This document shows, piece after piece, positions 1 to 53,305 of a stretch of 53,305 bases of DNA. A model generated the notes under the pieces. It made no database searches and had not been told where the DNA came from. It saw nothing but the letters and a program-made list of their open reading frames with translations. Every line of letters begins with the position of its first letter. Position 1 is the stretch's first letter. The position numbers were made by a program, and so were the translations under genes. Where the stretch lies: contig JAKEGK010000273.1 of NCBI GenBank assembly GCA_022627515.1, positions 1 through 53,305 of the forward strand, written 5' to 3'. The DNA is from Gammaproteobacteria bacterium. GTDB lineage: Bacteria; Pseudomonadota; Gammaproteobacteria; SZUA-152.

Positions 1-762
1 ACCGGTTAGAATCGGCACCAGCGCGTTTCTCAATACATGCCGGAACAACACGATACGTTCAGCGAGTCCCTTGGAGCGCGCGGTTCTGACATAGTCCTTA
101 TTGACTTCTTCCAGAAAAATCGTGCGGTACCAGCGGGTGCCGGAACCAATGCCGCCAATGACGCCGATGATGACCGGCAGAATGATAAACTTGGTGGCCG
201 TTTCAATATCTGCGCTGTAACCGGAGATGGGCACCAGGTGCAACAGTTTGCTGATAAGAAATTGCCCGCCGATGATGTAAAACAGGGTGGATACCGACAT
301 CAGGATGACGCATGCCACCACGCCCATGTAGTCGACATACGTGGCCCTGAAAAAGGCAATGATCAACGCAAAGGTGATATTAACCAGCAGCCCAATAATA
401 AAAATAGGTATCGCGATAGCCAGGCTCGGCCACATACGCTGGGTGATGTCGTGGGTGATGTTGCGCCCGTCGTCCGCGTTGCCAAAATCAAACGCAAACA
501 GCCTGACGGATTTGCCGTAGAAAATGGTATCGGTAAAAGCGCCGCTTTCTTTGGTTTCACTGTTGTAGAATAGCGGTTTGTCATAACCATGCGCTTGCTT
601 CCATTTGTCGATATCTTCCTGCTGCACGTGTTTCATACCCAAATGCATGCGCGCCATGTCATCCGGTTTGTTGACGACAAAAAACAACGCGAAGGTAATG
701 ACATTCACTCCGATGAGTATTGGTATGGCGTACAACACGCGCCGGACAATATAGGCAAACAT
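1..762 (-). CDS. ABC transporter permease, DppB/OppB type (3' end outside the window)
   Basis: Inner-membrane permease of a peptide/nickel-type ABC importer. The reading frame stays open for 254 codons from an ATG at 762 to the window edge. The N-terminus (MFAYIVRRVLYAIPILIGV) is the usual start of DppB/OppB permeases: a short cytoplasmic arm and a first membrane helix. Further hydrophobic segments follow near residues 110-135 and 145-165, and a later stretch (YVRTARSKGLAERIVLFRHV) matches the EAA-type coupling loop that docks the ATPase. The start codon overlaps the stop of the upstream binding-protein gene by one base, so the two are translationally coupled. The second permease and the ATPase probably lie beyond the left edge. 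The family call is secure; the substrate is not visible from the sequence. Confidence 0.88.
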   Translation of the reverse strand, partial: MFAYIVRRVLYAIPILIGVNVITFALFFVVNKPDDMARMHLGMKHVQQEDIDKWKQAHGYDKPLFYNSETKESGAFTDTIFYGKSVRLFAFDFGNADDGRNITHDITQRMWPSLAIAIPIFIIGLLVNITFALIIAFFRATYVDYMGVVACVILMSVSTLFYIIGGQFLISKLLHLVPISGYSADIETATKFIILPVIIGVIGGIGSGTRWYRTIFLEEVNKDYVRTARSKGLAERIVLFRHVLRNALVPILTG

Positions 763-2957
763 CAGGCGGCGACTCCCTTCGCGCGGTTCTTCCGCCGGTA
801 AGAGAACATGGCCGGCAACAGGCCTGCAACCAACACACCACCTAGCGCATAAACCGGCATCAAATTGGGCTGGTTCCATTCCTCCCGGAGCTTTGCGCGC
901 AGCTCGGGATCGATGCGTTTGTACTTCATGGTATTGTTCGCCATCAGGTTGGGTTTGGAATTAAAGTACCATTGATGATAGAGCGCGAAATTCTGGGGAT
1001 GCAGGCCCCACAGCCACGGACTGTCACGGCGCGCGATTTCCATCATCTGATCAATAATCTTTTGCCGTTCCGGTCCATTGGCCATGTTCTTCATTTTTTC
1101 AAACAGCGCGTCGAATTCCTTGTTGCTGTAGTTAGCGGCATTCTCTCCGTTCTTTTCCATCTTGGCGTTGGGTCCGTACAGCAGGAACAAAAAGTTTTCC
1201 GGGTCCGGGTAGTCGGCGTTCCAGCCCCACTCAAAGATCTGCGCCGTGCCCTTCAACATTTTATCCTGGAACCGGTTGTAATCGGTCCCGCGAATCACCA
1301 ATTGAATATTGAGTTTGTTAAATTGCTTGCGCAGCCAATCAAGACTCGCTTTGGCGTCGGGGCCGGTTGCCGGTGTGTCAAAATACAAAATAAGAGGTTT
1401 GCCGCTTTTCGCATCCCGCCCGTTGGGGTATCCAGCTTCAGTTAACAATTTCCGGGCTTCTTCGATGGATTTGCGTCTGGGCTTGCCATTCACCCAGTCA
1501 TAAACATAGGGATTGATGCCTTCCTTACCATCACGGTAACCGAAGATACCTGGCGGTATTGGCCCTTGCGCCGGTATGCCGCGGCCGTTCAGGAAAATGG
1601 AAATACGTTCTTCGTAATCCACCGCGATCGCGATGGCCTGCCGCAGTTTGCGCGCGGGTTCGGAATCACCACCCACCACCGGATCCTGCATATTGAATCC
1701 CATGTAAAAGGTCGAGGTGCCGATTGCGGTAATCAGGTTGATCCCTTTCTCTTTCATCGCGTCACTCAGGCCGGCCTCGCCCTGGTTGTTAAAGTTGATG
1801 GCCTGGTCGAAACTGTCGGAGGTAATGCCGGAGGCATCATAGTAACCTTGCAAAAACTTGTTCCATGACGGGATGTCTTCTTTTTCCAGGCTGTGAACCA
1901 CTTTATCGATGAAAGGAACAGGCTTGCCCGCATCTTCCAGAAATCCCGCTTCCTTGTCGCCTGGCTCACCCTCGCCCGGATAAGTCTCGCCATGAAAGTT
2001 GGGATTTCGCTCCATCACCATCTGCAGATTGGGGTTGTTCTCGGTCAGCATGTATGGACCGGTTCCGACCGGATACCAGTCGAGCGTGATGTTTTTTTTA
2101 TCCATGCCGGCTTGGGAATAAAATTGATCGGCTTCCGGCGGGATCGGCGCAAAGAACGGCATCGCCAGCCAATACAAAAACTGTGGATACTTGCCTTTGA
2201 TCTTTACGGAGTAAGTGTAACGGTCAATGACTTTCACGCCATCAATGTCATACTTGTTCAGATTCAGAAATGCGTCTTCACCCTCTTTCCTTTTCAGCTT
2301 GGCGTCGGCTCGGCGCAACTCATCTCCAAACTTTTGCAGGCCATCAATATACTCTGTCATCAAGCCATAAATAGGCGAATGCAACCGGGGATGGGCAAGA
2401 CGTTTGATCTCATAAACGAAGTCGTTGGCCACCAGCTCGCGGGTGCCGGTTTCTGTAAAATCCGACAGCTTGAATTTCGTTGCAATTTCTTCCGGGGAAA
2501 GATTGAGATAAAGCGGTTCGCCACTTTTATCCCTGGCAAACGCGGGATGCGGTTGATACTTCACGCCCTGTTTAATTTTGATTTCATAAATAGTGTAAGC
2601 AATGTCTTTAACCGGCGCGTGATCCGGCAATACCTCACCGGCTTTATTGTAATACACCGCTTTGGGAACCTCGGCAGCGATCAAGGGAATAATTTCGTAG
2701 GGGCGCTTTAAAAAATGGTATTGCAATGGCGGTTCATAAATTTGCCCTGTAAATGCAATCTCGTTGGAACTGTAGGATTGGGCCGGATCAAGGTGCTTGG
2801 GGCGCGCCTCAAATGAGGTATACAAAATATTCGCCGCCGCATCTTTCGTGGGATACGGATTATTCCAGGTGCTTTCCTTGCACGCGATAAGAACCACAGC
2901 GCAGAGAATAACTACCCAAACGCGAAACCAGATAGGGAGTAAATGATGTCCTTTCAC
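762..2957 (-). CDS. ABC transporter substrate-binding lipoprotein, SBP_bac_5 family
   Basis: Extracytoplasmic solute-binding protein of 731 residues that would deliver oligopeptides or a peptide-like ligand to the permease encoded next. The N-terminus has a hydrophobic stretch ending in a lipobox (VVLIAC, Cys near residue 26), so it should be a lipoprotein. The body shows family-5 features such as PVGTGPYMLTENNP and WGWNADYPDPENFLF. It is longer than DppA/OppA (about 540 residues). Unusually, it ends in a second hydrophobic helix (about residues 702-718) followed by a basic tail (YRRKNR), a stop-transfer-like anchor. The gene is divergent from fabI and overlaps the permease by one base. The ligand is unknown. 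Confidence 0.87.
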   Translation of the reverse strand: MKGHHLLPIWFRVWVVILCAVVLIACKESTWNNPYPTKDAAANILYTSFEARPKHLDPAQSYSSNEIAFTGQIYEPPLQYHFLKRPYEIIPLIAAEVPKAVYYNKAGEVLPDHAPVKDIAYTIYEIKIKQGVKYQPHPAFARDKSGEPLYLNLSPEEIATKFKLSDFTETGTRELVANDFVYEIKRLAHPRLHSPIYGLMTEYIDGLQKFGDELRRADAKLKRKEGEDAFLNLNKYDIDGVKVIDRYTYSVKIKGKYPQFLYWLAMPFFAPIPPEADQFYSQAGMDKKNITLDWYPVGTGPYMLTENNPNLQMVMERNPNFHGETYPGEGEPGDKEAGFLEDAGKPVPFIDKVVHSLEKEDIPSWNKFLQGYYDASGITSDSFDQAINFNNQGEAGLSDAMKEKGINLITAIGTSTFYMGFNMQDPVVGGDSEPARKLRQAIAIAVDYEERISIFLNGRGIPAQGPIPPGIFGYRDGKEGINPYVYDWVNGKPRRKSIEEARKLLTEAGYPNGRDAKSGKPLILYFDTPATGPDAKASLDWLRKQFNKLNIQLVIRGTDYNRFQDKMLKGTAQIFEWGWNADYPDPENFLFLLYGPNAKMEKNGENAANYSNKEFDALFEKMKNMANGPERQKIIDQMMEIARRDSPWLWGLHPQNFALYHQWYFNSKPNLMANNTMKYKRIDPELRAKLREEWNQPNLMPVYALGGVLVAGLLPAMFSYRRKNRAKGVAA

Positions 2958-3102
2958 TACGTCTTATGATCCAGCATTTTTTAAAACGATGGTTAAATTT
3001 CTGATAAAACAGAAACAGCCGGCCGCCGCGCCAGCGGGGCCAAGAGTCCAACTCCAGTGCAATTCCATTGCAACTCTTTTGCCAGTTTATTTGCCAGCAG
3101 GC

Positions 3103-3131
3103 TTAGGTTTCACGCACGCTTGGCGTATAAT
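3103..3131 (+). promoter_or_regulatory. Probable fabI promoter
   Basis: A perfect -10 hexamer TATAAT lies at 3126-3131, about 70 bases before the fabI start. The -35 position at 17-bp spacing (3103-3108, TTAGGT) is a poor match. It lies in the only intergenic space between fabI and the divergent transporter. Confidence 0.5.
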
Positions 3132-3202
3132 ACGCGAACTCGTGTTTTTATCATTTTTCGCGTAAGTTATTCAATCTCAGTTAAAAAATAAAGGAAAATA
3201 AT

Positions 3203-4000
3203 ATGGGTTTTTTAGACGGGAAACGTGCGCTGATTGTCGGATTGGCTAGTAATCGTTCAATTGCCTGGGGCATCGCGCACGCCATGCGCCGTGAAGGCGC
3301 GGAATTAGCGTTTACCTATCAAAACGACAAGCTCAAACCACGTGTCGAAAAAATGGCCGAAGAATTCGGTTCCTCGTTGACGTTTCCTTGCGACGTAGCC
3401 AGTGATGATGAAATCAATAACGTGTTTTCTTCTCTGCGCGACAGTTGGGACAGCCTGGATATCATCGTGCATTCGGTCGCGTTCGCGCCGCGCGAAGAAT
3501 TGGAAGGTGAATATGTTGACGCCACAACACGCGAAGGTTTCCGAATCGCCCATGAAATCAGCTCTTACAGTTTTACCGCATTGGCCAAGGCCGGCCGGCC
3601 GATGATGCAGGGCCGCAATGGCGCGCTGATCACCCTGAGTTATCTGGGGGCGGAACGTGTGCTGCCGAATTACAACGTGATGGGATTAGCCAAAGCTTCA
3701 CTGGAAGCCAACGTGCGTTACATGGCGGCGAACCTCGGACCCCAAGGCATCCGCGTTAACGGAATTTCCGCCGGGCCGATTCGCACTCTCGCCGCATCAG
3801 GTATTAAAAACTTCCGCGCCATGCTGGACTACAACGAAAAGAATACGCCGCTGCGCCGCAATGTCACCATCGAAGAAGTCGGCAACGCCGCGGCGTTCCT
3901 ATGCTCGGATCTGGCATCGGGTATTACCGGGGAAATCACATATGTGGATGCCGGTTATAATATTACCGGTATGGCAAGAATGGATACTTCCGGCGAATAA
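3203..4000 (+). CDS. fabI: Enoyl-[acyl-carrier-protein] reductase (NADH), FabI
   Basis: Catalyses the last reduction of each fatty-acid elongation cycle, enoyl-ACP to acyl-ACP, in the cytosol. The 265-residue protein has the FabI-type glycine-rich nucleotide site ([15 protein letters not shown], residues 11-25). Its catalytic residues are Tyr147, Tyr157 and Lys164, which correspond to Tyr146, Tyr156 and Lys163 of the E. coli enzyme. The [13 protein letters not shown] substrate loop follows. The ATG is preceded by AAGGAAAA at a good distance. Downstream is a perfect hairpin shared with the convergent gene pair. FabI is the target of triclosan-type inhibitors; the tyrosine and lysine pattern is that of a normal active enzyme. 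Confidence 0.97.
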
Positions 4001-4021
4001 TTCTTCCGCTACGTAAAACCC

Positions 4022-4047
4022 TTTAGCCCCTTAACGAAGGGGCTAAA
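4022..4047. terminator. Bidirectional hairpin terminator between fabI and the RHH gene
   Basis: Perfect 11-bp stem (TTTAGCCCCTT / AAGGGGCTAAA) with a 4-base loop. It lies between convergent genes. The minus-strand exit has a short T run (GGGTTTTACG); the plus-strand exit does not. Confidence 0.7.
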
Positions 4048-4062
4048 CGATCCATAAAGAAG

Positions 4063-4308
4063 TTAACCTGACTCTAACCATTCTTTCATCAACTGCTTTA
4101 TTTTAGTCTGATATTTAATATTATTAAGTTCGCATTTTTTTTTAAACGCTGAAAGCATGGTTTCAGGTATCTTTATACTGATTAACCTGGTTTTGTCTTC
4201 CAGCTGCTGCATCAAACGGAATGCTTCCAGAAATTCCAGAATATCTTTAGTCGACAGCTTTTTACATTGTTCCAGATATTCTCTGGTAAAATACTGCACG
4301 GGTCTCAT
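4063..4308 (-). CDS. Ribbon-helix-helix (CopG-like) protein, probable antitoxin/autorepressor partner
   Basis: An 81-residue protein. Residues 41-78 fit a ribbon-helix-helix DNA-binding fold: a short strand with alternating hydrophobics (RLISIKIPE) followed by two helices (TMLSAFKKKCELNN and QTKIKQLMKEWL). An additional predicted helix precedes it (residues 8-38). Its ATG overlaps the stop of the nucleotidyltransferase gene in an ATGA, indicating coupled translation. RHH proteins of this size are typically antitoxins or autorepressors that bind palindromes, and a perfect palindrome sits in the module's promoter. The role as partner of the nucleotidyltransferase is inferred from gene arrangement. 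Confidence 0.72.
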   Translation of the reverse strand: MRPVQYFTREYLEQCKKLSTKDILEFLEAFRLMQQLEDKTRLISIKIPETMLSAFKKKCELNNIKYQTKIKQLMKEWLESG

Positions 4309-4766
4309 TGCAATTCCTTCAGCGCCTTTACATCTTCAATATCCTGCTTTCTTCCAGTTTTACTTTTCATTCGTATCAGATCATCAATGCTGGCAATCTG
4401 GATTTTTTTTCCGCCCAGGGTCTTTATCACGGTTTTTATTTTGTTCAGATCTTCAGTAATAATGATATCCACCATATCTGTTGGCTTATCCGCATTTACA
4501 AACGACCACGCTGTCAAATTCTTATTTCTAATATATTCCTCCCGGAAATTAAATACGTCTTCTGAGGACAGCGGCAACCTGGGCTTCAGGCCCAGCTCAA
4601 GCAATGCCATTTCCGCTTTTCTGAATGCGGATTTATTAAGTTGCACAACAATGTCCACATCAATTGTGCCTCTGACAGCGCCATGCAATGCGACGGCATA
4701 CCCCCCCACTATTGCATATTTAACCTTATGCTGTTCGAGCGTTTGAACCAATTCTAAAATAAACAT
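4305..4766 (-). CDS. Small nucleotidyltransferase-fold protein (AbiEii/MNT-like)
   Basis: A 153-residue protein with the minimal nucleotidyltransferase signature: a GG pair followed by two metal-binding aspartates spaced as D-x-D (VGGYAVALHGAVRGTIDVDI, aspartates 36 and 38). Such proteins act as toxins or antitoxins in AbiE- and MNT-type modules. I placed the start at 4766 rather than at the upstream ATG (4808) because a promoter (TTGAAA, 17 bp, TATACT) ends so that transcription would begin at this ATG, giving a leaderless mRNA. The longer start would encode 14 extra residues straight across the promoter palindrome. It overlaps the RHH gene by 4 bases. It sits with the symporter gene between fabI and ppiD. 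The biochemical activity is not determinable here. Confidence 0.7.
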   Translation of the reverse strand: MFILELVQTLEQHKVKYAIVGGYAVALHGAVRGTIDVDIVVQLNKSAFRKAEMALLELGLKPRLPLSSEDVFNFREEYIRNKNLTAWSFVNADKPTDMVDIIITEDLNKIKTVIKTLGGKKIQIASIDDLIRMKSKTGRKQDIEDVKALKELQ

Positions 4767-4771
4767 TTTTA

Positions 4772-4801
4772 AAGTATATACTGGTATATACTTCTTTTCA
4801 A
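4772..4801 (-). promoter_or_regulatory. Palindromic operator overlapping a sigma-70 promoter of the nucleotidyltransferase/RHH module
   Basis: On the minus strand, -35 TTGAAA (4801-4796), a 17-base spacer and -10 TATACT (4778-4773) form a near-consensus promoter. A perfect inverted repeat AAGTATATAC / GTATATACTT with a 2-base centre (4772-4793) covers the -10 and most of the spacer. Seven bases below the -10 is the A of the ATG at 4766, so no room is left for a ribosome binding site. Occupancy of the palindrome by the RHH product would block polymerase directly. Binding is inference; the sequences are visible. Confidence 0.7.
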
Positions 4802-4818
4802 GAATCACTGGCCTGGAT

Positions 4819-6087
4819 TCAGGCCTTTAGAATATTCTCTTCGCCTTCGCTCCTGGCGATAATCACGGCGCCGCAGGTGTCGCTGAAGACATTTACGGTG
4901 GTGCGGCACATATCAAGAATACGGTCCACAGCCAGTATCAATCCAACGCCTTCAATGGGCAATCCGATGGTGGTCAATATGATGGAAATGGCAACCAGGC
5001 TGGCGGCGGGAATTCCGGCCACGCCAATGGAAGTCAGCAACGCCACGATCACAATGGTGAATTGCACCGCGAATCCCAGCTCCAGCCCATAAGCCTGCGC
5101 AATAAACATCGCGGCAACGCATTCATATAACGCGGTGCCATCCATGTTGATAGTGGCGCCCAGAGGTAAAACAAAACTGGAGGTGCGGTTGGATACGCCG
5201 GCGTTCTTCTCCACGCACTCCAGTGTTAGAGGCAATGTCGCCGATGATGAACTTGTTGAGAAAGCCGTTAACAATGCCGGCGCCATGGCCCGGTAATGCC
5301 GAAGCGGACTAACGCGGCCAAGTAATTTCAACAGCAACGGCAACACGATAAAAAAGTGCACCGCGAGAGCAAACAGCACTGTGATAAAAAACACCGCGAG
5401 CGGCCGGAACGCATCGAAACCCGTGCTTGCCACGACCTTGGCGACCAGGGCAAACACACCGATGGGCGCGAACTTCATGACCCAATCGGTTATTAACATC
5501 ATGATGTTATAAATGGCGTTCCAGAAGTTATAAATAGTTTCAGCGCCAGGGTGATCTATCTTCGTCATGAAGAATCCGAACAACAAACTGAAAAAAATCA
5601 GTCCCAACATTTGCCCGTCAGCCGCTGCGTAGACAATATTGGGGGGAATCATGCGCAGAAACACTTCCGCAATATCCCCAGCGCTTTTATCTTCAACTTT
5701 TGACTTGATCTCTTCTATATCGCTGGACAAGCCAATCATATCCCTGGCGGGCTGACCATCAACAATACCCGGAGTAGTGATATTCACCACGGCGAGCCCG
5801 ATAAGAATGGCAATCAGACTGGTGGCCATATAATAGAGTATGGTTTTGCCGCCCATGCGCCCTAGAGCATGATGACCGCTCATACCCGCGATACCAATGA
5901 CAATGGATGATGCGACAAGAGGAACAATCAGCATTTTAAGCGCATTGAGAAACAAGGCACCAACAAATGCGTAGAGGTTATAAAAAGTGAAACCCGCAAC
6001 GCCCATATCCGTACCGGTAATCGAGCCGGCAATTATGGCGAGCACGAGCGCAATCACGATTTGCCAGTGGAGTTTTATTTTTGGCAT
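4819..6087 (-). CDS. Dicarboxylate/amino acid:cation symporter (SDF family, GltP/DctA-like)
   Basis: Inner-membrane secondary transporter of 422 residues that couples uptake of C4-dicarboxylates or acidic amino acids to protons or sodium. Family hallmarks are the serine-rich re-entrant loop (TAFSTSSSSATLPLTLECVE), the following LPLGATINMDGTALYE motif, and the late IPAASLV and DRILDMCRTTVNVFSD segments with the substrate-binding Asp/Arg residues. An upstream ATG (6126) exists, but the ATG at 6087 is preceded by AAAGGA at 6-7 bases and begins the conserved region. There is an acidic insert (EEIKSKVEDKSAGD, about residues 120-135) before the third transmembrane region. Substrate choice between glutamate and dicarboxylate cannot be settled by eye. 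Confidence 0.93.
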   Translation of the reverse strand: MPKIKLHWQIVIALVLAIIAGSITGTDMGVAGFTFYNLYAFVGALFLNALKMLIVPLVASSIVIGIAGMSGHHALGRMGGKTILYYMATSLIAILIGLAVVNITTPGIVDGQPARDMIGLSSDIEEIKSKVEDKSAGDIAEVFLRMIPPNIVYAAADGQMLGLIFFSLLFGFFMTKIDHPGAETIYNFWNAIYNIMMLITDWVMKFAPIGVFALVAKVVASTGFDAFRPLAVFFITVLFALAVHFFIVLPLLLKLLGRVSPLRHYRAMAPALLTAFSTSSSSATLPLTLECVEKNAGVSNRTSSFVLPLGATINMDGTALYECVAAMFIAQAYGLELGFAVQFTIVIVALLTSIGVAGIPAASLVAISIILTTIGLPIEGVGLILAVDRILDMCRTTVNVFSDTCGAVIIARSEGEENILKA

Positions 6088-6451
6088 AACCTGTCCTTTT
6101 TGATATGTAGTGACAGTTGGATGCAATGTGGCGGCCGGATGGATTTCCGCAACATGTCATATCCGGCCGGGTGCCGGTAAAATTATGTCACTCCTTACCG
6201 GGGGAGGCAAATCACGGAACGCTCAATAGATCTTATCTCAAAATTACATTTCTGCTTCGGAAGGCCCAAAAAGCAAGTTATCGACCCCAAGGGGCGAATT
6301 TCAAAACACGCTATAAATCCCACTTTGCAAGTTCAACGGCGGGATCCATGCCTCCGACGGATTTAAAATGCGCCCTTTGGAATCGCTAACTGATAAATTT
6401 ACAGATAGGTTCTAGAAAGAAATGAAGTCAGGAAATAATGGAAAGCAGATG
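6088..6451. other. Non-coding interval between the symporter gene and ppiD
   Basis: Lies upstream of the symporter gene and downstream of ppiD. The weak open frames here have no ribosome binding sites or recognisable products. Half of it is occupied by a MITE-like element (6229-6415). No clear terminator for ppiD is visible. Confidence 0.6.
6229..6415. repeat. MITE-like intergenic element, copy 1
   Basis: The two ends match those of a second intergenic element at 23563-23631: 15 of 19 bases at the left end (6229-6247) and 21 of 28 at the right end (6388-6415). The right end in reverse complement contains GAACCTATCT, the same core as the left end of copy 2, so the ends are inverted repeats. 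The interiors differ in length (187 versus 69 bp). No transposase frame is present. Confidence 0.45.
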
Positions 6452-8362
6452 CTAGAGATTGTCTTCGAGCACAACGATACTTGAATTTTCTTTCAGGTTT
6501 TGTAGAAGGTTGACGAATGCTTCTTCACCGCGGATTCCGGAAAGGTTTCGCATCAGTGTCTCGCGTTTTGCCTGTTCTATTTTTGCCACATCGCCATCAG
6601 TAACCTTGCCAAGTCCCACTATTGCGTAATCACCGGATGCCAATGCCACACCACTGAAGCCAGTTTTACCTTGCGCTGGTCTTGGCATTTTAAAGGCCTG
6701 CTGAACAATTTTGCCATCGATAGTGCGGTCGGTCCGTTTCAATTCACCCGCTTTCTTCCACTCAACGTTTACAATTTTGGCGGCCGCTTCCGGTGTTGCC
6801 TCGCCTTTGGTCAACTGTTCGATAATTGTCAAACCTTGTTGGTTGGCGCGTTGTTGCGCTTTTTCGCTAATGAGCTGCGCCTTGATTGCGTCCTTGACTT
6901 CTTCAAACGGTTTTAATTTCGCTTCCTGATGGTCCTTGACCCGGATTACGACCACATGATTTTCACCAATACTTATGGGTTCGCTGTTGTAGCCTTGCTT
7001 CAACAAATCCTCACTGAAGGCCGCCGCCGCAACTTTGGGATTGGACGCAATGCCCGCGCCGCCGGTTTGTGGAAACAAATCCGTGGTTTTGATTTGCAGG
7101 CCAGTTGCGCCTGCGGAGTCTTCCAGCGTATCGGGCACTTCATAAGCCATGTTGGTGAGTTTTTCCGACAGCTCAAAAAATTTGCGCTCGGCGATACCTT
7201 GCTGATATTCGGTAATCAGCGACGCTTTCACGTCTTCGAAGGGTCTGGCTTTTTCTTCGCGTATTTCCTCGAGCTTAATGATGTGATATCCAAACGCGCT
7301 CAGCACCGGCTCACTCACCTCGCCCACTTTAAGGGAATACATTGCTTTTTCATAGGCCGGATCAAGCGAATCCTTACCAAAAAATCCTATATCGCCACCC
7401 AGTTGCGCGGAGCCCGGGTCGTTCGAATGTTCCCTGGCCAGCTTTTCAAAATCGGCGCCTTCGGTGATTTGTTTGCGTAAATCAGTTGCTTTGTTTTTTG
7501 CCGCCTGGATCTGTTCTTCAGAAGCGCCGGCATCCACGGTTATCAGGATGTGGCGGGTGCGGCGTTCTTCCGGAGTTACATAGAGGTTCGAACGTTCTTC
7601 ATAAAACTGCTTCAGCTCTTCTTCAGTCGGCTGCTGATCCGTCGCAAGGTCTTTCACGTTAAGTTCAAGATATTGCAGGCTCACCATTTCGGGCGTCATG
7701 TACCGGACACTGTTCTGGTCGTAGTATTGTTTGATCGCTTCTTCGGTGGCATCCGCATCTTGTTTGAGAGCATCTGCCTTTAAAACCATGTAACTGATGT
7801 CGCGTGTCTGTTCCTGCAACTTCAACAGGTAATCCACGTCATACTTGGTCACAACAGGTGTGGCAGCCACGCCGGAATACATTTGCTGTGAGAGCACCGC
7901 GCGTTGTATGCGATACTCAAAGGTATCAGGTGATTCGCCCTGCGCACTAAGCTGCTGCTTGTACAGTTTGCTGGAGAACGCGCCGTTTTCCTGGAAAGCT
8001 TCAAATCCCTGGATAGTCTGCACCAGAAAACCATCAGAAATCCGGTATCCCGCCGCATCTGCGGCTTGCACGATAACTTCACGGTTAATAATGTCATCCA
8101 ATGCTTTCTGCTTGATTTGCGCGTCCATCAATGATGGATTGAACTGTTCGCCAAACATTTCGCGCAGGCGGTCGCGCTGCAGATAAAATTCACGTTGGTA
8201 GGCCTGCTGTGTGATTTCTTCGCCATTGACATTCGCCACGACGAGCTTGCCACCGGTGCCGAAGTATTCATTGATGCCCCACAGGGCAAAGGGAATGATC
8301 AGAAGTATGACGATCGCCCAGGCGATCCAACCTTGTACGCTTTCTCTAATGTAACCGAGCAT
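6452..8362 (-). CDS. ppiD: Peptidyl-prolyl isomerase D, periplasmic folding chaperone
   Basis: Membrane-anchored periplasmic chaperone of 636 residues that acts near the Sec translocon on emerging outer-membrane and periplasmic proteins. It has one N-terminal membrane helix (WIAWAIVILLIIPFALWGI, residues 12-30), a SurA-like N-domain, and a single parvulin domain (about residues 263-365, including RTRHILI, GGDIGFFGK and FGYHIIKLEEI). A long C-terminal chaperone region follows. The length is close to the E. coli protein (623). Position after hupB and the two tRNA genes is the conserved gammaproteobacterial arrangement. Parvulin activity of PpiD proteins is often weak, so the isomerase label reflects domain content. 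Confidence 0.96.
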   Translation of the reverse strand: MLGYIRESVQGWIAWAIVILLIIPFALWGINEYFGTGGKLVVANVNGEEITQQAYQREFYLQRDRLREMFGEQFNPSLMDAQIKQKALDDIINREVIVQAADAAGYRISDGFLVQTIQGFEAFQENGAFSSKLYKQQLSAQGESPDTFEYRIQRAVLSQQMYSGVAATPVVTKYDVDYLLKLQEQTRDISYMVLKADALKQDADATEEAIKQYYDQNSVRYMTPEMVSLQYLELNVKDLATDQQPTEEELKQFYEERSNLYVTPEERRTRHILITVDAGASEEQIQAAKNKATDLRKQITEGADFEKLAREHSNDPGSAQLGGDIGFFGKDSLDPAYEKAMYSLKVGEVSEPVLSAFGYHIIKLEEIREEKARPFEDVKASLITEYQQGIAERKFFELSEKLTNMAYEVPDTLEDSAGATGLQIKTTDLFPQTGGAGIASNPKVAAAAFSEDLLKQGYNSEPISIGENHVVVIRVKDHQEAKLKPFEEVKDAIKAQLISEKAQQRANQQGLTIIEQLTKGEATPEAAAKIVNVEWKKAGELKRTDRTIDGKIVQQAFKMPRPAQGKTGFSGVALASGDYAIVGLGKVTDGDVAKIEQAKRETLMRNLSGIRGEEAFVNLLQNLKENSSIVVLEDNL

Positions 8363-8457
8363 TTAATGTGGCGCCGACAAAAATAACTAAGCAAATGATT
8401 CGAAGAATGTTTGTTTATGATTTATAAATTAGTAAGAGTCACAAAATGCTGCAACTG

Positions 8458-8484
8458 AAAGGCGCTCCGATTGGGAACGCCTTT
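8458..8484 (-). terminator. Hairpin after the tRNA-Val/tRNA-Asp pair
   Basis: Stem AAAGGCG / CGCCTTT extended by three more pairs after one mismatch. It lies 11 bases past the 3' end of tRNA-Asp on the minus strand. There is no long T run, so termination strength is uncertain. Confidence 0.5.
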
Positions 8485-8495
8485 GCTGGTCCGTA

Positions 8496-8572
8496 TGGCG
8501 GAGCGGACGGGACTCGAACCCGCGACCACCCGCGTGACAGGCGGGTATTCTAACCAGCTGAACTACCGCTCC
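8496..8572 (-). tRNA. tRNA-Asp (anticodon GTC)
   Basis: A 77-base cloverleaf reading from 8572: acceptor GGAGCGG pairs with CCGCTCC, anticodon loop CTGTCAC gives GTC, and the T-loop is GGTTCGAGTCC. The discriminator is G and the CCA end is encoded. Confidence 0.97.
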
Positions 8573-8577
8573 TTTAC

Positions 8578-8615
8578 TTACACAAAAAGTTACACAAAAA
8601 AGTTACACAAAAAAA
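8578..8615. repeat. Three-copy A-rich tandem repeat between tRNA genes
   Basis: Three imperfect copies of TTACACAAAAAAG (12, 13 and 13 bases) fill the entire spacer between the tRNA-Asp and tRNA-Val genes. It probably arose by slippage. Confidence 0.8.
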
Positions 8616-8691
8616 TGGTGGGTGGTGTAGGGATCGAACCTACGACCCTCGCCTTGTAAGGGCGATGCTCTCCCAGCTGAGCTAACCACCC
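8616..8691 (-). tRNA. tRNA-Val (anticodon TAC)
   Basis: A 76-base cloverleaf reading from 8691: acceptor GGGTGGT pairs with ACCACCC and the anticodon loop CTTACAA gives TAC. The D-loop (AGCTCAGCTGGGAGAGC) and T-loop (GGTTCGATCCC) are standard, and CCA is encoded. It lies 12 bases after hupB. Confidence 0.97.
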
Positions 8692-8703
8692 AGCGAAAGC
8701 GCG

Positions 8704-8976
8704 CTAGTTTACGGCATCCTTCAGCGCTTTTCCAGCCTTAAATGATGGATTTTTGGCAGCTGCAATTTCAATGGGCTCCCCAGTACGAGGATTGCGTCCG
8801 GTGCGTGCGGCGCGTTCACGAACCAGAAATGTACCAAATCCTACCAGCGTAACCTGGTCACCTTTACTCAACGCGTCTGAAATCGCGTTAATCATTCCAT
8901 CCACTGCCCGGCTGGCAGCTGCTTTGGATAAATCCGCACTCTCGGCTACTGCATCTATTAATTCTTGTTTATTCAC
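8704..8976 (-). CDS. hupB: DNA-binding protein HU, beta type
   Basis: A 90-residue nucleoid protein that bends and compacts DNA as a dimer. It shows the full HU pattern: N-terminal helices ([12 protein letters not shown]), the GFGTF turn, and the beta-arm with the intercalating proline ([12 protein letters not shown]). The start codon is GTG, supported by GAGGGG eight bases upstream. It lies between lon and the Val/Asp tRNA genes as in many gammaproteobacteria and may be cotranscribed with them. Length and motifs leave no real alternative except IHF, whose arms and length differ. Confidence 0.96.
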
Positions 8977-9171
8977 ACACGGTACCCCTCATTTTGTTCT
9001 TTCTTTTATAATAAAAAGATAAAAAGTTTATAGAAAAAGTTAGTCCTTAGGTAATTCCAGTCCTGCGAGCACAGCGCCAGTACTGCCATGCCACATCTAC
9101 CATCATTTTAGCCTGCACCACTCATCATCAACTGTCTTGCTTAAATCGGGAATTGCGGTTAATAAAACGAA

Positions 9172-9372
9172 GTCCTTTAAAAAAGGGACAGGCTTTATAC
9201 CAATGGGTTCCAGATGGGTCAAGCAAAGACTTTTGATAACCGCGTGTAAATTTTTGCCACGCCGGATTTATCAATGTGGAGTCTTATCGAAAAGTTACGG
9301 CGAATGCTTTTGGGACCAGTCTTAATTGTAATGCGCAAAAGTCAAAATCCAATGACTTTTGCGCAATTTTTT
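9172..9372 (+). ncRNA. Candidate plus-strand small RNA opposite hupB and lon
   Basis: A plus-strand intrinsic terminator at 9332-9372 has no plus-strand gene to serve. About 165 bases upstream is a possible promoter, TTGCTT (9137-9142), 17 bases, TAATAA (9160-9165), which would start an RNA of about 200 nt. The -10 is weak, and the hairpin could instead stabilise the lon mRNA 3' end from the other strand. No known family is recognised. Confidence 0.3.
9332..9372 (+). terminator. Intrinsic terminator with 13-bp stem and T6
   Basis: Perfect stem TGCGCAAAAGTCA / TGACTTTTGCGCA with an 8-base loop, followed on the plus strand by ATTTTTT. The minus-strand exit toward hupB lacks a T run, so the polarity favours plus-strand transcription. 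Confidence 0.75.
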
Positions 9373-9422
9373 CCTGTTTGTCTGAATATTTATTGTACTG
9401 TAATTGTAATTTCAGTGTGCCT

Positions 9423-11879
9423 TTAGTGGGTTCTGATCAAATTCTCCGCTTCATCTGAACTTTTTTGTTCGACAGCCACGGCTTCTTTTCCCTCGCTGCC
9501 TGGCAACGGTTTGGGCATTTTGGTCAGCGCCACTTCAAGCACTTCGTCAATCCAACGCACGGTACGGATATCCAGACGTTCTTTGATATTCTCAGGAATC
9601 TCCGCCAGATCCCGGCTGTTTTCCTTGGGTATCAAAACGGTTTTGATGCCTCCTCGATGCGCGGCGAGCAATTTTTCCTTCAAGCCGCCGATTGGCAATA
9701 CTTCGCCACGCAGCGTAATTTCACCTGTCATGGCAACATCGGAACGTACCGGGATCCCGGTCAGCACGGAAACGATCGCCGTGCACATGGCTATACCGGC
9801 GCTCGGTCCATCCTTGGGTACGGCGCCTTCCGGCACATGGATATGAATGTCATTTTTCTCGTAAAATTCCACGGCTTCGATTCCCAGCATTTTGGCGCGG
9901 CTGCGCACTACGGTCATCGCCGCCTGAACCGACTCTTTCATGACATCACCCAACTGACCGGTAATCACATGTTTGCCTTTGCCTGGCACGAGGACTGCTT
10001 CGATGGAAAGCAATTCGCCGCCGACTTCGGTCCATGCAAGACCGGTGACCTGTCCCAACTGGTCTTTCTCTTCTGCGCGGCCAAAGCGAAAGCGTTTCAC
10101 ACCCAGATATTCTTCCAGGTTTTCGCTGGTAATGGTGACAGGTTGCGCCTGCTTGCCGCTTTCTTTCAGCAGGATGTTCTTCACAACCTTACGGCAAATT
10201 TTTGAAATTTCACGCTCCAGATTCCGCACACCGGCTTCACGGGTGTAAAAACGGATGATATCCCGTATGCCCGATTCGCTGATCTCCAGCTCAGACTCGC
10301 TCAATCCGTTAGCCTTAATTTGTTTCTTGACCAGATAACGCTGGGCAATGTTGACCTTTTCATCTTCCGTATAGCCAGATATGCGAATCACTTCCATTCG
10401 GTCCAGCAGTGGCCCTGGTATGTTCATGGTATTGGCGGTCGCCACAAACATGACATCCGACAGGTCATAGTCGACTTCCAGATAATGGTCGTTGAACGTG
10501 TTGTTCTGTTCGGGATCCAATACTTCCAGTAATGCCGATGCCGGATCACCACGAAAGTCCATGGCCATCTTGTCAATTTCATCAAGCAGGAACAGTGGAT
10601 TACGCGTTCCGGCTTTTGTCAGGTTCTGAATTATCTTGCCTGGCATGGAGCCGATGTAAGTACGGCGGTGACCGCGGATCTCCGCTTCATCACGCACACC
10701 GCCCAACGACATGCGTATGAATTTGCGATTGGTCGCGCGCGCAACGGATTTACCCAGCGAGGTTTTACCTACGCCCGGCGGACCCACCAGGCACAGGATC
10801 GGACTCTTGGCTTTTTTGGCGCGTTGTTGCACCGCCAGATATTCAAGAATGCGTTCCTTCACTTTTTCCAGACCATAGTGGTCGGTTTCGAGTACTTCTT
10901 CCGCGGTAGCCAAGTCATTGCGCACCTTGCTGCGTTTTTTCCACGGCACGTTGACCAGCCAATCAATATAGTTGCGCACCACCGTCGCTTCCGCCGACAT
11001 GGGCGACATCATTTTGAGCTTGTTTAATTCGGATTCGGCTTTTTCTTTCGCCTCTTTGGACATACCCGCTTCTTCGATCTTGCGGGTGAGGTCATCCACT
11101 TCATTATGTCCTTCTTCCAGATCGCCCAGCTCTTTTTGAATGGCTTTCATCTGCTCATTCAAATAATATTCGCGCTGGCTTTTTTCCATTTGACGTTTCA
11201 CCCGCCCGCGGATGCGTTTCTCGACCTGCAACAAATCAATCTCGGCTTCCATTAATCCAATCAGGTGTTCCAGCCGTTCGCGCAAGCTGATGATCTCGAT
11301 AATCTTCTGTTTCTCTTCAATCTTTAATGACATATGCGCGGCGATAGTATCCGCCAGGCGGCCCGGCTCATCGATACTGGATAATGACGAAAGAATTTCG
11401 GGAGGAACTTTCTTGCTAAGTTTGACATACTGGTCAAATTGCGCCATCACGGAACGCATAAGCACTTCGGCTTCGCGCTCATCAAGCTTGGCGGAATCCG
11501 GTGATTCGACTTTGGTAATCTGGGCTTTGAAGTAATCGTCGGTGCCCATGAGATGCAGAATGCGCGCGCGTTCGCTGCCTTCAACCAGCACCTTGATGGT
11601 GCCATCAGGCAGCTTCAGCAATTGCAGAATATTGGCGATGGTGCCAATCTTGTAAAGATCTTCCGCTTCCGGCTCATCCTGCGATGCGTTTTTTTGCGCG
11701 GCCAGCAAAATTCGTTTGTTTTCCTCCATCGCCGCTTCCAGAGCAAGAATGGATTTTTCCCTGCCAACGAATAGTGGAATGACCATGTATGGGTACACTA
11801 CCACATCGCGCAACGGCAGTACCGGCATCACCTGAAGCTGGTCATTAACGATATCGGAAACCTTGTCTTCTTCAGACAT
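9423..11879 (-). CDS. lon: ATP-dependent protease La (Lon)
   Basis: Cytosolic ATP-dependent serine protease that degrades misfolded and selected regulatory proteins. The 818-residue chain has the N-terminal LON substrate domain ([13 protein letters not shown]), a coiled-coil middle, an AAA module with Walker A ([13 protein letters not shown]) and Walker B ([10 protein letters not shown]), and a C-terminal protease domain. The catalytic dyad is Ser693 (PKDGPSAG) and Lys736 ([11 protein letters not shown]), at the spacing of the E. coli pair 679/722. The ATG at 11879 is preceded by GAGAGG; an in-frame ATG ten codons earlier lacks such support. A heat-shock-like promoter lies about 200 bases upstream. 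Confidence 0.97.
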
Positions 11880-12227
11880 ATTTATCCCTCTCCAGTTGAG
11901 AAGGTGCATCCAAACTTATAATTAGTGATCGCTGTTTCCTACGCGTTACACACGCGGTCCATAGTCCAACTTCCGTTCGGGAACACTAATTAAGCGATTG
12001 CAACACCTCCGAAACAATTATTGTGTAACGCCTAACCTGTTAATTCTGTGCAATTCGTTTGCCATACTAACTAGCTTAGTATGTGCGGGCGTTGCATATT
12101 GACTTCAAGGGACTCTGGTTCGACAAATTTCGCACAATTATTATGCCAGTATCACTAACATTTGCCTGCTGGAAGCGAAAATTTTGTGCATAGGATCACG
12201 CTTTCGCGTCAATTCAGTCATGCCGCA
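11880..12227. other. clpX-lon interval with lon regulatory sequences
   Basis: 348 bases with no gene. They hold a sigma-32-like promoter (12081-12109) and a perfect inverted repeat CATACTAA / TTAGTATG (12063-12070 and 12076-12083) just downstream of that promoter's -10 on the minus strand, at the expected start of transcription. A T/A-rich -10-like element (TATAAG on the minus strand, near 11915-11920) lies closer to lon. Confidence 0.55.
12081..12109 (-). promoter_or_regulatory. Heat-shock (sigma-32-like) promoter for lon
   Basis: On the minus strand CTTGAAG (12109-12103) is followed after 13 bases by CCCGCACAT (12089-12081). This is close to the sigma-32 consensus CTTGAA plus CCCCATNT at normal spacing. 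lon is a classic heat-shock gene. The assignment rests on sequence match only. Confidence 0.5.
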
Positions 12228-12242
12228 TCAATCTGATGCGGC
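12222..12242 (-). terminator. Hairpin containing the clpX stop codon
   Basis: Perfect 9-bp stem GCCGCATCA / TGATGCGGC with a 3-base loop. The clpX TGA (12230-12228) lies inside the hairpin. No T run follows, so it may act as an mRNA 3' stabiliser rather than a full terminator. Confidence 0.45.
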
Positions 12243-13508
12243 TCGGCTTTGTTCTCCACCTTCGAATATCAGCAAGGGTTTGGATTTGTTTTCGATAACA
12301 TCCTCGTCAACAATAGCCTTGCTCAGTCCTTCCATCGAAGGTAAATCATACATCGTGTCCAGCAGTACGTACTCCAGGATGGAACGTAATCCACGCGCAC
12401 TGGTTTTGCGTTCCATGGCCTTGCGAGCAACCGCGTAAAGCGCTTCGGCGCGAAATTCCAGTTCACAATTTTCCATCTCGAACAATTTTGCATACTGCTT
12501 GGTTATCGCATTTCTCGGTTCAGTCAGGATACGCACCAGTGCGTCTTCATCCAGTTCTTTCAAAGTCGCGATAACAGGCAGACGCCCGACAAATTCCGGG
12601 ATGAGGCCATACTTAACCAAATCTTCCGGCGCCACAGTTTCCAGCACTTCACCGATACTCTTCTTGTCTTGCTTGCTTTGCACCTGAGCGGAGAAACCGA
12701 TGCCGCTCTTTTCAGAACGGTCACGAATTATCCGTTCCAGGCCATCAAACGCACCACCGCATATAAACAGGATGTTCGAAGTGTTAACCTGGAGGAATTC
12801 CTGTTGAGGATGCTTGCGCCCGCCTTGTGGCGGCACCGATGCGATTGTACCTTCGATAAGTTTTAACAAGGCTTGCTGCACGCCTTCACCGGATACGTCG
12901 CGGGTAATCGACGGGTTGTCCGATTTGCGGGAAATCTTGTCAATTTCGTCAATATACACAATTCCGGTTTGAGCTTTTTCAACGTCGTAGTCACATTTCT
13001 GTAACAGCTTCTGGATAATATTCTCAACGTCTTCACCCACATAACCGGCTTCGGTTAATGTCGTGGCATCAGCGATGGTGAATGGCACATTGAGCAAGCG
13101 GGCGAGGGTTTCAGCCAATAGTGTTTTGCCGCTGCCGGTAGGACCAATTAACAGAATATTACTTTTCGCCAGTTCGACATCGTCTTTCTTGTGCGCTGCC
13201 TCTAACCGCTTGTAATGGTTATATACCGCGACAGCGAGAATCTTCTTGGCGCGTGGCTGCCCGATGACATATTCATCGAGAATCTTGTTGATTTCGTGCG
13301 GTGTTGGAAGTTTGCTTCCACTAAGGTTGGATGACTTCTCTTCGACTTCTTCGCGGATGATGTCGTTACATAATTCCACGCATTCATCGCAGACAAAAAC
13401 CGAAGGCCCAGCAATCAGTTTACGAACTTCGTGCTGACTTTTTCCGCAAAACGAACAATATAAAAGCTTGCCGCCGTCGTCACCTTTAGTGTGCTTGTCG
13501 TCTGGCAT
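12228..13508 (-). CDS. clpX: ClpXP protease ATP-binding unfoldase subunit ClpX
   Basis: A 426-residue AAA+ unfoldase that recognises tagged proteins and threads them into ClpP. The N-terminal zinc domain has Cys18, Cys21, Cys40 and Cys43 (CSFC and CDEC). Walker A is GPTGSGKT (residues 122-129). The ESDxxR-like sensor regions and the pore loop (GYVGEDVE) are present, as is the ClpP-contacting IGF-type loop (KSGIGFSAQ). Gene order tig-clpP-clpX-lon is the standard gammaproteobacterial one. It lies 162 bases after clpP; the gap contains an imperfect hairpin around 13532-13565 and could hold a separate promoter. Confidence 0.98.
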
Positions 13509-13670
13509 ATCTTACCTCTTCATACGTAGACAGCGCGGAAAGTCGTTGGTTTTACTTTCCCGCAGTCTCAATTTTGATATCGTCTAGCCCAATTGTTACT
13601 TTAACTTCAAAGAGGAACGCATCGCAACAATCTTTAACAAAGGTAATATATTTCAGACGCTTACGCAAAC

Positions 13671-14303
13671 CTATTCAGACGAAATACCCGCACGGTTCGT
13701 CAGTACTTTGTCGATAAGGCCGTATTCAACCGACTGTGGACCACTCATGAAATTATCGCGATCAGTGTCGATTTCGATCTTTTCCATCGGCTGTCCCGTG
13801 TGGTGGGACATAATTTTATTAAGTCTTTCACGAACTTGCAGAATTTCCCGGGCATGGATCTCAATATCAGAAGCCTGTCCTTGAACTCCGCCCAAAGGTT
13901 GATGAATCATCATTCTGGCATGGGGCAGGCAAAAGCGCTTGCCTTTGGCGCCACCTGTCAGCAAAAGCGCCCCCATGCTGGCCGCCTGGCCAATGCACAT
14001 GGTGCTTACGTTACATTTTATAAACTGCATCGTGTCGTAAATTGCCAGCCCTGCGGTAACGGAACCACCTGGCGAGTTAATGTACAAGTGAATATCCTTG
14101 TCAGGATTTTCGGATTCCAGAAACAATAGTTGCGCTACGATGACATTCGCCGAGTAATCATCAACAGGGCCAACCAAAAACACTACCCGCTCTTTGAGCA
14201 GACGTGAATAGATATCATAAGACCGTTCCCCGCGCGCGGATTGTTCAACAACGATGGGGACCAGATTTAGACCTTGGATATCGCTAACACTGCTATTTTT
14301 CAT
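13671..14303 (-). CDS. clpP: ATP-dependent Clp protease proteolytic subunit ClpP
   Basis: A 210-residue serine peptidase that forms the tetradecameric degradation chamber served by ClpX or ClpA. The catalytic triad is visible as Ser109 (GQAASMG), His134 ([10 protein letters not shown]) and Asp183 (TDRDNFMS). The N-terminus probably includes a short propeptide before [18 protein letters not shown], as in E. coli ClpP. It sits 29 bases downstream of tig and is likely cotranscribed with it. Confidence 0.98.
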
Positions 14304-14332
14304 TTAAACATTCACCTTAATTGCTTCGATGT

Positions 14333-15643
14333 TCACTCTGCTGCTGTCGGATTCATCAACTCGCTGAACGATATTTTCCTGTCAGTGACTGACGCTTTGG
14401 TTACTACCCAGTCTATCGCCTCGTCTTCCAACACAAGATTCTCAATCTCAGACAAGCGTTCTTTGTCACCATAGTAATACTTAATAACCTCTTCCGGCCG
14501 TTCATAACTCGCGGCAATATTTTCGAGGGTTTTGCGCAATTTGGCCGGCTCAACTTTCAAGTTATTTTGTTTGACCAGCTCAGATAAAATTAGCCCTAAA
14601 GCGACCCTTCGTCTAGCCTGATCTTCAAATAACTTAGGATCTATATCCTGCGATTGGTTCCCTTCCGACAAACCCAGCGCCTGACGTTGTTGCTGAATTA
14701 AGTGTTCAATCTCATTGTCGATAAGCACTTTGGGCAAATCGACCGGATTCTGATTCAGAATGCCATCCAGAACCTGACGTTTAACCTGGGTGCGAATTTT
14801 TTGCTCCGCTTCGCGCTGCATATTTTCTTTCACCTGCTCACGTAACGCCAGCAAACCACCTTCGGTAATACCAAAGGACGCGGCAAATTCGTCGTTGAGT
14901 TCAGGCAATTCCGGCATTTCAACCTTGCGTGCAGAAACCTTGAATTCAACATCTTTGCCAGCCAGATCCCTGGAATGATATTCGGCAGGAAATTTAAGTT
15001 TTAAAGTACGTTCTTCGCCCGCTTTAATACCCGCCAGTTGATCCTCAAATCCCGGAATCATGCGTTTGGCGCCGATTTCCACGGCATATTCCTTGGCGGT
15101 TCCACCTTCGAACGGCTCGCCATTCATAAAACCTTCAAAATCGATGACCACCCGGTCGCCATTTTCAGCGGCGCGGTCCGTTTCCTTCCATTGTTTACGC
15201 TGCTTGCGGATGGTTTGCAGCATATCGTCCATATCCTGTTCACTGATTTCCAACACAGGCCGCTCTACTTTTATTTCGTCCAATCCCTTAATGGTAATAT
15301 CAGGATACACTTCAAAGGTCGCGGTGTAGGCCATCTCTCCGGATTCTTTGCTGGTTTCAGCAGGCTGTATATGCGGCATACCAACCGGGCGCAAGTTTTG
15401 CTGAGTCAGGGCTTCAACGTAACTGGACTGAATCATCTCCCCCATGACCTCCTGTTCGACCTGGCCGCCATAACGCTGCTTGATCACATTCATTGGCACT
15501 TTGCCCGGCCGGAATCCCTGGATTTTGGCCCTGCCGGCTAATTGTTTCAGCCGCGCCTGAACTTCCTTCTCAAGCCTGTCTTTGGGAATCTGCACCGTCA
15601 TGCGGCGTTCTAAACCGCTGGTCGTTTCTATGGAAACTTGCAT
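14333..15643 (-). CDS. tig: Trigger factor, ribosome-associated chaperone
   Basis: A 436-residue chaperone that binds ribosomal protein L23 at the exit tunnel and shields nascent chains. The N-terminal ribosome-binding domain carries the signature loop (GFRPGKVPMNVIKQRYG, about residues 43-59), followed by an FKBP-type isomerase domain (GDRVVIDFEGFMNGEPFEGG, about residues 161-180) and the helical C-domain. Length is close to E. coli Tig (432). It is the first gene of the tig-clpP-clpX series. Confidence 0.97.
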   Translation of the reverse strand: MQVSIETTSGLERRMTVQIPKDRLEKEVQARLKQLAGRAKIQGFRPGKVPMNVIKQRYGGQVEQEVMGEMIQSSYVEALTQQNLRPVGMPHIQPAETSKESGEMAYTATFEVYPDITIKGLDEIKVERPVLEISEQDMDDMLQTIRKQRKQWKETDRAAENGDRVVIDFEGFMNGEPFEGGTAKEYAVEIGAKRMIPGFEDQLAGIKAGEERTLKLKFPAEYHSRDLAGKDVEFKVSARKVEMPELPELNDEFAASFGITEGGLLALREQVKENMQREAEQKIRTQVKRQVLDGILNQNPVDLPKVLIDNEIEHLIQQQRQALGLSEGNQSQDIDPKLFEDQARRRVALGLILSELVKQNNLKVEPAKLRKTLENIAASYERPEEVIKYYYGDKERLSEIENLVLEDEAIDWVVTKASVTDRKISFSELMNPTAAE

Positions 15644-15794
15644 AGCTCACACATCCTCGTCATGAATTTCAATTGGGTAGACACTGATTTTTTATGATAG
15701 TTGGCGGCAAGTCAGCTTGCTATCCGGCCACGGCTGTTATCCCAACCCTGCCGTTAAAATTGCCACAACGAATAACCGGCTCCGCTGAAAGTAT

Positions 15795-15879
<85 letters not shown>

Positions 15880-16307
15880 ATACTAAACTGGCGATTAGAA
15901 AAATTCACCAGAACAAGTATTGATCTGAGCATTCACCTTAAGAATCTCTAAACTTCGCTCCGCTCATTAAGAGCTTGTAAATACCAGTTCCGCCACTTTC
16001 GCAAATTTTTCCAGCCGGGCCGATACAAAACTTCTCTCCCGGTACTTTCATCACTGACGTAAACGCAGCCGCAAAGCACAACGAAATCAGCGCTTAAGGG
16101 GGCGTATCCTACACTATTTAATAATTTTTTACTATGCCGCCCCCTCCGGGTTATTAACAAACATACCCTTAAAAACAAGCATTTATTAAATGCCATAGAT
16201 ACGCTAAGCTTTGGCAGTTTTATCAGTTCTGGCAAATGGTGACTGACCTGTAGTTTGCTGTTTTGCCATCACGGAATCTGAAGTTGAATAAGGATCGAAA
16301 CGCAGAT
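15880..16307. other. tRNA-Leu-glnS interval
   Basis: 428 bases that hold a 21-base tRNA-Leu 5' fragment, an inverted repeat AGGGGGCG / CGCCCCCT (16097-16104 and 16138-16145) separated by 33 A/T-rich bases, and the glnS leader. A minus-strand frame (15948-16235, 95 codons) spans the tRNA fragment and lacks a ribosome binding site; I regard it as doubtful. Confidence 0.5.
15982..16002 (-). pseudogene. 5' fragment of a second tRNA-Leu gene
   Basis: Reading from 16002, GCGAAAGTGGCGGAACTGGTA matches positions 1-21 of the intact tRNA-Leu gene at 19 of 21 bases, then similarity stops. The rest of the tRNA is absent. It could be the remnant of a tandem tRNA-Leu array or of an integration event. Confidence 0.6.
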
Positions 16308-18002
16308 ATGACTACCCCTGAAAAACCCGCGCCTGTTAATTTTATTCGTCACATTATCAACCAAGATCTGGAAACCAATAAACATGGCGGGCGAGTCGCG
16401 ACCCGCTTTCCTCCCGAACCCAACGGGTACCTGCATATTGGTCATGCCAAATCAATATGTCTGAATTTCGGCATCGCGGAAGACTACCCCAACGCCACTT
16501 GCAACATGCGTTTTGATGACACCAATCCCACCAAGGAAGACATTGATTATGTGAATTCCATTTTGGCAGACGTACACTGGTTGGGTTTTGAATGGGCAGG
16601 TGATGTTAAATACACCTCAGATTATTTCGACCAGCTTTATGATTATGCCGTTGAACTCATCAATAAAGGCAAAGCATACGTCTGCAGTTTATCCGCGGAG
16701 GAAATTCGCCGGACCCGCGGCACGCTGACCGAACCCGGCATTGACAGCCCTTACCGCAACCGTTCCGTAAAAGAGAACCTGGATTTGTTCACACGCATGC
16801 GCGCCGGAGAATTCAAGGATGGCGAACACGTGCTGCGCGCCAAAATTGACATGGCCTCACCCAACATTAATATGCGCGACCCAGTCATGTACCGTATCCT
16901 GCACGCCTCCCATCACCAGACAGCCGACAAATGGTGCATCTATCCCATGTATGATTATTCGCATCCGATTGCGGATGCGCTGGAAGGCATTACCCACTCC
17001 CTGTGCACACTGGAGTTTGAAGACCACCGCCCCTTGTATGACTGGACGCTGGATAACATCACCATTGATTGCCATCCGCAGCAGATCGAGTTCGCGCGCC
17101 TGTCCCTCGAACACACCGTCATGAGTAAACGCAAACTCAACGAACTTGTCACGCGTAAATTCGTGGACGGTTGGGATGATCCGCGCATGCCAACCATCGC
17201 CGGCATCCGGCGCCGTGGCTATACGCCGGAGTCCATCCGGGATTTTTGCGACCGCATTGGTATTACTAAAGTCGATACCGTGATCGAAATGGGTGTCCTT
17301 GAAAACTGCATTCGCGAAGATCTCGATGCCAACGCGCCGCGCGCCATGTGTGTTTTGAATCCCTTAAAAGTGGTGATCGAATCCGTCCCGGCTGATAAAA
17401 CAGAAATGCTGGTTTTCATCAACCACCCGAAAACGGAAACGCTCGGCAAACGGGAAATCCCGTTTACGCGGGAAATCTATATCGACCGCAGTGATTTCGA
17501 AGAAAATCCGCCCAAGGATTACAAGCGGCTGATTCCCGGCGGTGAAGTGCGGCTGCGCGGCGCGTATGTCATCAAGTGTGAACAAGTCGTCAAGGATAAC
17601 GATGGCAATATCATTGAACTGCGCTGCCGTCATGACGAAAAAACATTGGGCAAGAATCCCGAAGGACGCAAGGTGAAAGGCGTCATCCACTGGGTTTCCG
17701 CTACCGATTGCGTTGATGTGGAAGTCCGGCTCTATGACCGGCTGTTTCGCGCGGACGATCCGCTGGTAATCAGTAAAAGCGCCGACATTAAGGATCAGCT
17801 CAATCCGGATTCACTGGTTATAATGGAGCACTGCAAGGCGGAAAAAAGTCTCGGCACCGCCAAGGCGGGTGATACGTTTCAATTCGAGCGTGAGGGATAT
17901 TTTTGTGTCGACAACCGTCACTCAACCGCGGAGCGCCTGGTCTTCAACCGCACGGTGACACTGCGCGATACCTGGGCCAAGATACAAGAAAAACAGGCTT
18001 AA
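16308..18002 (+). CDS. glnS: Glutaminyl-tRNA synthetase
   Basis: Class I synthetase of 564 residues that charges tRNA-Gln. It carries the HIGH motif (YLHIGHAKS, His43 and His46), the KMSKS equivalent (HTVMSKRKL), and the GlnRS C-terminal anticodon-binding beta-barrels ([19 protein letters not shown]). The length is near that of E. coli GlnS (554). I chose the ATG at 16308, where the conserved N-terminal arm begins, over the start 15 codons upstream. AAGGA lies 13 bases before it, rather far, so the exact start is moderately certain. A dedicated GlnRS is typical of gamma- and betaproteobacteria. Confidence 0.96.
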
Positions 18003-18026
18003 GCGTACGATGTGTAAATAAAATGA

Positions 18027-18099
18027 TGGGCCGTCAAGGACTCGAACCTTGGACCAAGAGATTAAGAGTCTCCTGCTCTACCAACTGAGCTAACGGCCC
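18027..18099 (-). tRNA. tRNA-Lys (anticodon CTT)
   Basis: A 73-base cloverleaf reading from 18099: acceptor GGGCCGT pairs with ACGGCCC and the anticodon loop CTCTTAA gives CTT. Unlike every other tRNA in the window, the 3' CCA is not encoded; the genomic bases after the discriminator A are TCA, so CCA must be added enzymatically. Confidence 0.93.
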
Positions 18100-18142
18100 G
18101 CGTCCGCCGCACGCGCCAATTTCCGCAACGAAGGGGAAATAC

Positions 18143-18219
18143 TGGGGTGGCTGATGGGGATCGAACCCACGACACCAGGAGCCACAATCCTGTGCTCTAC
18201 CAACTGAGCTACAGCCACC
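18143..18219 (-). tRNA. tRNA-His (anticodon GTG)
   Basis: Cloverleaf reading from 18219 with the extra 5' G typical of tRNA-His (GGTGGCTGT). The anticodon loop TTGTGGC gives GTG and the T-loop is GGTTCGATCCC. The 3' end CCACC plus encoded CCA is present. Confidence 0.97.
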
Positions 18220-18349
18220 ATTGATTCTTATAACTGTGTAATACTGTACTTTATGTCTGACCACACCAGGTGAGGTGAACCAGTACACGCGCCATATTAT
18301 GTATTTTCTTCAACGCCGATGCCAGATAAATTCAAATATGCGCGAAATC

Positions 18350-18426
18350 TGGCGCGCCCGGCAGGATTCGAACCTGCTACCCTCGGCTTAGAAGGCCGAT
18401 GCTCTATCCGAGTGAGCTACGGGCGC
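18350..18426 (-). tRNA. tRNA-Arg (anticodon TCT)
   Basis: A 77-base cloverleaf reading from 18426: acceptor GCGCCCG pairs with CGGGCGC, the anticodon loop CTTCTAA gives TCT, the T-loop is GGTTCGAATCC, and CCA is encoded. Confidence 0.97.
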
Positions 18427-18462
18427 ATTCCTATCGCAAAAACGCGTGCGCCTATAATAGTA

Positions 18463-18497
18463 AAGGCACCTTGAACAGGGTTACTCCAAGGCGCCTT
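18463..18497 (-). repeat. Inverted repeat between the tRNA-Pro and tRNA-Arg genes
   Basis: Arms AAGGCACCTTG (18463-18473) and CAAGGCGCCTT (18487-18497) pair over 11 bases with one wobble on the minus strand, around a 13-base loop. It may be a processing hairpin or internal terminator of the tRNA transcript; only a short T run follows. Confidence 0.55.
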
Positions 18498-18518
18498 GTG
18501 GCAAAATAGATCGAAATT

Positions 18519-18595
18519 TGGTCGGGGTAGAGAGATTTGAACTCCCGACATCCTGCTCCCAAAGCAGGCGCGCTACCAGACTGCGCTATACCCCG
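18519..18595 (-). tRNA. tRNA-Pro (anticodon TGG)
   Basis: A 77-base cloverleaf reading from 18595: acceptor CGGGGTA pairs with TACCCCG, the anticodon loop TTTGGGA gives TGG, and CCA is encoded. It is the first gene of a Pro-Arg-His-Lys cluster of the kind found in many gammaproteobacteria. Confidence 0.96.
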
Positions 18596-18903
18596 GTGCT
18601 GCTAATTATAACTTCAATATTGCGGATGCGCTATCCATGGGCTGCATGCTCAAATCCGCGATATTACAAGCAATTCTGAAAAGACTGCGCATGATACGGA
18701 TGTTGGCTGCATTACGCAAGCACGGCAAGCGGCCAGCATGGATAACATCCGTTTTAAAGACTTTCCCCGCCTGATTGAAGTTCCATGCCGCAATTCAAAC
18801 TTGGCGATTTCAATACCGGCATGCGATCATAGCGCCACTTATTTTATGACCCAGAGCTAATCAGCTCTTACCGTCCAGGACGGCAAAGAACAGCACCCAC
18901 GTT
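18596..18903. other. Interval between the tRNA cluster and folD
   Basis: 308 bases. On the minus strand a TATAAT hexamer (18610-18605) lies 10 bases before tRNA-Pro and is the likely promoter of the tRNA cluster; the -35 is weak. Further right an inverted repeat ACGGATGTT / AACATCCGT (18696-18704 and 18744-18752) is followed by TTTAAAG. No coding sequence is seen. Confidence 0.55.
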
Positions 18904-19764
18904 ATGACAGCCCAAATTATTGATGGAAAAGCCATTGCAGCGGCTTTGCGCCAGAATATCAAACAGCGTGTGGACCAGCGTATCGCCAGGGGCCTGCGCG
19001 CTCCCGGATTGGCCGTGATTCTGGTGGGCCAGGATCCCGCCTCTCAGGTATATGTCGGCAGCAAACGCAAAGCCTGCGAAGAAGTGGGTTTTAAATCGCT
19101 GGCTTACGATTTACCCGCCTCCGCCAGCGCCGAGGAATTATTGAAACTTATCGACGATCTCAATGCGGATGACACCATCGACGGCATTCTGGTTCAATTG
19201 CCACTGCCAGCCCATATTCCCTCGGAAACCATTATCGAACGGATTCGCCCTGATAAAGATGTCGACGGCTTCCATCCGTATAACATCGGGCGCCTGACCA
19301 TACGGCAACCCGTGCTACGTTCCTGCACCCCGCGCGGAGTCATGACGCTATTGGAAAAAACCGGAGTCCCATTGTTGGGCCTGGATGCTGTCGTGGTCGG
19401 CGCTTCCAATCATGTGGGAAGACCGATGGCGCTGGAGCTGTTACTGGCCGGCTGCACCGTCACCGTCTGTCACCGTTTCACCAAGGATCTGCAGCGTCAC
19501 GTTCGCAACGCCGATTTGCTGGTCGTTGCCGTCGGCAAACCATCCATTGTTCACGGCGAATGGATAAAAGACGGCGCCATTGTAATTGATATTGGCATTA
19601 ACCGTGACCAGGCGGGCAAGCTGGTGGGCGATATCGATTTTGAAACCGCCAAACACCACGCGGCGTGGATCACTCCCGTGCCTGGCGGCGTTGGTCCTAT
19701 GACCGTGGCAACGTTACTGCAAAACACCATCGACGCCGCCGAATCCCTGCACGCTAAAAAATAA
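18904..19764 (+). CDS. folD: Bifunctional methylenetetrahydrofolate dehydrogenase/cyclohydrolase
   Basis: Interconverts 5,10-methylene- and 10-formyl-tetrahydrofolate, supplying one-carbon units for purines and formyl-Met. The 286-residue chain has the FolD active-site Tyr50 and Lys54 ([13 protein letters not shown]), the substrate motif [10 protein letters not shown], the NADP-binding loop [13 protein letters not shown], and the C-terminal signature [15 protein letters not shown]. It ends 12 bases before the convergent cysS stop. The ATG lies close to the preceding hairpin; no strong ribosome binding site is seen. Confidence 0.97.
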
Positions 19765-19776
19765 CAATTATCCGCG

Positions 19777-21177
19777 TTATTCGCGGCGCCAGGTTGTCCC
19801 GCCTGCGCCATCTTCCAGAACTACTCCCTTTGACGCCAGTTCATCACGTATGCGGTCAGCTTCCACAAAATGCTTGCCGCGGCGCGCCGCATTGCGCCGG
19901 TCAATCAGGGATTCAATCTGAATGGCTGTTAACCCGCTCGCGGATTCGCCGGTGTCCGATTTGAGGAACGCTTCGGGATCGCGCTGCAATAATCCCAGCA
20001 ACGCGCCCAGCTGTTTCAATTGCGCCGCATAAGGCGCCGCGCTTAACGGATCGGAGGATTTGTGCTTGTTGCATTCACGCGCGAGTTCAAATAACACGGC
20101 AATGGCTTTGGGCGTATTGAAGTCATCATCCATCGCTTCGTAAAACCGTCCGGAGAATTCATTTTTGATTTCTTCCGCTTCGCTTCCGCACATCAGGCCG
20201 CGCAATGCCGTATACAACGTTGTTAAACCGCTTTTGGCGTTTTCCAGATGCTGATCAGAATAATTCAACGGACTGCGGTAGTGGCTGTTGACTATAAAAT
20301 AGCGAATTACCTCAGGATCATATTTTCCCAGCACTTCGCGGATGGTGAAAAAATTACCCAGAGACTTTGACATCTTCTCGTCGTCCACGCGCACATGCCC
20401 GTTATGCATCCACACATTGACAAATTTCTCGCCGGTAGCGCCTTCGCTTTGCGCGATTTCATTTTCATGATGAGGAAACTGCAAATCCAGCCCGCCGCCA
20501 TGGATATCAAAATGATTGCCCAGGCATTGAGTGGACATGGCGGAGCACTCGATATCCCAGCCGGGACGGCCCGGCCCCCACGGCGAATCCCAGGCCGGTT
20601 CCCCGGATTTGGCCAGTTTCCATAGCACGCGGTCCAGGGGATCATCCTTGTTTTCATCCACTTCCACGCGCGCCCCGGCGCGCAATTCATCCGGCTTTTT
20701 CCCGGACAAATCCCCATAGGTTTCAAATTTGCTCACATCATAAAAAACATCGCTTCCCGGTTTTTGGTAAGCCAGTCCTCTTTTCATCAGGACTTTTATC
20801 ATGGCGATAATCTCATCGATATGTTGCGTGGCCCGGGGTTCGTGGTCCGGACGCAACACACCGAGCGCATCCGCATCCCGGTACATTTCCTCGATAAAAC
20901 GTTCCGTCAGCGCGCCGGGTTCCTCGTTATTTTCCTGCGCCCGCCTGATAATTTTGTCGTCGATGTCGGTAATATTGCGCACGTACGTCACATGACCTGC
21001 GCCATAAATTTTCCGCAAATAACGGTACACCACATCGAACGCCACCATGGCTCTGGCGTGGCCAACGTGGCAGAAATCGTAAACCGTCATACCGCACACG
21101 TACATACGGACATTATTTTCGTCGATGGGGGTAAATATTTCTTTCTGCCGGGTCAGGCTGTTATATATCTGTAACAT
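19777..21177 (-). CDS. cysS: Cysteinyl-tRNA synthetase
   Basis: Class I synthetase of 466 residues. It shows the HIGH variant HVGH (residues 37-40), the zinc-binding Cys28 in [10 protein letters not shown] with later Cys/His ligands ([13 protein letters not shown]), and KMSKSLGNF. The C-terminal DALR-type anticodon region ends at a tail with [17 protein letters not shown]. An ATG 14 codons upstream exists, but the conserved sequence begins at [13 protein letters not shown]. It is divergent from the ppiA-ppiB-lpxH series; the cysS-ppiB-lpxH neighbourhood is also seen in E. coli. Confidence 0.97.
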
Positions 21178-21562
21178 GTTGCATCCATTTTGTCTGGCAT
21201 ACGTATCAAACTGTTTCAAATGCCGGTTATGTATTATGGGCCGCTCATCCAGGCAGCAACCGCAAGCGCCACATCTTTTCCCTGCAAAGCGCGTAAAATA
21301 TCGGCTAATGCATTAATCGCCAAGTGATTTTTACTATTTTACACGCAATATTGGTCTTTCGCTCCCTTCATAAAGGCTATATCATTGGCGTTGCGCGGGA
21401 AACCGGGGCATTGCGGAGTAATTGATCCATTACCCTGCCCGCATTCCGTTGATAGACATTCGGCCAGGCTGCCCGGCAGCTGCAGGCTACAAACTTTTTC
21501 GTCAGTGCAATGCGTCAGCATTGCAGTCCGTCGGTATAAATAAGGGAAACAAGGAAACTTTT
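21178..21562. other. Divergent interval between cysS and the periplasmic cyclophilin gene
   Basis: 385 bases with no convincing gene. It holds the promoters for both directions, including a perfect palindrome and -10 element next to the cyclophilin gene (21506-21540). The remainder shows no recognisable structure. Confidence 0.5.
21506..21540 (+). promoter_or_regulatory. Palindrome and -10 element before the periplasmic cyclophilin gene
   Basis: A perfect inverted repeat TGCAATGC / GCATTGCA with a 4-base centre (21506-21525) lies just upstream of TATAAA (21535-21540). It covers the place where a -35 would be. This is the geometry of an operator for a dimeric regulator; the regulator is unknown. 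Confidence 0.4.
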
Positions 21563-22165
21563 ATGAAGAATGCACCGCAACATAATTTCGTGCAATGGGT
21601 GATCGCCTTAGTGCTAACAGTTTTCGCCGCCAGCGTGTCCTTCGCCGGAACACTTGTCAAACTGCAAACCAACGTGGGCGATATTGTCATAGAACTCGAC
21701 GACAAGAAAGCACCCAAAACCGTCGCTAATTTTCTCGGCTATGTGAATGACGGTTATTACAGCGGCACAATCTTCCACCGCGTCATTGACGGTTTTATGA
21801 TTCAGGGCGGCGGCTTCACTGAATCCATGCAAAAGAAGGGCGCCAAAGCGCCCATCGATAACGAAGCCAACAACGGCCTGCGTAACGACCGCGGCACTGT
21901 CGCAATGGCGAGAACCAACGCGCCGCATTCGGCGACCTCACAATTCTTTATTAACGTCGTCAATAACGATTTTCTGAACTACCGTTCCGCAACGGCCAGC
22001 GGTTGGGGTTATGCCGTGTTTGGCAAAGTCGTGCAAGGTATGGATGTAGTCGACAAGATCCGCAAAATCCCCACCGGCCCGGGTGGATCATTCCCCAAGG
22101 ACGTGCCGCAATCACCTGTGGTGATTGAGAACGCCTCTGTAGTGACAGCCGCACCCGCCCAATAG
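21563..22165 (+). CDS. ppiA: Periplasmic cyclophilin-type peptidyl-prolyl isomerase
   Basis: A 200-residue exported cyclophilin that speeds proline isomerisation of periplasmic proteins. A signal peptide ([16 protein letters not shown]) predicts cleavage near residue 28. The cyclophilin fold follows, with [13 protein letters not shown] and the later [10 protein letters not shown]. The usual active-site tryptophan region is replaced by the bacterial [22 protein letters not shown]. The ATG at 21563 has AAGGAAA upstream. It is the first of three collinear genes with ppiB and lpxH; ppiA-like and ppiB-like copies side by side suggest tandem duplication followed by loss or gain of the signal sequence. 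Confidence 0.93.
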
Positions 22166-22196
22166 CAACCTTAATTTACCAGCACGGGACTGAACC

Positions 22197-22691
22197 ATGA
22201 TTAGAATGAAAACATCCTTAGGCACCATTGATATTGAACTCAACCATGAAAAGGCGCCGAAAACCACGGCAAATTTCGAGGAATACGTCAAGGACGGTTT
22301 TTATGATGGCACGGTGTTTCACCGGGTCATCAATGGTTTCATGATTCAGGGCGGTGGATTCAAACCCGGCATGTCGCAAAAACAAACGCGCAGCCCTGTT
22401 CAAAACGAAGCCAACAATGGTTTGAAAAACGACATCGGCACCATCGCCATGGCGCGCACGCCGGATCCTCACTCGGCCACTGCGCAGTTTTTTATTAATG
22501 TGGCGGATAATAAATTTTTAAACTTCACCGCGCCAACTTCCAATGGCTGGGGTTATTGCGTATTTGGCAAAGTCGTCAATGGCATGGATGTCGTTAATCA
22601 GATCAAGAGCCAGCCGACCACCAGCAAAGCGGGGCATCAGGATGTACCCGTTAAAGACATCATGATAGAAAAAATTGAAATCGTGGATTGA
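22197..22691 (+). CDS. ppiB: Cytosolic cyclophilin-type peptidyl-prolyl isomerase
   Basis: A 164-residue cyclophilin without a signal peptide, of the same length as E. coli PpiB. The core motifs are [28 protein letters not shown] and [14 protein letters not shown]. It lies 31 bases after the exported paralogue and 24 before lpxH, so the three are probably one operon. Confidence 0.96.
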
Positions 22692-22715
22692 CGGCGAACC
22701 GGCGGTTGCCACGCC

Positions 22716-23456
22716 ATGAGCACGCTGTTTATCTCAGACTTGCATCTCTCGGGCGAACGTCCGGACATTGTCAAACTGTTTCTTGATTTCATGTCTGTCC
22801 GCGCGCCGCGCTCGGACGCGTTGTACATCCTCGGCGACCTGTTTGAAGTGTGGCTGGGCGACGATTTTATTCCGCCGGATGCGCAAGCCGTCGTGGACGC
22901 ATTGAAGAAATATGCTGAATCCGGGCGCAGCCTGTTTGTCATGCATGGCAACCGTGATTTTTTAATGGGCGGCCGCTTTGCCGGGCTTACCGGCTGCCGG
23001 CTGCTCCCTGACCCCAGCATTATTGACTTATACGGCACCAAAACACTGATCGGCCATGGTGACCTGTTATGCACAGATGATGTTGCCTATATGCGCTTCC
23101 GGCAACAGGTGCGTAATCCGCAGTGGCAACAGGCTTTCCTTGCCAAACCCGTTGCGGAACGTATCGCGCTGGCGAAAGAGGCGCGCGAGGAAAGTAAAAA
23201 ACAGACCGGCAGCCTGACTCAGGACATCATGGATGCAAATCAGCACACCGTGGAACAGGTGATGCTGGAACACGGCGTCACCCAGATGATTCACGGTCAT
23301 ACCCACCGGCCCAGCATCCACAAGTTTGTTTTGGACAACCGGGAAAGAACACGTATCGTGTTGGGAGACTGGTATGAACAGGGCAGCGTGCTGGAGTGCG
23401 GCAAACAAGGATGCCAATTGCAGTCCCTGCCTGTGGATTCCGGAACAGGAACCTGA
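22716..23456 (+). CDS. lpxH: UDP-2,3-diacylglucosamine pyrophosphatase
   Basis: Cleaves UDP-2,3-diacylglucosamine to lipid X, the fourth step of lipid A synthesis, at the inner face of the inner membrane. The 246-residue metallophosphoesterase has all five LpxH blocks: SDLHLSG (Asp8, His10), GDLFEVWLGDD (Asp41), HGNRDFLMG (Asn79), GHGDLLCTDD and HGHTHRP. Presence of LpxH rather than LpxI or LpxG fits a gammaproteobacterium with standard lipopolysaccharide. It follows ppiB closely. Confidence 0.97.
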   Translation: MSTLFISDLHLSGERPDIVKLFLDFMSVRAPRSDALYILGDLFEVWLGDDFIPPDAQAVVDALKKYAESGRSLFVMHGNRDFLMGGRFAGLTGCRLLPDPSIIDLYGTKTLIGHGDLLCTDDVAYMRFRQQVRNPQWQQAFLAKPVAERIALAKEAREESKKQTGSLTQDIMDANQHTVEQVMLEHGVTQMIHGHTHRPSIHKFVLDNRERTRIVLGDWYEQGSVLECGKQGCQLQSLPVDSGTGT

Positions 23457-23562
23457 ACTATCGGCTAATAACTAAAAACCAATAGCAAGCGCCCTTTCAT
23501 ACAATGGCGCAATTTAAAACCAAGCCGCAGAGACACAAAGAAAGTAAGTAAAGGAATCTCCG

Positions 23563-23631
23563 GAACCTATCTCGGAATTACCAATAACTAAAAAAATCGC
23601 GGTAACTTATCATTTTTACGATAGGCTCTAG
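23563..23631. repeat. MITE-like intergenic element, copy 2
   Basis: A short element between lpxH and the lipoprotein gene whose ends (23563-23581 and 23604-23631) match those of the element at 6229-6415. Its own ends are imperfect inverted repeats with the cores GAACCTATC and GATAGGCTC. Flanking sequence (CGCAGAGACACAAAGAAAG near 23527) is of a low-complexity, repeat-prone type. Confidence 0.45.
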
Positions 23632-23718
23632 TTATTTCTTATTCTTCATTCTTCGCGCCTTAGCGCTTTCGCGTTGAAAATCCTTCTGTTTACGAATCAA
23701 CACTATTTTGGTGTTCGC

Positions 23719-24498
23719 TTATTGGCCGACGGAGTACTCCTTGTAATCGGCAGGCAGATTGAACTTGTTCTCGTCGAATTTGAAATCGAGGCGATAATCC
23801 AGCATAAATCTCAAATATCCCCGTTGATCCCATTCCCGCAGAGGCAGGCCGGTGTCGAGGTGTTTGGCCGCGTAATAGATATTGAGCGCCAGGTCACAGG
23901 CATCGTGGGTTTCAAGCGGCATGGCATGCACAGTGCTGGCGTGTTCACCGGCCAATACCAGGCGGTATTCCCGCAGTGCTTGCACCACATCCGGTAAAAA
24001 CGTTTTTTCCAGAGTGACCGCATCATAGCAATGTACGCCGTTTGCGTCGTAACGATAATGCGTCGCGGTGCGCCCGCTCACCTTGGGAATCGCGGAACTG
24101 GGCTGGGACACGGCTTCATATTTTATTTCGATAGGAGGCTCGCGGGTTATTTCCTTGGGCTTGATCACGAAAATGGTTTTGTTGACATGCGTGACGGTAT
24201 ATATGGTTTGCTTTTGGCGGTCGAACAGCAGGAAATCATCCGGGAAACGATCGTCGTTTATGTAAATATAATACTTGTTGATAAACATTCTGCTTTTGAA
24301 CAACTCGGTGCCGGCCTGTTCGCGTTCGGAAAAAATCATGAAGACACCGAGATTTTCATCCTTCACTTTGGCCGCGTCACCGGTGGCGGGAGCCATCGAC
24401 TCACAGGCGGTAAGTAATATGGAAAAACACAAAACCACGATCAGTTTCGTTTTACAATTTATTAAATTTATATCCTGCCATGAATACCAATGTGTCAT
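23719..24498 (-). CDS. Hypothetical lipoprotein
   Basis: A 259-residue protein not recognised by me. The N-terminus ends a hydrophobic stretch with a lipobox (SILLTAC, Cys32), so it should be a membrane lipoprotein. The mature part has many aromatic residues (FINKYYIYINDDRFPDDF) and one central segment with HYRYDANGVHCYD, but no catalytic motif I can name. Its ATG overlaps the stop of the DUF455 gene in an ATGA, so the two are coupled and perhaps functionally linked. Confidence 0.75.
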   Translation of the reverse strand: MTHWYSWQDINLINCKTKLIVVLCFSILLTACESMAPATGDAAKVKDENLGVFMIFSEREQAGTELFKSRMFINKYYIYINDDRFPDDFLLFDRQKQTIYTVTHVNKTIFVIKPKEITREPPIEIKYEAVSQPSSAIPKVSGRTATHYRYDANGVHCYDAVTLEKTFLPDVVQALREYRLVLAGEHASTVHAMPLETHDACDLALNIYYAAKHLDTGLPLREWDQRGYLRFMLDYRLDFKFDENKFNLPADYKEYSVGQ

Positions 24499-25292
24499 AA
24501 CAACCCCTCTAAATATTGTAATTCCTGCTCGGTGAAACCGGCCGCTTTGCGCGCGTCTTTGTGCAATGGTGGTTTGATCCTGCCCTGCGCATATTGTTGC
24601 ATCAAATCCAGATAGGTTTTTTCCCGCGGCAATTGGCGTTGATCACAAAAATAGTGAAACCAGCGGCTTCCGATCTGCACATGCCCAACCTCCTCTTCCA
24701 GAATGACTCTCAGAACACCGGCACTTTGTTGGTCGCCGATCGCCGCAAAACGCTCGATCATTCCCGGCGTTACATCGAGGCCGCGCGCTTCCATCACCCG
24801 CGGCACCAATGCCATCCGGATCAGAACATCATGCGCGGTGCGCACCGCCATATCCCATAAGCCATTATGGGCTTCAAATTCCCCGTATTCATGGCCGAGT
24901 TGCCGCAAACGCCCGCGCAGCAGTACAAAGTGCCGGGCTTCTTCATCGGCCACCGTGAGCCAGTCATTATAATAGCCGTCCGGTAAATCACGAAACCGGT
25001 AAACCGCATCCAGCGCCAGATTAATCGCATTGAATTCGATATGAGTGATCGCGTGCAATAACGCGGCGCGCCCTTCCGCCGTGTGAAAGCTGCGCCGGGG
25101 CAACTTGCGGGGATGAACCAGCAACGGCGCGGCGGGTCTGCCGGCAGCTTCTATGGATTCGGGCGGCTCACTGCTCTGTACAGTCAGTTGCCCTTCCCGC
25201 CAGCACCTGACGATACGGTGTGTTTCAGCAACTTTTTCGCCGGGATCACTCAACATGATGCAGCGGCGGGTAACGGCGAACAGATTTTCCAT
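24495..25292 (-). CDS. DUF455 family ferritin-like protein
   Basis: A 265-residue, mostly helical protein of the DUF455 group. Ferritin-like diiron ligands are suggested by HIEFNAINLALDA, DEEARHF, and a late EEEVGHV, giving two Glu...ExxH-type pairs. The N-terminus (FAVTRRCIMLSDPGEKV) is typical of the family. The reaction is unknown; relatives include the tRNA hydroxylase MiaE fold, but no substrate can be inferred. It is translationally coupled to the lipoprotein gene downstream. Confidence 0.85.
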   Translation of the reverse strand: MENLFAVTRRCIMLSDPGEKVAETHRIVRCWREGQLTVQSSEPPESIEAAGRPAAPLLVHPRKLPRRSFHTAEGRAALLHAITHIEFNAINLALDAVYRFRDLPDGYYNDWLTVADEEARHFVLLRGRLRQLGHEYGEFEAHNGLWDMAVRTAHDVLIRMALVPRVMEARGLDVTPGMIERFAAIGDQQSAGVLRVILEEEVGHVQIGSRWFHYFCDQRQLPREKTYLDLMQQYAQGRIKPPLHKDARKAAGFTEQELQYLEGLL

Positions 25293-25374
25293 GTGATAAC
25301 TAACAACAGAGGGACAAGCGTGCCATTATGGTGAATGGCGGCGGAAGACGTCAAGCAATTGGAACAAAATCAAC

Positions 25375-26469
25375 TCAGGCGTATTGCGCGATGCGCACCG
25401 GCAGGCGCTTTGCGCCCCAGGTGCCGGGCGGTCCGGAGAATACGCCCGCGCACGGCGTGCCGCAAAAACGGCATTTTCCATCATGGGTGAGATTCCATTC
25501 GGACAAGACATACCAGTCGCGGCCAATCAGTTTTTTATGACAATGATGGCAATAAGTACTGTCCGCCTCGGGATCATGTATGTTGCCCACATACACATAA
25601 CGCAATCCCGCCTCGAGTGCGATGTTGCGCGCGCGTATCAATGTGCTGTGCGGCGTGGGCGGAGTGTCCAGCATTTTCCAGTCCGGATGAAACGCGGAGA
25701 AATGCAGGGGCACGTCCACGCCCAAATGATCACGCACCCACTCCGCCAATTGTTTTATTTCCGCGCTGGAATCATTTTTCTCCGGAATCAACAACGTTGT
25801 TATCTCCAGCCAGGTATGGGTGTGGTGCTTGACATATTCCAGGGTATCCAGCACCGGCTGCAAATGACCGCCTGTTAGATGGAAATAAAAATCTTCCGTA
25901 AAGGCTTTCAGGTCAATATTGGCGGCGTCCATATATTGGAAAAATTCCTTGCGCGGCTCTTCATTAATATAACCGGCCGTAACCGCCACCGTTTTGATAT
26001 CCAGTTTTTTGCATTCCCTGGCGACATCAATGGCGTATTCCATGAATATCACGGGATCGTTATAAGTGAATGCGACACTTTTACAACCGAGTTCTTTTGC
26101 CGCCCGTGCAATCTGTTCCGGCGAGGCGGTATCCGCCAAAGTGTCCATCTCCCGGGATTTACTCATATCCCAGTTTTGGCAAAATTTGCACGCGAGATTG
26201 CAGCCCGCGGTGCCAAAAGACAATACCGGCGTTCCCGGCAAAAAATGGTTTAAGGGTTTTTTTTCAATGGGATCAATACAGAATCCGCTGGAACGCCCGT
26301 AGGTCGTCAGCACAATTTCATCGTTGTGACGGGCGCGCACAAAACACAGGCCCAGCTGCCCTTCTTTCAAATGGCATTCACGCGGGCATAAATCACATTG
26401 CAGCCGGCCGTCGCCAAGTTTATGCCAGTATTTGGTTGGAAAATATGTTGGGGGGAATTCGCTTTTCAT
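25375..26469 (-). CDS. amrS: AmmeMemoRadiSam system radical SAM enzyme
   Basis: A 364-residue radical SAM enzyme. The iron-sulfur-binding CxxxCxxC is at Cys90, Cys94 and Cys97 (GTAGCNLACKFCQNW). Preceding cysteines (CDLCPRECH) and a C-terminal CxxC set (YCHHCHKK, CRFCGTPC) suggest extra metal sites. The TIM-barrel body includes TYNDPVIFMEYAIDVA. This family is genomically tied to MEMO and AMMECR1 proteins, both encoded immediately divergent here. The chemistry of the system is not established in bacteria. Confidence 0.93.
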   Translation of the reverse strand: MKSEFPPTYFPTKYWHKLGDGRLQCDLCPRECHLKEGQLGLCFVRARHNDEIVLTTYGRSSGFCIDPIEKKPLNHFLPGTPVLSFGTAGCNLACKFCQNWDMSKSREMDTLADTASPEQIARAAKELGCKSVAFTYNDPVIFMEYAIDVARECKKLDIKTVAVTAGYINEEPRKEFFQYMDAANIDLKAFTEDFYFHLTGGHLQPVLDTLEYVKHHTHTWLEITTLLIPEKNDSSAEIKQLAEWVRDHLGVDVPLHFSAFHPDWKMLDTPPTPHSTLIRARNIALEAGLRYVYVGNIHDPEADSTYCHHCHKKLIGRDWYVLSEWNLTHDGKCRFCGTPCAGVFSGPPGTWGAKRLPVRIAQYA

Positions 26470-26597
26470 AATCTTAGCCGGTCACTTTGTTTGGCGCGGA
26501 TCAATAACTGACGGAAAAAATCCTGTTAATAAATCTATAATAAAAGTATAAGACAAATTATTTCATGAAAAATTGATCTGAGAGGTAAAAAAAGCAA
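26470..26597. promoter_or_regulatory. Divergent promoter region of the AmmeMemoRadiSam genes
   Basis: 128 A/T-rich bases between the radical SAM gene and the MEMO gene. TATAAT at 26536-26541 on the plus strand is a possible -10 for the MEMO gene; TATACT on the minus strand close by could serve the other direction. Shared control of the three genes is inferred. Confidence 0.4.
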
Positions 26598-27401
26598 ATG
26601 AGTCCGAGCAAAATTCGCCCAGCCGCGGTAGCCGGCATGTTTTACCCATCCGATCCCGCCGATTTGCGCAAAATGGTCGCCCGCTTTTTGCAGGATGCGC
26701 ATGACATAGTCAAAGAAATACCGGTAACACCGCGCGCCATAATTGCGCCCCATGCGGGTTACATTTATTCAGGTCCGGTTGCCGCTTATGCCTACAGTTA
26801 TGTACAGTCAATAAAAGATACTATACGCAACGTGGTATTAATCGGTCCTTCGCACCGCGTGCCTTTATGGGGCCTGGCCACCAGCAGCGCGGATTTTTTT
26901 GCCACGCCGCTGGGCAATATCCCCATCAATCGCGCATTAACGGAAAAAATAAACCAGTTACCCTTCGTCACTGAAATGGATCAGGCTCATGCCATGGAAC
27001 ATAGCCTGGAAGTGCATTTGCCTTTTCTGCAAATGACGCTTAATGAGTTCAGCCTGGTTCCCATTGTGGCCGGCGACGCATCGCCCGAAGACATCAACCG
27101 GTTGATTGAAACCGCCTGCGACTCCAGCGATACATTACTGATTGTTAGCTCCGATTTGAGTCACTATCATGATTATCAGACGGCGAAACGTATGGACCAG
27201 GACACCTGCCACGCCATTGAAGCGCTGGATATCCGCGGTGTCGATTCCCAGCATGCTTGCGGTTATATCCCGGTGCGCGGATTACTGGCCTATGCCAAAC
27301 AACATCACTTGCACGCCACCACCGTGGATTGCCGGAATTCCGGAGACACGGCCGGCCCCAGAGATCAAGTGGTAGGTTACGGTTCTTATGTCTTTGCCTG
27401 A
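26598..27401 (+). CDS. amrB: AmmeMemoRadiSam system protein B (MEMO1 family)
   Basis: A 267-residue MEMO-family protein, related by fold to class III extradiol dioxygenases. Candidate metal ligands are His52 (IIAPHAGYIYSGP), His86 (IGPSHRVPLWG) and Cys221 (QHACGY), matching the His-His-Cys set of the human protein. SSDLSHYHDY is also family-typical. RBS GAGAGGTAAAAAAAGCAA precedes the ATG at a slightly long distance. It overlaps the AMMECR1 gene by 14 bases. Enzymatic function is unknown. Confidence 0.93.
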   Translation: MSPSKIRPAAVAGMFYPSDPADLRKMVARFLQDAHDIVKEIPVTPRAIIAPHAGYIYSGPVAAYAYSYVQSIKDTIRNVVLIGPSHRVPLWGLATSSADFFATPLGNIPINRALTEKINQLPFVTEMDQAHAMEHSLEVHLPFLQMTLNEFSLVPIVAGDASPEDINRLIETACDSSDTLLIVSSDLSHYHDYQTAKRMDQDTCHAIEALDIRGVDSQHACGYIPVRGLLAYAKQHHLHATTVDCRNSGDTAGPRDQVVGYGSYVFA

Positions 27402-27954
27402 AGCCGGCCGCCAGACCCTGCGCCATATTGCCAAAGCTTCCATTCAGTATTCTCTTGAACACGGTTCTGACGCCGGGTACGAACGCACGTTGCGCCTCGC
27501 TGACTTTGCGCAAGAGCTGCAACAGCCACGCGCCAGCTTTGTTACGCTGCACATTAACGATGAGTTACGTGGCTGTATCGGCACATTGGAAGCGCGCCAA
27601 CCATTGATCATCGATGTCGCCCACAATGCCAGAGCCGCCGCCTTTCATGACCCGCGCTTTGCGCCCCTGTCACAATCGGAGTTTGACCGATTGCAGATTC
27701 ATATTTCGATTCTGGGTATACCCGAAGCCATAAGTTTCAGCTCGGAGCAGGATTTGATCCGGCAGCTGCGGCCGGGGATAGACGGCCTGATTCTTGCCGC
27801 CGCCGGCCGGCGCGGTACATTTCTGCCATCAGTGTGGGAATCACTGCCGGCGCCGGAAGAATTTCTTGCCCACCTGAAAATGAAAGCGGGGTTGCCTACA
27901 AGTTATTGGCCGGATGACATAAAGATTGCGCGTTACACTACGGAATCGTTTTAA
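27388..27954 (+). CDS. amrA: AmmeMemoRadiSam system protein A (AMMECR1 domain)
   Basis: A 188-residue AMMECR1-domain protein. The hallmark LRGCIGTLEARQPL (about residues 60-73), HDPRFAPLSQSEFD, and the C-terminal FLPSVWESLPAPEEFLAHLKMKAGL are intact. Known members are of unknown function; the fused or adjacent arrangement with MEMO and a radical SAM enzyme points to one pathway. Translation is coupled to the MEMO gene through a 14-base overlap. Confidence 0.93.
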   Translation: MSLPEAGRQTLRHIAKASIQYSLEHGSDAGYERTLRLADFAQELQQPRASFVTLHINDELRGCIGTLEARQPLIIDVAHNARAAAFHDPRFAPLSQSEFDRLQIHISILGIPEAISFSSEQDLIRQLRPGIDGLILAAAGRRGTFLPSVWESLPAPEEFLAHLKMKAGLPTSYWPDDIKIARYTTESF

Positions 27955-28022
27955 TGCCCGCTGTGTTTTCCTGTGCACTTTTAAAACTATGGAATAAATT
28001 ACTCGCGCCGCGGATTTGTTTA

Positions 28023-28511
28023 TCACGAATACGAGATTGCCAGCCATAAAATCGCACTGAGCACGAACATCAAGCCCAGTATGCGCGGGATAAAATCCTG
28101 TTTCTTTTTTTCACGCAATGATTCCAGTAGTTGTGTTCTAATTTCCCTGTGCCGGATCGCTTCGGAGGATTCGGATCTGCGCCGGTCTTCGCCCCTTCGC
28201 ACATGGTTATTATTATCTTTACCGCCATTTTTCCTTTGTTTTAATCTTCGATCACCCGATTCCCGTTCATCTTCCCGCATGCGGGCAATACGCAGCTTTT
28301 CCTGATTCTCAGGCAAGGTTAAATCCAGTTTCATTTCTTCGGGAATCAGCGCCGGCAGAGTGCTCACCGGTTGCCAGGATATCTGGTCGGTACTGAGCTG
28401 GTCGGTTTCGATGATCCGGCCAAGCAGTATATAGCGGGTTATCAGTCCCGCGGGGAAGGGCCCGCGTATTTCTTTATCTCGCCGTGTGTACCAAAGCTGA
28501 TTGTTGGACAT
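28023..28511 (-). CDS. GYF-2-like domain protein with C-terminal membrane anchor
   Basis: A 162-residue protein. Residues 5-50 resemble a GYF_2-type module (LWYTRRDKEIRGPFPAGLITRYILLGRI ... SWQPV when read as short blocks), followed by a highly charged, probably disordered segment (residues 75-140) and one C-terminal membrane helix (ILGLMFVLSAILWLAISY). The topology is a cytoplasmic domain tethered to the inner membrane. It closes the chemotaxis gene run, 112 bases beyond the DUF2802 gene. Function is unknown; the GYF fold suggests peptide binding. Confidence 0.7.
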   Translation of the reverse strand: MSNNQLWYTRRDKEIRGPFPAGLITRYILLGRIIETDQLSTDQISWQPVSTLPALIPEEMKLDLTLPENQEKLRIARMREDERESGDRRLKQRKNGGKDNNNHVRRGEDRRRSESSEAIRHREIRTQLLESLREKKKQDFIPRILGLMFVLSAILWLAISYS

Positions 28512-28623
28512 GCCGGCAGGTATTCTTCCAAACGCTTTTATACGGGAAACATCGCTGGTTATGGCATTGATAACCAGTTAATCGCTACTGAGTCACTGAC
28601 CAGGCGATTTATGGAGGACATCT

Positions 28624-29037
28624 TCATGCGACGCGATTCATGCGGTTCGCCAACAAAATCAATTCCGCTTCCGTCCTGGTGATCTTGCATTCCTTGATAA
28701 CTTTTTCCACCGCTTCGCCACGGTTGATCATGTTTTTGGCGCGCTCGTAGTTCTTGTCCTGCATTTGCCGCACTTCATACAGGTATTGACGGCGCGAGAG
28801 CAGCTTGGCTTTCTTTTCCAGTTTATCCACGCGGTTTCCAACACCCACGCTGCCGGAGCACATTGCATTGAGATCACTGCGCAGCCTGTTAATCGTGGCG
28901 TCCTGCTGCAGGCTGATTTTATGGAAGTGGCGGTACATTACAACCATTGCCGCCAATGAGAGTAATACCATCACGGCCATTACAATGGTTGCGACTGTCA
29001 GGGAGTTTGTGGTTGATTGGATAACAGCTGCATTCAT
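28624..29037 (-). CDS. DUF2802 family membrane protein of the chemotaxis cluster
   Basis: A 137-residue protein with one N-terminal membrane helix (VATIVMAVMVLLSLAAMVVMY, about residues 15-35), a coiled-coil, and a C-terminal DUF2802-type segment (RGEAVEKVIKECKITRTEAELI). Members are regularly found next to cheW in polar flagellar clusters, as here. An AGGGAAAC ribosome site precedes the ATG. The role is unknown. Confidence 0.82.
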   Translation of the reverse strand: MNAAVIQSTTNSLTVATIVMAVMVLLSLAAMVVMYRHFHKISLQQDATINRLRSDLNAMCSGSVGVGNRVDKLEKKAKLLSRRQYLYEVRQMQDKNYERAKNMINRGEAVEKVIKECKITRTEAELILLANRMNRVA

Positions 29038-29076
29038 TTTTGTTTCCCTGCATGCTATGGTTTCAGGATCTGGGTT

Positions 29077-29559
29077 TCAGGATCTGGTTAATTCTTCCCA
29101 CTCTTCATCAGTGAGCAGTTTGTTAAGATCAATAACAATAAGTAGTTCATCATCCTGGCTGGCAACCCCCTGGATGAACCGCGAACCATCTTCAGTGCCA
29201 ACACTCGGCGCGGCCTCGATTTCCGACAAACGCAGGTCCACCACTTCGGCCACACTGTCCACCATGATGCCGACTACCTGATCGCTGGATTCCACGATAA
29301 CTATCCGCGCGGAGTCGTCCACGTCCCGCGCCGCCAGTCCAAAACGTTTGCGGGTATCGATAACGGTAACGACATTACCGCGCAAATTAATAATACCCAA
29401 CACATAGTCCGGCGCGCCGGGCACGGGCGCAATTTCCGTCACGCGCAACACTTCCTGCACCTGCATGACATTAATGCCATATTTCTCCGCATCCAGATAA
29501 AAAGTCACCCAACGCAGAATGGAATTATCCTGAGCTTGCATTGCTGTATTCGCTGACAT
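29077..29559 (-). CDS. cheW: Chemotaxis coupling protein CheW
   Basis: A 160-residue adaptor linking chemoreceptors to CheA in the polar array. The sequence shows the CheW core: FYLDAEKYGINVMQVQEVLR, PGAPDYVLGIINLRGNVV, and a second-half VVGIMVDSVAEVVDL. The ATG is preceded by AAGGA. It is separated from motC by 238 bases, where related clusters carry motD (and often parA- and parC-like genes). Confidence 0.96.
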   Translation of the reverse strand: MSANTAMQAQDNSILRWVTFYLDAEKYGINVMQVQEVLRVTEIAPVPGAPDYVLGIINLRGNVVTVIDTRKRFGLAARDVDDSARIVIVESSDQVVGIMVDSVAEVVDLRLSEIEAAPSVGTEDGSRFIQGVASQDDELLIVIDLNKLLTDEEWEELTRS

Positions 29560-29796
29560 TATTCACGGTCCTTTTTTGTTGACTGGCGGATTACCGGTTT
29601 CGAACCATATATATTCATCGTCAGATTGCAGCCCTTTCTTGACACTTAGTTGGCTTTGCATACAAAAGAGCACAATTTGTAGTAGGGAAAAAAGTTCTAA
29701 CTTTTTGTCTTTATTAGCTTTCTTATTTAATTCGTCACTGAAACCCGCGGATTCAACGCCACCTGGGCGACGCGGGGCAATCCGTTTTCCCTGGGA

Positions 29797-30537
29797 TCAG
29801 GTTATAAATCCGCGCAACTTGGTTTCGATATTCCGGGGATTTTCACCCTCCGCGATGGATAACACACCCTCCAGTAACATTTCCTGGATCCGGGCTTGCG
29901 CTGAGATGGCATATTTCAGCTTGCCCGCAAACGGCGCAAACACGAACTGCGCGGAACAAAAACCGTAAACTAACGCAGTCAGCGCCGCTTCTATACCGCC
30001 ACTCAAGGCGCCGGGAAACTGCGTGTAATGACTGGCCTGCATCAATCCGATGACGGCCGCAATAATGCCCGCAATCACACTGTAGCGTCCCATGGATTCA
30101 ACAATGCCGGCCGCCTGATTGTCGTAGTGTTTTTTGCTGTTGATTTCCACCTGCAATACACGCCTGATGACGTCGGGATCATTTCCATCCACCAGTAATT
30201 GCAGACCTTTGCGCGCAAATACATCCGGTTCGGTTTCAGCAACGGTTTCCAGGCCCAACAGTCCTTCTTTGCGGGCGATGTTGCTCCATTCAATGATTCT
30301 TTTAATCATCTGTTGCGCGCCATTGCGCGGCGGAAAAAACACCCACAACATCATTTTCAGGGCGTGGGAAAACTGGGACACATTCGACTGCACCATCGCC
30401 GCGCCAAATGTCCCGCCAAACACAATCAGCAATGCGGGTCCATTCAACAATACCTCGATACTGCCGCCTTCAATCAGAAATCCTCCCACAACCGCTATAC
30501 CTGCGATCAACAAACCGATTATTGACAACAAATCCAT
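29797..30537 (-). CDS. motC: Flagellar motor stator protein, MotC/PomA (MotA) type
   Basis: A 246-residue inner-membrane stator subunit that conducts ions with a MotB-type partner to drive the flagellum. It shows four hydrophobic segments, the LIVFGGTFGAAMVQ second helix, and the late VIAGIIAAVIGLMQA and AALTALVYGFCSAQFVFAPFAGKL helices of MotA/PomA proteins. It starts 3 bases after cheB with AAGGTG as ribosome site. No partner MotD/MotB gene is in the window. Confidence 0.93.
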   Translation of the reverse strand: MDLLSIIGLLIAGIAVVGGFLIEGGSIEVLLNGPALLIVFGGTFGAAMVQSNVSQFSHALKMMLWVFFPPRNGAQQMIKRIIEWSNIARKEGLLGLETVAETEPDVFARKGLQLLVDGNDPDVIRRVLQVEINSKKHYDNQAAGIVESMGRYSVIAGIIAAVIGLMQASHYTQFPGALSGGIEAALTALVYGFCSAQFVFAPFAGKLKYAISAQARIQEMLLEGVLSIAEGENPRNIETKLRGFIT

Positions 30538-30540
30538 CGG

Positions 30541-31674
30541 CTACACCTTTTGCGCCAGGTATTTTGCGATTTCGTCAATGGGATAAACGTAGTCCGCTGC
30601 TCCCGCTTCTATCACCGAGGACGGCATGCCATTTACAACGGATGTTGCTTCATCCTGCACCCATATCTGCGAACCCATTCTTTTCAGGACTTGCGCGCCT
30701 TCGCAGCCATCAGCCCCCATGCCAGTCAGTACAATTGCCAGCGACTTGCCTGGCATGTTGTTCGCGACGGACTTGAAGGTAATGTCGATGCACGGCTTAT
30801 AATTCTGACCTACTGCCGCAGGATAAACATGCACGAAGTATCTGTCGCCGTCCCGCTGCAATTCCATCTGCTGCCCGCCAGGCGCCAGCAAGGCCAGGCC
30901 GGACCGGACCTCGTCCCCATCCTTTGCTTCTTTCACGGAAATCCTGCACATGCCATCCAGGCGTTGCGCGAAAGGACCGGTAAAACTTTCCGGCATATGC
31001 TGAATCAGCAGCATGGGCGGTGAAAAATCAGCGGGCAGTGCGGACAGTATTTTCTGCAATGCGACCGGGCCGCCCGTTGAGGTGCCGATTGCTACAATGC
31101 TGATCTGACCCTTTCTGATTCGGGGCTCGCCGGTTGAGGGCGGCGGCGCCGTCCGGTTTGCCTGATGCAAACTGTGTTTTGCCGGACGCAATGGCGTAAC
31201 GGCGCCCCCCGGGTGTGCCGACGGCGCGGTTTTGTTTTCCGCGGTCCTGGGAAAACGCGAATGCCGTTGTACCCTGGCAACAGCAAGCAACTTTTCACAA
31301 AGCTTTTGACCCGCCAGACGCTTGTCATTGGAAAATTCTTCAAACCGTTTTGGCAAATAGTCAACCGCACCGGCTTCCAGCGCGTCGAACGTGGCCTGAG
31401 CCCCTTCATTGGTCAGCGAAGAAAACATTAAAATTGGCACATAATGAACCGCCAGTATTTTGCGAGTTGCGGAAATGCCATCCATGACCGGCATTTCGAT
31501 ATCCATAGTAATGACATCAGGCTTCAGTTTCAGCGCCTGCTCCACCGCCTGCTGACCGTCCGCCGCTTCGCCGATAATTTCCAGCGCCGGATCCACAGAC
31601 AGCATTTCGGCCACTCTTCGCCGGAAGAACCTGGAATCATCAACGACCAATACCTTGACTGGCATGATAATCAT
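30541..31674 (-). CDS. cheB: Chemotaxis protein-glutamate methylesterase CheB
   Basis: A 377-residue adaptation enzyme that demethylates chemoreceptors. The N-terminal receiver domain has VVDDSRFFRR and the phospho-acceptor in VITMDIEMPVMDG. A linker rich in Pro/Ala follows, then the catalytic domain with the triad in GTSTGGPVALQ (Ser), IQHMPESF (His) and LTGMGADG (Asp). AGGAGG upstream lies very near the first ATG; the ATG three codons on (31665) may be the true start. It follows cheA by 6 bases. Confidence 0.96.
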   Translation of the reverse strand: MIIMPVKVLVVDDSRFFRRRVAEMLSVDPALEIIGEAADGQQAVEQALKLKPDVITMDIEMPVMDGISATRKILAVHYVPILMFSSLTNEGAQATFDALEAGAVDYLPKRFEEFSNDKRLAGQKLCEKLLAVARVQRHSRFPRTAENKTAPSAHPGGAVTPLRPAKHSLHQANRTAPPPSTGEPRIRKGQISIVAIGTSTGGPVALQKILSALPADFSPPMLLIQHMPESFTGPFAQRLDGMCRISVKEAKDGDEVRSGLALLAPGGQQMELQRDGDRYFVHVYPAAVGQNYKPCIDITFKSVANNMPGKSLAIVLTGMGADGCEGAQVLKRMGSQIWVQDEATSVVNGMPSSVIEAGAADYVYPIDEIAKYLAQKV

Positions 31675-31680
31675 TCCCTC

Positions 31681-33822
31681 CTAATGCCGCTGCGCGTAGG
31701 TTTGCATAAGCCCTGGAATATCCAGTATCAGTGAGATACGGCCATCACCAGTTATGGTTGCGCCGGCCAGTCCTTTCATACCGTGCAATATCGCGCCCAG
31801 TGGTTTAATAACCACTTCCTCCTGCCCGATCAGCTGATCCACAACGAATCCAATGCGCTGCACACCCATGCTGACGACGACGACATGGCCTGCTTCCGGC
31901 AAATCCGTGCCGGCGGCGCCTTTAATCAACCAGTGCCGCAAATAAAATAACGGCAACGCCTTTTTCCGCACCATCACCACCAGTTGCCCATCGACCACGT
32001 TGGTTTTGGTTAAATCAAGATGAAAAATTTCGTTCACGCTTGCCAACGGCAAGGCGAATATCTGCTTGGCAACCATCACCATCAGAGTCGGCATGATCGC
32101 CAGTGTCAATGGCACTTTGATAATAATCTTGCTGCCATGTCCCTTGCGAGAATCGACACTGACGCTGCCATTCAGCTGTTCGATACGCGTTTTAACCACG
32201 TCCATCCCGACTCCGCGGCCGGAGACATTGGAAATTTCCTCTTTGGTGGAAAAGCCGGGCTGGAAAGTCAGCGCGTAACATTCCTTGTCGTCCAGGCGCG
32301 CGGCCGCTTCTTCATCCATCAGGCCTTTCTGCACCGCGGTCTTGCGGATCCTGTCGGCATCCATTCCCTTGCCATCATCTTCGATGGTCAACAGGATGTG
32401 ATCGCCTTCCTGTTCCGCCGTTAAAATAACCGTTCCTTTGCGCGGTTTGCCATTGGCTACACGCTCATCAGGAGGCTCAATACCATGGTCAACCGCGTTA
32501 CGCACCAAATGCACCAATGGATCCGCCAACGCTTCCACCAGGTTCTTATCCAGGTCGGTGTCTTCTCCCTGCAACTCAAGACTCACTTCCTTCTTCAGGC
32601 TGCGCGCAAGATCCCGGACGACCCGCGGGAAACGTCCAAACACTTTTTTGATGGGTTGCATGCGGGTTTTCATCACCGCCGTTTGCAAATCCGCGGTAAC
32701 AATATCCAGGTTGCTAACCACTTTCGATACTTCTTCATTCTGTAACAGACCTTCGAGGCTGGTCATGCGGTTGCGCACCAAGACCAGTTCACCGACCAGG
32801 TTCATAATGTCATCCAGCCGCTTGGTATCAACACGGACCGTTGTTTCCGCCTGAACGGTTTCGCGGGATTTGCTGTTCGAAACCGGAGTTGCAGGCTTTG
32901 AATTAACCGGCGAAGCGTCAGTTGCCAGATTTGCGTCAGGCACAACCTTCGCATCACCTTGACGGCCCGGTTTCACCGGTGTGTTGTCATCCGCGCCATA
33001 CAGGGCGCCGCTGCCTAAGGGGCTATTCAGATTGATTTTGTTACTGGAACGATGAATCGCATCCAGTAAGGCGTCAAACTCTTCTTCAGAAATATTTTCA
33101 TCATTATCGTCGGGCAATTCAGGCGATGCGCCGGTTTCCCCAGGATTGTCAGACTGGCTGGCGCCGCCGTGTCGCTGGCCATACACCACACCCTGGCGTA
33201 AGTTCTGAAATTGATCCAGCAAGGCGTCAAATTCATCATCCGTTATTTCCTCCATGTCCAGGTCAGGCTGTTTATCCTGTGCAATAGGAAAGACAGAGAC
33301 AGATTCTTTCAGGTTGTCCTGATTGTCAGTACCGGCGGACAGTACATGATTTCTTTTTTTCTTTTTGTTGGAGATCTGGGTATTGCGTTTGGCTGCTATT
33401 GGTTTACTGCTGCGGGATTTTTTCCTGCCTTCCGGAGACGCCAGTTCGTCGAGTTTGTCCAGGATCCACAGGTCGGCTTCCCTGGGCGGCAATCCGGCAG
33501 CAAGCTGGATAAATTGCTCCTTGAGAACATCCAGCACCGGAAGAACCACGTCCATGACCTCGGCGTCCACCGCGCGCTCGCCATTGCGCAGGACATTAAA
33601 CACATCTTCGGTGCGGTGACAAAGCGCAACGAGAGGTTCAAGCGCCAGAAAGCTTGCACCGCCTTTTATTGTGTGAAAACCGCGGAATACCGCATTAATG
33701 ATTTCCTTATCGCCGGGGGATTTCTCCAGTTCAACTGCCTGCTGTGTCAGCTGCTCAAGTATCTCACCCGCATCAATCAGAAAATCCTGCAGCAATTCGC
33801 CATCTTCTTCCATTGACATCAT
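31681..33822 (-). CDS. cheA: Chemotaxis sensor histidine kinase CheA
   Basis: A 713-residue kinase of the chemosensory array. It has a P1 phosphotransfer domain with His50 (FRGFHTIKGGASFL), a long acidic linker, P3 dimerisation, the P4 ATP site (LVRNAVDHGIEPP, DDGKGMD, GRGVGMDVVK) and a C-terminal P5 CheW-like domain. No globular P2 is apparent. Instead the linker (residues 130-330) carries two copies of a peptide resembling the FliM N-terminus: ITDDEFDALLD (193-203) and ISEEEFDALLD (244-254). The frame is open 34 codons further upstream, but conserved sequence begins at MMSMEEDGELLQDFL; of the clustered ATGs the choice is approximate. Confidence 0.95.
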   Translation of the reverse strand: MMSMEEDGELLQDFLIDAGEILEQLTQQAVELEKSPGDKEIINAVFRGFHTIKGGASFLALEPLVALCHRTEDVFNVLRNGERAVDAEVMDVVLPVLDVLKEQFIQLAAGLPPREADLWILDKLDELASPEGRKKSRSSKPIAAKRNTQISNKKKKRNHVLSAGTDNQDNLKESVSVFPIAQDKQPDLDMEEITDDEFDALLDQFQNLRQGVVYGQRHGGASQSDNPGETGASPELPDDNDENISEEEFDALLDAIHRSSNKINLNSPLGSGALYGADDNTPVKPGRQGDAKVVPDANLATDASPVNSKPATPVSNSKSRETVQAETTVRVDTKRLDDIMNLVGELVLVRNRMTSLEGLLQNEEVSKVVSNLDIVTADLQTAVMKTRMQPIKKVFGRFPRVVRDLARSLKKEVSLELQGEDTDLDKNLVEALADPLVHLVRNAVDHGIEPPDERVANGKPRKGTVILTAEQEGDHILLTIEDDGKGMDADRIRKTAVQKGLMDEEAAARLDDKECYALTFQPGFSTKEEISNVSGRGVGMDVVKTRIEQLNGSVSVDSRKGHGSKIIIKVPLTLAIMPTLMVMVAKQIFALPLASVNEIFHLDLTKTNVVDGQLVVMVRKKALPLFYLRHWLIKGAAGTDLPEAGHVVVVSMGVQRIGFVVDQLIGQEEVVIKPLGAILHGMKGLAGATITGDGRISLILDIPGLMQTYAQRH

Positions 33823-34161
33823 TGTTTTTTGTTCCACTATCCAGGGATAAACCGCTTGATATCGTCTCTGGTGATTGAACAGGCAATTCTGGTGGATTAA
33901 TTGCCGTGAAACACCACTACCCATTCATTAAAATATTCATCGAGTACCGCGTTTTATAAGTTCCTTAAGCAACAAAGGCACGATGAAGCTGCCGCATCAC
34001 CATGCCTGAGGATAGAAACTGTCTGGACTTGCCGGCCAGGAACAAGCAACAATGAAGCGTTTACTGTGTTCCGTATACAAACCTGCCGGTTTAGCGCTCC
34101 GGCCACTTATGTCCAGACTGTAATGATGCCTGCATGCGGATAGCCTTCGGCGGTTACCGCA
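33823..34161. other. cheY-cheA interval with no gene
   Basis: 339 bases where related clusters carry cheZ. I find no open frame resembling CheZ on either strand. It contains a large imperfect inverted repeat (CTGTCTGGACTT near 34018 and the complementary GTCCAGACTG near 34110) with a shorter hairpin inside (AAACC-TGCC-GGTTT). This could be a terminator or processing structure between cheY and cheA. Confidence 0.5.
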
Positions 34162-34569
34162 TCACCCTGCATCAGAATCGAGCCGTTCCCAGATTTTGTC
34201 GATTTTTTCCTTGAGTGTCTGCGCGGTGAATGGCTTTACAATATAGCCATTGACTCCGGCCTGCGCGGCTTCAACAATCTGATCCCGCTTCGACTCGGCT
34301 GTTACCATCAACACCGGCAAACCGGCGATACTGCGGTCGGCGCGCACGGCTTTCAACAGGTCGATCCCGCGCATTCCTGGCATATTCCAGTCAGTGACCA
34401 GCAAATCAAAATCGCCAGTTTTCAGCATGGGCAAAGCCGTAGTGCCGTCGCTTGCTTCCAGTGTGTTGTTAAATCCCAGGTCACGCAGCAGATTCTTGAT
34501 AATACGGCGCATCGTTGAAAAATCATCGACGATCAGGATTTTCATATTTTTGTCTAAGTCTGATCCCAT
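34162..34569 (-). CDS. cheY: Chemotaxis response regulator CheY
   Basis: A single-domain receiver of 135 residues that, when phosphorylated by CheA, binds the flagellar switch. It shows [23 protein letters not shown], the phospho-acceptor aspartate in [11 protein letters not shown], the conserved Thr in MVTAES and the Lys in YIVKPFTA. The segment resembles polar-flagellate CheY. An internal ATG eight codons in (34545) is where homologues usually start; neither start has a strong ribosome site. It lies directly after fliA. Confidence 0.95.
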
Positions 34570-34643
34570 AGCTTAGATCCACTCATGTCCTACAATGTTG
34601 TTACTACTATTAAAGCCTATAAAACGATTTAATTACCTGCGTT

Positions 34644-35384
34644 TTATAAACCAATCCACTGATTCATTCGAGATTGCAAACGAATCACCGCCTGACTGTG
34701 AATCTGGCAAACCCGTGATTCACTCACTCCAATAACGGCACCTATCTCACGTAAATTTAGTTCTTCATCGTAATAAAGTGACATTACCATGCGTTCCCTT
34801 TCCGGAAGGCCGGCGATCGCCTCGGCCAGGCTGCGTTTGAAATCCTCAGTCTGCAGTCCTTCCAGCGGCCCCTTGTCCCTGTCCGCCATGCCTGGCGCTC
34901 CGCCATGGTTTTCAATATCCAGCTCGTCGTAGCTGAATACACGATGCCCGCTTGCTTCCTGCAATAACTGGTGGTAGTCCTCCAGCGTAACCTGCAGCGC
35001 GTCCGCAATCTCATGATCGCGCGCGTCACGTCCGGTCTTGTGCTCAATTTCCCGCACCACCTCCGCCACCATGCGCGCTTTGCGGTGTACGGAACGCGGA
35101 GCCCAGTCATTTTTCCGTATTTCGTCGAGCATCGCGCCACGGATGCGGATCCGCGCATAGGTCTGAAAACTCGCGCCCTGGGTGGCGTCATAATTGCGAA
35201 GCGCCTCCAGCAATCCAATCAATCCAGCCTGTATCAAATCATCCTGCTGAACGTTAGGCGGCAATCGCGACATCAGATGATAAGCAATGCGTTTAACCAG
35301 CGGTGTGTACATCACAATTTGCTCATTGTCAGTCTGAGCAAATCCTTCAACTGTCTTTTCAGCGGTTGCGGCCATCCCACTCAT
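34644..35384 (-). CDS. fliA: Flagellar sigma factor sigma-28 (FliA/RpoF)
   Basis: A 246-residue alternative sigma factor for late flagellar and chemotaxis genes. Region 2 (VQQDDLIQAGLIGLLEALRN, YARIRIRGAMLDEIRKNDW) and region 4 (LREIGAVIGVSESRVCQIHS) are intact. The ATG at 35384 has AGGAG seven bases upstream and overlaps the fleN stop in an ATGA. The order flhF-fleN-fliA is that of polar flagellates. Confidence 0.96.
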   Translation of the reverse strand: MSGMAATAEKTVEGFAQTDNEQIVMYTPLVKRIAYHLMSRLPPNVQQDDLIQAGLIGLLEALRNYDATQGASFQTYARIRIRGAMLDEIRKNDWAPRSVHRKARMVAEVVREIEHKTGRDARDHEIADALQVTLEDYHQLLQEASGHRVFSYDELDIENHGGAPGMADRDKGPLEGLQTEDFKRSLAEAIAGLPERERMVMSLYYDEELNLREIGAVIGVSESRVCQIHSQAVIRLQSRMNQWIGL

Positions 35385-36262
35385 AACGACACTCCTGTTC
35401 CGTGTTGACTTGCCATAATGAGTCTCTCCACAAAGAACTCCAGCCGCCCTCCAGCCGATGCCGGCATGGGCCAGCTATCGGCTTTTTGCGCCAATTTCTT
35501 GAACGCCAGGGACGATTTACAACGCGGAAACGCATCAATCACTGATTTTTGACGTTGTATTGCCTTGCGCAGGTACTCATCGTTTGGAATTACCCCCATA
35601 AAATCCAGTGCAACATCCAGATAGCGGTCTGTCACTTGTAATATCTTGCGGTACAGGTCCTTACCGTTCTGTATACTGGAAACCATATTAGTAATAACAT
35701 GAAACCGGTGTAAGCCATATTCGCGGCTGAGTATTTTGATTAGCGCGTACGCATCAGTGATTGAAGCAGGTTCATCGCATAAAACGACAATCACTTCCTG
35801 CGCGGCCTTGGTATACGCAATAACGCTGCCGGAAATACCCGCGGCGGTATCGATAAGCAGAACATCCAGTGGAAAATTCAGCTCGCTAAAGGCGCGGATC
35901 ACACCGGCGTGCTCCGCGGAACCAAGCACGGCCATGGAATGAATACCGGAAGAAGCCGGCACGATTTTCAGGCCTTCAGGGCCGTCCACCACAACCTCGT
36001 CCAGGGCGCGCTCTCCACTGACCACATGGGACAGGTTGAAACGCGGGCGCAGCCCGAGCATCACGTCGACGTTTGCCAGGCCGAGATCGGCATCCATTAA
36101 CAAAACGTCCTTTCCCATGGATGCCAGGCTGACACCCAGATTAACGGCCACACTGGTTTTGCCTACACCACCCTTGCCGCTGGTGACTGCGATTACACGC
36201 ACGGGTTTGTTTTTGTTGCGCCGTAGGCCATGGGTTTGATTAAAAGGCTCAGATACCAACAT
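35381..36262 (-). CDS. fleN: Flagellar number regulator FleN (FlhG), MinD-like ATPase
   Basis: A 293-residue ParA/MinD-type ATPase that limits flagella to one or few, in other species by antagonising FlhF and the master activator. The deviant Walker A is intact (TSGKGGVGKTSVAVNLG), with the MDADLGLANVDVMLGL and LLIDTAAGI motifs. A short N-terminal stretch before the ATPase may hold the FlhF-activating residues (FNQTHGLRR). It overlaps flhF by 14 bases and fliA by 4. Confidence 0.95.
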   Translation of the reverse strand: MLVSEPFNQTHGLRRNKNKPVRVIAVTSGKGGVGKTSVAVNLGVSLASMGKDVLLMDADLGLANVDVMLGLRPRFNLSHVVSGERALDEVVVDGPEGLKIVPASSGIHSMAVLGSAEHAGVIRAFSELNFPLDVLLIDTAAGISGSVIAYTKAAQEVIVVLCDEPASITDAYALIKILSREYGLHRFHVITNMVSSIQNGKDLYRKILQVTDRYLDVALDFMGVIPNDEYLRKAIQRQKSVIDAFPRCKSSLAFKKLAQKADSWPMPASAGGRLEFFVERLIMASQHGTGVSL

Positions 36263-37667
36263 TTGCTTCGATTCCAGTTTTGTCTTGACTCTTGTCTTTC
36301 ACGGATTGCGTCTCGGCAAACTGGTCTGCAATACCAACAGCGCGGCTCACCAGATTGTGCGCACGCGCCAAATGAAAGTCGTCGGGGATTTTTTGCCCGT
36401 TACTGTAATAGGCAACTGGCAGATTATTCAGAATCGCCAAGGACAGCGGACCACCCAGGCTTACGGTTTCGTCCAGCTTGGTAATGATGCTGCCGTCGAG
36501 TTTAATATCGCGGAAAGCAGTGGCGCTATGCTCCAGCACCTTGCGGTGCGCAGTAGCCGGCAGCACAAGAAAATTCCTGACCTGGGAAAGACCACCTGAG
36601 AACAACCGATGGTGTGCACCAGTGTTGAAATCGCCGGGTCCCATTCCGGCAGTATCAATCAATATAAACGATTTTTCTGAAAACTCATTCAGCGCATCCA
36701 GCAATTCATCGGCATCACTGGCCGCCTTGAATGGGATGCCGAGAATACCGCTGTAAATCCGCAGTTGTTCATGTGCTGCAATGCGTTGATTGTCCGTGGT
36801 TATCAATGCAACCTGACCGCAACCGTGACGCATGGCGTAGCGCGCCGCCAATTTGGCGATGGTTGTGGTTTTACCGGCGCCGGTTGCGCCAAACAATGCC
36901 ACGGTTCCGCCACACGCTGTGATATCTTCCTGGTAGATTGGCAGCTGTCCGGCGATTAACTCCAGCGCCTGCGGCAGGATTGATTTTGCGTCGTAGTTGC
37001 CGCCGCTCATCGCGTCAGTCATTTTCTGAATAATGATGGGATGGAAATCCATCTTCAACATCTCACGGATAAGCCGCGCGCGCAGCGGATTCTTTCTTGC
37101 GATGTCTCCCCATGCATGCTCCGCCACCTGCTGTTCAATGAGGCTGATCAGATTATTCATTCCATTTTGCTTTCCGGACACAGGAGATTTGTCTTCCTGC
37201 TCCAATCGCGCCTGCGTCCTGTTTATTGCAAACTTGTTCATTGACTCACTATCCATACCGCTTCGTGTTGTGGAATTCGTTGCAGGTGAAATCCGTGTTG
37301 CTGAATCCTGCTGCAGGATTTTGCACGAATCGTTCCCATTTAAAGCCGCGGCAACATTTTTCTTTCCATTATGTGCGCCAGTTCCGTTTTTCAATAAACC
37401 CGCCTTATTATTCAGAGGAAAACGGTTATCTGGTGTTTCGTTTTCGCTACTCATAGAAAACAGATGTGGTTGACGCGGGAGAGCACTTTGAATCACCAGA
37501 GAGGAAGCAGCCGCAAGGATTTCTGTTTCCGCGGCGGCGGTAACCTCAATGCCGTCGTTGGTTTTTTTGTGAGAAAGGATTACAGCGTTTGAACCAAGTT
37601 CGTTTCGAATCGTAAGAACCGCGCTTCGCAAGTCAGTGGAAAAATACCGCCTGGTCTTCATGCTCAC
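36249..37667 (-). CDS. flhF: Flagellar placement GTPase FlhF
   Basis: An SRP-type GTPase of 472 residues that marks the pole for flagellum assembly. It has the N-terminal B domain (KTRRYFSTDLRSAVLTIRNE), a long low-conservation linker (residues 70-190, Asn/Ser-rich), and the NG domains with G1 GATGAGKTTTIAKLAA, DNQRIAAHEQL, DTAGMG and TKLDE. The start is GTG at 37667, supported by AAGG seven bases before it; an ATG two codons later is possible. No flhA or flhB is upstream. Confidence 0.94.
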   Translation of the reverse strand: MSMKTRRYFSTDLRSAVLTIRNELGSNAVILSHKKTNDGIEVTAAAETEILAAASSLVIQSALPRQPHLFSMSSENETPDNRFPLNNKAGLLKNGTGAHNGKKNVAAALNGNDSCKILQQDSATRISPATNSTTRSGMDSESMNKFAINRTQARLEQEDKSPVSGKQNGMNNLISLIEQQVAEHAWGDIARKNPLRARLIREMLKMDFHPIIIQKMTDAMSGGNYDAKSILPQALELIAGQLPIYQEDITACGGTVALFGATGAGKTTTIAKLAARYAMRHGCGQVALITTDNQRIAAHEQLRIYSGILGIPFKAASDADELLDALNEFSEKSFILIDTAGMGPGDFNTGAHHRLFSGGLSQVRNFLVLPATAHRKVLEHSATAFRDIKLDGSIITKLDETVSLGGPLSLAILNNLPVAYYSNGQKIPDDFHLARAHNLVSRAVGIADQFAETQSVKDKSQDKTGIEANVGI

Positions 37668-38300
37668 TCGATTACCTTAGCGCATCGCATGAAACCGGTT
37701 ATTTCTGGTTTTATTATTCAATTCACACATCGCACATGTTCCCAGCTTATTAAATATTTTCGTGCCAGTGTTGCTTGGAGATGAGCGGCTGCTGACAGTC
37801 TCCCTGTCTTGCTTTGGCCTTCCCTGACAGTCAGCCGCACACGGTAAATGCAATTAGCGTTCCACTGCTGCTTTTACAGGTGTTACAACAATACCGCGGC
37901 AAAGTTTTAACAAAGTTTTAACAACGTTCTAATTACACGTACGGTTTGCCAGTCCGTTGCCTTTCCGGAACGGCCCTGCGGCTGGCGCCATAACCGGTGA
38001 TTGACGCTTGTTTCAGCCAAAAAAAGTCCCGGACTATGCGCCAATGTTCCGGCTTCTGCAGGTAAACGATGATTGAAATCCGATGTATTAATTATTTTTG
38101 TACTGAATCAGCGACAGTTTTCTAAAGTTGTTAGGCGGACACAATGAAGCGGCAGGGACGCCGCCACCGAGCTTTCAGGGAAGTATTCACAGCGTGTTTT
38201 GTAAATCCCTGTCTCCACCAGCTTTTCCATGCCAAAGGTGGGTGGCATTAGAAAGTCTCTGGTCCGCAATATATTTTATGGAACGTCAGTGAAATTCAGC
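37668..38300. other. fliN-flhF interval, no genes
   Basis: 633 bases where fliO-fliP-fliQ-fliR-flhB-flhA usually lie. There is no open frame above 60 codons and no recognisable remnant. It holds two adjacent copies of AAAGTTTTAACA (37902-37923) and several A/T-rich stretches. A sequence resembling the sigma-54 -24 element (TGGCACG on the minus strand near 37765) lacks the -12 GC, so I do not call a promoter. Confidence 0.5.
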
Positions 38301-38720
38301 TTATTTTAATTTCTGGATGCGTTCCGTGGCGCTGATGACATCCGTCAACCGGATGCCGTACTTGTCATTGGTGACAACCACTTCACCATGGGCTATCAAA
38401 GTGCCGTTGACCATCACATCCAGCGGTTCACCCGCCAGACGGTCCAGCTCAACCACTGAACCCTGATTCAGTTTAAGCAATTCCCGGATACTGATTTTGG
38501 ATTTCCCGACTTCAAGGGATAAGGTTACCGGGATATCGAGTATGACATCCAGGCAGGCTTTTTCGATGTTCTGCCGCGCTACGCCATTGTTTTCTTCATG
38601 GTAGCCGCTATCCTCCACGCGGGTGTGCCGGCTGGAATCCGCATAATCCGGATGCGAATCGCCCAGGATCGCCGCCCACTCATCGTCAATGGTTTTCGCG
38701 TCGCTTCGTTTATCGTTCAT
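38301..38720 (-). CDS. fliN: Flagellar motor switch protein FliN
   Basis: A 139-residue C-ring protein of the flagellar switch. The SpoA domain is complete (LDVILDIPVTLSLEVGKSKI, LLKLNQGSVVELDRLAGEPL, VNGTLIAHGEVVV, YGIRLTDVIS). The N-terminal 60 residues are variable and acidic. I chose the ATG at 38720, preceded by AGAGG at 6-7 bases, over one 11 codons upstream. It overlaps fliM by 11 bases. Confidence 0.95.
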   Translation of the reverse strand: MNDKRSDAKTIDDEWAAILGDSHPDYADSSRHTRVEDSGYHEENNGVARQNIEKACLDVILDIPVTLSLEVGKSKISIRELLKLNQGSVVELDRLAGEPLDVMVNGTLIAHGEVVVTNDKYGIRLTDVISATERIQKLK

Positions 38721-39732
38721 CGATGACCTCTTTATTGATGCTGCGCAACTCACGGGGCGGAAACCTCACCTGACCGGTAACAGTAACCGAATTGTTGCCT
38801 TTTGTTGCACCCAGCCTGCCTCTTAATACCGGAATTCCTTCCGCGCATATTGTCGCCGGCTGCGACAGATCCACCGGTATCACGTCACCGGGTTTGAGCT
38901 CCAGAATATCGCGCAAACTAAGCTGCCGGTGCGCAAGACGGCAGGACAGGTTGACTGTTGACATTTCTATTTCATCACGCAAGGCGTTAGTCCAGCGCTC
39001 GTCAGAATCACCTGAGTCGTTAAGCAGCACTGTGTCCAGCCGGTCCCTGACCGGCTCCAACGAGGTACACGGAATCGCGACATGGAATTCGCCGCCCACG
39101 CCTTCAATTTCCACCTGGAAGTTTGTCACAACCACAACATCATTGGGGCCCACGATATTGGCAAATTGTGGATTCACTTCAGCGCTGATGTATTCCAGCT
39201 CGACTTCCATGACCGGTTTCCATGCCTGTGTCATATCGTCGAACGCCACTTCCATCATCCGTTGTATCAGCCGCAGTTCGGTGGGCGCGAAGTCGCGGCC
39301 TTCTATCTTGGCCTGCAAACGGCCATCGCCGCCGAAGAAATTATCCACAACGGTGAATACCAGTTTCGGATCGATCACCAGCAGCACATTCCCGCGCAAG
39401 GGATGAATCTTTACCACGTTCAGACTGGTGGGAACCACGAGACTGTAAACATACTCCGAGTATTTCAGCATTTGCACGCCGGCGACGGTGACTTCGATGC
39501 CGCGCCTGAGCAATTTGAACAGACTGTTGCGGAAATTCCGCGCATAACGTTCATTCACCATTTCCAGGCTGGGCATGCGCCCGCGGATGACCCGTTCCTG
39601 GTTGGCAAAATCATAAAGCGCTGCTTCCCCTTCATCGGCAAGGGCATGATCATGGGTTTCGATTTCATCAGTTGCGACTCCATGCAACAGCGCATCGATC
39701 TCATCCTGGGAAAGCAGGTCTTCGATAGACAT
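38710..39732 (-). CDS. fliM: Flagellar motor switch protein FliM
   Basis: A 340-residue C-ring protein. The N-terminus carries the CheY-P docking peptide (LSQDEIDALLHG, residues 7-18). The middle GGXXG-containing domain (GGDGRLQAKIEGRDFAP, TELRLIQRMMEVAFDDM) and the C-terminal SpoA domain (LRDILELKPGDVIPVDL) are complete. AGGA lies about ten bases before the ATG. It is the first gene after a strong sigma-54 promoter at 39811-39826, so fliM-fliN form a class II/III-type flagellar operon here, without fliL. Confidence 0.96.
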   Translation of the reverse strand: MSIEDLLSQDEIDALLHGVATDEIETHDHALADEGEAALYDFANQERVIRGRMPSLEMVNERYARNFRNSLFKLLRRGIEVTVAGVQMLKYSEYVYSLVVPTSLNVVKIHPLRGNVLLVIDPKLVFTVVDNFFGGDGRLQAKIEGRDFAPTELRLIQRMMEVAFDDMTQAWKPVMEVELEYISAEVNPQFANIVGPNDVVVVTNFQVEIEGVGGEFHVAIPCTSLEPVRDRLDTVLLNDSGDSDERWTNALRDEIEMSTVNLSCRLAHRQLSLRDILELKPGDVIPVDLSQPATICAEGIPVLRGRLGATKGNNSVTVTGQVRFPPRELRSINKEVIDER

Positions 39733-40109
39733 TTACAGGTTTTCCTATGCACTCCCGTGCTGTACTGACATATACTCATGCCTGATCCGGTTCATTGACA
39801 TCGCAAAAATTGCAATAGCTATGCCACTCACTGGCTGCTGATCTTTCTTTTCCGTTCAAACAGTTGGACCACGTTATGAAACAGACGCCAATTAATCGAC
39901 CCGCCACGATAGCTCGCAAAACGCATGAACCCTGAGTGATAAACATATGATCCCTCTTACTTTATCGGATTAGTGGGGTTATTCTAAAGCGGGTATTTGG
40001 TATTGTGAGAACTGGACTTAAGTACCGGCTGCGGTACAATCCGTCGCGTCGAAAATCGATCATCACGTATTTTTCAGACGTGGTGATCGCATTCCCAGGA
40101 GAAGTTTTA
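39733..40109. other. Divergent interval between fliM and the di-haem peroxidase
   Basis: 377 bases holding the sigma-54 promoter for fliMN on the left. On the right, upstream of the peroxidase, I see no strong -35/-10 pair; AGGAG for the peroxidase lies at its end. The open frame from 40005 lacks initiation signals. Confidence 0.5.
39811..39826 (-). promoter_or_regulatory. Sigma-54 promoter of fliMN
   Basis: On the minus strand TGGCATAGCTATTGCA has the invariant GG and GC at exact 10-base spacing and fits the consensus TGGCAYR-N4-TTGCW throughout. It lies 78 bases before the fliM ATG. Flagellar structural genes of polar flagellates are commonly controlled by RpoN with FleQ; the activator gene is not in the window. 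Confidence 0.8.
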
Positions 40110-41282
40110 ATGCAAATAACGCCACGCTCAGAGTTGCAGCTAACATCTTTCTTTAAGTCAGCCCCGCTGACTTTATCAGCCAGGACTCATTCCACAATTT
40201 ATTCATCAGTAATCAATTCATCATTAGCTAATTCGTCCGCATCCAGTCGTTCAACAATAAAACCGTCACGCATAACTATGACATTAATATGCAGTGTTGT
40301 TTTGTTCAGTTACGGCATTCATGCGCGCGCCGCGGCATTCGATTATTTCCAGGCGTTGCCGGAACAGCCGTTGATTCCGGATGATAATCCACTCACACGG
40401 GACAAAATCAGCCTGGGTAAAAAACTTTTCTTTGACAAGCGGCTCTCTGTTAACAATCGGCTGTCCTGCAATAATTGTCACGGCTTTTCCGCCCGTGATA
40501 ATGCGCCGGCTGTTACAACCGGCGCTTCGGGAAAACCGGGCAAACGCAATCCCCCCACCCTGCTCAATATTGGACTGCAAACCGTGCTGTACTGGGATGG
40601 CCGCTCGTCCCGGTTAGAAGATCAGGCGATCGATCATCTTATGGATCCGGACATCATGGGCAACAAGACCGGCAAAGCGCTTATCGAACGCTTAAGCGGC
40701 GATAAACAATATGTTCAGCTGTTCATGCAGGCTTTTGACTCCGCCCATGCCATCAAGATGCAAAATATCGCCAAAGCGCTGGCCAGCTTCCAGCGCGCGT
40801 TAATGACGCCGAACAGCCCCTTCGACCGCTTCATCAAAGGTGATGGGAAAGCCATCAGCAAAAAAGCCAGACACGGCATGCAACTGTTCAATGACACCGG
40901 CTGTCTGGCATGCCACTTCGGCGTTAATTTCGCGGGCCCGGCGCCGGGTCCGGCGCTGGGCATGGGTGACGGCTTTTACGAACTCTTCCCCAACAACCTG
41001 GGCAGCAGCTATGACAAATCGCACCGCTTAACGAACGATATTGGCCGCTTCGAATACACTAAAAATACCGGCGACAAATATCTGTGGCGCGTGCCGCCCT
41101 TGCGTAACATCGCGTTGACGGCGCCTTACTTTCATAATGGTTCCGCTAAAACCCTGCACGAGGCGGTAACCATCATGGCGAAGACGCAAACCAACAAGAC
41201 GCTGAGCAAAAACGACATTGACGCCATTGTGGAATTTCTGAAAACGCTGACTGGCGACACACCGGCGGTTCTGAAAAACTGA
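40110..41282 (+). CDS. Di-haem cytochrome c peroxidase (CcpA/MauG family)
   Basis: A 390-residue exported protein with two c-type haem sites, CNNCH (120-124) and CLACH (265-269), and the family's closing block PLRNIALTAPYFHNGSAKTLHEAV. It probably reduces hydrogen peroxide in the periplasm; MauG-type cofactor oxidation is an alternative. AGGAG supports the ATG at 40110. That start gives a 50-residue Ser/Thr-rich cytoplasmic extension before the export helix (TLICSVVLFSYGIHARAAA), which is unusual. The ATG at 40275 would give an ordinary signal peptide but has no ribosome site. Confidence 0.9.
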   Translation: MQITPRSELQLTSFFKSAPLTLSARTHSTIYSSVINSSLANSSASSRSTIKPSRITMTLICSVVLFSYGIHARAAAFDYFQALPEQPLIPDDNPLTRDKISLGKKLFFDKRLSVNNRLSCNNCHGFSARDNAPAVTTGASGKPGKRNPPTLLNIGLQTVLYWDGRSSRLEDQAIDHLMDPDIMGNKTGKALIERLSGDKQYVQLFMQAFDSAHAIKMQNIAKALASFQRALMTPNSPFDRFIKGDGKAISKKARHGMQLFNDTGCLACHFGVNFAGPAPGPALGMGDGFYELFPNNLGSSYDKSHRLTNDIGRFEYTKNTGDKYLWRVPPLRNIALTAPYFHNGSAKTLHEAVTIMAKTQTNKTLSKNDIDAIVEFLKTLTGDTPAVLKN

Positions 41283-41312
41283 AACACCGGCGAATGGGCG
41301 CAGAGTAAAAAT

Positions 41313-41963
41313 ATGCTGGTGCTGTTTAATAAACCCTTCGATGTGCTGTGCCAGTTTACGGATCAGTTGGGCTGCATAACGCTGGCCGATTTTATTCCCG
41401 TCAAGAACATTTATGCCGCCGGGCGCCTGGATCGCGACAGCGAAGGCTTGTTGCTGTTAACCGATCACGGAAAACTGCAGGATTTTATTGCGAGCCCCGG
41501 CTATAAACTGCAAAAAACCTATTGGGCGCAGGTGGAAGGCGAGATCAATGATCAGGCGATTGAACAATTGCGGCAAGGCGTCGCGCTCAAAGACGGCGTA
41601 ACGTCGCCGGCGCGGGCCCGCCGGATTGACGAACCCGGCATCTGGCCGCGCAATCCGCCCATTCGTGAACGCAAATTAATACCCACTTCATGGATCGAGC
41701 TGAGCATTACCGAAGGGCGCAACCGGCAGGTAAGGCGCATGACCGCGGCGGCAGGCTTTCCAACACTGCGTTTGGTCCGGATCGCTATAGGACCATGGCG
41801 CCTGGATGACTTGCAGCCGGGACAATACCGGCTACTCACTGATGAACAATTGGCGAAATACCTGTCTAACTTGCCCGATATTAAAAATCCACGGCATTTG
41901 CTGCAAGAAAATTTACCAAACCGCGCGCGCCCGGCGCGCAAACACTCCAGACGCCCGCGCTAA
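41313..41963 (+). CDS. rluE: Ribosomal large subunit pseudouridine synthase E
   Basis: Makes pseudouridine in 23S rRNA (position 2457 in E. coli). A 216-residue RsuA/RluE-type enzyme without S4 domain, with the catalytic Asp40 in [13 protein letters not shown] and the family motif [22 protein letters not shown]. The C-terminus is basic ([13 protein letters not shown]). It is followed 17 bases later by mnmA, as in other gammaproteobacteria. Confidence 0.94.
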
Positions 41964-41980
41964 CCTGTTATCATAGCGCC

Positions 41981-43081
41981 ATGACACAGCAATCCCAGAT
42001 TGAAAAAATCGTTATTGGTCTTTCCGGAGGTGTTGATTCCTCCGTTGCCGCGTTGTTGTTAAAACAACTAGGCTACGAGCTCCAGGGCATTTTCATGAAA
42101 AACTGGGAAGAGGATGATGATGAATACTGCTCGGCGGCGGAAGATCTCGCGGATGCCGGCAAGGTGGCGGCAATGCTTGGCATTCCGTTTTTGACGCGAA
42201 ATTTTTCCAGCGAGTATTGGGAAAAGGTTTTCCAGTATTTTCTGTCAGAATACCGGCAAGGCCGCACGCCGAATCCCGACGTGCTTTGCAACAAGGAAAT
42301 CAAGTTCAAAACATTTCTTGAGCACGCCACTGATCTGGGCGCCGACCATATCGCCACCGGCCATTATGCGCGTTGCGAATTCCGCGATGGCAAGTTCCGC
42401 CTGCTGAAAGCGGTGGATAGCAACAAGGATCAAACGTATTTTTTACATCAACTGGATCAATACCAGTTGAGCAAGTCCGTGTTTCCGCTGGGAGCGTTGA
42501 CCAAACCGCAAGTGCGCGAACTGGCTGAGCAGGCTGGCTTTGACAACTTTGCTAAAAAGGACAGCACTGGTATCTGTTTTATAGGTGAACGCAAGTTCAA
42601 GGAGTTTTTGAGCCGCTATCTGCCGGCGCAACCCGGTGAGATCCGCACAGTGGACAATGTTGTGATCGGTAGGCATGACGGCCTGATGTACTACACGCGG
42701 GGCCAGCGCCAGGGCCTGGGTATCGGAGGTTCCAGGCAAGGCGATGGTCAGCCGTGGTACGTGGTGGAGAAAAATCTCGGCGCCAATGTTCTGGTGGTCG
42801 CGCAAGGACACGATCATCCGGGGCTGTTCACGGACACGCTTGCCGCCACCGGTGTTCACTGGATTGCGGATACGCCTGATCAATTACCCTGGCCATGCGC
42901 CGCGAAAACCCGTTACCGGCAGAACGATCAGTCATGCCGCATCATTGAGTGGGATGAAGTCAACTGTAAGGTAAAATTTGATCATCCACAGTGGGCGGTT
43001 ACACCCGGTCAATCCGTGGTGTTTTATGCGGGCGATGAATGCCTGGGTGGCGGCGTTATCGATAAAGCCTTTAATTCCTGA
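41981..43081 (+). CDS. mnmA: tRNA-specific 2-thiouridylase MnmA
   Basis: Thiolates uridine 34 of tRNA-Lys, -Glu and -Gln using sulfur relayed from IscS and the Tus proteins. The 366-residue chain has the PP-loop GLSGGVDSS (13-21) and the catalytic pair Cys103 ([12 protein letters not shown]) and Cys199 ([13 protein letters not shown]), at E. coli-like spacing. TATGHYAR and the C-terminal beta-barrel are present. It leads into hflD, 47 bases downstream. Confidence 0.97.
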
Positions 43082-43128
43082 TCCGGACAAATTATATTAG
43101 GCGCCAGCAAGAAATTTCGGAGGCCAGA

Positions 43129-43788
43129 TTGCAGTACACCATTCGTGATAAAACCATAGCATTGTGCGGCATATTTCAGGCCGCACGCCTCGTCCAGCAG
43201 GTGGCGCGCACGGGAATGTGCGACCAGGCGCCCTACGAAGCCAGTATAAAAAGCATTTTCAAGCTTGACAGCGCCACTCCGGAAGATGTCTACGACAACT
43301 CGTCCAATGTATTATACGGTGCACGCACTCTGCTGGCCCAGTTGGGGCCGGATAAACCGGCCAGTTCCGCTGACCGCGCCAAAGACATCGAAGTAACAAA
43401 GTACTGTATTGGCGTCATGGTGCTGGAACGCAAGTTAATCAAGCGCAAGGACCTGCTGGACAAAATCACGGAAGGCGTTCGAAAAGCCACCGCACAATTG
43501 ACGCATTTCAACACTACTCACGAAAACGTGATCGCCAATCTTGCCGATGTCTACACGCAGACCATCAGCACTCTGAATCCGCGCATCATCGTCAACGGCG
43601 AACACAGCCATATCTCCAATCCCGCCAATGCCAACAAAATTCGCGCGTTATTATTATCCGCGATCCGCTCTGCGGTATTATGGCGCCAGTGCGGCGGCAC
43701 CCGCTGGCAGTTGCTGCTCAACCGCAAAGCAGTACTCGACGCAACAAAGAAACTACTGGAGGAACACTCGTCCCGAATTTTGCATTAA
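43129..43788 (+). CDS. hflD: High-frequency-lysogenisation protein HflD homolog
   Basis: A 219-residue, largely helical membrane-associated protein. The start codon is TTG, supported by CGGAGG five bases before it. The family pattern is visible in IALCGIFQAARLVQQVARTG, near the middle VLYGARTLLAQLG, and in the C-terminal KIRALLLSAIRSAVLWRQ. HflD is normally encoded between mnmA and purB; here acnB has been inserted in opposite orientation. Its cellular role outside phage lambda is poorly known. Confidence 0.92.
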   Translation: MQYTIRDKTIALCGIFQAARLVQQVARTGMCDQAPYEASIKSIFKLDSATPEDVYDNSSNVLYGARTLLAQLGPDKPASSADRAKDIEVTKYCIGVMVLERKLIKRKDLLDKITEGVRKATAQLTHFNTTHENVIANLADVYTQTISTLNPRIIVNGEHSHISNPANANKIRALLLSAIRSAVLWRQCGGTRWQLLLNRKAVLDATKKLLEEHSSRILH

Positions 43789-43811
43789 GCAGAATAAATT
43801 CAGCAGCTAAA

Positions 43812-43843
43812 AAAACGGGAAACAGCGCTTCCCGTTTTGGTTT
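43812..43843. terminator. Bidirectional terminator between hflD and acnB
   Basis: Perfect 10-bp stem AAAACGGGAA / TTCCCGTTTT with a 7-base loop between convergent genes. T-rich tracts leave on both strands (GTTTTGGTTT on plus, CGTTTTTTTAG on minus). Confidence 0.85.
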
Positions 43844-43882
43844 AATGTTGATTTGTTAGTGGACGCTGTATTGAAAAACTGG

Positions 43883-46447
43883 TCAGGCATTGAATCGCAC
43901 CGGCGCCACGGTATCGGCGATGTCCTGATATTCCGGCAGTTCATTAAAGTTAAGATAACGGTAAACATCAGCCGCCAACGGCTCGATATGTTTCACGGCA
44001 ACCATGTATTCATCCACCGTGGGGATATGCCCCAGCCGGGCGGATACCGCCGCCAGTTCCGCCGACGCCAGATAGACATTGGCGCCTTTACCCAGGCGAT
44101 TGGGAAAGTTGCGCGTCGAGGTTGACACCACGGTCGCGCCATCGGCAACCCGCGCCTGGTTTCCCATGCATAATGAACAACCCGGCATTTCGGTGCGCGC
44201 CCCCACTTTGCCGAAGATGCTGTAATAACCTTCTTCGGTCAGCTGGTGCTGATCCATCTTGGTGGGCGGCGCAATCCAGAGTTTGACGGGTATATTGCCG
44301 GACGCCCGATCCAGCACCTTGCCCGCCGCGCGGTAGTGGCCAATGTTGGTCATGCAGGAACCGATGAACACTTCGTCAATCTTGGCGCCCTGAACTGCGG
44401 ATAAAGGTTTGATGTCATCCGGATCATTGGGGCAGGCCAACAGGGGCTCCTTGATTTCATTCAAATCAATCTCGATGATTTCCGCGTATTCCGCATCGGG
44501 ATCGGCCTCGAGCAACAATGGATTTTCCAGCCAGGCTTGCATGGCGTTAATACGGCGCTGCAGAGTGCGTTCATCACCGTAACCCATACCGATCATCCAC
44601 TTTAACAGCGTTATATTGGATTTCAGGTATTCAATCACCGGTTCCTTGTTCAGGCGCACAGTGCAACCACCGGCGGAACGCTCGGCCGACGCATCGGAAA
44701 ACTCAAACGCCTGTTCCACTTTCAAATCCGGCAGACCTTCGATTTCGAGGATGCGGCCGGAGAATACATTCTTTTTATTTTGTTTGGCGATGGTTAATAA
44801 ACCTTTTTGAATCGCAACATAAGGAATCGCGTTGACCAGATCACGCAAAGTAATACCCGGTTGCAACTCGCCCTTGAAACGCACCAGCACCGATTCCGGC
44901 ATATCGAGCGGCATCACACCCAAAGCGGCGGCAAACGCCACCAGGCCGGACCCAGCGGGAAAACTGATCCCGATAGGAAAACGGGTATGGGAATCCGCGC
45001 CGGTGCCGACGGAATCGGGCAGCAACATACGATTCAGCCACGAGTGAATCACGCCATCACCGGGACGCAACGACACACCACCGCGGGTTTGAATAAACGC
45101 TGGTAATTCATGTTGCAATTTGATATCCACCGGCTTGGGGTACGCCGCGGTGTGACAAAAACTTTGCATTACCAAGTCAGCGGAAAAGCCCAAACACGCC
45201 AGTTCCTTTAATTCATCGCGGGTCATGGCGCCGGTCGTATCCTGCGAACCCACCGTGGTCATGCGCGGTTCGCAATAAGTGCCCGGACGAATGCCCTTCA
45301 CGCCGCAGGCGCGGCCCACCATTTTTTGCGCCAGAGTAAACCCTTTGCCGGTGTCTTTGGGCGCAACGGGACGCAGGAACAATTGCGAAGGCTTGAGGCC
45401 AAGTGTTTCACGGGTTTTATCGGTGAGTGAACGGCCGATAATCAGCGGAATGCGGCCACCGGCGCGCACTTCATCGGGCAAGGTCGATGGCGTCAGTTTA
45501 AAGGAACTGATTTGCTCACCGCGTTCGTTAATGATCACGCCTTCATAAGGCTTGATCGTAATCACATCACCGGTATTCATTTTGGTGACATCACATTCGA
45601 TCGGCAGGGCGCCGGAATCTTCCGCGGTATTGAAAAAAATCGGCGCGATCTTGCCACCCAATACCACGCCACCCTGGCGCTTGTTGGGCACGTACGGAAT
45701 ATCATCGCCCATGTGCCACAACACGGAATTAATTGCCGATTTGCGCGACGAACCGGTGCCCACCACATCGCCCACAAACGCCAGTGGATGACCCTTACGG
45801 CGCAGTTCTTCAATCAGGCCCAGCGCTTCGGGCATTTTGCTGACCAACATGCTCTTGGCATGCAGGGGAATATCCGGCCGGCTCCAAGCTTCTGAAGCGG
45901 GCGATAAATCGTCGGTGTTGGTTTCGCCGGGGACTTTTAAAACCGTCACAGTCACTTGATCCGGTAATGCTTTGCGGCGGGTAAACCACGCGCCTTCCGC
46001 CCAGGCATCGACAACCTGTCTGGCATATACGCTGGTTTTGGATTTTTCAATGACATCATGATAGGCATCGAATATCAACAAGGTTTTTGCCAACGCTTCG
46101 ACGGCAATTGCAGCTATGTCGTCCTGATCCAGCAAATCAATCAACGGCTGGATGTTATAACCACCCAGCATGGTGCCCAGCAATTCGGCGGCCTTCCGGG
46201 CGTCGATTAAAGGACTGCTGGCGTTTCCCCTGGCAATGTCTGCTAAAAAGCCGGCTTTCACGTACGCCGCCTGATCCACGCCGGGAGGCACGCGATGCGT
46301 GAGCAAATCCAGCAGAAATTGTTCTTCGCCCGCGGGCGGGTTTTTTATTAACGCCACCAGTTCCGCAGTCTGTTTTTCGTTTAACGGCAGCGGCGGAAGC
46401 CCCTCTGCTTTGCGCTCGGCCGCGTGCTTTCGATATGCATCAATCAT
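43883..46447 (-). CDS. acnB: Bifunctional aconitate hydratase 2 / 2-methylisocitrate dehydratase
   Basis: The 854-residue citric-acid-cycle aconitase of the AcnB class. It has the N-terminal HEAT-like domain (residues 1-160), the swivel domain placed early, and the 4Fe-4S cysteines in [14 protein letters not shown] and [14 protein letters not shown]. The length is close to E. coli AcnB (865). It is divergent from purB across a 420-base interval. Confidence 0.98.
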
Positions 46448-48235
<1,788 letters not shown>

Positions 48236-48361
48236 ATATCAGGATTCGCATCACCGCAACATTGAATTGCATGAAGAATTCGACAATTATAAATATGCGA
48301 TAGAAAAAGACTTAAGCTGGGACTTTCTTTTCACGGCGCTGAACCGGCTCCCCCACAAATG

Positions 48362-48367
48362 TATAAT
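48362..48367 (+). promoter_or_regulatory. -10 element for the outer-membrane protein gene
   Basis: TATAAT about 100 bases before the ATG at 48466, with CTGAAC at the 17-bp -35 position (48339-48344). A reasonable sigma-70 promoter; the purB transcript may also read through. Confidence 0.45.
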
Positions 48368-48465
48368 AAAGTATGACTATGCATATGCGCCCAGCAATCT
48401 GTGGATCAGAAAAACCTGCTCATCTATATTAGGTGACTTCAACGATAACAATAAGGGACATATCA

Positions 48466-49011
48466 ATGACGACTCGCTTCTATATTAAAGCAATTAAAGC
48501 ACTACTCGTCTTTTGCGTTACAAGCGCCGCATATGGGGAACAATTTGGTATCGGTGTACAACTGAATACGGGCAACGCGATCTACTTGCCAGTCAAAATT
48601 ACGGATACTCTACGTATTGAACCCTATTTTGATGCCACCGAACAGGACATCCAGCAAAGCGGCCTCACCAGCGGCGCCGAGTCTTACTTGTTTGGCGCAG
48701 GTATCTTTAAGGCGCAAAGGAAGAGCGACAATCTGACCCTTTACTATGGCGTACGGCTTGCCTATGTGCGGCAGGAATTTTACTTCTCATCTTCCACAAG
48801 CGTGGGCAGCGACGAGCAGGACGGTTACCAGATTGAACCGGCTCTTGGTTTTGAATATTTTATTCTCGACAGTGTCTCAGTAGGCGGTGAAGCCGGCTAT
48901 TTCTACCAGAAACTGGAAGGTACGTCGGTAGATAGCTCTGGAACATATGACATGGAAAGGAAATTTACCGGCACGAATACCAACTTTTTGTTGCGCTATT
49001 ATTTTTATTAA
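48466..49011 (+). CDS. Putative outer-membrane beta-barrel protein
   Basis: A 181-residue exported protein of unknown function. A signal peptide (AIKALLVFCVTSAAYG) is followed by alternating aromatic/polar strands (LYYGVRLAYVRQEFYFSSS, YQIEPALGFEYFILDSVSVG, GGEAGYFYQKLEG) and the chain ends in a strand with terminal Tyr (NFLLRYYFY), the usual barrel-assembly signal. It resembles small OmpA/Opa-like eight-strand barrels. The ATG at 48466 has AAGGG upstream. It is followed by a 1.4-kb gene-poor stretch with RNA-like structures. Confidence 0.75.
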   Translation: MTTRFYIKAIKALLVFCVTSAAYGEQFGIGVQLNTGNAIYLPVKITDTLRIEPYFDATEQDIQQSGLTSGAESYLFGAGIFKAQRKSDNLTLYYGVRLAYVRQEFYFSSSTSVGSDEQDGYQIEPALGFEYFILDSVSVGGEAGYFYQKLEGTSVDSSGTYDMERKFTGTNTNFLLRYYFY

Positions 49012-49216
49012 TTCGGCTTTTCTTTGATTCAACCCGGCAGACTAAATAATAAATCGCGTCACAGGAGGCAAGTTTTCACTCAATTCATCGTGCTGGTATG
49101 GATTAAATTCCCCGCGCTCTGCCCGGCGGTACTGACAATCAGACAAGCATGATCCAACCGGACGCACGAATACTCTGTAAATGCAGACCAAGAGGATATC
49201 GATAAGGCATTTAGAT

Positions 49217-49673
49217 TTTTTACCTCACTGATGTTTTCGCGGCCAACGCACTGGCCGGTCAAACGCTTGGTGTTGACGACAACGGCTCCGGTGTTTTTCA
49301 AAAAAGCCCCTTGAGCGCGGACAAGGGATTAATCCTGTATATCAGTAACAGCAGTTGTGTTGGCAGTTACTGCATCGCCACCCATGAGCTTGTGATTGCC
49401 ACCGGAGAAATCAATGGCAAGGAACCCGCTAAACTCATACACTTTCGCCAAAGCAAAATTCGTGTGGACTGCGGTCCGCAACAATCGCTGATACTGATTC
49501 AGGAATAGCCGCAGGACATAATCTGGCTGTTACGTTGCCAATGCTGATTCACCCCGTCAAACTTACAAACACCCAATCATCGATAAGCAATCTACCGCTG
49601 GAAGCCGCCAAAGAATGGACGTATTTAGTCAATGATGACCAAAAGCCGGCGATCGATGGAAGACATCTGTGAT
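49217..49673 (+). pseudogene. Possible decayed secreted-protein gene
   Basis: A frame open from just after a stop at about 49213 to 49508 reads DVFAANALAGQTLGVDDNG and onward for about 95 codons. It resembles the end of a signal peptide plus mature sequence, but no start codon with a ribosome site is found. Coding-like sequence resumes in another frame (AAGHNLAVTLPMLIHPVKL, then EWTYLVNDDQKPAIDG) up to a stop near 49673. Two frames and no start suggest a degraded gene; I recognise no family. Confidence 0.3.
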
Positions 49674-49727
49674 TATCATTTAGGCAATTCATCGCTAAGC
49701 AGCTGTGTGCCCGGAGTTTATGTTTTT

Positions 49728-49825
49728 GTGGCACATCGAATGCAAAAAACACGATGTGGCCGAAAGTGCTTCTTTTGACCACCTCCTTCCTTATCAACGG
49801 GACACATGGTGTGTCCCGTTTTTTT
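49728..49825 (+). ncRNA. Candidate small RNA unit 1 (anti-Shine-Dalgarno motif plus terminator)
   Basis: A 7-bp hairpin (CACATCG 49732-49738 / CGATGTG 49752-49758) is followed by an unpaired pyrimidine-rich linker containing CACCTCCTT (49780-49788), identical to the anti-Shine-Dalgarno end of 16S rRNA. It closes with a perfect 9-bp terminator stem (49797-49805 / 49811-49819) and T7. No clear promoter is visible, so the 5' end is a guess. Confidence 0.4.
49797..49825 (+). terminator. Intrinsic terminator, unit 1
   Basis: ACGGGACAC / GTGTCCCGT, 5-base loop, followed by a run of seven T. No plus-strand protein gene immediately precedes it. Confidence 0.88.
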
Positions 49826-50033
49826 AATAGATTCATAAATATAAGAAGCCTGCCGGCATGACGATGGCACAGCATTAATATACCGCCTTGATCTTTTCTA
49901 CCTCCCATCCAAGGAAAGTTATAAACCGAATTCAGCAATTGGCCGTGCTTGTTTACATAGCGAACAAACCATCGTGTTACCCACTGACTTGGAAACTATA
50001 AACATTTTGTAATGGCACAAATAGTGCATTAAA

Positions 50034-50113
50034 GATTTTGTGACCAACCTATCACCCCCCCGATATTGGTCACACCTCCCCTTCAAAGGGGTGCGATAAG
50101 CACCCCTTTTTTT
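50034..50113 (+). ncRNA. Candidate small RNA unit 2 (two hairpins with C-rich loops)
   Basis: A perfect 9-bp stem TGTGACCAA / TTGGTCACA (50039-50047 and 50066-50074) with a C7-containing loop is followed by CACCTCCCCTTC and then a strong terminator. A possible promoter, TTGTAA, 17 bases, TAAAGA, ends at about 50035 and would start the RNA at the first hairpin. The predicted length is about 75-80 nt. Confidence 0.45.
50085..50113 (+). terminator. Intrinsic terminator, unit 2
   Basis: AAAGGGGTGC / GCACCCCTTT, 5-base loop, followed by T7 in total. The 5' arm could pair instead with the preceding CCCCTT, so two exclusive folds are possible. Confidence 0.9.
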
Positions 50114-50169
50114 ATTACTCCGGCGGCTAATTAATCCAGTCTGGCCGTAGCGATTCCCCGATTCGTGAT

Positions 50170-50319
50170 TGCGTTCACAGCAGCAGTGGCGATTTTGATT
50201 GATACTTTTATCGGGTTCGCAGCGAAATCTCTGACTGTCTCTCCCCAGGCTATCCTAATGCTGTGAACCGGTTATTGAAGCCGCATCTTCCCCCCTACCC
50301 AACGATGCGGCTTTTTTTT
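50170..50319 (+). ncRNA. Candidate small RNA unit 3 (long-range stem plus terminator)
   Basis: A perfect 10-bp pairing GTTCACAGCA (50173-50182) / TGCTGTGAAC (50259-50268) encloses about 76 bases containing CTCTCCCC. The terminator that follows has a loop with CCCCCC. No clear promoter is seen; it could alternatively be a leader segment of the roxA mRNA that attenuates transcription. Confidence 0.35.
50278..50319 (+). terminator. Intrinsic terminator, unit 3
   Basis: AAGCCGCATC / GATGCGGCTT with a 16-base C-rich loop, followed by eight T. It lies 117 bases before the roxA start. Confidence 0.9.
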
Positions 50320-50435
50320 GCCCGCTATTTTCCAATCCACGCTTTTCTTTCATTCATGCAGTGACGCTTTGCATAAACTCAGGTAAGTTAGCAGCAACAG
50401 GAAATGATTACTTAAAAAATCTTCAGGAAAAACCA

Positions 50436-51623
50436 GTGCCAGATCTTGATAAATACTCCGTATTGGGTGAACTCAGCGCGGCAGAATTCCTCGCCGGATA
50501 TTGGCAAAAAAAACCCTTGCTCGTTCGCCAGGCCATTCCCGGTTACAGCACGCCTGTATCACCCGATGAGCTGGCCGGACTGGCCTGCATGGACGATGTG
50601 GAATCCCGTATCGTGCTGGAAAAGGATGGTGCTTCGCCCTGGCAATTGCAACACGGCCCGTTCGATGAAGACGCATTCGGCGACCTCCCGTCAACTCACT
50701 GGACTCTGCTGGTTCAGGAGTGCAACAAACACGTGCCGCAATTGGCGCTGCTGCTGGATCAATTCAACTTTATTCCCAACTGGCGGGTGGATGATGTCAT
50801 GGTAAGTTATGCCGCGCCGCAGGGTTCGGTGGGCCCGCATGTCGATCAGTATGATGTATTCCTGTTGCAAGGCCTGGGAAAACGCCGCTGGCAAATCAAC
50901 ACCGGCAAAAACGCGCATTTGAATTTCCTGCCAGGCGCCGGATTGCGTATTCTGAAACAGTTTGAAAGCGAACAGGAGTGGATTCTGGAACCGGGTGACA
51001 TGCTGTATTTGCCGCCCGGGGTCGCGCATTACGGCGTGGCGCTCGATGACTGCATGACACTCTCCGTCGGTTTTCGCGCGCCCGGTCACGATGAACTGCT
51101 GACTCATTTTGGCGAAGATCAGTTTGCCGGTATCAGTGATCCGTTTCTGATTCCGCGTTATGAAGATCCCAGATTGATATTGACGGAAAACTGCGGCGAA
51201 ATTTCCGATGATGCGCTGAGGAACATCGTTACTATATTGCAGTCCTATACGGGTAACATTGAAAATGTCAAACGCTGGTTTGGCCGGTACATTACCGAGC
51301 CAAAAGCTGATAGCGATTTTGAACCACAGGCAATTGCCGCTAACGCCACTCAACTGCGCAATATGATATCCGCCCAGGAATACATATGCCGTTCGGAATA
51401 CGTCCGGTTTTCCTATATACAAAACGCGGATCAATCCGTTTATCTTTATGTGAACGGCAACGAATACCTGTTGCGAAACAGCGAACAATCATTTGCTAAA
51501 ACGATTTGCAGCCAGCGGCGTATTGATGCGGCGCTTATGTCAGCATTTCTTGACAATACCGCTTCGCGCCAACTGGTGCTCGATTTTTTTAACAACGGCT
51601 ATTTATATTTTGAGGAAGAATGA
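50436..51623 (+). CDS. roxA: Ribosomal oxygenase RoxA/YcfD-type (cupin, 2-oxoglutarate/Fe(II) hydroxylase)
   Basis: A 395-residue JmjC-type oxygenase; the E. coli homologue (373 residues) hydroxylates an arginine of ribosomal protein L16. The iron ligands are His135 and Asp137 (GPHVDQYDVFLLQ) and His198 (PPGVAHYGVAL), matching His125/Asp127/His187 of YcfD. The start is GTG at 50436, supported by AGGA seven bases upstream. The GTG at 50361 extends the frame without a ribosome site. Its stop overlaps the next gene in an ATGA. Proximity to purB and the rluE/mnmA ribosome- and tRNA-modification genes fits. Confidence 0.92.
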   Translation: MPDLDKYSVLGELSAAEFLAGYWQKKPLLVRQAIPGYSTPVSPDELAGLACMDDVESRIVLEKDGASPWQLQHGPFDEDAFGDLPSTHWTLLVQECNKHVPQLALLLDQFNFIPNWRVDDVMVSYAAPQGSVGPHVDQYDVFLLQGLGKRRWQINTGKNAHLNFLPGAGLRILKQFESEQEWILEPGDMLYLPPGVAHYGVALDDCMTLSVGFRAPGHDELLTHFGEDQFAGISDPFLIPRYEDPRLILTENCGEISDDALRNIVTILQSYTGNIENVKRWFGRYITEPKADSDFEPQAIAANATQLRNMISAQEYICRSEYVRFSYIQNADQSVYLYVNGNEYLLRNSEQSFAKTICSQRRIDAALMSAFLDNTASRQLVLDFFNNGYLYFEEE

Positions 51624-52060
51624 CTATTCAGTTTCAGGTTAAACAGACTTCCTGGGAAGAAAGCAAAAGGGAATTGATCCGGATACGCACCGTGGTCTTT
51701 ATCAATGAGCAATTGGTGCCGCCGGAACTGGAATGGGATGGCTATGATCAAAATTGCTGGCAGGTGATCGCGCGAACCACAGATGGCGAATCCATCGGGA
51801 CCGGGCGGATGCTTTACGATGGCCATATTGGCCGCATGGCGGTTTTGCCGCAATACCGCAAAACCGGCGTCGGCAGCGCGCTGCTCAGTGAGTTAATAAA
51901 CATCGCCAGACTCCAGGGAATCAACGAAGTTTTTTTGCATGCGCAAATCCGAGCGGTAGTGTTTTATCAAAAAGCCGGATTTGTTATCACCAGTGATGAA
52001 TTTATGGATGCCGGTATACCGCACGTTGCCATGCGGTTGATACTCGCTAAAACAGTGTGA
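51620..52060 (+). CDS. GNAT family N-acetyltransferase
   Basis: A 146-residue acetyltransferase of the small YjcF/ElaA-like type. The acetyl-CoA-binding motif A is GRMAVLPQYRKTGVGSALL (residues 74-92), preceded by FINEQLVPPELEWDGYD, which is typical of this subgroup. The motif B segment LHAQIRAVVFYQKAGF follows. It is translationally coupled to roxA by a 4-base overlap. The acceptor substrate is unknown. Confidence 0.92.
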   Translation: MTIQFQVKQTSWEESKRELIRIRTVVFINEQLVPPELEWDGYDQNCWQVIARTTDGESIGTGRMLYDGHIGRMAVLPQYRKTGVGSALLSELINIARLQGINEVFLHAQIRAVVFYQKAGFVITSDEFMDAGIPHVAMRLILAKTV

Positions 52061-52156
52061 TTCAATCCATAGCGTCAGTTAAAAAATTGGGATTGCCATT
52101 CCGGATGCGTTACACTTTACTTGTTACTCAGGTTAATTGATTTAAACAGGCACACC

Positions 52157-52669
52157 ATGATGGATTTCAGCGAGTACTCACTGGGCGAAAACGACAAAGT
52201 CATTCACCTTGAAACCATGGATGACAACCGCGCCGCTGTCATTGCCATTGCGCAACAAACCCGGCGCACACTAGCGATCCAGTCTTATGATCTTGATCCG
52301 ATTATATTCGATAACGCGGATTTTATCGAAGCGGTCCGGCAAATCGCCGTTAACAGCACCCGCGCCGATATAAAAATTCTTATCGAAGATTCGCGCAAGA
52401 TCGTCAGCTACGGGCACCGGATCATCGAACTTTCACGCCAGCTCAGCAGCTTCATGCAAATCCGCAAAATCAACACCGACCTTAAAACCCTGCCGGAAGC
52501 GTTCTTGATCGGCGACGAAACTGCGCTGATTTACCGCCGGCAGACTCAACGCTATGAAGGATTTGCCAATTTCAATGACCGGGGCCGATGCCGGTTATTG
52601 CTGGCGAATTTCAAGGACAGCTGGGAAAAAGCCGCTCAAGATCCGGAACTGCGCCGGCTGCATATCTAG
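52157..52669 (+). CDS. Conserved hypothetical protein (DUF7931-like)
   Basis: A 170-residue cytosolic protein that I associate, with moderate confidence, with the DUF7931 group found next to GNAT genes in gammaproteobacteria. It has a mixed alpha/beta pattern (AAVIAIAQQTRRTLAIQSYD, then RADIKILIEDSRKIV) reminiscent of a phospholipase D-like half-domain but without the HKD motif. The C-terminus contains YEGFANFNDRGRCRLLLANF. The ATG at 52157 has CAGG upstream; an earlier TTG is unsupported. Function is unknown. Confidence 0.72.
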   Translation: MMDFSEYSLGENDKVIHLETMDDNRAAVIAIAQQTRRTLAIQSYDLDPIIFDNADFIEAVRQIAVNSTRADIKILIEDSRKIVSYGHRIIELSRQLSSFMQIRKINTDLKTLPEAFLIGDETALIYRRQTQRYEGFANFNDRGRCRLLLANFKDSWEKAAQDPELRRLHI

Positions 52670-52706
52670 CCGGATATCACACACCACAATCATCTATCTA
52701 TTTATT

Positions 52707-52982
52707 ATGCGTTACCTGCTGTTTTTTTTCTTCGTTATGGTTTCTTCTTTCGCATTCGCGTTGGGCAACCATCCCGAATCATCGTTGTGTTCACCGGAAA
52801 AACCGTACCAGGCGATTTGCACGCACAGTCTGCATAGCCTGGAAGGCTGGTACGGGCAATGTTATGCCACGCAGGAGGAAGCGCAGCAGGAGGCCGACAA
52901 GCACGCGGCGCAAGAACATCAGGGAAATTCGCGCTGGACAGGAATCAAAAAAGCGAAATTTAACAACGGCGCTGGTTACTAG
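52707..52982 (+). CDS. Small secreted cysteine-containing protein
   Basis: A 91-residue protein with a clear signal peptide ([16 protein letters not shown], cleavage near residue 18). The mature 73 residues have three cysteines ([21 protein letters not shown]) and a Glu/Gln/Ala-rich helix ([19 protein letters not shown]). I do not recognise a family. It ends in a TAG that overlaps the TAG of the convergent exporter gene by three bases in CTAG, leaving no space for a terminator. Confidence 0.65.
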
Positions 52983-53305
52983 CTTACTTTCTCCAGACTT
53001 TTTTGCTGCTCTTTCTGCTGCAGGATCCACATCTGCGCGTAAACACCCTTGCTTTCCAACAGGCGCGCATGCGTTCCCTGCTCGACGATCCGTCCGCGGT
53101 CCATAACCATAATTTCATCCGCATCAACAATGGTAGATAAGCGGTGCGCAATGACCAAGGTCGTGTGGTTTTTTGCCGTCGCCTTAAGATCTTGAAGAAT
53201 GGCGCGTTCGCTCTTGGTATCCAGCGCGGAGGTGGCTTCATCAAAAATCAGAATTTTCGGATTTTTCAAAATCGTCCTAGCAATCGCAACGCGCTGCTTT
53301 TCACC
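52979..53305 (-). CDS. ABC exporter ATP-binding domain, Atm1/MsbA-like (5' part outside window)
   Basis: The last 108 codons of an ABC protein whose start lies beyond the right edge. The visible part begins within the signature region ([13 protein letters not shown]), then Walker B ([13 protein letters not shown]), the H-loop ([10 protein letters not shown]) and a C-terminal tail rich in Lys/Gln. The [13 protein letters not shown] wording is typical of Atm1-type half transporters that export glutathione-linked compounds; MsbA-like lipid exporters are an alternative. The membrane domain is not visible. Confidence 0.88.

Follow-up and report, generated by a model that had tools for sequence, protein, structure and literature searches.

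The window analyzed here is the whole of a 53,305-nucleotide stretch of DNA from an uncultured gammaproteobacterium. On its plus strand, the gap between purB and roxA holds three candidate small RNA (sRNA) units, each with its own predicted promoter motif and intrinsic terminator (Table 1). In the relatives, purB likewise lies upstream of the units. The longest open reading frame (ORF) of roxA opens with the GTG listed in the table. Its homology to the relatives begins near residue 26-34, and the true start is probably the GTG at about 50436, which has AGGA on its 5' side. The distance from the end of unit 3 to this likely start is about 120 bases.

Table 1. Genes and predicted elements of the purB-roxA region (positions in the window)
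Feature	Position	Strand	Description
purB	46832..48235	+	ORF for adenylosuccinate lyase; upstream gene that stays linked to the cassette
Putative sigma-54 (-24/-12) promoter, unit 1	49729..49744	+	TGGCACATCGAATGCA; pattern match, with a comparable site at unit 1 of G008
Candidate sRNA unit 1	49754..49826	+	hairpin 49756-49782, CACCTCCTTCC stretch 49780-49790, terminator 1
Terminator 1	49796-49825	+	11-bp stem, T7
Putative sigma-54 (-24/-12) promoter, unit 2	50013..50028	+	TGGCACAAATAGTGCA, GG-N10-GC element
Candidate sRNA unit 2	50038..50114	+	hairpin 50039-50074 with CACCCCCCC loop, ACCTCCCC linker 50074-50081, terminator 2
Terminator 2	50085-50113	+	10-bp stem, T7
CRP-like dyad, unit 3	50164..50179	+	CGTGATTGCGTTCACA; 9 of 10 consensus bases
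-10-like hexamer, unit 3	50201..50206	+	GATACT, 30 bases from the dyad centre
Candidate sRNA unit 3	50213..50320	+	long stem 50214-50269 enclosing CTCTCCCC, terminator 3
Terminator 3	50277-50319	+	11-bp stem, 16-base loop with TTCCCCCC, T8
roxA	50361..51623	+	ribosomal protein hydroxylase; downstream gene, Pfam JmjC_2 and ROXA-like_wH

Our terminator scan of the 53 kb window recovered eight strong intrinsic terminators on the plus strand, three of them inside 550 bases. The standard scan lists terminators 1 and 2, and terminator 3 is absent from it because its loop exceeds the rule of that scan. A reading of the sequence alone, made before this analysis (hereafter the sequence-only reading), had reported three strong terminators on one strand of a gene-free stretch. 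All three are present, with no protein gene between them. No Pfam domain was found in the gap that holds the units, and the minus-strand ORF at 49549-49938, which overlaps the terminator region, has no Pfam match. ORFs of at least 8 amino acids were absent from units 1 and 3, and unit 2 contains a single one of 19 amino acids. Between purB and unit 1, positions 48433-49700 comprise a small ORF without a Pfam match, earlier called a barrel protein, and a gene-poor stretch. This part is probably a lineage-specific insertion, as most relatives lack such a separation of purB from the units.

The features expected of sigma-54-dependent genes, namely a GG-N10-GC element shortly 5' of the predicted start and RpoN encoded in the same genome, were found for the candidate units 1 and 2. 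The taxonomic family was searched in 24 genomes of six genera, which equal the whole order in the collection, and rpoN was detected in all 24, including that of the window. At every unit-2 locus collected from the relatives, the sigma-54 element occupies the same place, just before the hairpin. For the pattern TGGCAYNNNNNNTGCW, 0.83 occurrences would be expected in the window, and five were counted. The matches at 9984 (inside lon), 23922 (in an apparently coding region) and 39811 were rejected as further units because they lie inside genes or before a fliM-like ORF. The last of these, TGGCATAGCTATTGCA on the minus strand (39811-39826), stands 5' of the fliM-like ORF and is plausibly the sigma-54 promoter of a flagellar operon. 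A further stretch of some 40 conserved bases, roughly CCGWCAAAWT...TAAC..AAAACCGTCA, was observed between the purB stop codon and the sigma-54 promoter of unit 2, about 100 bases 5' of the latter. It is common to genera g2 and g6 (L038-L053) and may be an enhancer site bound by a sigma-54 activator.

In the comparison with shuffled sequences, units 1, 2 and 3 had far more stable predicted folds, with z = -5.4, -9.1 and -4.9, respectively. The C-rich segments lie where the sequence-only reading had put them, but the hairpin that it assigned to unit 1 was wrong. The inverted repeat in question is largely the putative sigma-54 promoter, and the hairpin of the predicted transcript is the one at 49756-49782.

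In the case of unit 3, the upstream region is of another type. No sigma-54 element was found 5' of this unit, and the only match to YGTGA-N6-TCACA in the whole window is its dyad CGTGATTGCGTTCACA, centred about 41.5 bases 5' of the predicted start. The genome of the window encodes a CRP orthologue with 64% identity to E. coli CRP, and it carries two Hfq genes. A CRP orthologue is present in most genomes of the family. A TGTGA-N6-TCACA site near the predicted position -41.5 in a genome with a CRP orthologue is what class II activation by CRP would require. At 13 of the 19 unit-3 loci (the window counted), the dyad in this place matches the consensus at 9 or more of its 10 bases. Where the dyad is intact in relatives, 29 or 30 bases separate its centre from the -10 hexamer. 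Genus g2 and genome G011 have a weak dyad or none; two g2 genomes have AGTGAAATGATTCACT. A scan of the window for sigma-70 consensus promoters found none, as would be expected of promoters that depend on sigma-54 or CRP. This split in promoter control between sigma-54 and a CRP-like site, which is missing from the sequence-only reading, is in our view the most informative feature of the locus.

The kinship of the units was studied with two covariance models built from sequences of the relatives. Model R2 was derived from the unit-2 sequences of genera g2 and g5, including the promoter, and model R1 represents unit 3 alone; the E-values of both models are rough. In the 4.4-Mb genome of the window, R2 matched unit 2 (45.7 bits, whole-genome E 1.1e-6) and unit 1 (34.7 bits, whole-genome E 3.4e-4, span 49729-49826) and nothing else. 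Therefore, unit 1 is best read, from its sequence, as a duplicate of unit 2. The best genome-wide E-values of the models in the relatives reach down to 1e-29. R1 also scored unit 2 in many genomes, including unit 2 of the window (31.1 bits, E 2.6e-6), and because of this units 2 and 3 probably share an ancestor, with the reservation that shared C-richness and the terminator may account for part of the match. R1 gave no score on unit 3 of the window itself, the stem of which is long and diverged. The earlier statement that the units share design rather than primary sequence does not hold, given that R2 from relatives of unit 2 matches units 2 and 1 and the unit-3 model also matches unit 2. A 25-base match of 96% in contig C251 of the same genome was considered as an extra copy and rejected, as it lies in an apparently coding region.

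Among the family genomes, unit 2 is kept in 19 of 24 according to the covariance model, and R1 matches to unit 3 were found in 18 of 24, usually between purB and roxA. roxA itself was found in 19 of the genomes, and inspection of the DNA 5' of it revealed the order purB, unit 2, unit 3, roxA in most loci. Unit 1 is common to the window and one other genus, represented by G008.

The sequence-only reading had named a lack of stem conservation in relatives as evidence against an sRNA locus. The stems are conserved. In unit 3, 12 of 17 pairs are altered on both sides, and none of 500 shuffles was as good; pairing was found in 96% of cells, compared with 87% in shuffles, and was lost when the partner was slid by one to three columns. 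The stems of unit 2 were paired by hand and counted by script, because MAFFT misplaced the stem arms when all unit-2 sequences were aligned jointly. The nine-pair stem of this unit is 96% paired across 16 distinct stems, with six of nine positions changed on both sides. When the 3' arms were reassigned, a mean of 69% was paired, and the value of 96% was reached in none of 5000 trials. In the predicted folds, the C-rich loops and linkers are mostly unpaired, and they are conserved across genera. Unit 2 has CUCUCCCUCCCC or CCCCCC as its loop motif and ACUCUCCC as its linker motif; the corresponding motifs of unit 3 are CUCCUCCC (loop) and UCUCCUC (linker). The candidate units have what is generally expected of trans-encoded sRNAs (a promoter motif, a terminator, ORFs of at most 19 amino acids and covariation) and, as far as the predicted folds indicate, the conserved single-stranded C-rich motif that marks the C-rich anti-Shine-Dalgarno group.

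Intergenic terminators are common and this gap includes a gene-poor stretch, so one could ask whether the three terminators simply insulate purB from roxA, with the C-richness as a by-product. Such chance punctuation is contradicted by the promoter motifs, by the covariation in the 5' hairpins and by the C-rich segments in loops and linkers, all conserved across genera, and we regard it as highly improbable.

The search at the class level covered 369 gammaproteobacterial genomes. R1 matched four loci adjoining purB outside the family of the window: two in f81 and one each in f101 and f43. The unit-3-like element of f43 lies between purB and roxA, and those of f81 and f101 follow purB with no roxA found nearby. 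One f81 locus (L099, 1510-1975) has three near-repeated C-rich, sRNA-like units 3' of purB. Two of these carry a CRP-like dyad and a -10 hexamer of their own, at identical spacing. The array looks like a recent local duplication, and L098 was noted as similar. Two further R1 matches, L102 and L104, are apparently spurious (a terminator downstream of a protein gene and a tRNA region). R2 found four loci in other families (L094-L097) that are not beside purB. Each combines a sigma-54 site with a C-rich hairpin region and a terminator, the sigma-54 part of the match being partly built in because R2 includes the promoter. These are possibly further members of the unit-2 type.

The position of the units in the purB-roxA gap, with unit 3 ending shortly before the likely roxA start, is also what one would see if they were cis-acting parts, i.e., a leader, attenuator or riboswitch of roxA or the 3' untranslated region of purB, and not free sRNAs. 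However, every unit has its own promoter motif and a strong terminator. Units 1 and 2 persist directly 3' of purB in G008, in which no roxA was found, and the elements of f81 and f101 are likewise without a nearby roxA. On this evidence, we consider a cis-acting role improbable. purB and roxA are directly adjacent in several gammaproteobacteria; therefore, the cassette appears to lie within an old gene pair and to remain with purB where roxA is missing.

The earlier proposal of a tandem sRNA locus with C-rich, anti-Shine-Dalgarno-like loops is thus supported by the linkage to purB, the compensatory changes, the separate promoter motifs and the terminators. From the sequence evidence, it is very probable that the locus comprises three sibling genes for trans-acting sRNAs, which would act as C-rich blockers of ribosome-binding sites, units 1 and 2 under sigma-54 and unit 3 under CRP. 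Each unit would give an RNA of about 75-110 nt that has a hairpin at its 5' end, another unpaired C-rich stretch besides that of the hairpin, and an intrinsic terminator. The hairpin loop or its flank would expose a CUCC(U)CCC-type motif complementary to the Shine-Dalgarno sequence GGAGG/GGGG. The RNAs would most likely pair with the G-rich ribosome-binding sites of several mRNAs, and the pairing would keep 30S subunits from binding and favour decay, probably with the help of Hfq. We infer this mechanism by analogy, because sX13, the alpha-r14 RNAs, CyaR and the Neisseria siblings, all of them studied by experiment, share the same working part. Units 1 and 2 would be transcribed by sigma-54 RNA polymerase under an enhancer-binding protein, and unit 3 by the housekeeping polymerase, activated by CRP about 41.5 bases upstream in class II geometry. 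With units 1 and 2 sigma-54-driven and unit 3 CRP-activated, two signals would converge through the cassette on a single type of translational repressor.

CrcZ is a sigma-54-driven sRNA with a decoy role. GlmY is also sigma-54-dependent and acts as a decoy (PMC4211561). With such precedents, and with several units that jointly could titrate a partner, the RNAs might instead resemble CrcZ, CsrB or GlmY and act as sponges for a protein or another RNA, without pairing to mRNAs. The conserved single-stranded parts are, however, C-rich and not GGA (CsrA) or A-rich (Hfq/Crc) repeats, and they are complementary to Shine-Dalgarno sequences. We find a sponge role unlikely and prefer the blocking of ribosome-binding sites. 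A more far-reaching reading is that the purB-linked family arose from duplicated siblings that were rewired into a sigma-54 activator arm and a cAMP-CRP arm, both acting through C-rich repressors with overlapping targets and forming an integrator of two global signals; for this reading, our judgment is evenly balanced. The signal of the sigma-54 arm would perhaps be nitrogen or another stress.

What is new is the sRNA family, together with the unusual way in which its tandem siblings differ in promoter type; its mode of action is of a known kind. In the Rfam search of the window and 15 loci of relatives (gathering score and relaxed E-value), only tRNAs were above the threshold, and the plasmid collection contained no match. 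No description of this locus was found in the openly accessible literature, to which the search was confined (subscription papers were outside its scope). The analysis adds a covariation-supported sRNA family that is absent from Rfam and spans several gammaproteobacterial families.

The nearest Rfam family is ErsA (Pseudomon-1, RF01719) of Pseudomonas. It also has a C-rich terminator loop and gave a weak full-model match to unit 3 of the window (23.4 bits, E 0.046, against a gathering cut-off of 50 bits), with no match at the 15 loci of relatives. In GlmY, Qrr, NrsZ and CrcZ, sRNA genes with -24/-12 promoters are driven by an enhancer-binding protein. The structures and loci of these RNAs are other than those of the units, GlmY and CrcZ are decoys, and none gave an Rfam match here. 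The enterobacterial CyaR (RyeE) resembles the proposed working of unit 3, being a CRP-dependent sRNA that pairs with the Shine-Dalgarno sequence (PMC11795201). Unlike the units, it does not stand in tandem with sigma-54 siblings, and no CyaR match was found by Rfam in the window or the 15 loci.

The sequence-only reading had likened the C-rich loops to those of the cuckoo and RsaE-type RNAs. This likeness stands as a functional one, without a match to any Rfam family. The alpha-r14 or cuckoo RNAs (NfeR1, CcsR) have hairpins with differing stems and an exposed CCUCCUCCC anti-Shine-Dalgarno motif; NfeR1 carries the identical motif in each of three hairpins and has a sigma-70 promoter (PMC10746234). 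They are alphaproteobacterial, unlike the units described here, which are gammaproteobacterial and gave no Rfam match. An identical CCUCCUCCC loop in each hairpin was not found in the units, in which similar motifs (CUCCUCCC) vary across units and genera.

sX13 shares with the units stem-loops with C-rich loops. These loops repress mRNAs that carry G-rich motifs close to the start, and both the loops and the motifs are needed; the gene is always beside polA, confined to Xanthomonadaceae and expressed constitutively (PMC3771888). The units differ in that they are linked to purB (the locus lies between purB and roxA and not beside polA), occur in twos or threes, and have predicted sigma-54 and CRP sites. 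The Neisseria RNAs NgncR_162/163 (NmsR) are adjacent siblings that occlude the ribosome-binding sites of metabolic mRNAs (PMC9973317). They have 78% mutual identity and three stem-loops, whereas the purB-roxA siblings are highly dissimilar in sequence and are of different promoter types. Adjacent siblings under predicted sigma-54 and CRP control offer a clear, testable case of how duplicated sRNAs share out signals among themselves and yet retain a single mode of action, and they support the view that C-rich sRNAs that plug Shine-Dalgarno sequences evolved repeatedly in bacteria.
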